Position numbers and translations under genes: made by a program. Shown here piece by piece: positions 1 to 64,000 of a stretch of DNA of 64,000 bases (positions are counted from its first letter, which is position 1; each line of letters opens with the position of its first letter). The stretch is taken from contig BBZX01000009.1 in the NCBI GenBank assembly GCA_001305055.1, positions 62,001 to 126,000 on the forward strand, read 5' to 3'. The stretch is from Clostridia bacterium UC5.1-1C12 (GTDB lineage Bacteria > Bacillota_I > Bacilli_A > Erysipelotrichales > Erysipelotrichaceae). Below the pieces are notes generated by a model. It was not told where the DNA came from and did no database searches. It saw nothing but the letters and a program-made list of their open reading frames with translations.

Positions 1-588
1 CTGCCGCTGATGGTTCATGTCGGGAATTATCCGCCGGCCTTAAAGGATGTGCTGAATGTACTTGAAGCCGGTGATATCGTGACACATGCTTATCATGGCA
101 AAAAGGGCGGTATCTTAAATGCTGACGGTACGATTATTGAGGAAGCGCTGAACGCACGCAGACGCGGTGTTCTCTTCGATATCGGACATGGGGTCGCAAG
201 CTTTAGCTTTAAAACTTTTAAACAGGCGATGACGCAGAACTTTGACTGTGATTTGATTTCAACCGATCTGCATGTGGAGAATTATCAAGGCCCGGTATAC
301 AATCTGGCGGCGGTACTTTCAAAACTGCTGAATTGCGGTGAATCACTTGAAGATGTTATCAGTAAGGCAACCAGTGTTCCCGCCAAACATTATCAGCTGA
401 AGGGACTGGGAGAATTGAAAGAAGGCTTTATCGGTGATGTATCCGTAATGAAGCTGAGTGACTGTGATGAAGCGGTTGTGGATTCTATCGGCGATTCATT
501 AACACTGAAGCAGCGGCTGACTTTAGTCAATACGATTTATAGCAGGGGGGATGAAATTGAAGTATTTAGACACGATACTGACCAATAG
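1..588 (+). CDS. Amidohydrolase/deacetylase, EF_0837/AHA_3915-type (5' end missing)
   Basis: The reading frame is open from the first base, so this is the C-terminal ~195 residues of a metal-dependent amidohydrolase whose start lies before the window. Visible family features are the VTHAYHGKKGG stretch, the DIGHG motif (a metal-ligand region in this family) and an STDLH motif before the C-terminal strand region. Related proteins hydrolyse N-acyl or cyclic amide substrates; the substrate here is unknown. Its place before PRD, SFCGS and DUF431x genes matches the EF_0829-EF_0839 cluster type, where it would release an amino sugar acid for the PLP enzymes downstream (inference). The 3' end overlaps the next gene by 38 bases, suggesting tight co-translation. 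Confidence 0.8.
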   Translation: MPLMVHVGNYPPALKDVLNVLEAGDIVTHAYHGKKGGILNADGTIIEEALNARRRGVLFDIGHGVASFSFKTFKQAMTQNFDCDLISTDLHVENYQGPVYNLAAVLSKLLNCGESLEDVISKATSVPAKHYQLKGLGELKEGFIGDVSVMKLSDCDEAVVDSIGDSLTLKQRLTLVNTIYSRGDEIEVFRHDTDQ

Positions 589-934
589 TGATGTCAGTGT
601 GGAAGTAAGCGAAGAAATCGTACGCTGTATGAAGCAGGTCGATGATAAGCTTAAGCAGTTAAAGATTGAATTCAGTGATGAGAATGCGGAAATGGTGTTT
701 ACGAATCATTTAGTAGCACTTACGAAACGTATTTTGAGTAAGGAATTTATTCCGGATCTTGATGATTCACTGATGGAAGGTGTTTCTTTACAGGCTATGC
801 AGCTTTCAGAAGAATTGGTGAAGGAGCTGTTTGAAAGTCATGGCTGTGAAGTAAATAAATCAGAGTTATTTTTAGTAGCTACTCATATTCAATTATATCT
901 CGAAAACAGAAAGGATGGGAAAAACAATGAGTAA
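551..934 (+). CDS. PRD-domain protein, EF_0829/AHA_3910 type
   Basis: This 127-residue, mostly helical protein matches the size and layout of stand-alone PTS-regulation domain (PRD) proteins. The HLVALTKRIL segment (residues ~51-60) and the THIQLYLE tail, each with a His, are typical PRD phosphorylation-type positions. PRD modules are normally phosphorylated on His by PTS proteins to control antiterminators or activators, but this one has no DNA- or RNA-binding domain. That points to a regulatory or phospho-carrier role inside this operon (inference). The start is placed at the ATG following a G-rich AGCAGGGGGG ribosome binding site. It overlaps both neighbours. Confidence 0.75.
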   Translation: MKLKYLDTILTNSDVSVEVSEEIVRCMKQVDDKLKQLKIEFSDENAEMVFTNHLVALTKRILSKEFIPDLDDSLMEGVSLQAMQLSEELVKELFESHGCEVNKSELFLVATHIQLYLENRKDGKNNE

Positions 935-1292
935 AGAAATTTTAGTAGTAATCGGTCATCGCATGGGTAAAGGCCAGGCGGTAGCCAGAGGTGTTGAAAA
1001 GGCAGGCGGTAAGGCAATCGTTATTCCAGGCATGGCAGCGGATATGAAATTAGGCGATGTGATGCATGAAAATAATGCCGATTTAGGGATCAGCTTCTGC
1101 GGCAGCGGCGGTGCTGGTGCTTTGACAGCCCAAAATAAATATGGCTATAAGGCTAAATCTGAGCTGCGTTCAATTGAAGCTGCCTGTACAGCTGTTGAAG
1201 ATGGCTGCAAGGTAGTCGGACTGGGCTTCATGGATGTGGAAGACTTAGGTCAAAGACTTGTGGAAACATACCGTAAAGTACACGGAGAGTAG
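927..1292 (+). CDS. Glycine-rich SFCGS-family protein (DUF2620, EF_0830 type)
   Basis: A 121-residue protein containing the diagnostic ISFCGSGGAGALTAQ motif (about residues 51-65 from this start), which gives the SFCGS family its name. An N-terminal ILVVIGHRMGKGQ segment looks like a small Rossmann or IIB-like fold with a loop able to bind a phosphate. No function has been established for the family. It always travels with DUF4310-4312 proteins and a PRD protein, so a role as the soluble part of a carrier is plausible (inference). The start at 927 is preferred over an in-frame ATG at 915 because AAGGATGG lies at the right distance. It overlaps the PRD gene's stop. Confidence 0.75.
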   Translation: MSKEILVVIGHRMGKGQAVARGVEKAGGKAIVIPGMAADMKLGDVMHENNADLGISFCGSGGAGALTAQNKYGYKAKSELRSIEAACTAVEDGCKVVGLGFMDVEDLGQRLVETYRKVHGE

Positions 1293-1294
1293 TC

Positions 1295-1594
1295 ATGAGC
1301 GAGCAGCTGCTGAAGGAGATGGATCATACAGTCACGGTGACAATGAGCGGTGACGGTATGGTTGATACGGTGGGGAAGATTTTTAATATGATGCGCAAGC
1401 AGGTATTCCAGGATATCAACAAGCCGATCATCCAGATGGATACTCAGGAAGTCTACTTTGACAAGGTGGATGTCACAGAAAAGAAGGAAGCTTTCCTGTT
1501 TATCTTCATGCCAAGAGTACGCCGTTATTACACGGTAACTGCCCGCATTATATTAAAGGTTAAATATTTAGATGTCCAAGAGGAGGATAAGTAA
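1295..1594 (+). CDS. DUF4312 family protein (EF_0831 type)
   Basis: A 99-residue soluble protein with a beta-rich pattern (TVTVTMSGDG near residue 12 and a basic PRVRRYYTVTARI strand region near the C-terminus). It matches the DUF4312/EF_0831 family by size, composition and strict position between the SFCGS and DUF4311 genes. No catalytic motif is visible and the function is unknown. It begins three bases after the SFCGS stop and its own stop abuts the next ATG, so the five small genes are almost certainly made together. Confidence 0.75.
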   Translation: MSEQLLKEMDHTVTVTMSGDGMVDTVGKIFNMMRKQVFQDINKPIIQMDTQEVYFDKVDVTEKKEAFLFIFMPRVRRYYTVTARIILKVKYLDVQEEDK

Positions 1595-2314
1595 ATGAAT
1601 GTCGAGGTTATACTTTATTCAGTAATTATTGGTGTTATCGGCGGCGGCTGTATCGCGGCCGGTGCTGCCAGAATGTTCCATGCACCTGAAATTCAGGCCA
1701 TGGGCGCATTCAGAACATTGGGAGAATTTAACGCATGTAACGGTGACCCGGTTGCCCATTTCTCATTCGGGTTAGGGTTCTTCTTCTCAGCTGCGGCTTC
1801 TGCGTTAGGTGCCGGTGCTTTATCAGGGGATGTATTCCATCGTATTGTACCAAACTGGGCGGCTGCCTCATTATTGGTTAAAAACCGTAATGTTGAGGAA
1901 ACGATTCAGAATCCGCGCAAAATGATGATGGCAGGTTCGGTAATCGGTGCTTTAATCGTTACCTTCCTTAATACAATGGCTACCATTATTCCGGAAAAGC
2001 TTTCATTGATTGCGAATAACGTACTGACACCAGCAACCGGCTGGATGCTGAATCCGGTCATGCCTGCTATTTTCTGGCTGGCAGCTATTGACGCTGGCCG
2101 TTACACAGGTATGTGGGGTACGATTTTAGGCGGTATTTCCGCATTGGTTTCAGGCAATGCAGTGCCAGGTATCGTATTAGGTATCCTGATTGGTAAATCA
2201 GCTGAAGAAAATGGTTATAAGAGCGGCATCGTTAAGGTTCTGATTGCAATTGTTGTGGTAATGTTCATTGCCATCGCATACTTCAGAGGCTTCTTTGCTA
2301 AGCTTGGTCTGTAG
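1595..2314 (+). CDS. DUF4311 integral membrane protein (EF_0832 type)
   Basis: A 239-residue membrane protein with an estimated six or so hydrophobic segments. The first (residues ~4-25) is Gly-rich (GVIGGGCIAAGAARM), followed by an amphipathic EIQAMGAFRTLGEFNAC loop and GLGFFFSAAASALGAGALSG. It fits the DUF4311/EF_0832 family. With the DUF4310 protein it is the best candidate for the membrane channel of an uncharacterised uptake system. The substrate could be an amino sugar acid or a related amide, judging from the catabolic enzymes encoded around it (inference). No ATPase and no PTS EIIC signature is present. Confidence 0.75.
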   Translation: MNVEVILYSVIIGVIGGGCIAAGAARMFHAPEIQAMGAFRTLGEFNACNGDPVAHFSFGLGFFFSAAASALGAGALSGDVFHRIVPNWAAASLLVKNRNVEETIQNPRKMMMAGSVIGALIVTFLNTMATIIPEKLSLIANNVLTPATGWMLNPVMPAIFWLAAIDAGRYTGMWGTILGGISALVSGNAVPGIVLGILIGKSAEENGYKSGIVKVLIAIVVVMFIAIAYFRGFFAKLGL

Positions 2315-2326
2315 GAGGAACGATCA

Positions 2327-2971
2327 ATGGAAAAGAAAACATTGCGCAAGGTTGATGCCTTTTTAATGAAAGATGAAACATTTATTTTATTGATTATGGG
2401 AGCTGCGGCGGCAATCTTCGCAGGTACCTTCATGTATATTAAATTCGGCACCGGTGCATTTAATGATATTGCAATCGTACAAATGCTCAGAGATGGCCTT
2501 GACGGCGGTGATTTCGCGGCAGCTGCAGGCTTTGCGGCTGGCTTCCTGATTGCCCGTGTACTGGAAGGACCGTTAGTAGGTATTCTTGATATCGGCGGTT
2601 CTTTGATGACTGGTGTTGGTATTGGTATTCCGGCATTATTATTATCCATGGGTGTTACAATGCCTTTTGATAACATTCTGTTCGCATTAGTAACCGGTGC
2701 GGTGATCGGCCTTGTCTTAGGCGCGGTAATCATCGGTATTCGTAAGCTGGTTCCGGATGGTGTTGCGGTTGGCGGTACAAGTATTATGATGGGTGCCGGC
2801 AATGCGACAGGCCGTTATCTGGGTCCGATGATCATCGTAGCTGCTTGTCAGTATAATGTATGGGCCGGTATCGGTTCGATTATCGGCGGTGCGATTTTCT
2901 ATAAATTAGGTAAAGAAATGACCGGCGGCGCAATCCTTGGCGCTATGATTCTCGGCGCATTCTTCCTATAG
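2327..2971 (+). CDS. DUF4310 integral membrane protein (EF_0833 type)
   Basis: A 214-residue protein with several Gly/Ala-rich membrane helices (for example GAVIGLVLGAVIIGI and the terminal AILGAMILGAFFL). A conserved central IGGSLMTGVGIGIPALL segment and a late SIMMGAGNATGRYLGP loop are visible. It matches DUF4310/EF_0833. Ten bases separate it from the DUF4311 gene, with a GGAGG site in front, so the two are expected to be made together and may form a heteromeric carrier (inference). Family function is unknown. Confidence 0.75.
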   Translation: MEKKTLRKVDAFLMKDETFILLIMGAAAAIFAGTFMYIKFGTGAFNDIAIVQMLRDGLDGGDFAAAAGFAAGFLIARVLEGPLVGILDIGGSLMTGVGIGIPALLLSMGVTMPFDNILFALVTGAVIGLVLGAVIIGIRKLVPDGVAVGGTSIMMGAGNATGRYLGPMIIVAACQYNVWAGIGSIIGGAIFYKLGKEMTGGAILGAMILGAFFL

Positions 2972-2982
2972 GATCAATTGCT

Positions 2983-4088
2983 ATGAGCATTTATTCAACG
3001 ATCGGACTGCCAAGAGTGATTAATGCGGCCGGCCGGATGACAGCGCTTGGCGTTTCTACCCTCAGTGATGAGGTTGCCAAGGCAGTTGTCGAAGGCGGTC
3101 AGTCTTATGTGGTTATCGATGAATTAATGGATAAAGCCGGTGAAATCATCGCTGCTTATACAAAAGCGGAAGCCAGTCTGGTAACATCCAGTGCTTCAGC
3201 GGGAATCTGCATGAGTGTGGCGGGTGTTATTTCCAAAGGCAAGAAATCAGTGATTGAACGGCTTCCGGATGCCAGCGGTTTGGCTAATGAGATTTTGCTG
3301 ATGAAGGGGCATGTCGTTCAATTCGGTGCACCAATTACCTCACTGATCCGCCTTGGCGGCGGTCAGCCTGTTGAGGTCGGCATGGCTAATGATGTCACTG
3401 AAACAGATATGATTGAGGCAATCAGCGATAAAACAGCGGCATTGCTTTATGTCAAAAGTCATCACTGCATTCAGAAAGGAATGCTCAGTCTTGAGAAAAT
3501 GATTGAAATTGCACATGCTCATAATCTGCCGCTGATCATTGATGCGGCAGCTGAAGAAGATATGTGCAAATATGTTGCGATGGGCGCTGATCTTGTTATT
3601 TACAGCGGAGCTAAGGCACTTGAAGCGCCAACTTCCGGTTTTGTAACCGGCAAAAACAGTATATAAATTATGCCAGAAAGCAGTATAATGGTATTGCCAG
3701 GCCGATGAAAATCGGTAAGGAAGGAATCATGGGACTGTTAAAGGCAATGGAGCTTTATTTTAATAAAGATCACGCTGCCGAGGTTAAGCTGAATCTTGAA
3801 AGTGTTGCTTATCTGAATGAGCAAATCAATCAGATCAAGGGCTTGACGGCGGTACAGGTTCAGGATGAGGCCGGCCGTGAGATTTATCGCTCTCAGGTCA
3901 GTGTTGATGAATCAGTGACACATAAGTCAGCCTTGGTAATCGATGCTGAGCTGCGCTCAGGGAATCCGGCGATTCACTGCCGTAAACATTTGCTGAGTAT
4001 GGGGATCTTATCCTTTGATACCCGGCCTTTGGGTAAGGGTGATAAGGAAATCATCGCTGCGCGTCTAAAAGAAATTGTGGAGGGTTAA
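2983..4088 (+). CDS. SelA-like PLP enzyme, DgaE-type, copy 1 (frameshifted)
   Basis: A homologue of the 370-residue protein encoded at 4879-5991, member of the SelA-related (TIGR01437) PLP family that includes D-glucosaminate-6-phosphate ammonia lyase (DgaE). Residues up to SGFVTGK are in one frame; the rest, from about NGIARPMKIGKEG, is in another. The break lies in or near the A run at 3652-3656 and one added A restores continuity. The PLP lysine is visible in YSGAKALEAPTSGF. The expected reaction is dehydration/deamination of a 2-amino sugar acid 6-phosphate to a keto-deoxy acid. The substrate is inferred only from the family and the adjacent aldolase. Confidence 0.75.
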
Positions 4089-4089
4089 T

Positions 4090-4823
4090 ATGTCAAATAT
4101 CAATTATTACAACGATCGTGTATGTCTGAATGTACTGGCAGGTAATTTGGAAAATGCGAAGGAAATCTATGCGGCTGCCGAAAAGCATGTAGTTGTCGGT
4201 GTGCTGTCAGCGAATTATCCTGATGTGCCAAGTGCTGTCGAGGATATGAAGAAATACAATGAAGCCCTGGAAGGCAATCTTTCTGTGGGGCTTGGCGGCG
4301 GCAACCCGAATCAATGGCGGGCCGTTGCTGAAATCGCTAAGGAAATCAAAGCTAATCATTTTAATCAGGTTTTTCAGCCGTAGGCTGGACACGGGCGAAT
4401 GTCGGTGACGACTGCTCACATATCAATGCGCTGGTATCGCCTACGGGCACGCCGGGTTTAGTTAAAATTTCTACCGGACCATTAAGCAAGGATGCTGAGC
4501 CGGCATTGGTACCGGTTGCTACAGCCATTGCAATGATTAAGGAAATGGGCGGCAATTCCGTGAAATTCTTCCCAATGGGCGGTTTGAAGTGTAAAGATGA
4601 GCTGATTGCGGTAGCGAAGGCATGTGCGGAGGCTGATTTCATTCTTGAGCCAACCGGCGGTATCGATTTGGATAACTTTAGGGAAATCCTTCAGATCATT
4701 TTAGATGCTGGTGTCAAGCAGACAATTCCGCATGTTTATACATCAATTATTGATAAGGAAAGCGGCTGCACCCGGATCGAAGATGTAAAAACTTTAATGA
4801 GCATTGTGAAAGAACTTGCTTAA
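4090..4823 (+). CDS. DgaF-type 2-keto-3-deoxy-phosphogluconate aldolase (EF_0839 type; frameshifted)
   Basis: About 245 residues of the KDGP aldolase-like EF_0839/AHA_3917 family. It should cleave the keto-deoxy sugar acid phosphate made by the SelA-like enzymes into pyruvate and glyceraldehyde 3-phosphate. The second half keeps VKFFPMGGLKCKDEL with the likely Schiff-base lysine region, then FILEPTGGIDLDN. The frame breaks in the T run at 4371-4374: one added T gives a continuous QVFSAVGWTRANVGDD reading. The start at 4090 follows GGAGGG; it lies just after the PLP enzyme's stop. A hairpin terminator follows, so the main operon probably ends here. Confidence 0.8.
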
Positions 4824-4832
4824 ATAAATCAA

Positions 4833-4856
4833 AAGAGGCAATTCTGCCTCTTTCTT
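4833..4856 (+). terminator. Rho-independent terminator after the DgaF-type gene
   Basis: AAGAGGCA (4833-4840) pairs with TGCCTCTT (4845-4852) around a four-base loop, followed by a short T-rich tail. It separates the aldolase gene from the second PLP-enzyme gene, which may be made by readthrough or from its own promoter. Confidence 0.75.
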
Positions 4857-4878
4857 ACTTTAGAAATGAGGGAAACTA

Positions 4879-5991
4879 ATGAATATCTATACAGAGAATG
4901 GTTTACATGGTGTTATCAATGCTTCCGGCAGAATGACCAAGCTTGGGGTTTCAACTGTCAGTGAAGAGGTTGGCAAAACATTGGTTGAGGCGGCCGGCAA
5001 TTATGTAGTGATCGATGAATTGCTTGAATGGGCCGGCAAACGCATCGGCGAGCTGATTGGCTGTGAAGATGCCTGTGTCACTTCCAGTGCCTCCAGCGGC
5101 ATTGCTTTGAGTGTTGCCTCCCTGATCTGCGGTGATGACCTGCAGAAGGTGCATCGTTTCAGTGAAACTGCAGCGAATACAAAAAAACGTGAAGTCATCT
5201 TATTGAAGGGACATAATGTTGATTTTGGTGCGCCTATTGATTCAATGATTGAAATCGGCGGCGGCAAGGTTGTGGAAGTCGGTTATGCCAATGGTTCAAA
5301 AATTGAAGACATTACGCATGCCGTTAATGAGAATACGTGTGCGATCTTCTTTGTTAAGAGTCATCACTGTGTTCAAAAGGATATGGTTGATGTGCAGACG
5401 GTCATTAAAGCTGCCAATCAGCTCAATATTCCATGTATCGTAGATGCAGCGGCGGAAGAGGATCTGTCTAAGTATGTGCAGATGGGCGCTGATTTTGTCT
5501 GCTATTCAGGTGCTAAAGCATTATCCGGACCAACCAGCGGTTTTGTCGCCTGCGCGCACAGCAAAGACGCGGCGAATATGCGGCTTCAATACAAGGGGAT
5601 CGGCCGGGTTATGAAAATCGGTAAGGAAAATACGATGGGCTTGGTGAAGGCGATTGAAATCTATCAGCGCAATCACGGTTATGTGCCAACGGTTACTTAT
5701 GAAGATTTAAAAGTATTTACGGAAAGCTGCAATGCCATAAAGGGTATCACAGCTTCAATTATTCAAGATGAAGCGGGACGCGCTATTTATCGCAGTAAGA
5801 TCAATGTCAATGAGACTGAATACGGCATGAATGCCAAAGAGCTGGTGAAACAGCTGCAGGCTCATGATCCGGCAATCTATACACGTGATTATCAGGCTAA
5901 TATTGGTTCCATCGCGATTGATCCGCGGCCTTTGAAAAATAAAGGCGAGCTGGATACGATTTTTGAAGTATTAAAGAAATTAGGTAAATAA
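4879..5991 (+). CDS. SelA-like PLP enzyme, DgaE-type, copy 2
   Basis: An intact 370-residue PLP-dependent protein of the SelA-related family. It has the N-terminal GVINASGRMTKLGVSTVS segment, the CVTSSASSGIALSVAS loop, the DAAAEEDL acidic motif and the PLP-lysine motif YSGAKALSGPTSGF. By family it should be an amino-sugar-acid ammonia lyase rather than a selenocysteine synthase; no selenium genes are nearby. It is clearly paralogous to copy 1. The start follows GAGGGAAACTA. Two copies around one aldolase suggest either two substrates or a heteromeric enzyme (inference). Confidence 0.8.
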   Translation: MNIYTENGLHGVINASGRMTKLGVSTVSEEVGKTLVEAAGNYVVIDELLEWAGKRIGELIGCEDACVTSSASSGIALSVASLICGDDLQKVHRFSETAANTKKREVILLKGHNVDFGAPIDSMIEIGGGKVVEVGYANGSKIEDITHAVNENTCAIFFVKSHHCVQKDMVDVQTVIKAANQLNIPCIVDAAAEEDLSKYVQMGADFVCYSGAKALSGPTSGFVACAHSKDAANMRLQYKGIGRVMKIGKENTMGLVKAIEIYQRNHGYVPTVTYEDLKVFTESCNAIKGITASIIQDEAGRAIYRSKINVNETEYGMNAKELVKQLQAHDPAIYTRDYQANIGSIAIDPRPLKNKGELDTIFEVLKKLGK

Positions 5992-5996
5992 GTTTG

Positions 5997-6016
5997 CCCC
6001 GGGATTCTTCTCGGGG
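5997..6016 (+). terminator. Possible terminator hairpin
   Basis: CCCCGGGA and TCTCGGGG can pair with one mismatch around a short loop, but the downstream T tract is poor (TATACTGTTTTGG). It may end the second PLP-enzyme transcript or be a processing hairpin. Confidence 0.35.
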
Positions 6017-6048
6017 TATACTGTTTTGGTAAGCAAAGGAGGCAATTT

Positions 6049-7227
6049 ATGGATAATTTTGTATTCTATAACCCAGCTAAAATCATTTTTGGCAAGGATC
6101 AGGAAAAAACAGCAGGCGAATGGATCAGAAAATATGATGGACATAAGGTATTACTGCATTACGGCGGCGGTTCAATTAAGAAAAACGGTGTCTATGATAC
6201 GATTATCGCTTCTTTGAAAGAGAATGATCTGCCCTTCGTCGAGCTTGGCGGTGTGGTGCCGAATCCGCGTTATTCACTGATTCAGGAAGGCATAGCGTTA
6301 TGTAAGCGTGAAGATGTCGATTTTATTTTGGCTGTAGGCGGCGGCAGTGTCATCGATTCTGCGAAAGGTATCGCGGCAGGTGTAATGCTTAATGAAGATG
6401 AAGATTTATGGGAAGATTATTATATGTTTAAACGCGGTCCTGAAAAAGCGCTGCCTTTAGGTACGGTATTAACGATTCCGGCTACTGGTTCGGAAAGTTC
6501 GCGCAGCTCGGTAGTAACCAATGAAACAACCCATTTTAAGCGTTCTATGGCCGCTGACTGCATGATCGCCAAGTTTTCGATCATCAATCCTGAGACGCAT
6601 TATTCACTGCCGCCTTATCAGATTGCCTGCGGCTGTGCTGATATCCTGGCCCATCTGATGGAGCGTTATTTCACACCGACTGAAAATGTTGATTTTACCG
6701 ATCGGATGCTGGAAGCAAGCATGAAAACCGTGATCAACTATGCACCGCTGGCCATCAAGTATCCAACTGATTATAATATTCGTGCTGAAATAGCCTGGGT
6801 GGGAACCATTGCCCATAATGGTTTATTAAATACCGGCCGGCTTGGTGATTGGGCAAGTCATGATCTGGAACATGAATTAGGTGCGATTTATGATATCTAT
6901 CATGGTGAGGGATTAGCGATTACCTTCCCGGCATGGATGAAATATGTTTATAAGCAGAATCCAAAACGTTTTGTGCAATTTGCTCAGCGGGTATGGGATG
7001 TGGAATTTTCAGCTGAACAGGAGGAAAGAATCATTCTTGAAGGCATTCATCGCCTTGAACGCTTCTTTACTGAATTAGGTTTGCCGATTCGCTGTTCACA
7101 GCTGCATATCGATAATTCAAGATTTAGAGAAATGGCTCAGAAAATCATGATTAACCGTGATCATGAGGGTGAATTCATGAAGCTTTATGAAGCGGATTGC
7201 TATCAGATATACTGTCTGTCTGAATAA
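6049..7227 (+). CDS. Iron-containing alcohol dehydrogenase, butanol dehydrogenase/YqhD-like
   Basis: A 392-residue group III (iron-type) alcohol dehydrogenase, cytosolic, reducing aldehydes to alcohols with NAD(P)H. The nucleotide-binding AVGGGSVIDSAKG loop is at residues ~95-107. The metal-binding region is seen as CADILAHLMER and later HDLEHELGAIYDIYHGEGLA, with several His residues. Length is usual for the BdhA/YqhD branch. It begins after a good AAGGAGG site. It could dispose of the aldehyde made by neighbouring sugar-acid catabolism, or act in general fermentation (inference). The long gap behind it isolates it from the gal operon. Confidence 0.9.
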   Translation: MDNFVFYNPAKIIFGKDQEKTAGEWIRKYDGHKVLLHYGGGSIKKNGVYDTIIASLKENDLPFVELGGVVPNPRYSLIQEGIALCKREDVDFILAVGGGSVIDSAKGIAAGVMLNEDEDLWEDYYMFKRGPEKALPLGTVLTIPATGSESSRSSVVTNETTHFKRSMAADCMIAKFSIINPETHYSLPPYQIACGCADILAHLMERYFTPTENVDFTDRMLEASMKTVINYAPLAIKYPTDYNIRAEIAWVGTIAHNGLLNTGRLGDWASHDLEHELGAIYDIYHGEGLAITFPAWMKYVYKQNPKRFVQFAQRVWDVEFSAEQEERIILEGIHRLERFFTELGLPIRCSQLHIDNSRFREMAQKIMINRDHEGEFMKLYEADCYQIYCLSE

Positions 7228-7285
7228 TCGTACTTTTTCTAACTATAAAATCTCGTCAACATCATAAAATCTAGTTAAAAATATG

Positions 7286-7312
7286 GATAATCTATTCAAA
7301 ATATAGATTATC
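7286..7312 (+). terminator. Perfect 10-bp inverted repeat with T-rich tail
   Basis: GATAATCTAT (7286-7295) and ATAGATTATC (7303-7312) are exact reverse complements around seven bases, followed by TTTATTTATT. It sits 58 bases after the alcohol dehydrogenase gene. The AT-rich stem makes a weak terminator; it may instead be an operator for the galactose operon. Confidence 0.5.
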
Positions 7313-7339
7313 TTTATTTATTATATGGAAAATTCATAG

Positions 7340-7440
7340 TTATCAAAGATTTTTGATAATTGGCTCTCTTTAAAAGCAGGGTCTGTAATGGTATACTTGT
7401 ACTATATGAAAACGCTTTAATAGTGTTTTAGACGGAGGTG
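7340..7440 (+). promoter_or_regulatory. Gal operon control region: palindrome, extended -10 promoter and cre-like site
   Basis: TTATCAAA (7340-7347) and TTTGATAA (7352-7359) form an 8-bp palindrome. A TGGTATACT extended -10 lies at 7389-7397. TGAAAACGCTTTAA at 7407-7420 matches the CcpA cre consensus TGWAANCGNTNWCA except one position. The cre overlaps the start of transcription, the usual arrangement for glucose repression. A GGAGGTG ribosome site ends the region. The palindrome could bind a gal-specific regulator. Confidence 0.6.
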
Positions 7441-7443
7441 TTT

Positions 7444-8465
7444 ATGAGCGAAATAAAGATTGAAGATTTTAGTTCGCCCCAGCATGAAGCGAAGCTGTTT
7501 ATTCTGAAAAATGATGAGTTGTGTGTTAAAATCACCAACTACGGTGCCGCCATCACAGCGATCTTAATGAAGGACCGTCAGGGGAAGCTGATGATATCGT
7601 TTTAGGCTTTGATGATTTGGACGGTTATCTGAAAGATAAGGGCAATATTTATTACGGTGCAACTGTGGGCCGATGTGCAAACCGCATAGCAAAGGGTAAG
7701 TTTACAATTAACGGTATCGATTATCAGGTAGCTGTCAATAACGGTCCTAATCATCTGCATGGCGGTATTGATAATTTTTCATCGAAGTTTTTTGATTATG
7801 CAGTTGAAAATGACAGTCTGTGTTTGACCTATGTTTCTAAAGATATGGAAGAGGGATATCCAGGTAATCTGACGTTGAAGGTGATCTACACCTTAAACGG
7901 CTGCCAGCTGAAAATCGTATACCGCGCGATCAGTGATAAGGATACGGTTTGCAACATCACCAATCACACTTATTATAATCTGTGCGGTGAGGGCAGCGGT
8001 GATATCGGCGCCCATCTGCTGCAGATTAAGGCAGATCGCTTTGTAGGCTGTGACAGCGATGGTTTGGGTGGTGAAATCCTTGATGTGAGCGGGACCCCCT
8101 TCGATTTTAGAATGCCGCATCCAATCGGTGAGCGGCTCTATGATGAGGATATTCAGCTGAAAAATGGCTGCGGCTATGATCATCACTTCATTTTTAATGA
8201 TGATCACAATCAGGTTCTGCTTCGGGAAGAGCATTCCGGCCGGCAGATCACTTTTTCTTCAACCCAGAACGGTGCGCAGATTTATACAGCTAACTGGTTT
8301 AATGAAGAACACGGCAAGGGCGATTCAATTTATAATTACCGCGGTGGTGTGGCGATTGAACCCCAGCAGATGCCGGACGCGATCAATCGTGAGGGTCAGC
8401 CTTCACTGTTAAGAGCGAATGAAGAATATTATCAGGAAACAACATGTACATTTGAGGTAAAATAA
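7444..8465 (+). CDS. galM: Aldose 1-epimerase (galactose mutarotase; frameshifted)
   Basis: About 340 residues converting beta- to alpha-galactose for galactokinase. Family motifs are ITNYGAAITAI near the N-terminus, YYGATVGRCANRIA, the NGPNHLHGG active-site loop with its His, the ITNHTYYNL segment with the second His, and GGVAIEPQQMPDAIN near the end. The frame breaks near 7583-7590, after about residue 45. One added A in the GGGGAAG stretch restores QGKADDIVLGFDD. Start at 7444 follows GGAGGTG. Two bases separate it from galK; no galT is present in the window. Confidence 0.85.
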
Positions 8466-8467
8466 AA

Positions 8468-9753
8468 ATGAAAAAAATCAGCGTGTTAAAAAATGAAATT
8501 CTAAATGGAATGCATGATGAACGTTTAAAGGAAATCTATCTTTGTGATGAAACGGGACTGGCAAATCAAAAGCAGCGTTATGTGCAGCTGCTTGAGCGTT
8601 ATGCGGCTTTATATGGTGATGAAGAAGCGGCTATCTATTCAGCGCCGGGCAGAAGTGAGGTCAGCGGCAATCATACGGATCATCAGTTTGGCAAAGTGCT
8701 GGCAGCTTCCATTAATTTGGATGCAATCGCGGTCGTATCAAAGCGCGATGATGATGTGATTCAAGTTCATTCATCCGGCTTTGAGATTGCCCCGGTGGAT
8801 CTTAAGGTGCTGGCGGTACAGCCAAATGAGGCTGGCCGATCAGAAAGCTTGATCCGCGGCGTGGCTGCTCGTTTAAAGGCGTTAAACTATCAAATCGGCG
8901 GTTTTAATGCGGTCATGACTTCCAATGTTTTAAGCGGTTCAGGTTTATCCTCCTCAGCGGCGTTTGAGGTATTGATGGGAACTATTCTTTCTTATTTATA
9001 TAATGAGGGGGCTATTGATCCAGTATTGATTGCGCAGACTGCGCAGTATGCGGAGAATAATTATTTTATGAAACCATGTGGTTTAATGGATCAATGTGCA
9101 TGTTCAGTCGGTGGTTTTATTGCCATTGATTTCTTTGATAATCAGCATCCAATCGTAGAAAAACTAGATTTTGATTTTTCTAAGACGGGTTATAATCTAT
9201 GCATTACTGACACACGCGGCGATCATGCGAACTTGACCGATGAATATGCGGCTGTGCCGGCGGAAATGAAGGCAGTGGCGAAGGCGATGGGCCATGAAGT
9301 GTTAAGTCAGTGTTCTGAGGGTGAATTTTATGCGGCATTGCCTGAATTGCGGAAGCAGCTTGGTGACCGTCCAATTCTGAGAGCGATTCACCTATTTGCG
9401 GAAAATAAGCGGGTAGAAGAACTGAAAAAGGCACTGCATGAGGGTGATATTGATGCCTTTATTGATCTGATTAAGGCCAGCGGCCGCAGCTCAGCGATGT
9501 ATTTGCAGAATATTTATGCGAATTTGAGGCAAATAATCAGCCGGTATCGGTGGCACTTGCGGTTTCTGATCATCTGCTTGAGGGTAAGGGCGCATGGCGT
9601 GTTCACGGCGGCGGTTTTGCCGGTACGATTCAGGCCTTTGTAAAGAATGAAGACGTAGAAACATATTATCAAGCGATGGAACATCTGTTTGGTGAAGGCA
9701 GCTGTTATATCTTAAAGGTAAGAAATATCGGCGGCTGTCAGGTACTTGATTAA
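8468..9753 (+). CDS. galK: Galactokinase (frameshifted near 3' end)
   Basis: A GHMP kinase of about 428 residues that phosphorylates galactose at C1 with ATP. The galactose-binding signature is GRSEVSGNHTDHQFG, the ATP loop is VLSGSGLSSSAAFEV, and the C-terminal GHMP motif is VHGGGFAGTIQAF. The frame breaks at the TTT run at 9523-9525; one added T makes ANFEANNQPVSVALAVSDHLL continuous. Length and motif order are normal otherwise. It is co-transcribed with galM under the cre-like site. Confidence 0.9.
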
Positions 9754-9790
9754 AGCTAAATGATCCTCATGTCCCAATGACACAAGAAAA

Positions 9791-9799
9791 TGGTATAAT
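9791..9799 (+). promoter_or_regulatory. Extended -10 promoter of the sugar-binding lipoprotein gene
   Basis: TGGTATAAT is an extended -10 element 36 bases before the start codon, with a strong AAGAGGAGG ribosome site between. The -35 region (around 9771-9776) is poor. Confidence 0.5.
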
Positions 9800-9835
9800 A
9801 GTCATGCTGATGCGAGTCATTAAGAGGAGGACATC

Positions 9836-10811
9836 ATGAAAAAGTTAGAAAAAGGACTGTTGGCCTTGCTGCTGCTGGCAGGCATGAGCGGCTGTACCAA
9901 GAAGGAAGCGCCGAGTCAAGAAACGGTGAAGAATAAAACGAGGGTATGTGTTTCAATCAATCGTGAGGACGCAAAGGCAGAAACCTTGGTTGAGATTGAA
10001 CTGAAAGCTGCGTTTGCCGAATTGGCTGACACTTTGCCAACAGAATTGAGCTTCTATAATGTCAGCAAAGATCAGGCAGCTCAGCATACGGCGGTTGATA
10101 AGATGCTGGGTGAAGGCTGTTCGGCAATTCTTTTAGAGCTTGTAGACGCAGCTTCTGCGCAGGCAGTTACTGAAAAGGTTCAGACGTCAGGTATACCCTT
10201 GATTTATATTGAAAATGAACCGAGTGAAGATGTTTTAACTGCTTATGCTGGAAAATCAACATATATCGGTGCAGATAAAGAGAAAAATTATGTGCTGCAG
10301 GGTGAAATCATCGCTGATTTGGCAAATCATGGAAATATCAACGGTGATGATGTTGTTTCGGCTGTAATACTCTCAGCCAGCGACATCAGTGAAGAAACGC
10401 AGAATGCCTTGATGAGTGCCATTGCGGCTAAAGGTGTGCGCACAGAAATACTTGAAGCTGCTATCAGTGAGAATATCCGGGAAAAGGGTAAAGAAGCGGC
10501 AGCACGGCTGCTGACACGATATGGCGATATGATCGATGTGTTCTATGCTGAAAATGAAGCTTGGCCCTTGGTGCATCTGATGCGATTGAGGCGGCAGGGC
10601 GTGATAATGGTGTGAACATTTATCTGATCAGCGGTGAAGATGGACAGACGGTTCGTTATTTCATCAACGATGAAAAATCACCGGTTCTGTATGGGATGAT
10701 ATTGAGGCGCGCGCTCAAGCAGCGGCTGAGATTACAGTGAAAGTGCTTAAAGGTGAAACTTTGGGGATACGCACACTGATTGCCAACAAGAAAACAATGA
10801 AAGATCAATAA
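9836..10811 (+). CDS. Periplasmic-binding-type sugar lipoprotein, MglB-like (two frameshifts)
   Basis: A ~325-residue lipoprotein of the ribose/galactose-binding fold. The signal peptide ends in a lipobox with Cys20 (GMSGC). The first lobe starts RVCVSINRED and includes GCSAILLELVDAASAQ; the hinge region YIGADKEKNYVLQGE and a late lobe motif DVFYAENEALALGASDAIE resemble MglB. The breaks are in GCTTGGCCC near 10560 and GGTTCTG near 10685; one added T in each restores one frame to the stop at 10811. No permease or ATPase is adjacent, so it may feed a distant transporter or a sensor kinase (inference). It follows galK directly, which suggests galactose or a related sugar as ligand. Confidence 0.7.
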
Positions 10812-10836
10812 GAGCGGCAAACCAGTTCGCTCTTTT
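10810..10836 (+). terminator. Terminator after the sugar-binding lipoprotein
   Basis: AAGAGCG (10810-10816) pairs with CGCTCTT (10828-10834), followed by TTC and further T residues; it overlaps the stop codon. Confidence 0.75.
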
Positions 10837-10892
10837 CATTTACTTGCTTGATTTACAGCAGTATAATAATTGCAGAAGAAAGGATCAGTCCT

Positions 10893-10931
10893 ATGAAATT
10901 AACTATTGTAACAGCTCCGTGCAAAGTCTAA
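10893..10931 (+). CDS. Putative 12-residue leader peptide MKLTIVTAPCKV
   Basis: A short frame with an AAAGGA ribosome site (10880-10885), reading ATG to TAA in 13 codons, upstream of an MFS exporter gene. Its last codons (10919-10928) are the 5' arm of a long hairpin, so a ribosome paused on the peptide would open it. This is the architecture of translational or transcriptional attenuation seen upstream of macrolide and phenicol resistance genes. Function is inferred from position and structure only. Confidence 0.5.
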   Translation: MKLTIVTAPCKV

Positions 10932-10986
10932 GAATGGATACATTTGCATGGAGGCTTAATTAACGTATCCGAGATGGACTTTGCAC
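10919..10986 (+). promoter_or_regulatory. Leader hairpin (attenuator) of the MFS gene
   Basis: Outer stem GTGCAAAGTC (10919-10928) with GACTTTGCAC (10977-10986) is a perfect 10-bp match. Inside it, GGATAC (10936-10941) pairs with GTATCC (10965-10970). The structure ends 30 bases before the MFS start codon. No T run follows, so control of translation or RNA processing is more likely than termination. Confidence 0.6.
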
Positions 10987-11016
10987 TTTATGAAACAATA
11001 AAAGGAGCAGAGTCAA

Positions 11017-12321
11017 ATGGAAAATTTAAAACAAAATATACAAAAAATACATTCTTTTATTTTATTTATGGAGCAGCCAGTCTTTATCCGGACTTGGCAG
11101 CTCAATGAGTAGTTTTGCATTGATTTTATGGTCATATGAACAGCATGGCAGTGCTTTGCTGACTTCGTTTTTATCAATCTGTACGTATGCACCTTATGTA
11201 ATATTGAGTATTTTTGCGGGTACAATCAGTGATAAATGGAATAAAAAAGTTATCATGCTGATGTGTGATGGGATGGCGGCTCTTACAACTGTCGCCGTTT
11301 TGATTTTGTTTAAAATGAATCAATTGGAAATTTGGCATTTATATGCTGTTAATATTATTAATGGGATAATGAATTCATTGCAGCAGCCGGCGAGTGATGT
11401 GACGATTACTTTGCTGACACCGAAGGAGATGTTTCAGCAGGTCAGCAGTCTACGCAGTTTTTCTAACTCATTGAATACGATTTTAGTACCGATCATAGCT
11501 TCAAGTCTTTATTCGCTGGTGGGGATGGAAGCAGTACTTTTTTTGATTTATCTACTTTTGCTTTGGCATGGATCGTTTTGATTTTCTTTATTCAAATTCC
11601 GGCCGTCAGCAGTAATAAATCTAATTTAGATGAATCATTTTGGGAGAATACACAACAAGGTTTGAATTATTTACTTGAACATCGAGGTATTCTTGATCTG
11701 ATCCTCTTTCTGGCGATGATCAATTTGAGTGCTTCCATGTATCAGGCGGCTTTGCCCGCATTGCTGCTGTCAAAAAGTAATGGCGGGAATACTGTGCTGG
11801 GATTAGTGAATGCTTGCAGCGGATTAGCCAACCTTGCCGGCAGTGTGTACCTTTTATTCAGCAAACCGCCTAAAAGCCCGGTACGCACAATATTCAATGC
11901 ATTGTTGTTTTCAATGATGAGTGAAAATGTAATTTTAGCGTTGGGAAATCAGCCATGGATGTGGTGTATCGGCGCAGTCTTAGGATGGCTTTTTATTCCG
12001 GTAATGAATACCAATCTGGATGTAATTCTGCGTACTGCAATACCAGTTGAGATACAGGGGCGTGTCTATGCAGCCCGCAATACACTGCAATTTTTTACGA
12101 TTCCGCTTGGTTATTTTATAGGCGGTTATTTAGTAGATATAATTTTTGAACCTTTAATGGCTGAACAGGGAACGGATAGTATACTTACCGTCCTTTTTGG
12201 TATCGGTAAGGGCAGCGGTGCAGCTATGCTATTTATGCTGATAGCGATTCTCGGCATCCTTACATGTTTAATTTTCAGAGCAGATAAGCACATCTGGAGA
12301 CTGGAGAATAATAATCATTAA
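11017..12321 (+). CDS. MFS drug exporter, MefA/DHA3-like (two frameshifts)
   Basis: About 434 residues with about twelve membrane helices, of the DHA3 branch that includes macrolide exporters. The loop 2-3 motif GTISDKWNKK and the late IQGRVYAARNTLQFF loop are characteristic. One extra A in the run near 11039-11046 and one lost T in the run near 11538-11544 must be undone to read QNIQKYILLFYLW and VLFFDLSTFALAWIVL; the two cancel in total length. The gene has its own promoter, leader peptide and hairpin, then a terminator. An antibiotic-inducible export role is the natural reading (inference). Confidence 0.75.
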
Positions 12322-12350
12322 TAATTGCAGCGTTTAAAAGAAAACTAGAA

Positions 12351-12396
12351 AAACAATCAGGTTCGATATGTGTTTGATCTTCCTGATTGTTTTATT
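12351..12396 (+). terminator. Terminator after the MFS gene
   Basis: AAACAATCAGG (12351-12361) pairs exactly with CCTGATTGTTT (12382-12392), followed by TATTTAT. Confidence 0.85.
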
Positions 12397-12694
12397 TATA
12401 TTGAGAAATGGTTATAATTACATAAAAAGGTCAATGCTTAAGGATACGATGATTAACGGCTGTAAAATCGATAGTAGGGGTATATGGAGTAGATAATTAG
12501 CGGGATTGAATGCTGTGAATTGTCCTTTTAAGTATTGAAAATTAAGGAGCATTTCACTTTAAGTGATATGTTATTAATCAATTTATATCCTTTTGAGACA
12601 CTTAATTTGGCTTAAGCTATCAAGCTTAGCTGCTGCAATAAATGAATTAGCTGATCTTACTCATGAACTGATGTTTAAAAATCCTTATCCGACA
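12397..12694. other. Intergenic stretch, no convincing gene
   Basis: About 300 AT-rich bases. A frame from roughly 12585 to the TAA at 12731-12733 reads SLAAAINELADL then HELMFKNPYP, which looks protein-like but has no start codon or ribosome site. It may be the tail of a decayed gene. Nothing else is recognisable. Confidence 0.4.
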
Positions 12695-12723
12695 TTGACG
12701 AAAAGGGTTAAAACTGCTATTAT
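12695..12723 (+). promoter_or_regulatory. leuS promoter
   Basis: TTGACG (12695-12700) and TATTAT (12718-12723) separated by exactly 17 bases, just upstream of the T-box leader. Confidence 0.75.
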
Positions 12724-12734
12724 AGTTGAGTAAT

Positions 12735-12932
12735 GGCAATGAATTAGAGTAGTAACAGACGGAAATTTTCAAGAGAGCCGATGGTTGGTGTGAATCGGTA
12801 AATGGAATTCTGTGAACTCGCTAAGGAGCCTTGGCTGATCCGGCGTTATCGGATAAATGAGGGCATGTCTTAAAGGCATGAACTAAGGTGGTACCGCGTA
12901 ACTTAACGTCCTTAGAACAGGGCGTTTTTTTA
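12735..12932 (+). ncRNA. T-box leader (tRNA-Leu sensing) of leuS
   Basis: The T-box core AAGGTGGTACCGCG is at 12885-12898, with TGGT to pair the uncharged tRNA end. A candidate Leu specifier CTC lies at 12817-12819 in the sequence GTGAACTCGCTAAGG, the usual specifier-loop context. The terminator AACGTCC (12905-12911) with GGGCGTT (12920-12926) and a T run follows 6 bases after the T-box. Uncharged tRNA-Leu should stabilise the antiterminator and allow leuS transcription. Confidence 0.92.
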
Positions 12933-12953
12933 TTGGAAAGGAAGGAAAATAAA

Positions 12954-15346
12954 ATGGGATTTAACCACAAGGAAATTGAAAAGAAGTGGCAGAAGTATTG
13001 GCTTGAAAATAAGACTTTTGCCTGTGATACATATGATTTCAGCAAGCCGAAATACTATGTGCTGGATATGTTTCCATATCCAAGCGGCAATGGTCTGCAT
13101 GTAGGACATCCGGAGGGCTATACAGCTACCGATATCATTGCCCGTATGAAACGTATGCAGGGTTACAATGTTCTGCATCCGATGGGATGGGATGCTTTTG
13201 GTCTGCCGGCCGAACAGTTTGCTATCAATACCGGTCATCATCCTGCAGATTTTACCAAAAAGAATATCGATCACTTCCGTGAGCAGATTCAAAGCCTCGG
13301 TTTTTCTTATGACTGGGACCGTGAAATATCAACAACGGATCCTGATTACTACAAATGGACACAATGGATTTTTACTAAGCTATATGAAAAAGGCTTAGCT
13401 TATGTTGATGAAATTCCTGTAAACTGGTGCCCTGAATTAGGGACGGTGTTGGCTAATGAGGAGGTCATCGATGGTAAGAGTGAACGCGGCGGCTTCCCGG
13501 TATATCGCCGGCCGATGCGTCAATGGGTATTGAAGATTACGGAATATGCGGAACGTCTGCTTGAGGATCTTGATCTTTGCGATTGGCCGCAGTCGACCAA
13601 AGAGATGCAGATCAATTGGATCGGTAAATCAACCGGTGCAAATGTAGTCTTTAAAATCAAAGATACAGATAAAGAATTTACAGTCTTCACAACTCGCTGT
13701 GATACTTTGTTTGGAGCTACTTATTGTGTGCTTTCACCAGAGCATCCTTATGTCGATGAAATTACCAGTGCTGAACAAAAAGCGGAAATTGACGCTTATA
13801 AGAAAGCCTGCGCGACGAAATCAGATTTGGAACGTACAGAGTTAAATAAAGAAAAGACCGGTGTATTTACCGGTGCTTATGCGATTAATCCGGTTAATGG
13901 CAAAGAAGTGCCAATCTGGATTTCGGATTATGTATTGGCTAGCTATGGAACTGGGGCAATCATGGCGGTTCCGGCTCATGATACGCGTGACTATGAATTT
14001 GCCAAGAAATTTGGCCTGGATATTATTCCAGTGCTTGAGGGCGGCAATATTGAGGCAGAGGCATGGACAGAAGACGGCCTGCATATCAATTCTGAATTCT
14101 TAAATGGCATGAATAAGGAAGATGCGATCAATACAATGCTGAAATGGCTTGAGGAGCATCATTGCGGCAATGCCAAAACAACCTATAAATTACGTGACTG
14201 GCTGTTTTCACGTCAGCGTTATTGGGGCGAGCCAATCCCTATCGTATTAATGGAAGACGGCACAAAGCGCACGGTTGATATCAGTGAGCTGCCGCTGGAA
14301 TTGCCGGAAACAACAAACTTAAACCGAATGAAAGCGGCGAATCACCGTTAAGTCACTGTGAAGATTGGCTGAATGTTGAAATTGACGGTGTAAAAGGCAA
14401 ACGTGAAACAAATACGATGCCGCAGTGGGCCGGCAGCTGCTGGTACTATCTGCGTTATATCGATCCGAAGAATAATGATGCTTTGGCTGATCCGAAGCTG
14501 CTGGAGCATTGGCTGCCGGTAGATCTGTATGTCGGCGGTGCTGAGCATGCGGTTCTGCATCTGCTTTATGCCCGTTTCTGGCACAAGGTGCTTTATGACT
14601 GCGGTGCAGTACCAACTAAGGAACCATTCCAAAAATTGTTCCATCAGGGGATGATTCTTGGTGAAAACAATGAGAAAATGTCTAAATCAAGAGGCAACGT
14701 TATTAATCCTGATGAAATTGTTGAAGCATTAGGAGCCGACTCACTGCGTGTTTATGAAATGTTTATGGGGCCTTTAGAAGCGGCGCTGCCTTGGAGTACA
14801 AAGGGACTCGACGGTGCCCGTAAATGGCTGGATCGTGTTTATCGTCTTTATACTGAATCAAATAAGATTGTGGATACGAATGACGGCAGTCTGGACAAGG
14901 TCTACCATGCGACTGTTAAAAAGGTAACAAATGATATTGAAACATTGAATTTGAATACAGCTATCTCTCAGATGATGATCTTTATCAATGAGTGTTATAA
15001 AACAGAAACGATTTATCGTGAATATGCTGAAGGCTTTGTGAAAATGTTTGCCTGCTTTGCACCGCATCTTGGTGAAGAATTATGGCAGTATTTGGGACAT
15101 GAAGGAACCATTGCTTATGTGGCTTGGCCGGTCTATGATGAAAGCAAGCTGATTGAAGATGTGATTGAAATCGTCGTTCAGGTTAATGGCAAAATGCGTG
15201 GTAAATTCAGCTGTCCGGCTGATGCTGATGAAGCGTACATCAAACAGGAGGCGCTGAAATTAAGACCCGTACTTGCTCAGATTGAGGGTAAGGAAGTCAG
15301 AAAGATTATTGTAATCAAGGGTAAAGTTGTTAATATTGTAGCTTAA
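12954..15346 (+). CDS. leuS: Leucyl-tRNA synthetase (frameshifted)
   Basis: About 798 residues, cytosolic, charging tRNA-Leu. The HIGH-type motif is within [14 protein letters not shown], the editing domain includes [13 protein letters not shown] and the KMSKS motif is [10 protein letters not shown]. One T is missing near 14319-14322 (AACTTAAACC), which splits the frame; with it the sequence reads [17 protein letters not shown]. The first ATG after the T-box terminator with a GGAAGG site is taken as the start. Because the enzyme is essential and unique in most Bacillota, the break is best explained as a sequencing error. Confidence 0.95.
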
Positions 15347-15349
15347 TAT

Positions 15350-15397
15350 AAAAGCGAGAATTCTTTATCATCATTTGTGATGAAGGTTCTCGCTTTT
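15350..15397. terminator. Shared bidirectional terminator of leuS and the phosphoesterase gene
   Basis: AAAAGCGAGAA (15350-15360) pairs with TTCTCGCTTTT (15387-15397). A/T tracts at the two edges let it serve the two convergent genes. Confidence 0.75.
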
Positions 15398-15400
15398 GCT

Positions 15401-16269
15401 TTATTTATTTGTCAGTCTGATCATGATACACTGCGGCGGGGCAAACAGACGGATATCAAAATCGGTTGTCCCTAAACCATTGCCGACAATGATGACTGTA
15501 TTATTCACCGTTGTAGTACCATGGGTATATTTTCTGGCACCCTCCTTGCGGAACAGCGGTCCAAACATCGGCAAAGCGATCTGACCGCCGTGAGAGTGGC
15601 CGGCAACCACCAGATCAATATTGTTTAACGGCAGACTGCTTGCAAGGTCAGGCGCATGTGTCAGTACAATCGTAAAGTTATTTGTATCGATGTTTTCCAT
15701 CGCCTTATTGATGTCTGGTTTGCCGCCAATCTGTGAATCAATTCCAATCAGATTGATTGAATGGGTGGAATCTTTGTGTAACAGCACACTGGCATTGTTT
15801 AATAATTCAAAATCCGCATAATAGAAGATATTCTGCATACTTTCCTCTAATTGCTTTGAAGCATGGTCGCTTTCACCGAGCACCGCAAATTTACCGTATG
15901 GCGCTTCTAATGTCTTAAGCAGCTGAATTAATTCTTCACGAACGGCATCATTTACTGGTATCTGATCTGGTTTATCAAATAAATCACCGGCAAATAAGAT
16001 GATGTCGGGACTGGCTTGATTGATTTTTTCAATCATGCACTCAGCCGTTCTTTATCCATGAAGGAATTATAATGAATGTCTGAAATCAGCGCAATTTTTA
16101 GATTGTTGCATTCATCAGGTATTTTATTGGAAATTACTGTCTGATTGACGATATTCACACGCTTTACGGAAACAAACGTACCATAGAAGATCATTCCGGC
16201 AAAGACACAAGCCGCAATCAGCATAATAGATAAAATTTTTATAATTTTTTTCAAGTTGATCATCCTCAT
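15401..16269 (-). CDS. Membrane-anchored metallophosphoesterase, YkuE-like (frameshifted)
   Basis: About 289 residues with one N-terminal membrane helix (residues ~8-30), then a calcineurin-like phosphoesterase domain that should face outside. Metal motifs are IALISDIHY, FAGDLFD, THAPD and AGHSHGG. The usual GNHD motif is replaced by LGESDH, which may alter catalysis. The two halves overlap by four bases near 16033; one added base gives LSAMIEKINQA. The most upstream ATG (16269) is used, but its ribosome site is poor; an ATG at 16263 or a TTG at 16254 is also possible. Substrates of this group are often lipids or cell-wall phosphates. Confidence 0.7.
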
Positions 16270-16307
16270 TCCTGTCTATTTTAACATAACCGCATGGATA
16301 TTAAAAG

Positions 16308-16337
16308 TTGTAAATCAAGGTATGAGTGTGCTACACT
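16308..16337 (+). promoter_or_regulatory. niaR promoter
   Basis: TTGTAA (16308-16313), 18-base spacer, TACACT (16332-16337). AGTGT and ACACT (16325-16337) form a short palindrome over the -10 that could allow autoregulation. Confidence 0.45.
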
Positions 16338-16362
16338 AGAAGATGCGAAAAGAGGGATTTTT

Positions 16363-16881
16363 ATGAATGCGAATGAACGCCGCCAGAAAATAATTGAATG
16401 CCTGAAACATAACCATCAGGCTGTCAGCGCGTCTTCTCTTGCCGGTCAGCTTGATGTCAGCCGCCAGATCATCGTGGGTGATATAGCACTGCTTCGAGCT
16501 GAGGGAATCAAGATTGAAGCGACACCAAGAGGCTATCGAATGGAAGTTATCGCTGAAAGGCCCCGCCGCTGTTTTGCCTGTGTGCATGAAATTGATGATA
16601 TGGCAGAGGAGCTGTACTGCATCGTTGATAATGGCGGTTATGTGGTAGATGTGATTGTGGAACATCCGATTTACGGGCAGATTATAGGTTCGCTGAGACT
16701 TGCTTCACGTTATGATGTTGATCAATTCATGCAGAAGGTAAGGGAAGCGAAGGCGAGTATTCTGTCACAGCTGACAGGCGGAATTCATCTTCATACTGTT
16801 GAAGCTGAGGATGCGGCATGCTTTGAAAGAATTGAGGCGGCACTTGCCGAGCAGGGGTATTTAGTAAGAAAAGAACATTGA
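16363..16881 (+). CDS. niaR: NiaR (YrxA) family niacin-responsive repressor
   Basis: A 172-residue repressor: an N-terminal HTH_11 winged helix (residues ~1-60) and a C-terminal 3H domain named for its conserved His residues. These are visible in CVHEIDDMAEEL, VEHPIYGQI and GGIHLHTVEA. NiaR binds nicotinate as co-repressor and shuts off NAD synthesis or niacin uptake genes. The start at 16363 follows AGAGGG. Its stop lies inside the promoter of the next gene, which carries a palindrome resembling a NiaR site, so the neighbour is probably its target. Confidence 0.85.
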   Translation: MNANERRQKIIECLKHNHQAVSASSLAGQLDVSRQIIVGDIALLRAEGIKIEATPRGYRMEVIAERPRRCFACVHEIDDMAEELYCIVDNGGYVVDVIVEHPIYGQIIGSLRLASRYDVDQFMQKVREAKASILSQLTGGIHLHTVEAEDAACFERIEAALAEQGYLVRKEH

Positions 16882-16933
16882 CTTTCATTACTGGAAGTGT
16901 ATAATATTAGTCATGTCATGTGTCAAGACACAT
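16878..16933 (+). promoter_or_regulatory. Strong promoter with NiaR-like operator
   Basis: TTGACT (16878-16883), a 16-base spacer and TATAAT (16900-16905), overlapping the niaR stop codon. Thirteen bases on is the perfect palindrome ATGTGTCAAGACACAT (16918-16933), placed at the transcription start where a repressor would block initiation. Its TGTC-AA-GACA core resembles known NiaR operators. Confidence 0.7.
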
Positions 16934-16963
16934 TGATGTGACTTTTTTGAAAAGGGGATATAT

Positions 16964-17968
16964 ATGAAACAAATGAGGAAATATATCGATCGATATCTGA
17001 TTCAGGCAATGTCTTCAATGGCACTTGGTTTATTCAGTTCATTGATTATTGGCTTGATCTTGTCACAGCTTGCGAAAATTAATATCTTAAGCTTTCTGCA
17101 GCCGTTCGCGGATGTTGCGAATGCTTCTTCACCGGTCATTGGTTCAGCGATTGGCGTCGCGATTGCTTATGGGCTGAAAGTAAAGCCACTGGTATTATTT
17201 TCAATGTGCATAGCCGGTGCTTTTGGTTATACGGCAGGCGGACCGGTAGGGGCATATGTTGCAGCGGTCATCGGCAGTGAGATCGGTATGCTTGTGGCGG
17301 GCAAAACCAGTGTCGATATTATTGTTACACCGATTGTCAGCATTGTATCAGGCTGTCTGGCTGGTCAGCTGATTGGCCCGGCGGTATCTGCATTAATGGC
17401 TTCATTAGGAACGATTATTAATAATGCAACATTGATGTCTCCGATTCCAATGGGAATATTGATTGCGGTCGTAGTTGGGATGGTTTTGACAGCACCGATC
17501 TCTTCAGCGGCTTTATGTATTATGTTAGGACTTGATGGATTGGCTGCCGGTGCGGCGGTGGTTGGCTGCAGTGCGCAAATGATTGGCTTCGCGGTGATGA
17601 GCTATAAGGAAAACGGCTTCGGCGGATTTATTTCCGTAGGCATCGGAACCAGTATGCTTCAATTTGCCAATATAATTCGCCATCCGCAGATTTGGATTGC
17701 GCCAACGCTGACGTCAGCTATTCTTGGCCCGATATCTACAGCGGTTTTGAAAATGAGTAATACAGCGGTGGGCGCTGGAATGGGAACCAGTGGGTTAGTC
17801 GGCCAATTTTCAGCCTTTGCGGCAGTGCCTGATGGCGGAATAGCTTTGTTGATTCAAGTCGTGCTGATGCATTTCATACTGCCGGCGATACTGACGCTGA
17901 TCATTCATGAAATTACGATCAAGCTCGGTTGGGTAAAATCAGAGTATTTAAAACTTGAAGCCTTATAG
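16964..17968 (+). CDS. PTS_EIIC_2-type membrane protein, putative niacin-regulated transporter
   Basis: A 334-residue protein of about ten membrane helices resembling the PTS_EIIC_2 (PF13303) family, with Gly-rich loops such as AGGPVGAYVAAVIG and GAGMGTSGLVGQFSAF. No IIA or IIB domain and no PTS partner gene is nearby, so it need not work by phosphotransfer. The control region holds a NiaR-like operator directly after niaR. That makes uptake of niacin or a related NAD precursor a reasonable guess (inference). It begins after AAAAGGGG and ends with a clear terminator. Confidence 0.65.
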   Translation: MKQMRKYIDRYLIQAMSSMALGLFSSLIIGLILSQLAKINILSFLQPFADVANASSPVIGSAIGVAIAYGLKVKPLVLFSMCIAGAFGYTAGGPVGAYVAAVIGSEIGMLVAGKTSVDIIVTPIVSIVSGCLAGQLIGPAVSALMASLGTIINNATLMSPIPMGILIAVVVGMVLTAPISSAALCIMLGLDGLAAGAAVVGCSAQMIGFAVMSYKENGFGGFISVGIGTSMLQFANIIRHPQIWIAPTLTSAILGPISTAVLKMSNTAVGAGMGTSGLVGQFSAFAAVPDGGIALLIQVVLMHFILPAILTLIIHEITIKLGWVKSEYLKLEAL

Positions 17969-18002
17969 AAGCGTCTGTTTAAGCAGTGATTAGAAGTACA
18001 AT

Positions 18003-18036
18003 AAAACTTCGTTTTAGAATTAAGACGAGGTTTTTT
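18003..18036 (+). terminator. Terminator after the EIIC-like gene
   Basis: AAAACTTCGT (18003-18012) pairs with ACGAGGTTTT (18025-18034), including one G-T pair, followed by T residues. Confidence 0.8.
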
Positions 18037-18534
18037 ATAGTCTGATATATTTTGCTAATACACAAATTATATTACAAGGATCATTATAACTGTCTCCAGC
18101 TACACTGCTGAATAATGAATGTTTCTACACCCAACGCTTTTTAGATCATCATTTAATTCATTAGTATAAAAGTATATTTCCAAACATTATAATAGGAAAA
18201 TTCATTTTTGCAGCAACTATCTATTGATTTATAAATGTTTCATCTCCATCATGATAAAAAATATGTAATAATAAATAATGATTTTTATGCCAAAATCCAT
18301 TTTCACATATTTCTCAATCTTCCTTCTTTTTCTCTGTCATACTTTAATGGAGTAAAAAAAGATTCCGTCAGGAAGAAGTGAATTTTTCACATCAACGGTA
18401 AGTTACTTTCTTCTTCATTGGATAAAACAGCGAGGAAAGAATGGTCAGAAACTAATGGATTGCTGTTGGATCGATGAATATGGTATTTATTGGAGTCCGA
18501 TATATACACTAGGAAATGATTAATTAAAATAAAG
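18037..18534. other. Gene-poor stretch with a possible decayed ORF
   Basis: About 500 AT-rich bases without a supported gene. Between 18350 and 18525 two overlapping frames look protein-coding: KKRFRQEEVNF, then in another frame TSTVSYFLLHWIKQRGKNG and CCWIDEYGIYWSPIYTLGND up to a TAA. This would be the end of a broken gene of unknown family. No start or ribosome site is seen. Confidence 0.35.
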
Positions 18535-18561
18535 CGATGGTCAATGAAAGCCATCGTTTTT
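18535..18561. terminator. Hairpin terminator between the ORF remnant and rnj
   Basis: CGATGG (18535-18540) pairs with CCATCG (18551-18556), followed by TTTTTC on the plus strand. It could also end the convergent RNase J transcript, whose stop is at 18565, though its tail on that strand is weaker. Confidence 0.6.
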
Positions 18562-18564
18562 CTT

Positions 18565-20409
18565 TTAAAAAAGCCAGCCTATTTTTGCGGCTGACTTTTC
18601 TGTATGTTTAACTTTTTTAATTGGCTGATGCTGAGCCTTAGCAGTACGCATCTGGGCCATTTGCGCCATCGCTTCCTTTGAATTCAGAATTACCGGAATA
18701 ACAATTGGATTGCGGTGCGTCTTGTTATAGAGGAAGGGCTCTAAGGATGAGCGAATCGTATTTTTAATTTCCCCAAAGGTTGTTTTAGTTGCCATGCGTT
18801 CACGCAGTGCCGTATAGACAACGTTCTCTGCTTCTTTTAATAAGTCTGCGAATCCTTAATGAAGACAAAACCTCTTGATACAATGACTGGACGGCACATG
18901 ATCTTGTTCACTCTTGAATCAATGCAGACAATGACTGAAACCAATCCATTATCCGCCAAGATTTTACGATCCTTTAATACCGCTGTTGATACGCCTGAAA
19001 TATCATTGCCGTCAACATAGATGTCATCGGCCTGAATACGGATGCTTGACTGATATACCTGCTCATTTCTAAGCAGCAATACATCACCATTGGCACAAGT
19101 AAAGATATTTTCTTTAGGAATTCCAGTTTCAATCGCTGTATCCATATGCTGTTTCAGCATTTTATATTCACCATGCACCGGCATGAAGAATTTTGGTTTA
19201 ATCAGCTGAAGCATCAGCTTCTGTTCCTCTTGTGAGGCATGCCCGGTCGTATGCAGGTTATTTAAGATTGAATTTGTCAGTACATTTGCACCGGCTCTGA
19301 AGAGCTTATTAACAACCTGATTTACACTGGCACCATTACCGGGAATCGGACTTGATGAGAAGACAACTGTATCACCGGGAATCAATTTAATATAGCGGTG
19401 AGTTCCTTGCGCAATGCGGCTCAAGGCAGCCAACGGCTCACCCTGACTGCCAGTACATACGATACATACCTTATCTGCCGGCATCCGGTTTAATTGCTCA
19501 GGATTCAAAAACTGCTTTCTGAAATATTGATCGTACCGAGCTTGCGTCCGATGGTTACAATATTCTCCATAGAACGGCCGAAGATGCAGACCTTACGTCC
19601 GCAGGCTACAGCGGATTCAAGAATCTGCTGAACACGATGAACGTTGCTCGCAAATGTAGCAACAATCAAACGTCCTTGGGTTTTACGGGTAATTTCTAAA
19701 ATTGCCTTTGAAACAACCTTTTCTGAAATAGAGAAGTCCTCAACGCCAGAGTTAGTTGAATCACTCATCAACAGAGTAACATTACTTGCTCCCAGATAAG
19801 CCATTTTCTGATAATCGGCGTTGGTACCTACAGGTGTTAAGTCAAACTTAAAGTCACCGGTGGTTACAATACGTCCATTTGGCGTATTAATAACAACTCC
19901 CAATGAATCAGGAATTGAGTGAGTCGTATTAAAGAAACCGCAGCGGAAATGCTTAGTCACCACGGAGCTGTCCTCATTGATCTCACGAATCTTTACCTGC
20001 TTCAGCATTTTTCTTTCTTCAAGTTTACGGTTGATCAATGATACGGCAAAACGGCTCGCATAAATACAATCGATATCTACCGATTTCAGCAAGAACGGAA
20101 TACCGCCGATATGATCCTCATGTCCGTGTGTAATAATCAACGTTTTTTTCTTTTGCTTATTTCTGACTAAATAATTATAATCAGGGATTACATAATCTAC
20201 ACCCAGAAGATTTTCCTCAGGAAAACGAACACCCGCATCGATAATCACGATGTCATCCTCGTGTTCAATACAATACATATTTTTGCCGACTTCGCCCAAG
20301 CCACCTAGCGCATACACTAAGGTGTCATTTTTTTCGGGGCCAGTTTATTATATGGTGTTGATTGTTTTTCTGGTACTCTTCGAGGTGTCTTTGTTTGCTT
20401 CTTATCCAT
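18565..20409 (-). CDS. rnj: Ribonuclease J (three frameshifts)
   Basis: About 615 residues, a metallo-beta-lactamase/beta-CASP RNase with 5' exonuclease and endonuclease activity in mRNA turnover. The metal motif HGHEDHIGG is clear, as are LLMSDSTNSG, the beta-CASP segment GRSMENIV and the PVHGEYKML motif. Three single-base losses break the frame: an A run near 20328, a T run at ~19506 and a base near 18853. Correcting them gives one protein from the ATG at 20407-20409, behind GAAAGGAG, with a basic N-terminal extension. The C-terminal domain ends in a Lys-rich tail. Confidence 0.92.
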
Positions 20410-20494
20410 TATAGTTAAACTCCTTTCAAAACAAAAAGACACTCTTTGCTTTTATTATTATAACATAGATTCATGAAAATAAAAACTGAATTAA

Positions 20495-20529
20495 CCAAAA
20501 AAAGACCGCTTAACTTTATAAGCAGTCTT
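20495..20529 (-). terminator. Terminator of def
   Basis: On the minus strand AAGACTGCTT pairs with AAGCGGTCTT (plus coordinates 20502-20529) and a seven-T run follows. Confidence 0.8.
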
Positions 20530-20536
20530 AAATATT

Positions 20537-21094
20537 CTATTCGATTACTTCTGCGTCTTCAATTTCCTGCCAAGGATTTTCCTGATTAATCCGATCATAG
20601 AAGAGGATGCCTTCAAAATGATCCATTTCATGCTGAAGCACGATTGCCGCGTATCCGCTGGCTCTTAGTTCAATCTCCTGATCCTGTAAAACATCATAGG
20701 CACGAACCTTGATGCGGGCATGACGAGGTACATAACCTTCATGAACTTCTTCAACTGAAAGACAGCCTTCACCGCCTTTTAAATAAGAATCCTGTACGGA
20801 ATGAGAAACAATTCTCGGATTCACAAGGCAGAAAACCTCATCCTCATCTTCTTCATAGGGAATGACGATACTTAAGATACGTTTATGCACCCCTACTTGA
20901 ACAGCGGCAATGCCGACAGCAGGCCGCAATCCTTCCTTTTCACTGATTTCAGGGTCCTGGGACCGTTTTACATATTCAACAAGCGCCAGTGCCAGTTCAC
21001 GATCTTCATCACTCAGCGGCAGCTGTACTTTTTCACTTTTTTGTCTGACAGAAGGATCAGTATCCTTCACAATGTCTTTTGCTTCTAATCTCAT
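20537..21094 (-). CDS. def: Peptide deformylase
   Basis: A 185-residue metalloenzyme that removes the N-formyl group from new proteins. The three motifs are present: GIAAVQVG (motif 1, with Val where Pro is common), EGCLSV (motif 2, metal Cys) and QHEMDH (motif 3, HExxH metal ligands). The start is put at 21094 because AGCAGGG lies six bases upstream; a further ATG at 21115 lacks a site. It lies between rnj and a divergent ftsW/rodA gene, with its own terminator. Confidence 0.92.
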   Translation of the reverse strand: MRLEAKDIVKDTDPSVRQKSEKVQLPLSDEDRELALALVEYVKRSQDPEISEKEGLRPAVGIAAVQVGVHKRILSIVIPYEEDEDEVFCLVNPRIVSHSVQDSYLKGGEGCLSVEEVHEGYVPRHARIKVRAYDVLQDQEIELRASGYAAIVLQHEMDHFEGILFYDRINQENPWQEIEDAEVIE

Positions 21095-21234
21095 TTTATC
21101 CCTGCTTTCTTCCATATTATTTTACGTTATAATTAAAAATGACGCAAGTATTACCGCTTGTATAATCGGATTTATTCAGCCTGATTATGGTTTATATGCT
21201 TCTTATCCAATGATTTATGATGCTTTTTGCTTGG

Positions 21235-21263
21235 TTGCTTTATAAGCTTAAATTGTGTAAAAT
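21235..21263 (+). promoter_or_regulatory. ftsW/rodA promoter
   Basis: TTGCTT (21235-21240), 17-base spacer, TGTAAAAT with -10 at 21258-21263. Confidence 0.55.
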
Positions 21264-21281
21264 GGATACGGAGGCGATTAC

Positions 21282-22502
21282 GTGAATTTTATGAGAATGC
21301 GTCTTACATTTAAGATGCCTAAAAAATATGATCTTTTCATTCATATCAGTGTTATCGCCTTAATCGTAATAGGCACGCTGATGATAACATCAACCAGTGT
21401 CGGTGAAACATATAATAATGATACAGTCGTTATCAAAACTTTTATTAAACAGTTGGGATTTGTGATCTTAAGCTATCTTGCCATGGTATTTATGGCCAAT
21501 AACTTTACAATGTCAAGAGCAAAGTGGTGGTCGCAGACGATCGGTGTTTTATTGCTTGGGATGCTGCTTGCTTGTTTGATGTTTGATCCCAGCGGCGGTT
21601 CACGGGCGTGGCTGCGTCTGTCATTGCCGATGATCGGTGAGGTTACGCTGCAGCCTTCGGAGTTTTTTAAAACCTTCATGATCGTTTTAATGGCAGTGAC
21701 CGTGGAAACTACACGGCGTAAGGAAAATTATTCTTGCTGGACAATTATTAAAGTACCGGTTATTTTTATGCTTTTAGGTGTATTTTTTATCGGCTTGCAG
21801 AATGATGCCGGTTCAATCATGGTATTAACGGTAATCTGCGGCGTCTGTTTTTTGATACCGACGCACAAAAGTCTGCGCAAGCTTCAGCATATTCTGATGG
21901 TGCTGATCTTAATCGGCGGCATCGCATCCTTGTTTCTGCTGACCCCAGCAGGCTTAAAGGTTGTATCTAAACTGCCTTTTCTGCAGGAGCATCAGCTGAG
22001 CCGCTTTATTATTGCGGACAATCCATTCAGCGATCCTTTTGTGGATGGTTATCAGCTGATCAATTCACTCTATGCTTTTGCGACAGGCAAATGGACAGGA
22101 CTTGGTTTGGGGCAGTCAATTCAGAAGATGCTGTATCTGCCGGAAGCAAAAACAGATTATATTCTGGCTATAACCGTTGAAGAATTAGGTATCGGCGGTT
22201 TCCTGTATATTTTATTCTTTTATGTAATTATCATGTACCGTTTATTTTATTATGCATTTAAAGCTAAAAGTGAAGGTTATAAAATTTTGCTTGTTGGTAC
22301 GGCAGTTTATATGTTTGTGCATTTCCTATTTAATGTCGGCGGTGTTACCGGTCTGCTGCCATTAACCGGTGTACCGCTGCTCTTTATTTCGTCAGGTTCA
22401 AGCAGTCTGCTTTCAATCTGCTGTGCGGTGGGCATTTCACAGGCCGTCATAGCAAAATGCGCAATGGCAATTAAGCTGCTGCGCATTCATGCTAACGGAT
22501 AA
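21282..22502 (+). CDS. FtsW/RodA/SpoVE family peptidoglycan glycosyltransferase
   Basis: A 406-residue SEDS protein with about ten membrane helices that polymerises lipid II in division or elongation. Family motifs are GGSRAWLRL, LQPSEFFKTF, the DYILAITVEELG loop with the catalytic-type Asp region, and GLLPLTGVPLLFISSGSSS. A GTG start at 21282 fits the GGAGGCG site; an in-frame ATG nine bases on is possible. Whether it is FtsW or RodA cannot be settled from position, since no penicillin-binding protein gene is adjacent. Confidence 0.9.
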   Translation: MNFMRMRLTFKMPKKYDLFIHISVIALIVIGTLMITSTSVGETYNNDTVVIKTFIKQLGFVILSYLAMVFMANNFTMSRAKWWSQTIGVLLLGMLLACLMFDPSGGSRAWLRLSLPMIGEVTLQPSEFFKTFMIVLMAVTVETTRRKENYSCWTIIKVPVIFMLLGVFFIGLQNDAGSIMVLTVICGVCFLIPTHKSLRKLQHILMVLILIGGIASLFLLTPAGLKVVSKLPFLQEHQLSRFIIADNPFSDPFVDGYQLINSLYAFATGKWTGLGLGQSIQKMLYLPEAKTDYILAITVEELGIGGFLYILFFYVIIMYRLFYYAFKAKSEGYKILLVGTAVYMFVHFLFNVGGVTGLLPLTGVPLLFISSGSSSLLSICCAVGISQAVIAKCAMAIKLLRIHANG

Positions 22503-22547
22503 GAAGGAAAGTGAGATAGTATAATCTATGCTGGGAGGGGAGTATTT

Positions 22548-23109
22548 ATGCGTGTAGTTGCAGGAACACTGCGTTCAAGAAAAATAGAGGCGGTGGAGGG
22601 AATGGATACCCGGCCAACGGCTGATAAAGTTAAAGAAGCTGTATTTTCACGGATTGGGCCATATTTTCAGGGCGGTGAAATGCTTGATGTATACAGCGGC
22701 AGCGGTAATATCGGCATTGAGGCAATTTCCCGCGGGATGGATCACGCTTGGCTGAATGATATGAGCTCGGCGGCAGTCAAAACGATTAAGCGCAATGTTG
22801 TGAATTTAAAAATTGAAGAACAGGCGAAGATCAGTCAGCTGTCGGCAGAGGAGCTGCTGAAGGCATGCGCGCAAGCCGGCCGACAGTTTGATCTGATCTA
22901 TCTTGATCCGCCTTATGCTAAGCAGCAAAATGAAGCACTGATTAATCAGATATGTGCTTTGTCATTAATGAAGCCTGATGGTTTAATCGTTATTGAAAGC
23001 CGCAAAGAAGATGAATTTGCAGAACAGATCAGTGACATGCAGCTTGAAAAAATGGCATGTTACGGCATAAACTAAAATAAGCTATTATCGAAGGGAAACA
23101 GCAAAATGA
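22548..23109 (+). CDS. rsmD: 16S rRNA (guanine966-N2)-methyltransferase (frameshifted at 3' end)
   Basis: A ~186-residue SAM-dependent methyltransferase with the opening MRVVAGTLRSRKI, the SAM loop LDVYSGSGNIGIEAISRG and the catalytic YLDPPY motif. One extra A near 23070 puts a false stop after ACYGIN. Without it the sequence reads YGITKISYYRRE and ends in TGA overlapping the coaD ATG. The rsmD-coaD pairing is standard in Bacillota. Confidence 0.9.
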
Positions 23110-23584
23110 ATCGAAAAGCAGTATATCCGGGAACATTTGATCCCATGACGCGCGGGCATTTGAATATTATTGAAAGAGCCAGCGCGATGTATGATGAAGT
23201 CATTGTACTGATTATGTATAATGGTGTTAAGAAATGTACGTTCACCGAGCATGAGCGCAAGGAAATGATTGAAAGAGAAACTACGCATTTAAACAATGTA
23301 AAGGTTCATATCGGGCAGGGACTGACGGTTCATACAGCTTCGGCATTAGGTGCTGAGTGATGATTCGCGGTATTCGTGCAACCAGCGATTATGAATATGA
23401 ATTGCAGATTGCGACCGCGAATATGATGCTTGATCCTAAAGTAGAAACAGTCTTTTTAATGAGCCGACCGGAGTATTCTTTTGTATCCTCTACCACGGTT
23501 AAGGAGATTGCGATGTTTCATGGTGAGCTCAGCAATTTTGTTACCCCTTATGTCAGACAATGTCTGATGCAGAAATATCAATAG
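23106..23584 (+). CDS. coaD: Phosphopantetheine adenylyltransferase (frameshifted)
   Basis: A ~160-residue nucleotidyltransferase for the penultimate step of coenzyme A synthesis. The ATP motif GTFDPMTRGHLNII and the C-terminal SRPEYSFVSSTTVKEI motif are present. One G is missing near 23356 (GAGTGATG for GAGGTGATG), after which RGIRATSDYEYELQIA continues. Start codon overlaps the rsmD stop. Confidence 0.93.
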
Positions 23585-23592
23585 GAGAATCT

Positions 23593-24276
23593 ATGAATTA
23601 CGATAAATTATTATTTGACGCTGATGCGACGCTTTATGATTTTAAGGCGGCTGAAAAGCAAGCTTTTATGCTGACTATGGAAAATCATGGCTTTGATTGT
23701 TCATTGCACAGCTATGAGCTTTATTCTAAAATTAATGATGATATGTGGAAACGGCTGGAACGCAAAGAGATAGGAAAGGCTGAATTGCGGGTTCAACGCT
23801 TTGCGTCATATGCTGCCGCAACTCACCAGCAGATGGATGCCGAACAGATCAGTATGGAATATACAAATAATCTGGCTGAAATGGGCATCTTGTTTGATGA
23901 TGCGATGGCTGTGATCCAAACGGTTTCTCAAAAGATTGAATGCTCGATTGCCAGCAACGGCATTGGGTATGTGCAGCGCCGGCGGTTTGCAAAATCAGGG
24001 ATTGAACCTTATTTTAAACATTTGTTTATCTCAGAGGAGCTGCAGGCAGAAAAGCCGGACCCTAAGTTCTTTAAGCGCGTTGAAATGGTTTTGGAAATTC
24101 ATGATCCAAAACGAATTTTATTTGTTGGTGATTCCTTGAGTGCAGATATTAAGGGCAGTGTGACGGCCGGTTGGACAACAGTCTGGTATAATCCTGATCA
24201 TCAGGAGAATCTGAGTGGATATCAGCCGGACTATGAGATTGACAGACTTTCTCAAGTCATCGATTTATTAAATTAA
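23593..24276 (+). CDS. HAD-family phosphatase, YjjG-like nucleotidase
   Basis: A 227-residue HAD hydrolase. Motif 1 is FDADATLYDF (nucleophile Asp then Asp), the form typical of YjjG 5'-nucleotidases. Motif 2 lies in CSIASNGIG, motif 3 around the AEKPDPKFF lysine, and motif 4 in FVGDSLSADIKG. It has a helical cap after motif 1. The start at 23593 follows AGGAGAA. Likely acts on (deoxy)nucleoside monophosphates, including damaged ones. Confidence 0.85.
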   Translation: MNYDKLLFDADATLYDFKAAEKQAFMLTMENHGFDCSLHSYELYSKINDDMWKRLERKEIGKAELRVQRFASYAAATHQQMDAEQISMEYTNNLAEMGILFDDAMAVIQTVSQKIECSIASNGIGYVQRRRFAKSGIEPYFKHLFISEELQAEKPDPKFFKRVEMVLEIHDPKRILFVGDSLSADIKGSVTAGWTTVWYNPDHQENLSGYQPDYEIDRLSQVIDLLN

Positions 24277-24279
24277 ACC

Positions 24280-24316
24280 AAGGGTTAACCGTTTCATCAC
24301 TGTTAACCTTTTTAAA
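24280..24316 (+). terminator. Terminator of the HAD gene
   Basis: AAGGGTTAAC (24280-24289) with GTTAACCTTT (24302-24311), one G-T pair, then T residues. Confidence 0.75.
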
Positions 24317-24319
24317 TGA

Positions 24320-24345
24320 AATCCCTGCATTTTAGCGCAGGGATT
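24320..24345 (-). terminator. Terminator of the HD-domain gene
   Basis: AATCCCTGC (24320-24328) and GCAGGGATT (24337-24345) are exact complements; on the minus strand TTTCATTT follows. Confidence 0.65.
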
Positions 24346-24347
24346 GA

Positions 24348-24848
24348 TTAATAATTTCTTAAAAACAGATTATCCAAATATTTTAATCCGGTCTTTGTCT
24401 TGAAATAACGTTCACGATGATCAACGATCGTCTCATAGGAATAGCTCTTTTCAAACATGTTAACAAGCAGATCCGCTTCGACAAGAATTTGCAGGTCGAT
24501 GTCATTGATGCGGTCATATGTGTGATGATGGGCGATTAAGTAGCAGACACGGTCAATGAAATCAGTTTCATAATCACGGTTTTTTAAGATTTTTTTAGCG
24601 ATTGCCGGACCTTCGATTTCCTGGAAAGTACCGGCTGTACTATTATATTTGTTGATACTTTCTTTAACACCGATATCGTGAAGCACAGCCGCTGCTTCAA
24701 TGATTTGCAGAGTTTCTGCATTGACGTTTTCGTTTTCCGCAATCGCCAGTGCAAAGCTGTATACTTTCATTGCGTGGTTGATCCGCCGCTGACTTTCTCT
24801 TTCATAAAGTATCATATCTTCTATTAATAGTCCGATTTTATGCTTCAT
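24348..24848 (-). CDS. HD-domain phosphohydrolase
   Basis: A 166-residue protein with the HD signature: His in RRINHAMKVY, the metal pair in AVLHDIGVKES and a later HHTYD region. HD proteins hydrolyse phosphate esters, often nucleotides. No extra domains are present, so the substrate cannot be named. Its ribosome site AAGGAGGAT is strong. It is a single-gene unit between two terminators. Confidence 0.8.
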   Translation of the reverse strand: MKHKIGLLIEDMILYERESQRRINHAMKVYSFALAIAENENVNAETLQIIEAAAVLHDIGVKESINKYNSTAGTFQEIEGPAIAKKILKNRDYETDFIDRVCYLIAHHHTYDRINDIDLQILVEADLLVNMFEKSYSYETIVDHRERYFKTKTGLKYLDNLFLRNY

Positions 24849-24924
24849 GAAATATCCTCCTTTTTCATTACCTTAATTATACCATCTTAAGGATGAAAAG
24901 ACATCTTTTTGAATGGTCTTTTCA

Positions 24925-24953
24925 ATGACAGTGAAGCGGCAGTCTGATATAAT
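24925..24953 (+). promoter_or_regulatory. yfcE promoter
   Basis: ATGACA (24925-24930), 17-base spacer, TGATATAAT with -10 at 24948-24953 (extended -10). Confidence 0.65.
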
Positions 24954-24977
24954 GGTAAAGAAAATGGAGGACTCATT

Positions 24978-25523
24978 ATGAGATTATTAATAGCATCAGA
25001 TATTCATGGCTGCGCCAAGACGTGTCAGCATTTGCTAGAGCGCTTTGAAGAATTACAGGCAGATCAGCTGCTTTTACTGGGAGATATACTTTATCATGGC
25101 CCGCGCAATGAACTGCCTGATGGTTATGATCCAAAATCAACCGCTCAGCTGCTGAATGCATATAAAGATAAAATCATCGCAGTGAGAGGAAATTGTGACG
25201 GCGAAGTCGATCAGATGGTGCTGGCTTTTCCTATAACCGCTGATTATAACGTGCTTTTAATGGACGGGTACCGCATCTTTGCCAGTCACGGACATGTTTA
25301 TTCACCGGATCATATGCCGGCATTAAAAATGGGTGACTGCTTTCTGTTTGGCCATATTCATATTCCAACAATTAAAAAGGATCATGGCATCATGCTTTTA
25401 AATCCGGGTTCAATTACGCTGCCTAAAGGCGGCTGTCCCGCTTCTTATGCGGTTTTGGAAAATGATGTCTTTACAATCTATACAATGAGTGATGAAATTT
25501 TTGATCAAGTTACCCTTAAATAA
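24978..25523 (+). CDS. yfcE: YfcE/MJ0936-type phosphodiesterase
   Basis: A 181-residue metallophosphoesterase. All motifs are intact: ASDIHG at the N-terminus, LLGDILYHGPRN, VRGNCDGEVD, SHGH and FGHIHIPTI, the last followed by LNPGSITLP. YfcE-type enzymes cleave phosphodiesters with Mn; the physiological substrate is not known. It begins after TGGAGG. Confidence 0.88.
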   Translation: MRLLIASDIHGCAKTCQHLLERFEELQADQLLLLGDILYHGPRNELPDGYDPKSTAQLLNAYKDKIIAVRGNCDGEVDQMVLAFPITADYNVLLMDGYRIFASHGHVYSPDHMPALKMGDCFLFGHIHIPTIKKDHGIMLLNPGSITLPKGGCPASYAVLENDVFTIYTMSDEIFDQVTLK

Positions 25524-25575
25524 AGGTACAGAAGTTTGTTTTGTGATATAATTGTTTGGGAAATGAGGTGGATAG

Positions 25576-25940
25576 ATGCATTATTTAGTTGGACAGGTTG
25601 TAGAAGGTGTAATCACCGGCATCCAGCCTATGGTGCTTTTGTTTATCTGGACTCAGATCATAAAGGTCTGATTCATATCTCAGAAATATCGAGGGGATAT
25701 GTTAAGGACGTGACGAAATTTCTGACGGTGGGCGAAAAAGTCCGGGTCAAAGTCATTGATATTGATACGTCAACGAATCAGTGTAAATTGTCGCTGAAGG
25801 CAGTGAACCGCAATATGGCTCGTCAGAAGCAGAAAGTACACCGTGTACAAAAGGTGCCGAAAATGGTGATCGGCTTTCAGGTATTAGCTGATCATTTGGA
25901 TGAATGGATTGAAAATCAGATCAAGTGGGAGGAAAAATGA
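25576..25940 (+). CDS. S1 RNA-binding domain protein, CvfD/YugI-like (frameshifted)
   Basis: About 122 residues: an S1 domain (residues ~5-75, HYLVGQVVEGVITGIQPYGAFVYL, split here) including GLIHISEIS and VGEKVRVKVIDID, followed by a basic tail. One T is missing near 25627 (CAGCCTATGG). Small S1 proteins of this type bind the ribosome or RNA under stress. It overlaps the start of pgi, so the two are co-translated. An extended -10 (GTGATATAAT, near 25545) lies upstream. Confidence 0.82.
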
Positions 25941-27214
25941 TGATCAAGTTAGAAACTAAAAACGCATTTTTAAATGAGAATTTCGCAGATTATCAAGACA
26001 GCGTAACGCATTGTCATGAGCTGCTGATGACTAAAAAAGGCAAAGGGAATGATTATACCGGTTGGGTAGAATGGCCTTTTGACTATGATAAAGAGGAATT
26101 TGCCCGTATTTTAGACGCGGCTGAGCGAATCCGCAATCACTGTGATGTATTCTTGGTATGCGGTATCGGCGGTTCATACTTAGGGGCCCGGGCGGTAATC
26201 GAAATGGTGAATGGGCTGTATGCTCAGAAAAAACCAGAAATTATCTTTATCGGTAATACCTTCTCATCAACGTATATCGCTCAGGTTCTAGATTATATTA
26301 AGGATAAGGAAGTATGTCTGAATGTTATTTCTAAGTCTGGCACTACAACTGAAACAGCGTTGGCATTCCGTTTGTTTAAACAGGCTTTAGAAGCTAAATA
26401 TGGTGTTGAAGAAGCTGCTAAACGTATCTTTGCGACCACTGACCGCAACCGTGGTACATTGAAATCATTAGCTGATAAGGCTGGTTATGAAGAATTTGCG
26501 ATTCCTGATGATATCGGCGGCCGTTTCTCTGTAATTACTGCTGTAGGTCTTTTACCGATTGCTGTTGCCGGCATCGATATCAACGCACTGCTTGAAGGCT
26601 GCCGCAAGGCTTATAAGGATCTGGATACTGCTGATCTTGATAAGAACCCAGCTTACCATTATGCAGTAGCGCGCCGTATGCTGCAAAATCAAGGCAAGAA
26701 TGCGGAAATGCTGGTTTCATATGAAACACAGATGAGTTTGGTTGCTGAATGGTGGAAACAGCTGTTTGGTGAATCAGAAGGTAAAAACGGCAAGGGAATC
26801 CTGCCTTGCTCAGTTAATTTCTCTACGGATCTGCATTCTATGGGACAATTCATTCAAGATGGCAACAAAGTATTATTTGAAACGTTGATTAAGGTTGAAA
26901 AACCAACTTTGGATCTTACTTTCCCAGCGGATGAAGAAAATTTAGACGGCATGAATTATTTGGCCGGTAAATCTGTGGATTGGGTAAATAAGATGGCTTG
27001 TCAGGGAACTTTGGAGGCACATGTTGAAACTGGTCATGTTCCTAATATTGAAATCACAATTCCTGATATGAGTGTCGAAAGCTTTGGTTATTTGGCTTAT
27101 TTCTTCTTCAGGGCAATTGCGATGACAACTTATCTGATTGATGAAAATCCATTTGATCAGCCAGGTGTAGAAGTATATAAAAAGAATATGTTCCGTCTGT
27201 TAGGCAAGAATTAA
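25937..27214 (+). CDS. pgi: Glucose-6-phosphate isomerase
   Basis: About 425 residues, complete, interconverting glucose 6-phosphate and fructose 6-phosphate. The motifs VCGIGGSYLGARAV, NVISKSGTTTETALAF, DDIGGRFSVITAVGLLP and the C-terminal PGVEVYKKNMF lysine region are present. The start is at 25937 or the next ATG (25940); GGGAGG favours either. The stop of the S1 gene overlaps it. A terminator follows. Confidence 0.95.
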   Translation: MMIKLETKNAFLNENFADYQDSVTHCHELLMTKKGKGNDYTGWVEWPFDYDKEEFARILDAAERIRNHCDVFLVCGIGGSYLGARAVIEMVNGLYAQKKPEIIFIGNTFSSTYIAQVLDYIKDKEVCLNVISKSGTTTETALAFRLFKQALEAKYGVEEAAKRIFATTDRNRGTLKSLADKAGYEEFAIPDDIGGRFSVITAVGLLPIAVAGIDINALLEGCRKAYKDLDTADLDKNPAYHYAVARRMLQNQGKNAEMLVSYETQMSLVAEWWKQLFGESEGKNGKGILPCSVNFSTDLHSMGQFIQDGNKVLFETLIKVEKPTLDLTFPADEENLDGMNYLAGKSVDWVNKMACQGTLEAHVETGHVPNIEITIPDMSVESFGYLAYFFFRAIAMTTYLIDENPFDQPGVEVYKKNMFRLLGKN

Positions 27215-27220
27215 GTTCTG

Positions 27221-27246
27221 AAAGCTGACGTTTGTCAGCTTTTTAT
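27221..27246 (+). terminator. Terminator of pgi
   Basis: AAAGCTGAC (27221-27229) pairs with GTCAGCTTT (27234-27242), then a T run. Confidence 0.88.
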
Positions 27247-27321
27247 TGTAATTTATGTCACGTTTCATTTATTTTGTGATAAAATAGATTTGTTAATATA
27301 TACAAGGAGAGATAGGGTAAT

Positions 27322-28053
27322 ATGAAATTTAAAGCATTAGGTGTATTAAGCATAGCAGCGTTGCTCTGCGCTTGTTCCTCTGGCAGTAAGTTTGAAAGTG
27401 TAGATATCGTATATCTAAATCCAAATCATGATAAAGTAATGTCAGAAGTATTGCAGTCAAAGCCAATTGCAAAGACTGAAGCACAGAAGGTATTCAGTGA
27501 TCCAAATACGACCATCGAGGTTTATTATGATGATCCGGTTAATGACGAGTACAAAATTCAGGTAGTTAATCTGTCTGATTATTATTTCACTGGTCATGTG
27601 GATTTCCCTGAATGTGAGAAGAGTGTCAATGTAAAGGCATTGCCTCCAAAGAGCGGTGATTTCGCAACCATCGTTTGTCCGACATTTGACGCGGATGCTG
27701 ATTTTGAATATGATGGTGATCTGTATGAACGTACAGAAGAAGCTGCATTCAATGTTCCGATGGAAATCTATTACTTTGAAGAAGATGATACGGTTTATGA
27801 TTATGTACTGGACAGTGACAGCATTGATGCGGAAATGATTCGTTCTTTAGCTGATTATCTGTATACTGAATCAGTATTGGCAAATCTTGAAGGAACATAT
27901 AATATGTATGTATTTGCTAAATCTGACTATGATGCCAACAATTTTGGCGATGATGCAATCAAAGCGGTTATCTGGCTGGATCAGGTCAATGATATGGCTG
28001 AAATCTATGCTAATGACGGTTCATTAGTTGAAAGAATCAACTATCGCGGTTAA
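27322..28053 (+). CDS. Lipoprotein of unknown function
   Basis: A 243-residue, strongly acidic secreted protein with a signal peptide and lipobox (LCAC, Cys18). The mature part is beta-strand-like and rich in Asp/Glu and Tyr (FEYDGDLYER, FEEDDTVYDYVLDSD). I do not recognise a family. It stands alone behind its own promoter region and before a strong terminator. The Asp-rich loops could bind metal ions, but no motif supports a specific role. Confidence 0.8.
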   Translation: MKFKALGVLSIAALLCACSSGSKFESVDIVYLNPNHDKVMSEVLQSKPIAKTEAQKVFSDPNTTIEVYYDDPVNDEYKIQVVNLSDYYFTGHVDFPECEKSVNVKALPPKSGDFATIVCPTFDADADFEYDGDLYERTEEAAFNVPMEIYYFEEDDTVYDYVLDSDSIDAEMIRSLADYLYTESVLANLEGTYNMYVFAKSDYDANNFGDDAIKAVIWLDQVNDMAEIYANDGSLVERINYRG

Positions 28054-28064
28054 TCACATATTAG

Positions 28065-28086
28065 GCCTGCAGCTGCAGGCTTTTTT
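28065..28086 (+). terminator. Terminator of the lipoprotein gene
   Basis: GCCTGC-AGCT-GCAGGC (28065-28080) followed by TTTTTTATTTT. Confidence 0.92.
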
Positions 28087-28127
28087 ATTTTGTATGTAAG
28101 AAAATTTTGGGAGTTAGTCTAGGGAAA

Positions 28128-28345
28128 AATCATACTTTTCATAAGTGCGGTGAACATGTTTTACAATCAAATTATTCTTCAAAGAGGACTTCCTTTTAAG
28201 GCTTGATACCATCCGCTCATTCCGTAGATGTTAGTGCTTTGTCTGAATCACTGCTGAATGCAGAACTTGAGAAAGGATATGCAAGCAGGACGTACAAAAT
28301 CGGCGTGAAGTATTTGCTGATTTTCATAAAAGTTATAATTTATGA
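28128..28345 (+). pseudogene. RelB/DinJ-like antitoxin remnant
   Basis: Pieces of a RelB-type antitoxin can be read in three frames: ISAVNMFYNQIILQRGLPF, then PSAHSVDVSALSESLLNAEL, then MQAGRTKSA and EVFADFHKSYNL. These are the typical ribbon-helix-helix and C-terminal segments in the correct order, but the 5' end is missing and several indels separate them. The final TGA overlaps the toxin ATG, as in real relBE operons. Some indels may be sequencing errors; the missing N-terminus suggests true decay. Confidence 0.6.
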
Positions 28346-28691
28346 TTTTTGATATTGAAATTTCAAACCAAGCAGAAGCGGATCTTTGAGTGATTTATGA
28401 GTATATTGCTTTTGAACTTCTAATGCCGAAAAAACAAAGAGCCAAATTAATAGAATTCAGAAATGTATTTTAAGTTTTTATCATATGGCAAAGAGATTTC
28501 GTGAATATGAAAAAGAAGAATTGTGGAAGTTTAGAGGGCTACGAGTAGTACCGGCAGATAATTACCTTGTTTTTTATATCCTTGATGAAAACATGAAAGC
28601 AGTCGCCATAATTCGTGTAATATTTGCTGGATGGGACGCAGATACACAGATAAACAGATTCACAAAGACAATGCGGGGACTGGCGGGATAA
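28342..28691 (+). pseudogene. RelE/ParE-family toxin, disrupted
   Basis: The start reads MIFDIEISNQAEADL, then an in-frame TGA (where Arg is usual), then VIYEYIAFELLMPK. The second half is open in another frame: KRFREYEKEELWKFRGLRVV, then DNYLVFYILDENMKAVAIIRV and the C-terminal MRGLAG. This is a RelE/ParE-type mRNA or gyrase toxin. A nonsense codon plus a frame change near 28440-28480 make it inactive as written. Confidence 0.65.
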
Positions 28692-28833
28692 AATCAATTA
28701 TATTCAGCACCCATGAAGACATGATTTCATTACTTGCCTGAATTTATGGCGTCTGGGTATTATTTAAATATCATAAGGTGAATAACTGTTAGCACAGCTG
28801 TTAAAAGCATTTTGTGCTTCTCATTCAGGCAAT

Positions 28834-28861
28834 AAAAAAGCACCGTTTTTCATCGGCACTT
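28834..28861 (-). terminator. Terminator of tatC
   Basis: On the minus strand AAGTGCCG pairs with CGGTGCTT through two G-U pairs, followed by TTTTTATT. The pairing works only on this strand. Confidence 0.65.
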
Positions 28862-28863
28862 GA

Positions 28864-29604
28864 TTATAACGCTTTGACAGCATTCATTTTTTTGGTATTA
28901 AATTTATCAACCGTCCGACAGATCCACATGCTTATTTCAAGCAGCAGGCACATCGGTATGCCTAAAAGCATCTGCGACATAACATCCGGCGGTGTGATGA
29001 CTGCGGCAACTATGAAAATCAAAACATAAAGGAAACCGCGTTTTTCATTAAAGAAGGCCGGTTTTAAGATACCGATCTTACTTAACAAAAAGGAAAGAAT
29101 CGGCATTTCGAATACGATTCCAAAGCACAGCAGCATCTGATTGCAGAAGGACATAAATTGTTCAATGGAAATCATTGCGGCAATATCGCTGATGGATATT
29201 CTGACAAAATAGCTTAAGGTAATTGGTAAAACAACAAAATAACAGAAAATAACACCGATGATAAAAAAAGCGAGTCCCATTGTCAGCGAAATCAGCATAT
29301 ATACTTTTTCATTGCTGTAAAGTCCTTTAGATACAAAGGCCCAAATCTGATAAAGGGTAATCGGTGAACATAAGACGATGGCACATAGCAGCGATACTTT
29401 GATGTACACCATGAACAGTTCTGACGGTCCGACATAGATCAGTTCCATGCCGGGATTCAGATTCAGCAGATATTGAATCAGAATATCGATGTACTGATAA
29501 CAGATAAACATGGCAATCAGATTAATAATGATTACCAGAGTCAGACGTTTACGGAGTTCATCAAGATGCTCGACAAATGTACCCTGCTTCGAGTTAGAAC
29601 TCAC
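28864..29604 (-). CDS. tatC: Sec-independent translocase TatC
   Basis: A 246-residue protein with six membrane helices, the receptor of the twin-arginine translocase. The N-terminal FVEHLDELRKRL motif binds signal peptides, and FLLSKIGILKP and AAVITPPDVMSQ are typical later motifs. It is encoded with tatA, divergent from a gene whose product has a Tat signal. That context suggests a dedicated Tat system. Confidence 0.95.
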   Translation of the reverse strand: MSSNSKQGTFVEHLDELRKRLTLVIIINLIAMFICYQYIDILIQYLLNLNPGMELIYVGPSELFMVYIKVSLLCAIVLCSPITLYQIWAFVSKGLYSNEKVYMLISLTMGLAFFIIGVIFCYFVVLPITLSYFVRISISDIAAMISIEQFMSFCNQMLLCFGIVFEMPILSFLLSKIGILKPAFFNEKRGFLYVLIFIVAAVITPPDVMSQMLLGIPMCLLLEISMWICRTVDKFNTKKMNAVKAL

Positions 29605-29629
29605 GGCTGTACATCCTTTCTACTTGTAA

Positions 29630-29818
29630 CTATTTTTCGTCACTTGCTGGATCAGTCAGATCCTTGATTTCTTTTTCTACGGATTGGGTTCCTTTTCTGA
29701 ATTCTTTAATAGCTTCACCCATTGATTTTCCAATCTGCGGCAATTTGCTGGGACCAAAAATAACCAGAACGATGATCAAAATGATTATTAATTCTCCGGC
29801 ACCAATTCTTCCAAACAT
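29630..29818 (-). CDS. tatA: Sec-independent translocase TatA
   Basis: A 62-residue TatA: one N-terminal membrane helix ([15 protein letters not shown]), the hinge [17 protein letters not shown] and an acidic/basic amphipathic tail. Upstream on its strand are a TATAAT element and AAAGGGGTG site. tatA-tatC is a minimal two-gene system, as usual in Bacillota. Confidence 0.95.
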
Positions 29819-29969
29819 ACTTTCACCCCTTTAAAGGATAGTTTTTCATATCCATACACATGAATTATAGTTTATCCTATTAGAAATTGCAAGGTGCAGA
29901 GAAGTGAATTGAATAATCTGTGAAAACATTCTCAATAGAGTATTCAGCGAGAAGTATGTGAAAAAATTA

Positions 29970-29998
29970 TTGAAGTGAATTGCATTAAGGGTTATAAT
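29970..29998 (+). promoter_or_regulatory. Promoter of the Tat-ferredoxin/AOR operon
   Basis: TTGAAG (29970-29975), 17-base spacer, TATAAT (29993-29998). A leader of about 150 bases follows before the first gene. Confidence 0.65.
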
Positions 29999-30083
29999 AC
30001 AATTAGTTTTAAGGGGTGCTTTTTAGGATGTGTGGGGGTTATACGGGAAAACTTTCACAAATTTGTTAAGCCTTCTTACAAAC

Positions 30084-30106
30084 AGCGGTTACTGCTGCTT
30101 TTTTAT
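30084..30106 (+). terminator. Terminator-like hairpin in the leader of the Tat-ferredoxin operon
   Basis: AGCGGT (30084-30089) pairs with GCTGCT (30094-30099), followed by TTTTTTATTG. It lies between the promoter and the first gene, so it may act as an attenuator; no known riboswitch is recognised in the short leader. Confidence 0.5.
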
Positions 30107-30155
30107 TGTGAAAATATCGCACAGTGACTTTTGACAAATGAACGGGGTTGAAAAA

Positions 30156-30815
30156 ATGTCAGAAAAAATGTCAGAACAGATTGAGGAGAAAATCTCCAAA
30201 GCACTCGACACCGAAATGACAAGAAGACAGTTCATGAAGATTTCAGGAAAAGGGTTAATGGGTTTAACTGTTTCCGCTTCATTGCTTTCTTTGTTCGGGT
30301 GCACTCAGCAACAGATCGATAACGGTGAAGTTGCTACATGGGCTATGCCGCAGGGACTGCTGGTTGTCAATGCTGCCAAGTGTGTAGGCTGTCAGCGTTG
30401 TGAAATCAACTGTACGCTGGTAAATGATGGTGTGGCTTCTACGTATATTTCTCGTGTTAAGGTTCAGCGCAATATTACATTGAATGGTGAACATGGTCTT
30501 TATGGCAATAAAGACTGGGTTTATTTCCCTGATACTTGCCGTCAGTGCAAGGATCCGGCTTGCGGAAATGCTTGTCCGCAGGGTGCTATTTATGCCAATG
30601 ACAACGGTATCCGTGTTGTAGATCAGGAAAAATGCATTGGCTGCGGCGCATGTGTTCAGGCATGTCCATGGCATATGCCGACCGTGAATCCTGAAACGCA
30701 CAAGTCAAGCAAGTGTATTGCCTGCGGTGCGTGTGTACAAGGCTGTCCTGCCGGTGCGCTGTCAATCATTCCTTGGGATGAGGTAACGGCTGCTGCTCAG
30801 GAAGTACACAAATAG
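30156..30815 (+). CDS. Tat-exported ferredoxin-like lipoprotein with four [4Fe-4S] sites (YdhY/YdhX-like)
   Basis: A 219-residue electron-transfer subunit. A twin-arginine signal TRRQFMKIS (Arg23, Arg24) precedes a hydrophobic stretch ending in LFGC (Cys49), a lipobox-like site. Four four-cysteine clusters follow: C76-x2-C79-x2-C82-x3-C86, C128/131/136/140, C160/163/166/170 and C187/190/193/197. The layout matches DmsB/YdhY-type partners of molybdenum or tungsten enzymes. The start at 30156 fits the ACGGGGTTG site better than an ATG at 30138. It should move electrons to or from the AOR subunit encoded next, on the outer face of the membrane if exported (inference). Confidence 0.85.
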   Translation: MSEKMSEQIEEKISKALDTEMTRRQFMKISGKGLMGLTVSASLLSLFGCTQQQIDNGEVATWAMPQGLLVVNAAKCVGCQRCEINCTLVNDGVASTYISRVKVQRNITLNGEHGLYGNKDWVYFPDTCRQCKDPACGNACPQGAIYANDNGIRVVDQEKCIGCGACVQACPWHMPTVNPETHKSSKCIACGACVQGCPAGALSIIPWDEVTAAAQEVHK

Positions 30816-30832
30816 AAAGGGAGGATTAATTC

Positions 30833-32956
30833 ATGTCTACAAACTATGGATGGGCTGGAAAAATCCTGCGTGTCAACCTGACAACGGGTTCGGTCACTAC
30901 GGAGGATACAGCAAAATATCAAGATTATATCGGTGGTATGGGACTTGCATACAAGATTATGTATGATGAAGTGCCTTTAACTACAAAGGCTTATGATGAA
31001 GCCAATAAAATTATTTTTGGCGTCGGACCGTTAACGGCGTCCGGTGTGCCATGTTCAGGACGTATGAATGTTACGACTTTGTCTGCATGGACTAAGGGGT
31101 ATTCAATTCTTGATGGTCATATGGGCGGTCATATTGCGCATAATTTTAAGTATGCCGGCTATGATGCATTGGTCATTGAAGGCAAGGCTGCCGGCCATGT
31201 CTATATCAAGATCGATGATGATAAAGTAACGATTGAATCAGCTGAACATACATGGGGTATGGGAACATTTGATACCAACAGAATCATGATTGAAGAGAAT
31301 GGCTCTGATTTCGATGTTGTATCCATTGGTCAGGCTGGTGAAAATCTGGTCAATTATTCTTGCATGCTGACTTCTTCCTGCGATTCTGCAGGTGCTGGTA
31401 CAGCCGCTGTATTAGGCAGTAAGAATGTTAAGTCAGTAGTTGTCAGAGGGACCGGCAATGTGAAGATTGCTAATCCTGCTGAATTTAAAGAATTATGCGA
31501 TTACATGCTGCGCGAGCTGATCGGCGGCAACAATAACCACAATGTACCGGCAGTTCCGCAAAGCTGGGCAGAATATTCTGCACCAAGCGGCAATAACCGT
31601 TGGGCTGGTGCGCCTGGCCGTGTTTGGGGATTAGCTGAAGGCGGTCCGATCGATATGGGTGAGCAGCCTTATGATGATATCAATAAGATTGCATACCGCT
31701 GTATGAAGGGTCAGTTTGACTTTGGTGATATCGCTCAGAAATACATGGTTAAGGTTGGCGGCTGTTCTTCATGTCCAGTTCGCTGCTATGCTGAATATGA
31801 AATGGCGCCGTTGGCTGAATATGAACTGCCGACACGTGTATCCAATACATGTATGCCAATCATTTACAACACTACATGGTATCCTGAGGGTGTAAAAGAT
31901 TTCGTCGATGAAGGCGATGCTTCGATCATCATCAACGGTGCCGGTGAGCGTGCACTGGATAACTTCGGTGTTTGGGAAAACTATGGCAACCTGCTTCGTG
32001 AATTCAACTGGTGCTATAAGCACGGTGTATTTGAAAGAGTATTGCCGAAGGAAGAATACGATGCTGTGCCTTGGGATTTGATGAAGGAAGGCAATCCGAA
32101 GTGGATGTGGTGGATCATTGAACAGATCGCTACTAAGAAAGGTGAAATTTCTCACTTAGGTGACGGAACTTACCTGCTTGCGGAAAGATGGAATCTCGGT
32201 CAGGAATTCTGGGATGACAACTACATGCAGACGATTTCTTACAATGGTTATCCTCGTCATCATGGTTCTGAAGATGTATACCAGGTAGGTGTGCTTTACA
32301 GTATCATGTATAACCGTGACTGCATGATCCATCATATGATCAATATCGTTGGTTCCGGCTGTCCTTATGAAGTTTATAAGAAGACATTAGAAGATGAATT
32401 CGGTGAAGGCTGCGTCGATATGCCTAAGAAATATACTCCGATGAACCGTTCAAAAGCGAGACTTGCGAAATGGGCGTTTATCGGCAAGCAATGGCATGAT
32501 TCAGCAACTGTCTGCAACTGGATGTGGCCGATGACGCAATCACCTGCTAAGTCTCGTAATTATAAGGGTGACCATGATTTGGATGCGAAATTCATGAGTG
32601 CAGTTACCGGTGATAAATGGACGCGTGCAGATGTTGATTTAGCGAGTGAGCGTATTTCCAATATGCTGCGTGTTATGACTGCCATTTCATTTAATATTAA
32701 TGAAGGAAGTACGAATCTGCGTGAAGATCATGATACGATCTGTAACTGGGTATTTGATAAAGAGCCTGAATTTAAGGCATTTGAAGAAGGCACGGTTAAA
32801 CTGGACCGCGCTGATATGGAACTTGCAAAGGATATGTTCTATGAGGAAATGGGATGGGATGTCAAGACTGGTATTCCAACCAGAGCAACCCTTGAACGTG
32901 TAGGTCTGGGCTATATGGCTGATGATCTGGCGGCTCGCGGTCTGCTTCCTGCATAG
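30833..32956 (+). CDS. Aldehyde ferredoxin oxidoreductase family enzyme (YdhV-like)
   Basis: A 707-residue AOR-family oxidoreductase carrying a tungsten or molybdenum bis-pyranopterin cofactor and one [4Fe-4S] cluster. The N-terminal domain opens GWAGKILRVNLTTG and includes FGVGPLTASGVPCSGRMNV. The cluster Cys are in GGCSSCPVRCY (near residue 311), with the last near GSGCPYEVY. The length matches E. coli YdhV (about 700) rather than classic AOR (about 600). No signal peptide is present. It would need to ride with the Tat-signal partner to be outside, as in other Tat complexes (inference). The substrate is unknown. Confidence 0.88.
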   Translation: MSTNYGWAGKILRVNLTTGSVTTEDTAKYQDYIGGMGLAYKIMYDEVPLTTKAYDEANKIIFGVGPLTASGVPCSGRMNVTTLSAWTKGYSILDGHMGGHIAHNFKYAGYDALVIEGKAAGHVYIKIDDDKVTIESAEHTWGMGTFDTNRIMIEENGSDFDVVSIGQAGENLVNYSCMLTSSCDSAGAGTAAVLGSKNVKSVVVRGTGNVKIANPAEFKELCDYMLRELIGGNNNHNVPAVPQSWAEYSAPSGNNRWAGAPGRVWGLAEGGPIDMGEQPYDDINKIAYRCMKGQFDFGDIAQKYMVKVGGCSSCPVRCYAEYEMAPLAEYELPTRVSNTCMPIIYNTTWYPEGVKDFVDEGDASIIINGAGERALDNFGVWENYGNLLREFNWCYKHGVFERVLPKEEYDAVPWDLMKEGNPKWMWWIIEQIATKKGEISHLGDGTYLLAERWNLGQEFWDDNYMQTISYNGYPRHHGSEDVYQVGVLYSIMYNRDCMIHHMINIVGSGCPYEVYKKTLEDEFGEGCVDMPKKYTPMNRSKARLAKWAFIGKQWHDSATVCNWMWPMTQSPAKSRNYKGDHDLDAKFMSAVTGDKWTRADVDLASERISNMLRVMTAISFNINEGSTNLREDHDTICNWVFDKEPEFKAFEEGTVKLDRADMELAKDMFYEEMGWDVKTGIPTRATLERVGLGYMADDLAARGLLPA

Positions 32957-32980
32957 GCTGAATAGAAAGGTTGGGTAGTT

Positions 32981-33733
32981 ATGTTATTTGGTCGTCGTAA
33001 ACCTGGATTTGTTACTGAAGAGGAAAATCCGGAGTTAGTTTCTGAATACAATGAAGATCGCATGATCGCAAAGCAGCAGGCAGAGGCTGAAGAAAAACCG
33101 GATCTGATGGAATATCTCGAATCATTGCCGGAGGTGGAAGATCCATACGCGGAAGCGATGGCGGCTGCTGCTGCTATGCCGCAGCCTGAGAAGAAGGAAA
33201 AAACGAAGGCTGAATTGCTTGCTGATTTTATTCGTGAACGTTCTGCGGGCGCGATGCTTACCGCCTATGCGGCTTTGGCTGCTGAGGAAGAGGCGCTTGA
33301 AGCGCTGCTTCAGGAAATGCGTGAAACGGAATCATGTGCGGATATTGTATCCATTAAAGGTGATAAAGATGTGTATTATTATTCCAATGCCAATATGAGT
33401 GATAACTATGCCCGTATAGCGATGCTTGTAGAGGAAAAAAATCTGCCGAAAACGATTGCCGAGATGGTGCGTTTCAGCTGTAAGACATATCCGTCACCGA
33501 CACCGCTGGATTACTTTACGCTGCATCCGTATTTCTATACGATGCCGCAGATCAAACGTGCGGTTGAGCAGTTTGAAAAGCATGAGGAATATGCGGATAT
33601 GGCAACGGTTGTTACCGGAAATAACATTACTTACCTGTATTCCAAAGACATACTGTCTGAAAAATATGCCAAGGCACTTGCGAAGGTGCTGAATATGGTG
33701 AATATGGCTATCGCCGCTAGTTTTAAAATTTAA
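32981..33733 (+). CDS. YdhW-like protein of an AOR operon
   Basis: A 250-residue soluble protein. An acidic, Ala-rich N-terminal half (EYLESLPEVEDPYAEAMAAA) leads to two related segments: CADIVSIKGDKDVYYYSNAN with AEMVRFSCKTYPSPTP, and ATVVTGNNITYLYSKDILSEKYAKAL. It resembles the uncharacterised YdhW protein that accompanies YdhV in E. coli. The tie is made mainly by context. It could be an assembly chaperone for the AOR or a partner subunit (inference). It ends the operon; a structured RNA follows immediately. Confidence 0.6.
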   Translation: MLFGRRKPGFVTEEENPELVSEYNEDRMIAKQQAEAEEKPDLMEYLESLPEVEDPYAEAMAAAAAMPQPEKKEKTKAELLADFIRERSAGAMLTAYAALAAEEEALEALLQEMRETESCADIVSIKGDKDVYYYSNANMSDNYARIAMLVEEKNLPKTIAEMVRFSCKTYPSPTPLDYFTLHPYFYTMPQIKRAVEQFEKHEEYADMATVVTGNNITYLYSKDILSEKYAKALAKVLNMVNMAIAASFKI

Positions 33734-33739
33734 TAATTG

Positions 33740-33923
33740 ATCTCCGAGCCGTTCAATCCTAAAGACCCCCATGGATGTCTGGCCTAAGCATCAGCTTAAG
33801 GGCTTTGCTGGAAACAGCAAACCTTCCATCTTTGAAAAGGAGCAGTCATTTTAAAGACGTCTGGTAATCAGATGATGCTTAAGGCTGCTTTGCGCTCAAA
33901 ATGCGTAAAACAGCCTTTTTTAA
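33740..33923 (+). ncRNA. Putative molybdenum/tungsten cofactor riboswitch
   Basis: A structured leader before the cofactor operon. TTTGCTG-GAAA-CAGCAAA (33803-33820) is a perfect GNRA-capped stem, and CCTAAG (33783-33788) resembles a tetraloop-receptor half; both are features of the Moco RNA motif. CCTAAGCATCA (33783-33793) can pair locally with GCTTAAGG, or instead with TGATGCTTAAGG (33873-33884). The second overlaps the strong terminator AAGGCTG...CAGCCTT (33881-33917) plus six T, so the alternatives are mutually exclusive. This is a standard on/off switch design. Confidence 0.62.
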
Positions 33924-33978
33924 TATAATTGAAGATATCACAGTGCTGACAGCTGTGAGATTTATAGGAGAAGAAAAT

Positions 33979-34994
33979 ATGAAATTAATCAAAACGAGTG
34001 AGGCGGTTGGCCATGTTTTATGCCATGATATTACCCGAATCGTTAAGGATGTAGAAAAGGGTGCTGCGTTCAGAAAAGGGCACATCGTTACGGAAGAAGA
34101 TATTCCCGTACTTCTTTCAATTGGTAAGGAGCATCTTTATGTCTGGGAAAAGGAAGCCGGTATGCTTCATGAAAATGAGGCAGCGGAGATTCTTTGTAAA
34201 CTCTGCATCAATGAACATATGGTACGCAGTGAAGTAAAAGAAGGCAAATTGAAATCATCGCTGCCTGTGACGGTTTGTTTCAGGTGGATTCTAAGCGTTT
34301 AATGGCAGTGAATGGTGTGAATGAAGTAATGATAGCTACACGGCATGGCAACACAGCGGTGAAACAAGGTGACAAACTGGCGGGTACACGGGTGATTCCT
34401 TTAGTAATTGCTGAAAGTCAGATGGCGGCAGCGGAAAATGCCGCCGGTGCTGAGCCGCTTTTATCATTGGTTCCTTTTAAGCCGCTCAAGGCAGGCATTA
34501 TAACTACTGGCAGTGAGGTGTTTAAGGGCAGAATCAAGGATACGTTTACGCCGGTAATCATTGAAAAGCTAAAAGCGTATGGTATTGAGGTCAGTGAGCA
34601 TTGTATTGTCGATGATGACAAGGAAGCAATCGTAAAGGCGATTGCGGGCATGCGTCCTAAGGCGGATCTGATCTGCTGTACGGGCGGTATGAGTGTGGAC
34701 CCGGATGATCAGACACCCGGTGCCATCAAGGCAAGCGGAGCGGCGATGGTAACCTATGGCGCGCCGGTATTGCCGGGTGCGATGTTTGCTTTAGGTTATT
34801 TTGATGATGATAAAGTGATCATGGGTCTGCCGGGCTGTGTCATGTATGCAAAGGCAACGATTTTTGATTTAGTCCTGCCAAGAATTGCTGCCGGTGTGAA
34901 GCTGGATAAAATGGATTTTGTAGCTTACGGCGAGGGTGGTTTGTGTCTGAATTGTCCGGTATGTACGTATCCTAACTGCGGCTTTGGTAAATAA
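33979..34994 (+). CDS. Molybdopterin-binding domain protein, MoeA-related (frameshifted)
   Basis: About 338 residues. The second half has the MogA/MoeA-type fold: LKAGIITTGSEVFKGRIKDT and CCTGGMSVDPDDQTPGAIK bind the pterin. It ends in a Cys-rich tail (CLNCPVCTYPNCGFGK), which could hold a metal or cluster. One T is missing near 34250 (AAATTGAAATC for AAATTTGAAATC). The start at 33979 follows TATAGGAG; an upstream ATG at 33901 lies within the terminator and is rejected. This form, together with a full moeA next door, is common in Clostridia-type Mo/W operons. Confidence 0.8.
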
Positions 34995-34995
34995 G

Positions 34996-36203
34996 ATGGA
35001 AAAGAATATTGAATTAGAACACGCTATTGAATTGATTCGTACTCATGCTCAGCCGGTGTCAAGAATCAAGCGCTTGCCTATCACAGAAGCACTTAATTAT
35101 CGGATTGCGGAGGATCTCATTGCACCGCTTGATAATCCGCCCTTTAATCGTTCACCGCTTGACGGCTTTACCTTAAACAGTGCCGGCAGCGCAGCGGGCA
35201 AAAAGCTGAAAATCATCGGCTGTGTCTATGCCGGTGAAGCGTTTGAGGGCCATGTTAAGGAAGGGGAAGCGGTTCGCATCATGACGGGTGCACCGATTCC
35301 TGAGGGCTGTGATTGTGTAATCCGGCTTGAGGACTGTATATGGGATGAACAGGAAATAACGCTTCCAAAAACGATGGAGGCCTATGAAAATTTTTGCTTT
35401 AAGGGTGAAGATTATGCGGCCCGGACGGTGCTGATTCATGAGGGTGAGCGATTAGGTCCGGTACACTTAGGCATCATCGCCTCGATGGGTATTGATCAAA
35501 TCATGGTATATGATGCTGTGCGCGTAGGACTTTTGGTGAGCGGCAGTGAAATTGTTCAGCCGGGCAGCGTGCTTGGACCTGGAAAGATTTATGATACGAA
35601 TCTGACATTGCTGACAAGTGTGCTTACTTCGTTGGGGATGAAACCGGTGCTTGCTGATTTTGTCTGTGATGAGGCCGAAGTGGTCAGCGCAAAAATAAAA
35701 GCAATGATGAAGGAGTGTGACTGTATCATTACGACCGGCGGTGTTTCCGTAGGCGATAAGGATATTTTTCACGAGGTGATACGACTGCTAGATGCTGAAC
35801 AGCTGTTTTGGCGGGTTAAGCTGAAACCCGGCACCCCGGCGATGTTTTCATTGATTGAAAATTGTCCTTTATTATCACTGTCCGGCAATCCGTTTGCGGC
35901 TTTAGTTACCTTTGATCTGATGGGCCGTGAATTGCTGGCGGCCATGAGCGGCAATGAAGCGCTTGTGCCCAAACGCAAATCAGCGATTTTAAAACAGCCA
36001 TTTCAAAAGCGCAGCGGCAGCCGGCGTTTATCCGTGGTCAGGCTATCAAGGGTGAAGTCATGATAAACAGTGATAAACATTCGTCAGGCATGCTGGCGAG
36101 TATGCTTGGCTGTAATTGTCTGATTGATATCGAGGCAGGCAATGAAGGCTTAAAAGCAGGGGAAACCGTGAAAATCGTCATGCTGGAGGAAAATTATGAA
36201 TGA
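34996..36203 (+). CDS. moeA: Molybdopterin molybdotransferase MoeA (frameshifted near 3' end)
   Basis: About 402 residues inserting Mo or W into the pterin. The motifs [30 protein letters not shown], the GDKDI-containing [15 protein letters not shown] and [14 protein letters not shown] are intact. The C-terminal domain breaks at 36029 (CGTTTATCC): one added T gives [13 protein letters not shown] and the stop at 36203. The start is ATG 34996; a TTG at 34984 is also possible. It overlaps moaC by eight bases. Confidence 0.9.
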
Positions 36204-36699
36204 AAAATTAACACACTTTGATGGTGCCGGCAATGCCGTCATGGTCGATGTGACCGAGAAGAATGTTACACAGCGCTGCGCGGTTGCGCAAGGAATGATT
36301 TATGTCAATGAAGCGGTGATGCAGGCAGTTGTTGAGGGCAGCGCTGCCAAGGGTGACGTGCTGGGGGTTGCCAGAGTGGCGGGCATCATGGCTGTCAAAA
36401 AGACTTCTGAGCTGATTCCGATGTGTCATCCGTTAGCGATTACTAAATGTGGTATTGATTTTGAAATCAATCAGGAAGCAGGCTTTATCAAGGCTGTCTG
36501 CACCGCCCAGCTGGCTGGCAAGACGGGCGTTGAGATGGAGGCGCTGACCGGTGTGAGCGTAGCCCTTTTAACGATCTATGACATGACCAAAGCTATTGAT
36601 AAAACGATGAAGATGTCTGAAATCTGTCTGGTTGAAAAAACCGGCGGTAAGAGCGGCCATTTCATCAATACAACACTGCTGGGTGATGAACATGCTTGA
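36196..36699 (+). CDS. moaC: Cyclic pyranopterin monophosphate synthase MoaC
   Basis: A 167-residue enzyme working after MoaA to form cyclic pyranopterin. It opens [18 protein letters not shown] and contains the active-site stretch [12 protein letters not shown], then [20 protein letters not shown]. Length is normal and the frame is intact. It overlaps moeA and moaA, so the three are translated as a unit. Confidence 0.95.
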
Positions 36700-37668
36700 T
36701 GAATATTCAAGAACGATTGATTATCTGCGGATTTCAATTACTGACCGCTGTAATCTGCGCTGTATTTACTGCATGCCGGAAGAGGGTGTCTGTCAGCTGT
36801 CACATGATGCGATTTTAAGTTATGAACAGATCCTGCATCTTTGCAGATTATTTGCCCAATTGGGTGTACATAAAATCAAGATTACCGGCGGCGAACCGTT
36901 GGTGCGCCGTGACTGCACGGCATTGATTAAAGCCATCAATCAGATTGAAGGAATCGATACTATCACACTGACAACCAATGGCTTATTGCTGAGTGAGAAG
37001 CTGGATGAGCTGATCGATGCCGGTATCAGTTCTGTTAATGTGTCATTAGATACGACCAATGATGAAGCTTATAAAAAAATCACCCGTTTTCAAGGGGCAG
37101 ATCAAGTAATTGAGGCGCTGCGCAAAGCGGCAGATACTCCATTGAATGTGAAGATCAATGCGGTGCCGCTGGCCGATAGCAGTGATGAGGATTTTTATTC
37201 ATTGATTGAGCTGGCTAAGGATAAAAATATTCATGTGCGCTTTATTGAACTGATGCCGATCGGTTTGGGACAATCATTAAAGGGTCTTTCTCAGGCGGCG
37301 CTGACCGCTCGCATTGAAGCTAAATATGGGGCTTTGAAGCCTTATGATAAGCAATTGGGCAACGGGCCGTGCGTGTATTATACATTGGCAGGGTTTAAGG
37401 GCAAAATTGGATTTATTGCCGCTTTGTCACATAAATTCTGTTCACAATGCAACCGCGTGCGGCTGACGGCTGACGGCATGCTTAAGACATGTCTGCAATA
37501 TGATGCTGGCTGCAATCTGAAAGCGATGCTTGATGCAAAATGCAGCGATGAGGAAATGCTTGCGGCGATCCGTCAGACAATTCTTCAAAAACCGCTGAGT
37601 CATCATTTGAAAGCAGTGCCGAGGACAGTAAAAAAGAAACGCGTATGATGTCGCAGATTGGCGGCTAG
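36692..37668 (+). CDS. moaA: GTP 3',8-cyclase MoaA, radical SAM (frameshifted near 3' end)
   Basis: About 326 residues, first step of molybdopterin synthesis. The radical SAM motif CNLRCIYC, the [12 protein letters not shown] loop and the C-terminal cluster Cys in [14 protein letters not shown] and MLKTCLQ are seen. One T is missing near 37606 (CATTTGAAAGC), after which [15 protein letters not shown] completes the protein. The conserved C-terminal double Gly is therefore present. Start at 36692 follows GGGTG and overlaps moaC. Confidence 0.93.
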
Positions 37669-37679
37669 AAAGGGATAAA

Positions 37680-38117
37680 ATGGGAAAAGTAATCGCAGTT
37701 TGTACAAGTGATGTACGAGGTATACAAAAACACAACATTCATGAAGCTAAGCTGGTGGAGGGCTTCGGCATTGAAGCAGATGCCCACGGCGGCAACTGGC
37801 ATCGTCAGGTAAGCTTGTTATCTTATGATCGAATCAAGGAATTTAATGCTAAGGGAGCCGATGTTAAGGATGGCGCTTTTGGTGAAAATATCGTTGTTGA
37901 GGGTTATGATTTTAAATCCTTGCCGATTGGCACGCTGTTTCGCTGCAACGATGTGATTCTTGAACTGACTCAGATTGGTAAGGAATGCCATTCACATTGT
38001 GAGATTTTTAAGAAGATGGGTGACTGCATCATGCCAAGAGAGGGTGTCTTTACCCGTGTTCTGCATGGTGGGGTAATCAAAGAAGGGGATGAAATGACAT
38101 GTTATCTGCCGCAATAA
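37680..38117 (+). CDS. MOSC-domain protein
   Basis: A 145-residue stand-alone MOSC (Moco sulfurase C-terminal-like) protein. It has EADAHGGNWHRQVSLLS and FGENIVVEGYDF, and a late Cys pair in IGKECHSHCEIF that matches the sulfur-carrying Cys of this group. Small MOSC proteins bind the pterin cofactor and may deliver sulfur or carry it to enzymes. Fits the operon. Confidence 0.85.
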   Translation: MGKVIAVCTSDVRGIQKHNIHEAKLVEGFGIEADAHGGNWHRQVSLLSYDRIKEFNAKGADVKDGAFGENIVVEGYDFKSLPIGTLFRCNDVILELTQIGKECHSHCEIFKKMGDCIMPREGVFTRVLHGGVIKEGDEMTCYLPQ

Positions 38118-38594
38118 TCACTTCCTCCGATTCCGGCTATCGCGGCGAGCGTGAGGATTTAAGCGGACTGGTAATCAGCGAGATGCTGAAAACAGCTGGT
38201 TATGAGGTTAAAACAATGCTGCTGCTTCCGGATGAGCGTCAAACACTGGCCGGCGCAATGACAAAAATCTGTGACGAGCATCAGGCTGACTTTGATTTTA
38301 ACCACCGGCGGTACTGGTTTTTCGATGCGTGACTGCATGCCGGAGGCAACCCGTGATGTGATTGAACGGGAAGTGCCGGGAATTCCGGAAGCGATGCGTG
38401 CGTTTAGTATGCAAATCACCAAAAGGGCAATGCTGAGCCGTTCAACGGCAGGTATCCGGAAGTCGACGCTGATCGTTAATCTGCCTGGCAGCCCAAAAGC
38501 AGTGCGGGAGTGCCTTGAGGTCATCCTGCCGGAATTAAAGCATGGTCTTGAAATTCTTAAAGGCGACGCGGTTAACTGCGCAAGAAAGGACTGA
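38099..38594 (+). CDS. MogA/MoaB-type molybdopterin adenylyltransferase (frameshifted)
   Basis: About 165 residues with the MoaB/Mog fold: [16 protein letters not shown] at the N-terminus, [18 protein letters not shown] as the pterin loop and [13 protein letters not shown] near the end. One extra T near 38290-38293 (GACTTTGATT) shifts the frame. It should adenylate the pterin before metal insertion by MoeA. Its ATG lies inside the MOSC gene's end with a GAAGGGG site. Confidence 0.88.
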
Positions 38595-38597
38595 CTG

Positions 38598-39418
38598 ATG
38601 AAGAGACTATGGATTGGCTTATTAGCCAGTATGTTGTGCTTGAGTGCCTGTACCAATACGGCACCGAATGAGGATGAAAAAATGACGCAGCGCCGGCTGA
38701 GCTGTTGATTTCAGCGGCAGCCAGCATGACGGACTGTTTAACTGAATTGGCGGAATTATATAAGGATGTGGCACCGAATGTAACTTTGACGTTTACCTTC
38801 GGGTCAAGCGGTTCTTTGCAGAGCCAAATTGAAGAGGGGGCTCCTGCCGATGTATTTATCAGCGCCGCGCAGAAACAGATGAATGCCCTCGATGAAAAGG
38901 ATTTGATCGAGAAGGATACAAGAAAAGATTTATTGGTGAATGAGGTTGTATTAATTACGCCCAAAGGCAATCCGCTTGGCTTAAGCGCATTTACTGATGT
39001 CACCAAAGATGAGGTTGCCAAGATTGCTTTAGGTGAATTAGGTTCGGTACCGGTAGGCCAGTATTCAGAAGAAATCTTCAAGCATTATGAAATCATGGAT
39101 GCAGTGAGTGCCAAAGCGGTTTATGGCAGTGATGTGCGCACCGTATTGACATGGATTGAAAATGGCGAAGCAGACTGCGGAGTGGTTTATGCGACCGATG
39201 CGGCTATTTCTGACGCGGTTGATGTTGCAGCTGTGGCGCCTGCTGAATCTCATAAGGAAGTTGTTTATCCGATTGCGATGATCAAAGGCAGCAAACAGCC
39301 TGAGGCTGCTAAAGCCTTTATTGAGTATTGTTTCAGTGAAGAAGCAGCGGCGGTATTTACTAAATATGGCTTTGCTTGGCAAAATAATGGATCTTTCACC
39401 GTTATTTATATCGATTAA
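38598..39418 (+). CDS. modA: Molybdate-binding lipoprotein ModA (frameshifted)
   Basis: About 270 residues: lipobox LSAC (Cys18), then LLISAAASMTDCLTELAELY, the TFGSSGSLQSQIEEGAPADVFISA oxyanion-binding region and GVVYATDAA. The frame breaks in the A run at 38680-38685; one added A gives EKNDAAPAELL. The last residues overlap modB by 32 bases. A second lost A near 39384 would instead end the protein at WQK, so the true end is uncertain. ModA and tungstate-binding proteins cannot be told apart here; with an AOR in the island, tungstate is possible. Confidence 0.88.
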
Positions 39419-40061
39419 AACAGCGTTATTCGCAACGGCTTTTGCTTTTGTGCTGGGTATTTTAGCGGCTTATTTCGTCTTAAAACGTCAGCGCTTTAAA
39501 AGCTTAGCCGACGCTGTTTTTACACTGCCGATGGTCTTGCCGCCCACCGTAGTAGGCTTCTTTCTGCTGTTGGCTTTCGGCAGAAATTCATGGATTGGTC
39601 AGCTGCTTGAAACAATGAATCTCTCAGTGATTTTTTCATGGGGAGGGACTGTTATCGCATCAACGGTTGTGGCTTTTCCCTTGATGTATCGTACTGCATT
39701 GGGCGCTTTTGAACAGGTGGATGAGAATCTGTTTGCGGCGGCACGGACGCTGGGGATCGGTGAAACTGCCATTTTTATGAAAATACTTATTCCTAATAGT
39801 CTGCCGGGTATCGTCGCCGGAACCATTTTGTCATTTGCCAGAGCAATGGGTGAATTCGGTGCGACTATCATGGTTGCCGGCAATATTCCGGGCCGTACTC
39901 AGACGATGGCATTGGCGGTTTATTCAGCAACCCAAAGCGGCAATCGGGAACTGGCTTTTAAATGGGTTCTTGTCATTGTTGCCCTCTCGTTCACCGCTAT
40001 TTTATCTGTCAATGCATGGAACAGCTGGCTGAGCCGGAAGAAAGCGGGGAATCTGCAATGA
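39387..40061 (+). CDS. modB: Molybdate/tungstate ABC transporter permease ModB
   Basis: A 224-residue permease with five membrane helices. The EAA loop reads AAARTLGIGETAIFMKILIPN and is followed by GTILSFARAMGEFGATIMVAG, highly typical of ModB. The PMVLPPTVVGF segment lies in the second helix. It ends overlapping modC by four bases. Confidence 0.92.
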   Translation: MDLSPLFISIKTALFATAFAFVLGILAAYFVLKRQRFKSLADAVFTLPMVLPPTVVGFFLLLAFGRNSWIGQLLETMNLSVIFSWGGTVIASTVVAFPLMYRTALGAFEQVDENLFAAARTLGIGETAIFMKILIPNSLPGIVAGTILSFARAMGEFGATIMVAGNIPGRTQTMALAVYSATQSGNRELAFKWVLVIVALSFTAILSVNAWNSWLSRKKAGNLQ

Positions 40062-41080
40062 GTCTGTTGGTTGATATTGAAAAACAAGTCGGGAATTTTA
40101 CTTTAAAGGCTAAATTTCACGATGAGGATCATATTTTGGGTTTGTTGGGAGCCAGCGGATGCGGGAAAACGATGACTTTAAAATGTATTGCGGGCATCGT
40201 CAAGCCGGACCGCGGTAAAATTATCCTTAATGACCGTGTTCTATTTGATTCAGAACGTAAGATCAATTTAAAACCGCAGGCGCGCCGTGTCGGCTATCTC
40301 TTCCAAAATTATGCGCTTTTTCCGAATATGACAATCTATGAAAATCTGAAAATGGCATACTATGGCCCAAAGGAAGCCTGTCAGTCACGGATTGAGGCAT
40401 TACTCGACAGTTTCTATATCCGTGCTTTAGCTGATCATTATCCCCATCAGTGTTCAGGCGGCCAGCAGCAGCGCGCTGCCTTGGCACGCATGCTGATCAG
40501 TGATCCGGAAATTATTTTATTGGATGAACCCTTTTCTGCATTAGATGAATATTTGAAATGGCAGTGTGAACAGGAACTGATGCGGCTTTTTAAGGTTTTT
40601 AAAAGAGATGTGCTTTTAGTTTCTCATAATCGTTCAGAGGTTTATCGGCTCTGTAATTCGATTGTTGTCATGAATCAGGGCGATGTAGAATCAATGAATA
40701 CTAAAGATGAATTATTTAAAGATCCTAAAACACTTTCAGCATGTCTATTGACAGGCTGTAAGAATATATCAAGAGTGGAAGCCGGTATTGCTGTAGATTG
40801 GCAGCTGCCTTTTACAATGAAACAGTCATGTGCTTATATTGGGGTTAGAGCGCATACGATCCGCATTAGGGAGGCTGAGCATTCAATTCCATGCCGCATT
40901 GAAGCAATCATCGATGATGTTTTTTCAAGGATCTATCTGGTTCATCCGATTCATGTGCATCATGAAAATGAATATACGACGCTGCGCCTTGAATTCAACA
41001 AGGGAAAATACAGTCATCAGGTCGGTGATGTGATACCGATTTTGATTGATGAGCAGGAATTAATTTATTTAAAGCAATGA
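40058..41080 (+). CDS. modC: Molybdate/tungstate ABC transporter ATPase ModC
   Basis: A 340-residue ATPase: Walker A GASGCGKT, Q-loop FQNYALF, signature CSGGQQQR, Walker B IILLDEPFSALD and the switch His in LVSHNR. The C-terminal ~110 residues form a TOBE-like region that in ModC senses oxyanion. It overlaps modB and ends at a terminator, closing the cofactor operon. Confidence 0.92.
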   Translation: MSLLVDIEKQVGNFTLKAKFHDEDHILGLLGASGCGKTMTLKCIAGIVKPDRGKIILNDRVLFDSERKINLKPQARRVGYLFQNYALFPNMTIYENLKMAYYGPKEACQSRIEALLDSFYIRALADHYPHQCSGGQQQRAALARMLISDPEIILLDEPFSALDEYLKWQCEQELMRLFKVFKRDVLLVSHNRSEVYRLCNSIVVMNQGDVESMNTKDELFKDPKTLSACLLTGCKNISRVEAGIAVDWQLPFTMKQSCAYIGVRAHTIRIREAEHSIPCRIEAIIDDVFSRIYLVHPIHVHHENEYTTLRLEFNKGKYSHQVGDVIPILIDEQELIYLKQ

Positions 41081-41081
41081 T

Positions 41082-41111
41082 AAGGATCTTACGATATGTA
41101 GGGTCCTTTTC
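41082..41111 (+). terminator. Terminator of the cofactor/modABC operon
   Basis: AAGGATC (41082-41088) pairs with GGTCCTT (41102-41108), followed by TTC. Confidence 0.7.
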
Positions 41112-41116
41112 TATAT

Positions 41117-41143
41117 TAAAAAAATCCGGTCAATTTGACCGGA
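41117..41143 (-). terminator. Terminator of apbE
   Basis: TCCGGTCAA-N-TTGACCGGA palindrome (41125-41143); on the minus strand seven T follow. Confidence 0.9.
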
Positions 41144-41146
41144 CGG

Positions 41147-42277
41147 TTATTTGGAAACAGTGAAGATATCTTCAATATCATCGCTTGTTACAATGATATA
41201 ATCAAGATACTTAAATTCTTTTTTGCCTTCAGGGATTTCATCATCGCTGTTATAAACCCAAACTACACTTAATGAATAACCTAAATCACGAATTTTCTGT
41301 ATCATTTCATTAGCTTCTTGATAATCCATCGTATAAAGCAATGTCGAACAAATATCAGCAACTCCCGAATTATCTGTGACAACACTTAAAGCGCGTGAAT
41401 GACGGGCAGGGAAAAGCGTGTCAGGATCAATGATGTGATGCATCAATTCACCGTTAGATAAATAATAGCGCTGATAGTCACCGGAAGTAACTAATGACTG
41501 TTTGCCGGAAAGCGGCAGTACACCTAAAGTACCGTTGATGCCATTAAGATCCGGAACTTGAATACCGGCATTCCATGCGCTGCCGTCCGGTTTGCTGCCA
41601 ATCACCCGCACATTGCCGCCGGCGTTGAGGATGCCGCTGGTCAAGCCTCTCGCTTCAAGCTCTTGGGCGACCTTTTCAGCTGTGAAGCCCTTGGCCACTG
41701 AACCGACATCAAGGCTCGCGCACGCTTGATTCAAATAGACTGTACTGTCCGCTTCATTGATTTCAACGTTATTCCAGCCGACACAAGCCTTGGCCTGTTG
41801 TAATTCTTCCATTGATGGAACCGGCGCATCCTGTCCCTCAGTATTCAGGCTAATGCCTGCCTCACGGTATTCATGCCAAATTTCAAGGACAGGGCCCATC
41901 GTAATATCAAACTTGTTATTGGATAATTCAGAGAACTGTTTTGACAATTCAAGCATTTCAAGAATATCCGCGTCAACCTTTACCGGCTGAATGCCTGCGT
42001 TGTCATTGATTGTTTTAATGTTATTTACACCTTCATAATCATTATACTTATCAAACAGGGCATTGTAGCGTTTAAACTCAGAACGCACCAGATCAAAATA
42101 TTCATTAAACTGTGTCTCATCATCCGCATAAGCAATTAACGAGATTACCGTATCAAATCCGGCATCCAATGTCTGACTGTTATAACGGCTCTGCTCCTTG
42201 ACAGGCGCTTGTTTAGCCGTACAGCCGATAAGCAGCAGGCTCATCAGCAGGATTAAACTTTTTTCATTTTTTATCAC
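41147..42277 (-). CDS. apbE: FAD:protein FMN transferase ApbE (lipoprotein)
   Basis: A 376-residue secreted lipoprotein (lipobox LIGC, Cys19) that moves FMN from FAD onto Thr of SGAT-type motifs outside the cytoplasm. Family motifs are ASLDVGSVAKGFTAEKV, GILNAGGNVRVIG, SLVTSGDYQRYY and HHIIDPDT, plus the late NSGVADICSTLL Mg-site loop. It is divergent from the Rnf operon, whose RnfD, RnfG and RnfE products carry the target motifs, so those are its likely clients. Confidence 0.95.
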   Translation of the reverse strand: MIKNEKSLILLMSLLLIGCTAKQAPVKEQSRYNSQTLDAGFDTVISLIAYADDETQFNEYFDLVRSEFKRYNALFDKYNDYEGVNNIKTINDNAGIQPVKVDADILEMLELSKQFSELSNNKFDITMGPVLEIWHEYREAGISLNTEGQDAPVPSMEELQQAKACVGWNNVEINEADSTVYLNQACASLDVGSVAKGFTAEKVAQELEARGLTSGILNAGGNVRVIGSKPDGSAWNAGIQVPDLNGINGTLGVLPLSGKQSLVTSGDYQRYYLSNGELMHHIIDPDTLFPARHSRALSVVTDNSGVADICSTLLYTMDYQEANEMIQKIRDLGYSLSVVWVYNSDDEIPEGKKEFKYLDYIIVTSDDIEDIFTVSK

Positions 42278-42599
42278 CGCTGTTTATTATATCATAATTG
42301 CGGCTGACAACACAAAATAGTTGCATCAAAACAAGGTGTCATTGAATCGTTTTATTTGTGAAAAAATTACTAAATTGTTTTTCTGATTTTGGTTCATTAA
42401 GCCATAGATGATTGTAAGCGCTGAACTCGATGAAAATTGTAAAATATCCCATAATTGAAATGTTTTTTTAATGAGTTTTTTTAGAAACAGTTGAGAATTT
42501 ATTAATTTTCCATTTTCATGAATTTAATTTGTGTTATAATATTAAGGGTGCGAATTTTTAAAAAATTCACATAGTAAAAATGAGAGGAAAGGTGAAAAT
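42278..42599. promoter_or_regulatory. Divergent control region between apbE and rnf
   Basis: AT-rich, 322 bases. The rnf promoter has an extended -10 TGTTATAAT at 42532-42540. GAATTTTT-A-AAAAATTC (42552-42568) is a palindrome at the start of the rnf message. TGTAAGCGCTGAAC (42413-42426) is close to a cre site, with two mismatches at its end. GAGGAAAGG is the rnfC ribosome site. Confidence 0.5.
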
Positions 42600-43898
42600 A
42601 TGTCTTTGTTTAAGGGGCCAATGCGTGAGCATATCAATGGTCACAAAGATTTAACAGAAGCATCAGAACTGTTTGTTGTCGATCCAGGTAAAACAGTGAG
42701 TATTCCTTTGTTTGCCGGGGCCGCACAAAACCCGAAAGTGCTGGTTGCCGAGGGGGATAAAGTAGCTGTCGGAACAAAGATCGCTGTCTTTGATGAACGC
42801 AATGTCGTTCCTATTTTTTCAAGTGTCAGCGGCACAGTAAAGGGCATCGAGAAAAAGATGCATCAGAGTTTAAAGCAAATTGATCACATCGTAATTGAGA
42901 ATGATGGTTTGTATACGGAATGTCAGCCGTTTGGTACGATAGACTGGCAGAGCGCATCAAAAGAAGAGCTTATCGACTTTATGATGAATGCTGGTATTAT
43001 CGGCTGCGGCGGCGCAGGTTTCCCAGCTTATATCAAATATAAATTTGCAAAGGATGTTCAGATTTTGATTATTAATGCGGTAGAATGTGAACCGTTCATC
43101 ACTTCTGATTATTACCTGACAGAGCATGAATTTGATTTAATGCTGACTGGTATTTTAGCGATGAAAAAGATGGCTGAAGCAAAGGAAGTTGCGATTGCTA
43201 TCAAGAAATCACATCCGGAACTGATTTCTTTTGTTCAGTCTAAATTAAACGGTGTTGAAGGTGTTGCGGTACGTGAAGTTCCTGATGTTTATCCAATGGG
43301 ATGGGAACGTACTTTAGTGCGCGAGATTACCGGTAAGGATTATGACCGTCTGCCGGGAGAGGTAGGCGCAGTTGTCAATAATGCGACGACGGCTTATATG
43401 TTTGGTAAAGCCATGGTTAAGGGCGAACCCATCGTATCCCGTGTGATGACGATTTCCGGTGACGGCGTTAAGAAGCCGACGAATGCATTAGTTCGCATGG
43501 GTACTTCCATGCATGAAGTTGTTGAACAGGCAGCCGGCGGTTATGCCGGTGAAGATATTCTGCTGTCTGTGGGCGGCCCGATGATGGGTGCTACCATGAC
43601 AACGGATGCGGTTTCGGTTGAACGTCAGAACAACGCATTAACTGTACAGCTTAATAAGCCTGCTCAGGAAATTGCCTGTCTGCGCTGCGGCCGCTGTTCG
43701 GATCATTGTCCGTCAGGCTTGCAGCCGGTGCGGATTTCTCAGGCAATGAAATCGAAAGACATGGAAAGAATCGGCCTGCTGCAGATCACATCATGCATTG
43801 AATGCGGTATGTGTACGTATGTATGTCCGTCTAAGATTGCTGTTACAGAAACAATGCGCAGAGCTAAACGTGCCTATATGGCATTTAGCAAGAAGTAG
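42600..43898 (+). CDS. rnfC: Rnf complex subunit RnfC
   Basis: A 432-residue peripheral subunit that binds NADH and FMN and carries two [4Fe-4S] clusters. It shows the nucleotide loop IIGCGGAGFPAYIKYKF, NAVECEPFITSDYY, PDVYPMGWERTLVREI, then CLRCGRCSDHCP and CIECGMCTYVCP. Length is normal and the frame is intact. It is first in the rnfCDGEAB order. Confidence 0.95.
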   Translation: MSLFKGPMREHINGHKDLTEASELFVVDPGKTVSIPLFAGAAQNPKVLVAEGDKVAVGTKIAVFDERNVVPIFSSVSGTVKGIEKKMHQSLKQIDHIVIENDGLYTECQPFGTIDWQSASKEELIDFMMNAGIIGCGGAGFPAYIKYKFAKDVQILIINAVECEPFITSDYYLTEHEFDLMLTGILAMKKMAEAKEVAIAIKKSHPELISFVQSKLNGVEGVAVREVPDVYPMGWERTLVREITGKDYDRLPGEVGAVVNNATTAYMFGKAMVKGEPIVSRVMTISGDGVKKPTNALVRMGTSMHEVVEQAAGGYAGEDILLSVGGPMMGATMTTDAVSVERQNNALTVQLNKPAQEIACLRCGRCSDHCPSGLQPVRISQAMKSKDMERIGLLQITSCIECGMCTYVCPSKIAVTETMRRAKRAYMAFSKK

Positions 43899-43910
43899 GA
43901 GGAGTCAATT

Positions 43911-45770
43911 ATGAAATTTACTTTTAATCCGGCGCCTAACTATAAATGCAAGCTTTCAACTCAGCAAATCATGCGTGAACTGGCTATCGGTCTGCTGGTT
44001 GTCTATGCGTTCTCACTGTTCTATTACGGAACTCAATATGGCGGCGCATATGTGACGCAGGCGCTGCTGATCATGCTTGTATCTTTAGTTTCGGCATGTG
44101 CCGTTGAAGTGCTTTGGGCTTTAGCTACAAAGCAGAATGTATTGAATTTTATTAAAACATCTTTCCCATTCATCACAGCAATGATTTTTGCTTTGATGCT
44201 GCCAATCAGTACATCATTATATGCAGTTGCTATTTCAAGTGCGATGGCAATTTTATTTGGTAAACTGGTATTCGGCGGTTTTGGTCAGAATATTTTTAAT
44301 CCGGCAGCGGTTGGACGCGCAATTATTTTTGCTGCTTTCACAGCTTCTACTACGGACATCGTTACTTCTGTGACACCGACTACGCTGATGGCAGGTCAGT
44401 ATCACTGGTTAGTGACAGATGCTTCATTAGCAGGTCAGCTGCTGGATTCCGTAGGCGGTTTAGGCAATCTGTTTATCGGTATGTATCCAGGTGCTCTTGG
44501 TGAAACAAGCGCATTGCTGATTGGTCTTGTCGGTATCGTTTTGGCATATCGCAAGGTTATCGATTGGCGTGTACCAACCGTTTATATCGGAACGGTGTTT
44601 GTATTGACAGCCTGCATCGCATTATTTACCGGTGCTGGTATCTGGTATCCGTTCTATCATATTTTAAGCGGCGGTTTATTCTTCGGTGCTGTATTTATGG
44701 CAACTGATCCGGTAACTTCACCGACTTCAGCGGCCGGACGCTGTATCTTTGCGTTAGGCTGCGGTATCCTGACAGTGCTGATCCGTGTAAAAGCGAATCT
44801 TCCAGAAGGCGTTTTATATTCAATTCTGATTATGAACTCATTGTCACCGATGATCGAACGTGCATTAGACGGCGAACAGCGCAAGACGATGAAAAAAGCA
44901 ATTAAAATGTTTGCCTCTGCGGCAGTTGTCGGTCTGGCAGCTTGTCTGCTGGCAATCAGCGTTGTTGAACCGGCAAGTGCATCAGCGGATACAAATGTTC
45001 CAAGTGCACCTGAAACGGCAGTTAAAATCAACGGTATTTCTGATCCGTATGTCGCAACCTTAATGGCTGAAGTAACAGAGACTCAGACCAATGGCGGTGA
45101 CACTGTTTATACCGTTCAGGCTGATGGCTTTGCCATTATGAATGGCGGTGAAAAGGCCAATATCTTCAAGGTTACCTTGAATAGCAGCAATGAGGTTGTA
45201 AAGGTTGAAGCTGTTGAAGTGAATGATACACCGACTATTGGTGATAAGATTAATGATGATGCGTTCTTCGCACAATTTGAAGGTGTGAATGCGGCAGATT
45301 TTACAGTGGATGCAGTATCTGGTGCGACTTATTCATCAAAGTCAGCTGTGCGCGCGGTTTTAGCGGCTATGGAAGCTCATGGCATGGATGTCGGCTTCAG
45401 CGCTAAACAGGAAGTGAGCATCGCTGATGACGAATTAGTGAAAAAGATTGAAGCAAGTGTGAAAGATAGCAAGGATAATGGCGACGGTACAACGACTTAT
45501 ACCGTAGATGCTCAGGGCTTTGCGGCTATCAACGGCGGCAGTGATCTCAATGAGTTCACGATTGTGGTTGATGCAAATAAAGCGGTTGTCAGTGTTGAAT
45601 GCAGTAAGTTTGTTGATACGGCATCCATCGGCGATCAGGCAACTACGGCTGATTATTTAGGTAAGTTTGCAGGAGCAACAGCTGATACGATGGTCAGCGA
45701 TGTCGTATCCGGAGCTACTTATACTTCAAAATCAGTAATCAAGGCTGTACTTACAGCGCTTGCTGAATAG
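43911..45770 (+). CDS. rnfD: RnfD fused to two C-terminal FMN-binding domains
   Basis: A 619-residue protein, about twice the usual RnfD. Residues 1-350 form the membrane RnfD domain, with NIFNPAAVGRA and a covalent-flavin region TDIVTSVTP where Thr155 stands in a TSVT rather than the usual SGAT-like form. A helix (~333-352) leads to a Ser/Ala-Pro linker and two tandem FMN_bind domains, residues ~375-490 and ~500-619. Each ends in a full flavinylation motif: VSGATYSSKS (Thr473) and VSGATYTSKS (Thr603). Both domains should lie outside the membrane. ApbE is encoded next door. The tandem fusion is unusual. Confidence 0.92.
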   Translation: MKFTFNPAPNYKCKLSTQQIMRELAIGLLVVYAFSLFYYGTQYGGAYVTQALLIMLVSLVSACAVEVLWALATKQNVLNFIKTSFPFITAMIFALMLPISTSLYAVAISSAMAILFGKLVFGGFGQNIFNPAAVGRAIIFAAFTASTTDIVTSVTPTTLMAGQYHWLVTDASLAGQLLDSVGGLGNLFIGMYPGALGETSALLIGLVGIVLAYRKVIDWRVPTVYIGTVFVLTACIALFTGAGIWYPFYHILSGGLFFGAVFMATDPVTSPTSAAGRCIFALGCGILTVLIRVKANLPEGVLYSILIMNSLSPMIERALDGEQRKTMKKAIKMFASAAVVGLAACLLAISVVEPASASADTNVPSAPETAVKINGISDPYVATLMAEVTETQTNGGDTVYTVQADGFAIMNGGEKANIFKVTLNSSNEVVKVEAVEVNDTPTIGDKINDDAFFAQFEGVNAADFTVDAVSGATYSSKSAVRAVLAAMEAHGMDVGFSAKQEVSIADDELVKKIEASVKDSKDNGDGTTTYTVDAQGFAAINGGSDLNEFTIVVDANKAVVSVECSKFVDTASIGDQATTADYLGKFAGATADTMVSDVVSGATYTSKSVIKAVLTALAE

Positions 45771-45781
45771 GAGGGAATCAT

Positions 45782-46282
45782 ATGAAAAAAATTCTTCATT
45801 TAACCGTATTCCTAGCATTGATTTCAGCAATCGCCGGCGGTGCTTTGGCAGCTGTTAACGCGGTTACAGCACCGATTATTGAGGAAAGTGCGATTGCCAG
45901 TGAGAAGGCAAATCTTGAATTGATTTATCCGGGTGCTGATTTCAAAGCAGTTGAATTAAGCGGTGATACTGGCAGTATTATTGGTGCTTATGAAGCAGCC
46001 GGCAAAGGCATGATTTATAAAGTATCCGTTACCGGCTTCAAGGACAGCTTGATCTATCTTGTCGCAATCGGTGAAAATGGTAACTTTGATGGTTACAAAG
46101 TATTACAAAATAACGATACTAGCGGTTTTGGCAGCCGTGTTTCTGATGCAGAATTCTATGATCAGTTTGTCGGCAAGCCAATTGATACTAAGATCGATAC
46201 ATTGTCTGGTGCTACGGTTTCTTCTACGGCAACAGTTAATGGTCTTAAAGACGTTGTAGAATACTACAACGCTACGAAATAG
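45782..46282 (+). CDS. rnfG: Rnf complex subunit RnfG
   Basis: A 166-residue protein with one N-terminal membrane helix and an extracytoplasmic FMN-binding domain. The flavin Thr145 is in DTLSGATVSSTA. The segment KVLQNNDTSGFGSRV before it is typical of RnfG. It is shorter than many RnfG (about 200), but all family parts are visible. Confidence 0.93.
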   Translation: MKKILHLTVFLALISAIAGGALAAVNAVTAPIIEESAIASEKANLELIYPGADFKAVELSGDTGSIIGAYEAAGKGMIYKVSVTGFKDSLIYLVAIGENGNFDGYKVLQNNDTSGFGSRVSDAEFYDQFVGKPIDTKIDTLSGATVSSTATVNGLKDVVEYYNATK

Positions 46283-46293
46283 GGGGCAAAACA

Positions 46294-47394
46294 ATGGAAC
46301 GTTTAGAGAATTTTAAAGCGGGTTTCATTCGTGAAAACCCAATCTTCGGTTTATATCTCGGCTGTTGTTCGGCACTGGCTATTTCTACTACCCTGAACAA
46401 TGCCATTGGTATGGGGGTTGCTGTTATTTTGGTAACCATTATGTCAAATGTAATTATTTCCGCGATCCGCAAGATCACTCCGGATGAAATCCGTATTCCG
46501 GTTTATATTGTCGTTATCGCAACCTTAGTTAAAATTATTCAAATGTTGGTACAGGCTTATGCGACAGATCTGTATACAGCATTAGGCATCTTCCTGCCGC
46601 TGATCGTTGTGAATTGCATCATCCTGGGCCGTGCTGAAGCGTTTGCCAGCAAAAATGGTCTGCTTGATTCAGCTTTAGATGGTCTTGGCATGGGACTTGG
46701 TTATACTTTTGGTTTATTGGCAATATCCACGATTCGTCAGCTGCTGGCTACGGGTATGCTGTCATTCGCAAATCCATTCAATCCGACACAAATTTTCTTC
46801 CAGGCAGAATTCTTCCCGGCAGAATATACGATCTCTTTATTTAAAGATCCAATCGGCGCATTTATTACATTTGCATGTCTGGCAGCAGCTTTAAATGCAT
46901 ACAAAGCCAGCAAGAATAAAAAGAATTGGGGTATTGGCTTAGGCGTTGTTGTTTTAGCGTTAGTTGCGGTAATCGCAGTACGCGGTGAATTCAATGTCAA
47001 TACGGCTGTGGAAGCTGAAACACCGGTTGAACCAGATAATTCTGAACCGGTTAATGGTGAAACAGCTTCTGGTATCCTGTCAGAAAGCAGTGAAAATGGT
47101 GAGACGACCTATATCGTATCTGCACCTGGCTTTACTGCTGCGACTGGCGGCGGTGATGAAAATACCTTCAAGATCGTTGTAGATGAAGCTTCGGGCTCAA
47201 TTAAGAGCGTTGAAATTGATACTTTCGCAGATACTCCGGGTATCGGTGATGCGATCAACAATGTAGAATTCTTTAATCAGTTTGAAGGGTTAGCTTCTTC
47301 TGATTTCGAAGTTGATGCACAAAGCGGCGCAACATTCTCCAGTGATTCAGTAACCAAAGCGGTTAAAACAGTGCTTGAATCACTAGGAAAGTAG
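46294..47394 (+). CDS. rnfE: RnfE fused to an extra membrane helix and an FMN-binding domain
   Basis: A 366-residue protein. Residues 1-205 are an ordinary RnfE with six helices, including LYLGCCSALA and VVNCIILGRAEAFASKNG, whose Cys bind the iron centre shared with RnfA. A further helix at ~213-229 is followed by a Pro/Glu linker and an FMN_bind domain (~258-366) ending in DAQSGATFSSDS (Thr347). The extension should be outside the cell membrane. RnfE normally ends near residue 200-230, so this is a fusion. Confidence 0.92.
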   Translation: MERLENFKAGFIRENPIFGLYLGCCSALAISTTLNNAIGMGVAVILVTIMSNVIISAIRKITPDEIRIPVYIVVIATLVKIIQMLVQAYATDLYTALGIFLPLIVVNCIILGRAEAFASKNGLLDSALDGLGMGLGYTFGLLAISTIRQLLATGMLSFANPFNPTQIFFQAEFFPAEYTISLFKDPIGAFITFACLAAALNAYKASKNKKNWGIGLGVVVLALVAVIAVRGEFNVNTAVEAETPVEPDNSEPVNGETASGILSESSENGETTYIVSAPGFTAATGGGDENTFKIVVDEASGSIKSVEIDTFADTPGIGDAINNVEFFNQFEGLASSDFEVDAQSGATFSSDSVTKAVKTVLESLGK

Positions 47395-47407
47395 AAAGGA
47401 GATCAAT

Positions 47408-47982
47408 ATGGGAGAATTATTTACATTATTTATTGGTTCAGTATTGATCAATAACATTATTTTAAACAAATTCCTGGGTATCTGTCCTTTCATGGGTGTT
47501 TCCAAGAAAACTAGCAGTGCGCTTGGAATGGGGGCAGCTGTAACCTTCGTTATCTTTGCATCTTCGATCTTTACTTATGCGATTTATCATTTAGTTCTGG
47601 TGAAATTCAGTATTGAATATATGGATTTGATCACTTTCATTCTGGTAATTGCCGCTTTCGTGCAGTTAGTAGAATGGTGATCAAGAAATATTCACCGACA
47701 CTGTATAAATCATTAGGTATTTATCTGCCATTGATTACTACTAACTGTGCAGTATTAGGTGTAGCTTTAGAGAATATTTCAAATGGCTTTACCTTCTCTG
47801 AGATGATTGTTTATTCGTTAGGTGTTCCTATTGGTTTCACTTTGGTTATTTTCATCTTCTCAACAATTCGTGAACGTCTTGAAAGTGCAAAGACACCGAC
47901 ACCGTTTGTCGGTAATCCGATTGCCTTGATCGTTGCTGGTTTAATGGCGCTGGCATTCAGCGGATTAGCGGGTCTGGTTTAA
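47408..47982 (+). CDS. rnfA: Rnf complex subunit RnfA (frameshifted)
   Basis: A 192-residue membrane subunit with six helices, partner of RnfE. It contains NNIILNKFLGICPFMGVSKK and TTNCAVLGVALEN, whose Cys contribute to the iron centre. One A is missing near 47673 (GTAGAATGG), splitting the frame. With it FVQLVEMVIKKYSPTLYKSLG is continuous. Confidence 0.93.
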
Positions 47983-47983
47983 G

Positions 47984-48148
47984 ATGTTAAGTGCGGTTTT
48001 GCTTTTTGCGGCTTTAGGCGCAATCTACGCGTTGCTCTATTATTTGAACCATAAGACACCGGTTCCGAAGGGCTGTGAAGATTTAAAAGTCAGCTGCAAG
48101 GGCTGTAAGGATGTTTCCTGCGGGAATAATCCAGTTCACGAAAGTTAA
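47984..48148 (+). CDS. Small Cys-rich membrane protein in the Rnf operon (NqrM-like candidate)
   Basis: A 54-residue protein: one membrane helix (residues ~3-20, SAVLLFAALGAIYALLYYL), then a short soluble tail with four Cys in GCEDLKVSCKGCKDVSCG. The start overlaps the end of rnfA. Size, topology and Cys pattern recall NqrM, which supplies iron to the NqrD/NqrE centre equivalent to that of RnfA/RnfE. No close sequence match is claimed. A FeoB-associated Cys-rich type of protein is the other option. Confidence 0.6.
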   Translation: MLSAVLLFAALGAIYALLYYLNHKTPVPKGCEDLKVSCKGCKDVSCGNNPVHES

Positions 48149-48163
48149 GAAAGGAAAAACATT

Positions 48164-48472
48164 ATGTTACAAGCTGTATTAACAATGCTGATTCTTGGCG
48201 CACTCCTTGGTCTTGGGCTGGGTGTTGCTGATAAATTTTTAAAGGTTGAAGTTGATGCTCGTCAGGAAACGGTAACTTCTATGCTGCCTGGTTATAATTG
48301 CGGCGGCTGCGGTTTTGCCGGCTGTTCAGGTCTGGCAGAAGCATTGGTGAATGGGGAAGTGAAGACAGTCAGTCTTTGTAAGCCAAGCAAACCTGATGCT
48401 AAGCAGAAAATTGTTGATTATTTAAAAGAAACACCAGGACCTGATGGTTCAACTCTGGATGTAGCTTTATAA
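48164..48472 (+). CDS. rnfB: Minimal RnfB (membrane helix plus one Fe-S site, no ferredoxin domains)
   Basis: A 102-residue RnfB. The N-terminal helix (LQAVLTMLILGALLGLGLGV) and the four-Cys site YNCGGCGFAGCSGLAE...LCKP (Cys46, 49, 54, 72) are typical. The usual 150-200 further residues with ferredoxin-type clusters are absent. This is not an obvious frame break: after the stop only ~12 bases precede a clear terminator, leaving no room for the missing domains. Confidence 0.88.
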   Translation: MLQAVLTMLILGALLGLGLGVADKFLKVEVDARQETVTSMLPGYNCGGCGFAGCSGLAEALVNGEVKTVSLCKPSKPDAKQKIVDYLKETPGPDGSTLDVAL

Positions 48473-48484
48473 AATTTGCAGGAT

Positions 48485-48512
48485 GCGGTACACTAAGCGG
48501 TACCGCTTTTTT
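48485..48512 (+). terminator. Terminator of the rnf operon
   Basis: GCGGTA (48485-48490) pairs with TACCGC (48501-48506), then TTTTTTC. Confidence 0.85.
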
Positions 48513-48562
48513 CTTGTTTTATCAATGTATTACAATAGTGTAAGCTAAGATTTCACGATCTA

Positions 48563-48571
48563 TGATATAAT
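48563..48571 (+). promoter_or_regulatory. Extended -10 promoter of the ABC exporter
   Basis: TGATATAAT, 24 bases before the ATPase start, with TCGGAGG as ribosome site. Confidence 0.5.
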
Positions 48572-48594
48572 CTAAGGGAATCGGAGGTACTATT

Positions 48595-49301
48595 ATGATT
48601 GAATGCCATGATTTAACAAAGGAATACGGTTCTTTTAAAGCCGTTGATAATATTGATCTTGAAGCGGCAAGCGGTGAGATTACTGTCTTGCTGGGGCCTA
48701 ATGGGGCAGGTAAATCGACAACGATTAAAAGTATTGTCGGCTTGCTGCAGTTTGAGGGGAAAATTAAAATCTGCGGTTATGCCAATAAAACGGAAAATGC
48801 CAAGCGCAGCTTTGGTTATATACCGGAAGCTCCGGTGCTTTATGATATGCTGAGTGTGGATGAGCATGTGGAATTTATTGCGGCAGCCTATCAGATTAAG
48901 GACTATCGGCCGCTGGCGGAGAAATACTATGAGCTTTTCGATTTGAGCGAGAAGAAGAAAACGATTGTCAAGAATCTGTCAAAAGGAATGAAGCAGAAGT
49001 ATCAATGCTGCTGGCTTTGGTACTGTCACCGAAGGTGCTGCTGGTTGATGAACCGATGGTCGGACTTGATCCGGCAAGCATTGAAGAGGTATTAAAGCTA
49101 TTGGTTGAATTGAAAAATAATGGTGTTGCAGTGCTGATCAGTACGCATATCATTGATGTAATCGATGATATCTGGGACAAAGCTTATATTATGAATAAAG
49201 GAAAAATTGTGCGGACAGTACGCCGTGATGATCTGCATGAGGAGTCTTTGAAAGAGATTTTCTTTGCCTGTACGGGTGAACAGCATGAGCATCATCTGTA
49301 A
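48595..49301 (+). CDS. ABC exporter ATPase (frameshifted)
   Basis: About 236 residues: Walker A LLGPNGAGKSTT, signature NLSKGMKQK, Walker B VLLVDEPMVGLDP and switch His in ISTHIIDVIDD. One A is missing near 48996 (CAGAAGTATC for CAGAAAGTATC), so the frame jumps just after the signature motif. With the permease encoded next it forms an ABC-2-type exporter; the cargo is unknown. Confidence 0.88.
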
Positions 49302-50819
49302 GCTTCAGTGGATCAAGCTAAAGGCTGCGATCCGCCATCTGTTTTCTAAGCCCAGTTCAGCGATCCTGACGATTTTGCTTTCATCATTTTATATTTTATT
49401 AATTTATATGTCAGTAAGCTTAAAAACTAATGCTCAGCCTGCGGACCCTAATGTTTCCGCAATGATTGTAGTGGGGATGTCTGCCTTTCTCATCATCAGT
49501 CAGCTAGCAAGTAAACGGCAGTTGTTGATGAAGGAAACCGATGCTTATATGATGTTTACTGGTCCCTTTACTAAACGTCAGATCATGGGCTTTATCACCA
49601 TGACAACACTTCTTCAATCACTGATGCTGGCACTTTATCCAATGTATTTTTTAGTTGCTTTTATTATGAATACAACACTGCCGTTTTTGTTGTTTACATA
49701 TCTGTATTGTTTTGTATTCTTTATGTTTTTTATGCTTCTGGTTGATATTTTACATATTTTAGAAATACGCAGCGCAAAGAATAAATGGATTCGAAAATTC
49801 ATTCTGATAGCCTTTATAGTTTTTCTAGTTCTATTATATCTGGTTAATCTTTTCGAGGTAGGCTTTGATTTTGGCAAAGCGATGACAACCTTTATCCGCA
49901 ATCCGCTGATTCATTTTGTACCGCTGTTCGGCTGGATGAAATTAGCATTAACTTCATTCTTAACCGGGAATATGACTTTTGTTTTATTGGCATTCTTGCT
50001 GACCTTGGCCTGTATGCTGATCGCCTTTATTTATTTTATTAATATCAAGGATGATTTCTGTGAGAAGGCATATGATGAAGCAGTGAATTTTACACAGAAC
50101 TACGCGCGTCTGAAAAGGGGGAGCGAATTGTCGATAAGGTTAAGATCAGTGAGGATCAGCCGGCTCATTTCCGGCCTGGCGCTTTTGCGATTCTCTCAAA
50201 GAACCTGCTGATCATGAAGCGCTCAAAGAATTTATTCCCGCTTCAGTCGGTGATCATGGTGCTGATTTTCTTTGTCATGTCTTTGTTTATGGGAATGGGT
50301 TCTTCATATTTTCTGTCGATGTCATTTATGTGCGTATTCTTTATCATGAATGATTTCTCATTGGAAGCGGAAATTAAGAATTATCAGATTTATCTGATAC
50401 CTGATTCAAGCTTTAAAAAGGGTATCGCGTGCGCCTTGCCTTATTTAGTAAAAGCATTATTGATTATCCTGTTGATCATGTTGTTTTGTTTGTTTGGTTT
50501 TAAAATGAAGCTGCTTGAAATCATGCCGGTTGCTTTAAATCTATTGGGTGTCAGCCTCACGATGATTTCCGGTACAATGATCTCTTATCGTATCATGAAA
50601 AGCCGCAATAATGCGGCGGTGGAACAGATGCTGAGAATGCTTTTATTGCTGCTGATGCTGATTCCAAGCGGTATCCTTGCCGGGGTTGCGGCCTTTGCTT
50701 TTGACTTTAATCTGGTATTGATTACGGTATTGCCTTTTGTATTTAATCTTGTTTTTGCCTTATTGCTGCTTAAATCGGCTTCTTCAATCTTTAACGGGAC
50801 TGATTTGCTTTCTGATTAA
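49285..50819 (+). CDS. ABC-2-type exporter permease (frameshifted)
   Basis: About 512 residues with many hydrophobic helices in two halves, suggesting a large permease of the putative ABC exporter type. The ATG overlaps the ATPase stop by 17 bases. The frame breaks near 50114 (CTGAAAAGGGGGAGC): one added base gives LKKGERIVDKVKISEDQPAHF, and the second half runs from FAILSKNLLIMKRSKNLFP to the stop. No accessory genes reveal its substrate. Confidence 0.8.
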
Positions 50820-50832
50820 ACATAAGGATTCT

Positions 50833-50859
50833 GCGGGTTTTTAGGAAACCCGCTTTTTT
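50833..50859 (+). terminator. Terminator of the ABC exporter operon
   Basis: GCGGGTTT (50833-50840) pairs exactly with AAACCCGC (50846-50853), followed by TTTTTT. Confidence 0.92.
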
Positions 50860-50885
50860 GCGTATATAGAAGTAGGAGGGATAAG

Positions 50886-51251
50886 ATGAAATCATGGTAC
50901 TGGACATTCATGATAATCTTCATGACTTTCACGCTCGTACTGGGGTTGAGCTGGTATGTGGAGTATGATCATACCCAGAATACGATTGAAATGGCCGCTA
51001 AACGAGCTTTGATGTCAACAATGGCAGCCTATGTCGATGAATGGGAGTTTGAAATCTACGATGTCCTTCAGCATTTTGAAGCTGATTTTAAGGATTTGGC
51101 ATTGAAGGATCTTGAATATCAGATTGCCTTGACCGGCTTCATTAAAGAACCGCTTTTTATGCAGGTGGAAATCCTGGCCGTCAATAAGAGTAAGCTGAGA
51201 GGATTGATGATTCATGTGCAGGAAGCCATGATTGAGGAGCTGAAAGAATGA
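50886..51251 (+). CDS. Small single-pass membrane protein of the Tad locus (TadE/TadF-like)
   Basis: A 121-residue protein with one N-terminal membrane helix (WYWTFMIIFMTFTLVLGLSWY), a following helix that resembles a pseudopilin spine, and a soluble C-terminal domain. It heads a run of Flp/Tad pilus genes and overlaps the next by four bases. This suggests a minor pilin or assembly role. The sequence alone does not identify the family. AGGAGG precedes the start. Confidence 0.6.
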   Translation: MKSWYWTFMIIFMTFTLVLGLSWYVEYDHTQNTIEMAAKRALMSTMAAYVDEWEFEIYDVLQHFEADFKDLALKDLEYQIALTGFIKEPLFMQVEILAVNKSKLRGLMIHVQEAMIEELKE

Positions 51252-51962
51252 AAAATCGTAAAAATCTTGCCGCGGCAGGAGGTATCAGCCTGCTGCTTGT
51301 GAATGGTCTTTTATTTAAAGTGATTTTGGATAAGACGATTGATTTGAAGAAGTTCCGGTCGCGGCTGTAACCATTGAACCGCGTACTCAGATTAATAAGG
51401 AAATGATTGCTTATAAGGAAATACCCAGCATTTTTACTGATGAATCATGTGCGATGAATGAGGAGGAAATTCTTGATAAAATAACGGAAATTGAAGGGAA
51501 GATACCTAAGGGATCATTGTTTTATAAGCAGATGCTTTTTGATGAGACAGAATTGCCGGATTATCCGTCATTGAAGCTGAAAGCAGGGCAAAGCTCGTTT
51601 TCATTGGGGACAGATTTATTAAAAAGCTCGGGTAATTCATTGACTGCCAATCAAAAGGTTGATTTATATGTGACCATCGAACCGAAAAAGAAAAGCCGGT
51701 AACTGATTTGCTGATCTCATCGATTCGTATTTTGAGTGTGAAGGATCGCAAGGGGAATCTGATGGGCAGCAAGAATAGCAGTAATGTGCCTTATGTGATT
51801 AATCTTGCGGTAGCGAATGAATATGTGGAGCTGCTGAAGATTGCCAGCAAGGTAGGTACAATTGATCTGTATGCGGTTGCTGATGACAGAGAGAGTGAGG
51901 AATGCGTGTTTAACGAGGACTCAAAGGTGTTGGATTTATTGGTGGAGGCAAGTGATGAGTGA
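51248..51962 (+). CDS. CpaB/RcpC-like Flp pilus assembly protein (two frameshifts)
   Basis: About 239 residues: an N-terminal membrane helix (LAAAGGISLLLVNGLLFKV), a SAF-type domain (VPVAAVTIEPRTQINKEMIAYKEI) and a C-terminal strand region ending DLLVEASDE. T is missing at ~51344 and A at ~51695. The two corrections give one frame to the TGA at 51960-51962. CpaB binds the periplasm/cell wall side and helps assemble Flp pili. Overlaps neighbours on both sides. Confidence 0.75.
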
Positions 51963-52977
51963 GTTTAATTTTGGACCGCTGACACCTTATGTAGAGGATG
52001 AAAACATTACTGATATTAACTATAATGGTCATCAGCTGTGGATCGATCATCTGCATAAGGGACGCTATTGCGAACCTTTTGATGAAGAAGAATTCATTCA
52101 GCAATTCTGTTACAAGATAGCCAACTATGTGAATTGTTCTTTTAATTTCTCATCACCGCTGGTAGAAGCCGAAACGTGTGATCTGCGTATCAGTATTGTT
52201 CATGACTCAATTGCCCGCAGCGGCCATAGCATATCCATTCGTAAGACGCCGGCAATTATGCGGCTGAGTGAAAAGCAGATGCTTAAGGAGAAGTATACGA
52301 CAGCCGGTGTATTGGAATTTTTAGAGCGGGCGATCAAGGCACATTGCAATATCATGATTGCCGGTCTTCCGGGGGTCGGCAAAACTGAATTGGTTAAGTA
52401 TCTGACTTCATTCATTCCGGCTTGGGAACGGGTAATAACGATCGAGGATACACTTGAGCTGCGCTATCATGACATCCATCCCAATAAAGATTGTGTAGCC
52501 TTTAAAATCAATGCCGGCTTTACTTATGTCGATGCCATTAAGGCAAGTCTGCGGCAGCGTCCTAATTGGATTTTAGTTTCTGAGGTGAGAAGTCATGAAG
52601 TCGTTCATTTATTAGAAAGTATATCGACAGGAACTAATTTGATATCGACAATTCATGCGGATGACGCTGCAAAGATTCCTAAGCGTATTTTACATATGTT
52701 TCCAAACGTTGAAATCTATAATGAGGTCCTGCTGAACAGTATTCATGAAGCGCTGGATCTTGGCATTTATATTGAATCACGGATTTCTGAGCAGGGGGTT
52801 GTCAGGACCTTGAAGCAGATTGTGGCCTTTGACAGCGTCAATAATCAAGCAATGACAGCCGAGCTGTATCATGTGGGCGGTGAGCTTGCAGATGAGTCGC
52901 TTTATCCTCCTAAACTGATCCGCAAGTTTAAGAGCCTGAAGCCGCTGCCGGTAAGAAAAAGGAGGACAACCAAATGA
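51955..52977 (+). CDS. TadA/CpaF-type pilus assembly ATPase
   Basis: A 340-residue secretion ATPase of the type II/IV superfamily. Walker A is AGLPGVGKTEL, the Asp box region ITIEDTLELRY, Walker B WILVSEVRSHE and the His box STIHADDA. It powers pilus extension. The N-terminal domain is short compared with CpaF (about 450). The start at 51955 follows GGTGGAGG and overlaps the preceding gene. Confidence 0.9.
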   Translation: MSEFNFGPLTPYVEDENITDINYNGHQLWIDHLHKGRYCEPFDEEEFIQQFCYKIANYVNCSFNFSSPLVEAETCDLRISIVHDSIARSGHSISIRKTPAIMRLSEKQMLKEKYTTAGVLEFLERAIKAHCNIMIAGLPGVGKTELVKYLTSFIPAWERVITIEDTLELRYHDIHPNKDCVAFKINAGFTYVDAIKASLRQRPNWILVSEVRSHEVVHLLESISTGTNLISTIHADDAAKIPKRILHMFPNVEIYNEVLLNSIHEALDLGIYIESRISEQGVVRTLKQIVAFDSVNNQAMTAELYHVGGELADESLYPPKLIRKFKSLKPLPVRKRRTTK

Positions 52978-53846
52978 GCGTGCTGATAATTATGGCCGTA
53001 TTGCTGCTGCTTTTAGTGAATACCCGCAAAGGAAAAGCGCTGTTTACATTCTGTATGTTTCGAAGAAACGGTTATGCGGCGCTGAAACAGACAATCTTAT
53101 CTTATGGCTACAATTATTCATTTAAACAGCATATGGTCTTACTGAGCCTGATGGCGGTGGGTATTCTTTTTATTGGCATACAGTTTGAGGTGCGAGTTGA
53201 ATCAATGCTCTTGCTGGTATTTGTTTCTTCCATGGTGCTGCCGACGGTTTATTTATGGCTGGCTTATAACTCTTACCAGGAGCATTTATTTAATGATTTT
53301 ACGATGTTTCTTCAGAATTTTATTGCCCTGTTTAAGCTCAATCCGAAAACCTATCGAATCTTATGTGAATGTGAAAAAATCTGTGAGGGTGAGATGAAGC
53401 AGGTTGTCAGCTCAATGATTGAGCAGCTTTCTGAGGGTGGTGATGTGAAGGCTTGTTTTCAGCTGCTGATTGATTATCAGCCGCATTTCATCGTATATAA
53501 TCTTACTTCTTTGGTGATGACTATTGAAATGCACGGCGGCGATCAGTTTCTTGATGGCTTGGACTTGATTCAGGATGATATTGATGATTGGATTGAAGAT
53601 ACTTATATGTTTAAGCGGCTGCAGCTGCAGGCTAAGAATCGAATGATTGGTTTATGCGGCTTATCAGCTGATTGCGATGTTTGCGAAAAACATGCTGAAG
53701 GAGATTCAATTTAATACGACTTCAATTGTCTATCAGTCAGCAATTTTATTTTTTTCACAACAGTGCTGATTACCTTGTTAATGGCACATAAGACAATCAG
53801 TGAGGGGTGGGTGGAAAAAGAAGAATGCATATCTACGAGAGCTTGA
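52974..53846 (+). CDS. TadB-like inner membrane protein (two frameshifts)
   Basis: About 291 residues with hydrophobic segments at the N-terminus (~1-17, ~55-95) and C-terminus, and a central T2SSF-type helical domain including LFNDFTMFLQNFIALFK and LVMTIEMHGGDQF. One extra G near 53648 and one lost T in the run near 53748 break the frame. Corrected it reads VYAAYQLIAMFAKNML and FFFTTVLITLLMAHKT. TadB and TadC are the platform proteins. Confidence 0.78.
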
Positions 53847-54586
53847 TCTGTTTTGCTGCCTGTCTGCTGTTAGTCGTGCTGAATAAAAGTATTGACAGTT
53901 TTTTGCTTGATCTGCTGATAGAAGGTGATTTGCATGAGCTGGTTCATGAAGATCCTTTCAAGCTGTCGGCTAAGCGGCTGAAAAAGGCTAAACCGGTTTT
54001 GCTGCTAATTGCTTTATGGCCGCAGTTTAGTTACAGTATTTTCTGGCTTGGCGGTGTCGGCGGCTTATTTATGCTTGTTTATAAACAAGCGTATCTGGCG
54101 TTAAAGCGGGTGCAGAAGCAGCGGGTGAATCAACTGAAGTTTCAGTTTCCAATTTGGCTGCGGCAGCTTCAGATTTTGATTCAGACTAATACCGTAGTGA
54201 CTTCATTGACTCTCAGCGCGCAGACGGCCCCTCAGCTTATTCAAGAGGATTTATCAATTCTGATTGCGGAAATTGAGGAAGATGCAATACATCTGACACC
54301 GTATATGAATTTTTTAAAGGCTTACCGATTATCAGAGATTGAGCGGGCGATGAAGCTTTTATACCGCTATAATACAGTGGGTAAGGAAGATGCTTACGTT
54401 CAGTTTAACCGCATGATTCAGACAACCACAAAGTGGCTGAGAAGTGAGCGCAGCAGCCGTGCCGAGAGTAAGCTGATGTTTTTTCAATGGTGGGGAATGC
54501 TGCCGTTGCTTGGTGTGACAGTGCTGTTTATGGCAATCATGTTTGAAATTATTATTAATCTATTTGGAGAGGGGGTGAAGCTGTGA
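53825..54586 (+). CDS. TadC-like inner membrane protein
   Basis: A 253-residue protein with N- and C-terminal membrane helices (SLICFAACLLLVVLN; LLGVTVLFMAIMFEIIINLF) and a central domain QFPIWLRQLQILIQTNTVVTSL typical of T2SSF. It forms the platform pair with TadB. The start ATG lies inside the end of tadB. Its stop overlaps a GTG that opens a further small frame. Confidence 0.8.
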   Translation: MHIYESLICFAACLLLVVLNKSIDSFLLDLLIEGDLHELVHEDPFKLSAKRLKKAKPVLLLIALWPQFSYSIFWLGGVGGLFMLVYKQAYLALKRVQKQRVNQLKFQFPIWLRQLQILIQTNTVVTSLTLSAQTAPQLIQEDLSILIAEIEEDAIHLTPYMNFLKAYRLSEIERAMKLLYRYNTVGKEDAYVQFNRMIQTTTKWLRSERSSRAESKLMFFQWWGMLPLLGVTVLFMAIMFEIIINLFGEGVKL

Positions 54587-54621
54587 AAGCCTTTTTCGAA
54601 GAATATGGACTAGTGCTATCA
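54583..54621 (+). pseudogene. 5' fragment of a small pilin-like gene cut by the integrated element
   Basis: A GTG start overlapping the tadC stop, behind GGAGAGGGGG, reads VKAFFEEYGLVLSS and then runs into the serine recombinase gene's 3' end. Short proteins opening like this (charged start then a hydrophobic spine) are common Flp pilin or DUF4320-like members of Tad operons. The missing rest should lie beyond the right end of the element. The exact junction is not defined. Confidence 0.6.
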
Positions 54622-56106
54622 TCATTGCAAATAAAAATTGCATGACTTTCTAAAAAGGTTATAAATTAAGGATATTTCAAAGGTTTCGTCATCTATAATT
54701 ATATAATCAAGGAAAGTATCAACCATCATTTTTTGTATTCATAGCTGTCATCAATGTTTTTTAATAAATAGTTGATAGCTTTTTTACATCTTTTTTAGTG
54801 AGAACTTCATCCGCAGTTGTCAGATATTCAAGCTCAGATTGTAAATATTTCATTTTATCCTCTATTTTGTTTTTTCTTGCCATATATTTTTCTTTTGACA
54901 TTCCTTCATCTAAGTAAATATCAAGTATATTGTCTAACTTTTTATCACATGCTTGTATCTCTTTTTTAAGGTACTTATTCTTTCTTCATTATCTGATTTA
55001 TCATTAAGTAACTCTAGTCCTTTGTTTATGTATTCATTTAAAGAAGCTTCATTGAAAAAAGTTTTCTTTTATGAAATCTATTACTGTGGCTTCGAGCATA
55101 TCTGCATTTATAATTTTAGCATCACACTTTTTGCGATTATGCCTTGAACATGTGTAAAATCGGTATACATAATTTTCATATGGCGCTGATGATGATCCTA
55201 TATAATTTGCTCCACATTTTTTACATTTAACATATCCAACAAGTAAATAATTATGCTTCTTACCGCCTTTTGGTTTATTCATTGTTCTTTTTCTCCTTGC
55301 TGTTTCCCAAATATCAGCTTCAATTATGATCGGGTAAGTTTCTTCTTGTTTCCACTCTGTATTTTTGATGACTTTTCTGTTTTCTTCCGTTTTTTATTAC
55401 TTTACTTTTGCCGTGAAAATAAGTACCTTTATATTTTTCGTTTTTTAGCAGCTTCCCTATTGTATCTGCTGTCCAGTCATTACCGCGTTTTTGTTTTAAG
55501 ACCTCTTTTGTTTAGCCTATCTGCGATTGTTACATAACCATTGTTATCTAAATATAAATTATAGATTTCTTTAACAATAGAAGCTTCATAATCATCAATC
55601 TCAATCATGTGCGTTTCGCTGTTTACTTTATAGCCATATGGAAGAAAGCCTCCATTATATATGCCTTTTTCAACGTTTCTATACATTCCTTTTTTTACTT
55701 CTCTTGATAAATTTTTTGAATAATATTCAGCCATGCCTTCTAATACAGACATTAATATAACATCTTCAGGAGAATCGTCATTAACGTTTTCTAACACTGA
55801 TAATAATTTTACTCCATGATCCGCTAAACGTTTTCTAACTACTGCGCTATCATAGCGATTGCGAGCAAATCGATCAAGCTTATGCACTACAACAAAATCA
55901 ACTTTGCCTTTATCTGCTTCATCAAGCATATTCTGAAACTGTTCACGATTATCATTAGTTCCGGATAATCCTCTATCAGCATAAAATTCTAGCAGATTAA
56001 ATTTGTTACTTTTGCAAAAATCACGAATAGCTATTTCTTGTGCTTCTATCGATTCTTCACGTTGCCTATCAGAACTGAAACGAGCATATCCTAAAGCAGT
56101 TTTCAT
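54622..56106 (-). CDS. Large serine recombinase (integrase; several frameshifts)
   Basis: About 497 residues. The resolvase domain (residues 1-~150) has YARFSSDRQREESIEAQ with the catalytic Ser, DRGLSGT and VHKLDRFARNRYD. The recombinase domain starts at GFLPYGYKVN, the zinc ribbon is CKKCGANY...CSRH..KKC, and a coiled coil follows (KEKYMARKNKIEDKMKYL). The protein ends ISLIYNLFRKSCNFYLQ. The frame breaks about six times (near 55494, 55350, 55053, 54965, 54790 and 54735), mostly in A runs. The start follows ACAGGAGGT. Its 3' end touches the element's edge, the usual place for this enzyme. Confidence 0.85.
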
Positions 56107-56227
56107 TTGGTTACCTCCTGTTGGCAATAAATACCAGTTTAATAATTACAAAATTTACCATATAATATGAGTGTGATCACAACACCCAACATAATTACAT
56201 AATAGCCGCCATATACGGGAGGATATT

Positions 56228-56389
56228 ATGGAACTAGAAGTAGAGTATGTTAAATCTTGCAAGAATCAAGTAATTATATACCTTGAAGCTCATAAAGTTG
56301 TTTTGTATACTGATAAAACAATTAACAATGAGTTTAAAAGATATGTGCAAAGTAGACTGCCAGGCTATACTTTAATCGAGAAGCGTTAA
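56228..56389 (+). CDS. Small phage protein of unknown function
   Basis: A 53-residue protein beginning MELEVEYVKSCKNQVI with a very good GGGAGGA ribosome site and followed at once by a terminator. No family is recognised. It lies between the integrase and repressor genes, both on the other strand, and could be a small regulator such as an excision factor (position only). Confidence 0.6.
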   Translation: MELEVEYVKSCKNQVIIYLEAHKVVLYTDKTINNEFKRYVQSRLPGYTLIEKR

Positions 56390-56404
56390 TGCTTCTCTTT
56401 TTTT
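56378..56404 (+). terminator. Terminator of the small phage gene
   Basis: GAGAAGC (56378-56384) pairs with GCTTCTC (56391-56397), then seven T. Confidence 0.9.
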
Positions 56405-56408
56405 GTTT

Positions 56409-57041
56409 TTATAAAGTACGTCTGATTTCAATTACTTTACCGATGATTCGTACCGGCTTTGTTTCAACTTCTTCAGCAGAATAATAAAGTGGAGTAAATT
56501 CAGGGTTATGTCCTATTAACATAATTCCACCATCTTTTATGATTACTTTTTGCAAGTAGCCTCATCACCGTTAACCATTACAATAGCAACTTGACCTGAT
56601 TCAATCATTTCTTGCTTTCTTACAATAACAACATCATCTTCCATAATAAGTGGATACATCGAATTACCCTTGATTTTTAGTCCAAAGTATTCACCTTTCT
56701 TAGCTGTTTCTTCATCTATTTCTTCGTAATCCAAAATGTCTTCGATAGCTTCTAAAGGTATGCCTGCAGGTACAGAACCAAGTACAGGAATTTTTGTTGC
56801 TTTTTTTATATTTACATTTTTCTATGGTTGTCTTATTGATGCTTCGATCGCTGGATATACCTGTCAAATAATCTATATCTACTTCTAGATAATCAGCAAT
56901 TTTTTTTAGCTTATCAATTTTAGGTGCGCTTCTGCCAATTTTCCAATCACTGAACGTTGATGTACCTAATCCTGTTTCCTTTGCAACTCTATATGCTGTG
57001 ATGCCTTTTTCTTTTATAAGTTTTTCAAAAATCTCATACAT
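56409..57041 (-). CDS. CI/LexA-like phage repressor (HTH plus S24 peptidase; two frameshifts)
   Basis: About 210 residues: an N-terminal HTH_3 domain (KGITAYRVAKETGLGTSTFSD) and a C-terminal S24 self-cleavage domain. The cleavage region PVLGSVPAGIP holds the Ala-Gly pair, GNSMYPLI the catalytic Ser, and GDEATCKKV the Lys. One extra A near 56820 and one lost A near 56545 break the frame. The ending is VRIIGKVIEIRRTL. SOS-type induction by RecA is expected. Start at 57041 follows GGAAAGAGG. Confidence 0.85.
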
Positions 57042-57065
57042 ATATACCTCTTTCCAAAATATGAC

Positions 57066-57147
57066 GGAAATCATTGTTAAAAGCGTTGACACCATATGAA
57101 ATCAGTGCTATTATTAGCACATAGAAAGGAAATCATTGCTAACAATG
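57066..57147. promoter_or_regulatory. CI/Cro switch: promoter and operators
   Basis: TTGACA (57086-57091), a 17-base spacer and TATTAT (57109-57114) form a near-ideal rightward promoter. GTGCTA-TTAT-TAGCAC (57105-57120) covers the -10. CATTG-CTAA-CAATG (57134-57147) is a second palindrome. GGAAATCATTG occurs twice (57066-57076 and 57128-57138). These are likely repressor sites. Confidence 0.7.
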
Positions 57148-57237
57148 AAATACGTTTTATATTTTTTCTTTTCCTAATAAAAATATATCACATTTCCGTA
57201 ATAGTTGCAAGGTTTCCGAGAGGGGAGGTGAATAAAT

Positions 57238-57423
57238 TTGTATAATAAATTTTTGGAATTAGTTCAAAGCAACGGATTGACGGCTTATCGTGTATCAAAA
57301 GACACAGGGATTCCCACCGCTACATTAAGCGATTGGAAAAATGGGCGAAGTAAGCCAAAGCTTGATAAGCTTAAAATTCTTGCTGATTATTTTAAAGTGC
57401 CGATTGAATATTTTATGGAGTAA
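57238..57423 (+). CDS. Cro-like HTH protein
   Basis: A 61-residue HTH_3 protein with a TTG start behind a perfect AGGGGAGGTG site. Its recognition region TATLSDWKNGRSKPKLDKLK is nearly the same as that of the CI-like protein (TSTFSDWKIGRSAPKIDKLK), so both should read the same operators. It is the first gene of the rightward early operon. Confidence 0.85.
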   Translation: MYNKFLELVQSNGLTAYRVSKDTGIPTATLSDWKNGRSKPKLDKLKILADYFKVPIEYFME

Positions 57424-57436
57424 GAAAGGAGAGTAC

Positions 57437-57622
57437 ATGAAAAATCAAAGGAAACCGATTTATAAAATCGGCACTGAATCAAGAGATATTGAACCATTTC
57501 TAAGGTTTATTCTTGATTTAGCAAGGGAACTAAAAAAAGAGATACCGCCGCCGTGGAAAGCACAGTATCTCACATTGATAATTCACCAAAATTATCAATT
57601 AAATTATAGCACATGCCAGTAA
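57437..57622 (+). CDS. Small phage early protein
   Basis: A 61-residue protein starting MKNQRKPIYKIGTES after AAAGGAGAG. No family recognised; mixed charged and hydrophobic, possibly helical (FLRFILDLARELKKE). Confidence 0.6.
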   Translation: MKNQRKPIYKIGTESRDIEPFLRFILDLARELKKEIPPPWKAQYLTLIIHQNYQLNYSTCQ

Positions 57623-57641
57623 AAAGGCAAAGGAGAATGTA

Positions 57642-57883
57642 ATGGAAAGAAAAAGCCAGATCAATTATTAGGAAAAGATTTGTTTGACGTTATCTTTGAA
57701 ATTTATCTTGGATATATAACACCGATTGACTGCGTGAATGACGCTGATGATCTCAAGCAAATAGAAGAAATTAAAGATGAGATTATCACAATGACTGGTA
57801 TATATGCTGACAACATTGCAGATATGTTAGTCCGTATCGGCAGAGAATCTTTTGAAAAGTATCCTACACACAGAGAATTATAA
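57642..57883 (+). CDS. Small phage early protein (frameshifted)
   Basis: About 80 residues, acidic and helical (DADDLKQIEEIKDEIITMTG). One A is missing in the run at ~57650 (GAAAAAGCC). Corrected, it starts MERKKPDQLLGKDLFDVIF after AAAGGAGAA. Function unknown. Confidence 0.6.
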
Positions 57884-58258
57884 CAGATTACCAATTAAAG
57901 TAGAAATGATTGCATCTGCAGTAAAAGAGCCAAGTGTACAGCCGGCTTCAATTAATTTTGGTTTAATAATCTTCCAGTGTGAATTATCACTAATAGAAGC
58001 TAATAGTTTATGTCCTTTTTCGGTTATATCTGAAATATTTGCTGCATTAGCTTTTGCGGTATTGCACTGTTTAATGAAATTGTTTTCTAACAGATATTGT
58101 ATTGAATAGATAATTTCATCTTTAGAATAGTTAGAGCGCAAGGTTTCGTTGGAGATTAATTTCAAAGCTTTTATAGGTCTAGGTTTTCCGTTATAGAAAA
58201 CAAGACCATTTTCTAAAGTTAATAGAATATCTCGAATGCAATCATTATTTAATTTCAT
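57878..58258 (-). CDS. DUF2513 family phage protein
   Basis: A 126-residue protein opening MKLNNDCIRDILLTLENG, which is the hallmark of DUF2513, and containing YSIQYLLENNFIKQ and ITEKGHKLLASI. The pattern suggests a winged helix. The start follows GAGGTGATT. It is on the opposite strand to the early operon, its 3' end overlapping the preceding gene by a few bases. Confidence 0.8.
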   Translation of the reverse strand: MKLNNDCIRDILLTLENGLVFYNGKPRPIKALKLISNETLRSNYSKDEIIYSIQYLLENNFIKQCNTAKANAANISDITEKGHKLLASISDNSHWKIIKPKLIEAGCTLGSFTADAIISTLIGNLL

Positions 58259-58316
58259 TGGAATCACCTCGAGAAAATTGTAGCACAAGGATAAGAAAAG
58301 GCAAGGTAAATAAGTA

Positions 58317-58488
58317 GTGAATGATAAAGTGAAGAAAGAGATAGAACGATTAAAAAAAGCAGATGCAGTAGATATTGTTTCTGAAATATTATCTAAAGAA
58401 ATTGACATTTTAAAAAGGTGTTTGTTGTTTATCTGTTTTAGTAAATATCGTTTTAATAACATCTACTTTAATTGCTTTATTTTCCTAA
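58317..58488 (+). CDS. Small membrane protein of the element (two frameshifts)
   Basis: Starts GTG with MNDKVKKEIERLKKADAVDI, a charged helix, and after correcting A and T runs near 58411-58416 and 58433-58438 ends in one membrane helix (VFVVYLFLVNIVLITSTLIALF). About 58 residues. Type: cytoplasmic helix plus C-terminal anchor. Function unknown. Confidence 0.5.
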
Positions 58489-58500
58489 AGTGGAGGAAAA

Positions 58501-58776
58501 ATGGACAAAATTAAAACCCGTTTTAAGTTGGAGACATTGTCTACATCAACGTTAATAGATATGTGGACCAATTTCAATCAAGCTCCTTACTATAACGGTC
58601 GTAATTGGGATAAAAATTTTCCTGATAAACCCTATTATTATGACCTGTTGCCGTTTGACTGTAAATGGTTTAAAAGGTTTACAAAATTCCGTTATATTAT
58701 TGAAGCAATGAAAATGATTGAAATGGTGGTAGGACAAAGGAAAATCATTGAGGAATTAAACAAGAAACGATCTTGA
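58501..58776 (+). CDS. Phage protein of unknown function
   Basis: A 91-residue, Tyr- and Lys-rich protein (NGRNWDKNFPDKPYYYDLL; KWFKRFTKFRYIIEAMKM) after AGTGGAGG. No family recognised. Confidence 0.6.
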   Translation: MDKIKTRFKLETLSTSTLIDMWTNFNQAPYYNGRNWDKNFPDKPYYYDLLPFDCKWFKRFTKFRYIIEAMKMIEMVVGQRKIIEELNKKRS

Positions 58777-58835
58777 TGAATGGGATTATTACAGAAAATT
58801 GTAGCATTAATACCTAAAAAGGCAAGGAGAAACCA

Positions 58836-59461
58836 ATGATCAAATACATAAGAAAACCAATCTGGAAGAACTGGATCATCTTAGGACTTGTGATTTATTC
58901 GGCAGCAGTTACGGTGCAAATTTATAATTGCAACCGATTAGCTGAGGAGCAAACCGAAAAGATAGCGCAGCTGCAGAGTGAAAAAGCAGAGCTGCAGGTG
59001 CTTGGCGAGATTATCACACCAGTAATAGAAGAAGATTACTGAACGCCGATAACAGGTGTTGAAACTCGTATTGACGAGAATCATACACCTGCGGATATAT
59101 TTAACGGCTATGTCGAAAAATTTAACTTCTCTCTCGATTTTTATGGCTTAGCGTTGATTATGGTATTGACCCAAGCTTTGCCCTTGCTACGTGGGCATGG
59201 GAGACAGGTTGGGGTAGCAGTGATTTATGGATTAATCACAACAACCCAGCTGGCATTACGTGTGGCATAGAATACTGTTCATATGACAGCAAAGAACAGG
59301 GATTACAGGCTATGTTTAGCCTATTACGGTACTATATCAACGATTTAGGCCGAAATACTGTCCTTTGTGTCAGAGAACTATGGAGTGAGAGTAATGATGC
59401 CGACAGTATTGTTAAAATCATGCTGGAAATAAATGAAAGGAGAGAAAAACCTTATGAGTGA
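58836..59461 (+). CDS. Membrane-anchored glucosaminidase/lysozyme-like protein (interrupted)
   Basis: The first 68 residues hold a membrane helix (NWIILGLVIYSAAVTVQIY) and a coiled coil (EEQTEKIAQLQSEKAEL), then an in-frame TGA at 59040-59042. The same frame continues TPITGVETRIDENHTPADIF. After one lost T near 59157 a glucosaminidase-type domain follows (FALATWAWETGWGSSD, NNPAGITCG, SKEQGLQAMF). The Glu in WETGWG is the likely catalytic acid. The TGA may be an error or true inactivation. Confidence 0.6.
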
Positions 59462-59774
59462 AAGAACGAGGCGGTGTAACATCACACCGAAAGTCAGAAA
59501 AGAAGTCAAAGAGAGAGATTGTGATTGCTGTATCTTTTGCGGCTCAACTTATGGCGTACAGATTTGCCATATAGTCCCACGGAGCCGTGGCGGCTTAGGT
59601 ATCCCTCAAAACCTTGTATGTGGGTGCATAAGCTGCCATGCAAAGATGGATCAAAGCACTCAACGCCAAGCGATGTTGGATAGAGCACAGGAATATTTGC
59701 AAAGCATTTATCCGGATTTTGATGATACATCTAAAGTCTATCAAAAATGGGGTGGACTGTTCTCAGCGTGCTAA
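59454..59774 (+). CDS. HNH endonuclease
   Basis: A 106-residue HNH nuclease: two zinc CxxC pairs (CCIFCG and CGCISC) around the catalytic CHIVPRSRGG, with NLVCGC following. Start overlaps the preceding gene's stop, behind AAAGGAGAG. In phages such enzymes act in packaging or homing; here it lies with early genes and abuts a tyrosine recombinase. Confidence 0.85.
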   Translation: MSERTRRCNITPKVRKEVKERDCDCCIFCGSTYGVQICHIVPRSRGGLGIPQNLVCGCISCHAKMDQSTQRQAMLDRAQEYLQSIYPDFDDTSKVYQKWGGLFSAC

Positions 59775-60616
59775 ATGAGAAAAGCAGAATATGCAGGCCA
59801 CCTTGAAGAATTTTTGGCTGAACTGAAGATGGCTGAAAAGAGCGAGCTGACCTTGAAAAAGTACCGGCGGGATCTGATGAGATTTTATGGCTTTGTTAAG
59901 CAGGTTAATTTTGACAAAGAAACAGCGATTGACTATAAGCAGTCCTTGATATCACAGGGATACAAGCTATCAAGCATCAATAGTTATTTAGTAGTGCTTA
60001 ATAAGTATCTAACATGGCTTGGTGCTACTGATCTAAAGGTTAAGCTGCTCAAGACACAACGCCGGGGAAGCAGAGAGGATATTATCACGCTGGAAGATTA
60101 TAAGCGACTGCTAAGGCATGCAAAAAAGCGTGGTGAGATGGATATGTACCACTTGATGAAGGTGCTGGCAATGACAGGCATTAGAATTGAAGAACTTAAA
60201 TTTATTACAGTTGAAAATATTCAAACGAACTACATAGCTGTGACAAACAAAGGAAAATCCAGAACGGTCATACTCAGACAGGACTTAGCAAGGGATCTGC
60301 GCAGATATTGCCGCATAAGTGGTATACGACATGGGTTTGTATTTGCCGGTAAAAAAGAGGGCTGCATGATGCTAAAAGCACCATATGGAGGAGGTTAAAA
60401 AAGATTGCTGGTGCTGCCAAAGTCAACAAGAAAAAGGTACATGCACACTCATTCAGACATTTCTTTGCAAAGCAGTTTCTATTGCAAAACAATAACAATA
60501 TCCTTGAGCTTGCCGATATACTCGGTCACGAATCCTTAGATACAACACGCATATACAATGTATCGACGGATGCAGAAAAAAGAAAGAAGCTGGAAAATAT
60601 GAAATTTTCTAGATGA
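59775..60616 (+). CDS. Tyrosine recombinase, XerC/D-like (frameshifted)
   Basis: About 281 residues. A SAM-like N-terminal core-binding domain (LTLKKYRRDLMRFYGF) precedes a catalytic domain with Arg in MTGIRIEELKF, HSFRH and the Tyr in DTTRIYNVS; ILGHESLDTT gives the second His. One A is missing near 60375 (CTAAAAGCACC). It starts directly after the HNH stop. A second recombinase beside the serine integrase may resolve multimers or act on another site. Confidence 0.85.
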
Positions 60617-60627
60617 AGGGAGAACAA

Positions 60628-61039
60628 ATGAAGCAAATAGCACAATCAATTTTAGATATTGATAACGGAAAAATGAAAGAACAAGCCAATTATGAATTGG
60701 CAAAAATTATGGCGAATTTGAATGATATTAATGCTAATGAAAAAACCAAAGAGAGGGTTAACCATCAAACTAACATTTTTACCAGTTGATGATGGAACGG
60801 TAATCACATCATATGAAGTTTTACCTAAGCTGGCACCTATGAGACCGAAGCAACTCATCTTACGGCAGGATCAAAAAGCTGATCCTGAAACTGGCATGAT
60901 GATCGATGTGTTGGTAGAAACAACTAGACAGGCAAGAGGACAACTAAATCTTGATGGAGAAATCTTTGAGCCTGAAATGTGCCTGATTGGATTAGGTGCA
61001 GATAAATTAATTAAAAAAGAGGAAGTCCAAAAGGACTAG
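60628..61039 (+). CDS. Phage replication terminator-like protein (frameshifted)
   Basis: About 137 residues starting MKQIAQSILDIDNGKMKEQ after AAGGGAGAA, then, after one extra A near 60739-60744, KRGLTIKLTFLPVDDGTVITS and EVLPKLAPMRPKQLILRQD. This resembles proteins labelled replication terminator in Firmicutes phages. The function is not firmly known. Confidence 0.55.
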
Positions 61040-61051
61040 GAGGAAAGAAAC

Positions 61052-61776
61052 ATGTTAAAGGAATTAGCTCAGTATATTACAGGATTAGCACTTGATGCAG
61101 AAAAAACAGAAGTGATTGAAATTGAAGGAGAAACTTATATTGACGGTAAACGTCTAATGCCGGATGCTTGCGGCAACAAAGAATTAAACACGTTGGATGC
61201 TGCAATTGATTTTCTGCGTGTTACTTGTCGTGATGGAGATTTTGAGTATCCGCTAATTGTATCAGCAACACATAGGAATATTGAGGTATATAGTTCATTA
61301 GATAAATATAAAAACGTAATTATGTGTTGTCCGTATCCCCTACAACACCACAAATTAATTTTGATTTTTATATGGATTTAGAGGAGTTTATCATTCAGCT
61401 GCAGACTTGTTTTGTAGATACGCCCAACAAGCAAAGATTACTGGAATTAGTCAGTTCGTTTGTAGAGTCGGAAAAGCTTGAAGTTGCAGACAACGGTATC
61501 AGCCAAACGGTGGTTGTAGAAAAAGGAGCTGCCGTCAAATCAAAAAATGCTGTTGAAGTAAATCCTTTTGTCAGATTGGCTGCTTATAGAACGTATGCTG
61601 AGGTTGAGCAACCTGAGACCATCTATCTATTGAGAGTTAAGCAAGGTAATCGTATTGCACTGTATGAAGCTGATGGCGGTAAGTGGAAACTAGAAGCTCA
61701 GATGAGAGTTGCCGGCTATCTACGAGATGGTTTAACTGATTTGATTGAAGCAGGCAAGGTCGTTGTTATCGGGTGA
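61052..61776 (+). CDS. DUF2303 family phage protein (frameshifted)
   Basis: About 242 residues. The second half matches DUF2303 (YfdQ-like): LEEFIIQLQTCFVDTPNKQ, DNGISQTVVVEKGAA, NPFVRLAAYRTYAEVEQPET and ALYEADGGKWKLEA. The frame breaks near 61322-61330 (TTATGTGTTGTCC), losing one base. The family is linked to phage recombination or replication regions; its biochemical role is unknown. Confidence 0.78.
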
Positions 61777-62102
61777 AAGAGTATATCCGAAGATTGCTAG
61801 AACAAGCGATCGGATCAGAAAATGCAATCACGAAATCTGAACTATGTCGGAAAGCACGATTAGGTGAAAGAGCTATCAGAAATTTTATTCGAGATTTGAG
61901 GATGGAAGGTATGGTAATCTGTTCGACAGCTTCCGGTGCCGGTTATTATGTGCCTAAAAATGTTTCTGAGGTTAATCACTTTATCCGGGAAATGGAAAAG
62001 CGAGGACGTGAGTGTTATGCTGCTGCATCTATGGCAAGGCAATGGATGGTGAACAATGGCTTAGATACGCCTAGCGAGAGCGTTGTGGTTGACGTTTTAT
62101 AA
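61773..62102 (+). CDS. HTH-type phage protein
   Basis: A 109-residue protein with a GTG start overlapping the DUF2303 stop. A winged-helix pattern (ITKSELCRKARLGERAIRNFI) occupies residues ~20-40, followed by GMVICSTASGAGYYVP, the wing. Probably DNA-binding in the early operon. Confidence 0.65.
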   Translation: MKEYIRRLLEQAIGSENAITKSELCRKARLGERAIRNFIRDLRMEGMVICSTASGAGYYVPKNVSEVNHFIREMEKRGRECYAAASMARQWMVNNGLDTPSESVVVDVL

Positions 62103-62116
62103 ACATGGAGGAAGAT

Positions 62117-62911
62117 ATGGCAAGACCTTATAAAGAGGGCTGCAGCTATTTTCCGAGTGATGTTGATATTTATTCTGATTTTAAGATCATTGATTTGTTA
62201 AATGAATATGGTCCTCTTGGTTACACTGTTTATGATTGGGTAATCCGCCGAGTGTACCAAGAGGGTTATTATTTACAAACTGATCTTAATCAATTAAGTA
62301 CGTTCTTTGTCCGAGACATAGGATCAAAGTGGATAAGGAACAAAGAGGTTGTGCTGCAAGTGATACACTTCTGTGCGGAATTAGACCTTTTCGATAAGGA
62401 TCTCCTTGCACAGGGTGTTATCACCTCTGTTGGCATTCAGCGCCGGTACGTTGAGATCACCGCTCGCAGAAGACAGCCTAATATATTATCAAAATTTTGC
62501 ATTTTGCCGGATGCTTTTTTAAGTGTACGCAACAATGCAGTTATTGATAACAATAATCTAGTTATTGTCAACAAAAACGAGGTAAATGGTAACAGCAACG
62601 GTATAAAGAAAAGTAAAGAAAAAGAAAGTAATACTGGCACTGATGAATCAGCACCAGCAGTTGTTGAATTGATATTGAATGACAGCAGTATGTATCCTGT
62701 CTACCAGAAACAAATAGAAGAATGGTACGAACTATTTCCGGCAGTAGATATAGTTACAGAATTGAGAAAAATGCAGGCATGGTTATCTGCTAATCCCAAG
62801 CGTAGGAAAACAAAAAAAGGGATCTTACGCTTTATAGTGAATTGGCTGATGAAAGAACAGGATAAGCCGCACAGGGAGGTAACTGGTAAGAGTGAATACC
62901 CAAACATATGA
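62117..62911 (+). CDS. Replication organiser, DUF4373/Lin1244-Lin1753-type N-terminal domain
   Basis: A 264-residue protein opening MARPYKEGCSYFPSDVDIYS and continuing LNEYGPLGYTVYDWVIRRVY, the signature of the Lin1244/Lin1753 N-terminal domain found in phage replication initiators. A low-complexity Asn/Lys linker follows, then a C-terminal helical domain (EEWYELFPAVDIVTELRKMQ). Start at 62117 fits GGAGGAAGAT better than an ATG at 62105. It probably loads the helicase encoded next. Confidence 0.8.
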   Translation: MARPYKEGCSYFPSDVDIYSDFKIIDLLNEYGPLGYTVYDWVIRRVYQEGYYLQTDLNQLSTFFVRDIGSKWIRNKEVVLQVIHFCAELDLFDKDLLAQGVITSVGIQRRYVEITARRRQPNILSKFCILPDAFLSVRNNAVIDNNNLVIVNKNEVNGNSNGIKKSKEKESNTGTDESAPAVVELILNDSSMYPVYQKQIEEWYELFPAVDIVTELRKMQAWLSANPKRRKTKKGILRFIVNWLMKEQDKPHREVTGKSEYPNI

Positions 62912-64000
62912 TGATCAGATTGAAAGAGCCTTACTTAGCATCATGCTCACTGATCCAAAGACGATTGATGAATGTTCGCTGGAATCAAAACACTTCGTCA
63001 ATCCGATCAATCGCAGGGCGTTTGAGATATTCAGGAAGTACTATGCTGACAATGGCGATATCGCAATCGGTGTAATGTGTGCTGAGGTAAAAGATGCCGG
63101 TCAATTTGTAGACTACTGCATGGCGTTGTCTGATGAATACATATCCAGCAGTAACTTTCACTTTCTCATGGAAAAGCAGGAGGAAGCTTACAAGAAGAAC
63201 CAGATAGTGAAGATCGCTGACAGTCTGCTAAATGGTGAGGCTACTTACACTGAGGTGGTCGATCAGATACGCACTATCAGCTCTGAGTTTGTCAATGTAA
63301 ATGATTACCATAAGCCGAAGCCACAGGAAATATATGACCTAATTACTACTGATCGGGCTAAAATCAGATTCAGGGATTTAGATTGCCTGAACCGTGTTGG
63401 ATTGTTGGAAAATACATTAAATGTAATTGCAGCTCGTCCATCGGTCGGCAAGACCGGTTTTGCACTGAATATGATCAATGACCTTTCGGATAGATACAAA
63501 TGTATTTACCTCAACATGGAAATGACGGAAAAAGAAATCTATGAACGATTGGCAGCCATCAATTCGGCAATCCCAATAAACCGTTTCACGAAATTGGAAG
63601 CGAATGAGATCAATAAGCTGAACAATGCATTAACACTGATCTATAATAAAAAAATTAAAATCTATAACGGCTCAAAGTCTTTAAAAGCAGTGAGAGCGAT
63701 CCTTACAAGAGAGCAGCGTGAGGGGCATTGTATCATCTTTATTGATCATATTGGATATGTAACCACTGGCAAACGACAAAGTGATACGGAGCGCATTGGT
63801 GAGGCTGTCCGGGAAATACAGAAAATGACAAAGGACCTAAATGTTACTGTATTTTTATTAGCCCATATCAATCGTGCCGGAACGGATGCGCCTACAGTAA
63901 ACTTCCTCAAAGATTCTGGAGAGTTGGAGCAATCGGCCCATGTCGTCATGCTGCTGCATAATCCAAATGATGAGCTTGATAAAACGACATCTGACATACA
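62892..64000 (+). CDS. DnaB-like replicative helicase (3' end outside window)
   Basis: Open from a GTG at 62892 to the window end, at least 369 residues. The N-terminal domain (QIERALLSIMLTDPKTIDEC) is DnaB type. Walker A is VIAARPSVGKTGFALNM, followed by YLNMEMTEKEIYERLAA, and Walker B region CIIFIDHIGYV, then VFLLAHINRAG and DSGELEQSAHVVMLLH. It overlaps the organiser gene by 20 bases. Together they form the element's replication module. Confidence 0.88.
   Translation, partial: MNTQTYDDQIERALLSIMLTDPKTIDECSLESKHFVNPINRRAFEIFRKYYADNGDIAIGVMCAEVKDAGQFVDYCMALSDEYISSSNFHFLMEKQEEAYKKNQIVKIADSLLNGEATYTEVVDQIRTISSEFVNVNDYHKPKPQEIYDLITTDRAKIRFRDLDCLNRVGLLENTLNVIAARPSVGKTGFALNMINDLSDRYKCIYLNMEMTEKEIYERLAAINSAIPINRFTKLEANEINKLNNALTLIYNKKIKIYNGSKSLKAVRAILTREQREGHCIIFIDHIGYVTTGKRQSDTERIGEAVREIQKMTKDLNVTVFLLAHINRAGTDAPTVNFLKDSGELEQSAHVVMLLHNPNDELDKTTSDI

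Follow-up and report, generated by a model that had tools for sequence, protein, structure and literature searches.

FMN-binding domains fused to RnfD and RnfE in an Rnf complex of Erysipelotrichales, and their possible role in extracellular electron delivery

Introduction

To our knowledge, the route by which electrons reach the many secreted flavin reductases of Gram-positive gut anaerobes is not settled. For supplying them, a direct candidate would be a membrane pump that itself bears flavins on the outside. We have studied a 64-kb stretch of DNA (the window), closely related to that of Dielma fastidiosa, in which the RnfD and RnfE subunits of an Rnf complex carry FMN_bind domains in addition to that of RnfG. 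Where do these domains come from, and might they deliver electrons to acceptors outside the cell?

Results

The locus comprises a divergent apbE gene followed by rnfCDGEAB. The apbE gene (41147..42277, − strand) encodes an FMN transferase with a lipoprotein-like N-terminus (Pfam ApbE, 229.5 bits). The remaining genes lie on the + strand. The product of rnfC (42600..43898) is the NADH/FMN subunit with two 4Fe-4S motifs, and scores 330.9 bits against TIGR01945, above the cut-off, as RnfE also does for its own NCBIfam model. It is followed by rnfD (43911..45770), rnfG (45782..46282), rnfE (46294..47394) and rnfA (47408..47982). RnfD scores 203.5 bits against an NCBIfam cut-off of 207.05, and RnfG 53.4 bits against 102. 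In the window rnfA is read as two overlapping frames, matching NCBIfam with 109.7 and 127.8 bits, and in the D. fastidiosa type strain it is a single frame of 191 aa; a downstream ABC gene of the window also has a frame break. A small ORF of 54 aa (47984..48148), read from the sequence, and rnfB (48164..48472) complete the cluster. Homologues of RnfC, RnfD, RnfG, RnfE and RnfA are thus encoded together, as judged by Pfam and NCBIfam. Among 80 named loci, an apbE gene is present in 57 and rnfC in 70.

The open reading frame, Pfam and an AF2 model agree that RnfD (619 aa) consists of a canonical core (NQR2_RnfD_RnfE, 268.8 bits), a helix and two FMN_bind domains (62.0 bits in two stretches), at residues 386-489 (45066..45377, + strand) and 515-618 (45453..45764, + strand). 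The former also matches PDB 8p2b in sequence. RnfE (366 aa) has a canonical core (Rnf-Nqr, 199.4 bits; also recognized by NCBIfam), a helix and one FMN_bind domain (44.1 bits) at residues 260-363 (47071..47382, + strand), and RnfG (166 aa) a single such domain (43.8 bits). The Pfam cut-off for FMN_bind is 22 bits. SGAT motifs start at residues 470 and 600 of RnfD, 344 of RnfE and 142 of RnfG, so that the flavin-bearing threonines would be T473 and T603, T347 and T145, respectively. The first-pass annotation had described this same arrangement of lengths, domains and threonines and had called for a profile search of RnfD and RnfE; open reading frames, Pfam and motifs bear it out, as does hydropathy for the added helix of RnfE. 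When the entire window was scanned in six frames with an FMN-domain profile, the four domains in rnfD, rnfG and rnfE were found and no others; a partner protein is therefore not encoded near this rnf cluster.

The RnfD model is good, its best structural matches being 9eri_D, 8ahx_D and 7zc6_D, and both added domains are seen in it. That of RnfE is weak (pLDDT 69, pTM 0.48), and the evidence for the RnfE tail therefore comes mainly from Pfam; a Foldseek search with this tail returned RnfG of 7zc6 (7zc6_G, E 0.008) and 8p2b (E 0.047), both weak E-values.

On which side of the membrane would the tails lie? The modelled extra C-terminal helix of RnfD spans residues 323-351 (44877..44963, + strand), with a hydropathy peak at 334-352 and five Lys/Arg residues before it and one after. 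The corresponding helix of RnfE is placed at residues 213-230 (46930..46983, + strand) in the model of low overall confidence, with a peak at 211-229 and four Lys/Arg residues before and none after. The canonical RnfD C-terminus is described as cytoplasmic, and RnfG as an extracellular shuttle, in PMC9588780. An extra helix would therefore place the fused domains outside, beside RnfG, and from these sequence features we expect the tails of both RnfD and RnfE to be external. RnfD would then belong with the multi-flavinylated proteins, i.e., those with more than one extracytosolic FMN_bind domain, the outside position being deduced from helix and charge. The RnfD helix was absent from the first-pass annotation.

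The membrane part of RnfD retains its own putative covalent FMN site, T155 (codon 44373..44375, + strand) in the motif TSVTP. This residue aligns with Thr153, the FMN site of Clostridium tetanomorphum RnfD (Vitt et al., 2022), and is invariant in 64 aligned sequences including that of the window. We had considered that the tails offset a loss of the membrane flavin, since SGAT is absent there; the conserved threonine rules this out. Sequence, the RnfD model and the extra helices thus support the earlier proposal of four outward FMN_bind domains plus a membrane flavin in RnfD, as a prediction.

Are the fusions real? The D. fastidiosa type strain has an identical RnfD/RnfG/RnfE layout, with RnfD 98% identical, which excludes an artefact confined to the window. 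Comparing this one pair of sequences, dN/dS is 0.157 and 0.042 for the first and second FMN_bind domains of RnfD and 0.058 for that of RnfE, with 0.042 for the RnfD core; the tails are under purifying selection. It is accordingly most improbable that the fusions arose in assembly or that the added domains are decaying, functionless passengers. The frame breaks in rnfA and the ABC gene, and the loss of the motif glycine or serine from some homologous tails, might be taken that way. However, RnfD and RnfE are uninterrupted here, their layout recurs in Traorella as well as in the type strain, dN/dS of the tails is well below 1, and most of the tails listed retain a [STAV]GA[ST]-like or TGST motif. 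The type strain and the dN/dS values already contradict such a reading.

Within Erysipelotrichales, RnfD tails are common (64 of 94 complete loci) and RnfE tails, surveyed in genomes of this order, are rare (three of the 94, in Dielma and Traorella). A single RnfG domain alone was scored in 23 of the 94, at least two of which hold a weak RnfD tail; the FMN profile missed the weak RnfD tails of loci L181 and L200, and the domain counts exclude both. The flavin motif is present in most RnfG sequences of the loci listed. The first-pass annotation had said that its case would fail if such fusions proved common and known in related species. The outcome is divided: the RnfD fusion is common, the RnfE fusion is not, and we found neither described in the literature searched.

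A tree of the domains was built from 95 rows and 120 retained columns and carries a long-branch warning. In it the tails and the extra domains of RnfG are split from the core RnfG domain with support of 100/99, and we therefore reject the core domain of RnfG as the source of the RnfE tail. One row labelled RnfG (L018, 142 aa, at a contig end) is probably a truncated RnfD tail. RnfD tails, RnfE tails and extra RnfG domains are intermixed, and near-identical within some loci. In two Traorella loci the closest relative of the RnfE tail is the RnfD tail of the same locus (97% DNA identity in T. massiliensis), indicating that the module was copied between subunits there. Recent copying in Dielma is unsupported. 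Its RnfE tail is 58-60% identical in amino acids to the tails of Traorella locus L015, compared with 43-48% to its own RnfD tails; DNA identities among the Dielma tails are 59-66%, similar to those with RnfG (62-65%). A single origin of all RnfE tails with no later copying is also unsupported, since the RnfE rows require five changes on the tree, though the short alignment makes this weak evidence.

Potential acceptors were sought in the genomes. With 31 FMN_bind matches, D. fastidiosa ranks first among the 148 genomes searched, and it has 22 FAD_binding_2 matches of at least 100 bits; three of its ORFs checked with Pfam combine FAD_binding_2 and FMN_bind and have lipoprotein-like starts. The number of Rnf flavins correlates with that of other FMN_bind matches, with rho = 0.42 over 94 loci and 0.63 over 49 genus means, uncorrected for phylogeny. 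Extra RnfG domains account for most of this correlation (rho = 0.64 across genera). Genomes compared one by one give rho = 0.11 (p = 0.30) for the RnfD and RnfE tails, and genera give rho = 0.32 (p = 0.025). T. massiliensis (G109), with the full four-domain Rnf, has five FMN_bind matches in total and no FAD_binding_2 match of at least 100 bits, and the same is true of another Traorella genome with an RnfE tail (G085). An FMN_bind-type reductase gene adjoins apbE-rnf at loci L055 and L059 (confirmed by Pfam for L059), both of which have no FMN tail on RnfD or RnfE.

Discussion

We propose that this complex, an Rnf with membrane-tethered flavin modules, works not only as an ion pump but also as a membrane hub for extracellular flavin respiration, and regard this as having a little under an even chance of being right. 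Four mobile flavins would lie outside, on T473, T603, T347 and T145, each loaded by ApbE, in addition to the FMN on T155 of RnfD. The tails are attached to both of the membrane partners, RnfA/E and RnfD, between which RnfG would shuttle, so that electrons at the outer face could exit the RnfE-RnfG-RnfD route through the tails. They would pass to secreted flavin reductases of lipoprotein type, a group with many members in Dielma, by way of the FMN_bind domains of these enzymes. FMN attachment to the tails, their outside location and the electron flow are all predictions. Méheust et al. (2021; PMC8238504) proposed the same outlet for multi-flavin RnfG. Delivery to external acceptors, as suggested in the first-pass annotation, is plausible: the FMN_bind and FAD_binding_2 counts of D. 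fastidiosa and the genus-level correlation favour it, and the weak link for the RnfD and RnfE tails, with T. massiliensis having no strong reductase match, counts against it. As the extra helix makes the tails separable from the core, the idea could be tested by simple truncation.

The tails might instead act wholly within the Rnf cycle, the tethered flavins serving as electron relays or buffers among RnfG, the RnfA/E cluster and the FMN of RnfD, and so easing the ~35 Å shuttle step (the gap and the RnfG shuttle are described in PMC12174285 and PMC9588780) or storing electrons, with no external acceptor. We consider this a serious possibility, if on the unlikely side. The subunits that bear tails are precisely those between which RnfG moves in the membrane complex, T. 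massiliensis retains its four-domain Rnf although FMN_bind matches elsewhere in its genome are very few, and the intermixing of tails and extra RnfG domains in the tree, with near-identity within some loci, is what would be expected if only the local flavin pool mattered. On the other hand, those 23 complete loci scored with the single RnfG domain (at least two with a missed RnfD tail), together with the rise of total Rnf flavins with other FMN_bind matches across genera, argue against it. It is improbable, in our estimation, that the acceptor or donor served by the tails is something extracytosolic other than an FMN_bind reductase; metal ions, soluble flavins, quinone-like shuttles and exported oxidoreductases are examples. 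T. massiliensis would require one if its tails are outlets, and the window encodes an aldehyde ferredoxin oxidoreductase-like enzyme with an Fe-S partner whose start looks twin-arginine-like and lipobox-like by eye; nevertheless, none is tied to rnf at this locus.

How does the complex compare with known systems? RnfA, C, D, E and G and the start of RnfB are homologous to those of C. tetanomorphum, Acetobacterium woodii and Azotobacter vinelandii (7zc6, 9eri, 8ahx), and the flavin threonine of RnfD is kept. The solved RnfD (310-366 aa) and RnfE (196-238 aa) chains are tail-less, in contrast to those of the window. Complexes with multi-flavinylated RnfG likewise carry at least two FMN_bind domains on the extracytosolic side, and a second path to outside acceptors was proposed for them; their extra domains are described on RnfG (PMC8238504), whereas in the window RnfG keeps a single domain and it is RnfD and RnfE that bear the additions, behind an added helix in either case. 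Multi-flavin RnfG with a proposed role in external delivery is already published. NQR/RNF-like systems also combine an RnfD/NqrB homologue with an external FMN_bind protein to move electrons outward, but in PMC8238504 and PMC10979944 they are presented as two-subunit systems whose RnfD-like protein bears a NAD-binding domain in the cytosol, where the window has the Rnf subunit set with additions outside. The soluble proteins CbFMN4 and SaFMN3 (PDB 8p2b, 8p2a) similarly carry several ApbE-flavinylated FMN_bind domains each, but no fusion to a membrane redox pump is described for them (PMC10339131, as summarized in PMC12052999).

RnfB differs too. It has 102 aa, compared with 174-333 aa in the solved complexes, with a membrane helix and an FeS domain (PF04060, 47.1 bits) as its sole match; Fer4 was not found, nor was the C-terminal 4Fe-4S domain that accepts electrons from ferredoxin, and it scores 59.8 bits against a TIGR01944 cut-off of 68.7. 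D. fastidiosa RnfB has the same length and also lacks the ferredoxin part. We therefore class the complex as a homologous Rnf variant whose activity as a ferredoxin:NAD oxidoreductase is not to be taken for granted, and automatic annotation of such complexes with that activity is open to doubt. More speculatively, and we think this rather unlikely, the Erysipelotrichales Rnf could be a separate class, marked by an RnfB with no ferredoxin domain, a small four-cysteine membrane protein, and flavin tails on the outside that are interchangeable among RnfD, RnfG and, in some cases, RnfE. Such a complex would have given up the role of ferredoxin:NAD pump for that of a hub of electron export, with electrons from each of the two cytosolic arms leaving via a shared pool of tethered flavins. 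The small ORF between rnfA and rnfB, with one hydrophobic helix and four cysteines, belongs to no Pfam family (four proteins gave one chance-level match of 12 bits and otherwise none up to E 10). It is conserved in relatives, and may resemble the maturation factor NqrM.

Predicted Flavin Sites of the Window Rnf

A Pfam search matched FMN_bind above cut-off in two stretches beyond the core of the 619-residue RnfD, once beyond the core of the 366-residue RnfE, and once in RnfG. This agrees with the first-pass annotation, both in its ORF positions for the three proteins and in its claim of two such domains on RnfD and one on each of the others. SGAT motifs place the flavin-bearing threonines where that annotation had them, at T473 and T603 of RnfD, T347 of RnfE and T145 of RnfG, and when all six frames of the window were searched with our own FMN profile, no FMN domain beyond these four emerged. 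The site in the membrane part of RnfD is T155, invariant across 64 aligned sequences including that of the window, and aligned by HMMER with Thr153 of Clostridium tetanomorphum RnfD, given as the FMN attachment site in the section consulted of Vitt et al. (2022; PMC9588780). The five threonines give five predicted covalent flavins, so the earlier count of four FMN_bind domains plus the membrane flavin of RnfD holds for predicted sites, all of which are present. The apbE gene lies upstream of rnf in divergent orientation. In some RnfD tails (P0012, P0014, P0018, P0046 and others) SQAT, TSAT, GSAT or SEAT replaces SGAT, with the threonine kept.

Location of the Tails

Each tail is preceded by an added helix, a strong hydropathy peak in both proteins, at residues 323-351 of RnfD (between core and tail; model with mean pLDDT 84.6) and 213-230 of RnfE (a weak model, pLDDT 69). 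Lys and Arg residues flank it unequally, five before and one after in RnfD, four and none in RnfE. Our script anchored 71 of the 96 complete RnfD sequences of the fetched loci, no canonical RnfD among them; all 71 have the tail helix, and in 53 Lys and Arg are more numerous before it than after. In C. tetanomorphum RnfG is extracellular and the RnfD C-terminus cytoplasmic, according to the same section of PMC9588780. A cytoplasmic end of the canonical protein, an added helix and the charge bias together support a predicted location of the tails outside the membrane. The end of the RnfE core is taken as cytoplasmic because of its charges and the six-helix, inverted topology described in the consulted part of PMC12174285, where the side is unstated.

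Distribution of the Tails

The possibility that the domains belong to separate genes is countered by the nearest genome compared, the Dielma fastidiosa type strain, which keeps the same fused layout (RnfD DNA 96% identical to the window). RnfE matches occur in 114 of 148 genomes of the order, with full-length matches in four, the type strain and three genomes of Traorella. We fetched rnf stretches from 100 of the 114, making 101 loci with the type strain; 94, from 49 genera, were complete and scored, while the other seven ran into a contig end or had a subunit without a score. RnfD tails carry no domain in 30 loci (at least two of which hold a weak FMN domain below detection by our profile), one in 38, two in 23 and three in 3. 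RnfG has one domain in 70 loci, two in 18 and three in 6. Fusions are thus common among relatives for RnfD, with at least one tail domain scored in 64 of 94 loci, but not for RnfE (3 of 94). Likewise, only five RnfE tails (L014-L018; Dielma and Traorella) occur among the best 80 of 167 named RnfE loci. Among the protein database matches listed, a [STDAE]GA[ST] motif occurs one or more times past residue 330 in 89 of 120 RnfD homologues, and 22 of 120 RnfE homologues bear an FMN_bind label. Beyond the order, two genomes from another family of the class (G169 and G215) align with RnfD up to residues 492 and 488, respectively.

By their Pfam labels, both architectures are already in databases. 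No FMN_bind fusion of RnfD or RnfE turned up among the matches listed in full-text literature searches or in the portions consulted of PMC8238504, PMC10979944, PMC9588780, PMC12052999 and PMC12174285; the supplementary tables of Meheust et al., outside that scope, may hold some unremarked. The fresher findings concern the tail of RnfE, the shortness of RnfB and the inter-subunit copying in Traorella.

Evolution of the Tails

A tree was built from 95 FMN domains, picked by locus out of 189 that passed filters for score and length. In it the first RnfG domains (35 rows) cluster together, away from all tails of RnfD and RnfE and the later RnfG domains (60 rows); support for the split is 100/99, with few columns and a long-branch warning. 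For some tails the closest kin is a tail on another subunit of the same locus. In Traorella massiliensis RnfD domain 1 and the RnfE tail share 330 of 339 bases, in locus L083 RnfD domain 2 and RnfG domain 2 share 351 of 369, and in the Traorella locus L015 RnfD domain 2 and the RnfE tail are 80% identical. Within some of these lineages the tail thus behaves as a module copied or converted between subunits, the RnfG core domain staying put, which suggests that tails are functionally interchangeable. The tail copies of Dielma and the window have 59-66% DNA identity, not above their identity to RnfG, and their RnfE tail is closer to L015 tails than to their own RnfD tails; any copying in this lineage would be old. 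Selection on the tails is purifying in the one pair compared, window and type strain.

Possible Function of the Tails

Electron delivery to external acceptors, as suggested in the first-pass annotation, was already proposed for multi-flavin RnfG (Meheust et al., 2021; consulted part of PMC8238504). It finds favor in D. fastidiosa, whose 31 FMN_bind matches are the most among 148 genomes and whose 22 FAD_binding_2 matches of at least 100 bits are the most among nine chosen genomes; three ORFs examined there combine both domains behind lipoprotein-like starts. The number of Rnf domains correlates with other FMN_bind matches (genome total minus Rnf domains by our own profile, floor zero), with rho 0.42 over 94 loci and 0.63 over 49 genus means, neither phylogenetically corrected.

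Yet extra RnfG domains carry this correlation (rho 0.64 over genera), while for RnfD plus RnfE tails rho is 0.32 over genera (p 0.025) and 0.11 over genomes (p 0.30), likewise without phylogenetic correction. In T. massiliensis, moreover, the FMN_bind matches total five, of which four were scored in Rnf, and FAD_binding_2 matches reaching 100 bits are absent; its congener G085 has the same two counts. Weighing the D. fastidiosa reductases and the correlations against these observations, we put export through the tails at a little under an even chance. An internal relay or buffer is a lesser though substantial possibility, and other outside partners are improbable.

Two metagenome-assembled loci whose Rnf lacks an FMN tail on RnfD or RnfE have a gene for a secreted-looking FMN_bind and FAD-binding flavoprotein adjoining apbE-rnf (L055:590-2449; L059:612-2495, the latter by Pfam).

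A Short RnfB and Neighboring Genes

The window rnfB (48164-48472) encodes 102 residues, a helix and an FeS domain without the ferredoxin-like part, as in the type strain; a terminator-like sequence lies directly 3′ of it, by eye. RnfB was located in 77 named loci, in which it measures 89-140 residues, and a CxxCxxCxxxC motif occurs neither in these proteins nor on the same strand within 1.5 kb downstream. Among 100 genome-set loci with RnfB only four (G039, G040, G077 and G061) have the motif, in proteins of 251-263 residues (two cut by the end of the fetched DNA); their RnfD is tail-less at 304-309 residues, all other complete RnfD having at least 354. Across the tailed type of Rnf (window; L014-L093, L107-L206), RnfB is without the domain that accepts ferredoxin. 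The missing part is the acceptor for cytoplasmic ferredoxins, according to the consulted part of a review (PMC12174285).

Between rnfA and rnfB lies a small, conserved four-Cys, single-helix membrane ORF (47984-48148), for which no Pfam family was found. Of the 100 loci with RnfB, 86 match a strict pattern for it; none of the four canonical loci does. By analogy, we take it to be possibly an NqrM-like assembly factor.

Both rnfA (47408-47982) and a downstream ABC transporter ATPase gene (48595-49301) are split over two frames in the window and are single frames in the type strain; the splits could be sequence errors. A further ABC ATPase lies directly upstream of apbE, preceded in the type strain by molybdate transport and cofactor-like genes, by eye. 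About 10 kb from rnf are genes for an Fe-S protein and an aldehyde ferredoxin oxidoreductase-like protein (AFOR_N, AFOR_C; 30138-32956), the former with a twin-arginine-like and lipobox-like start, also by eye.
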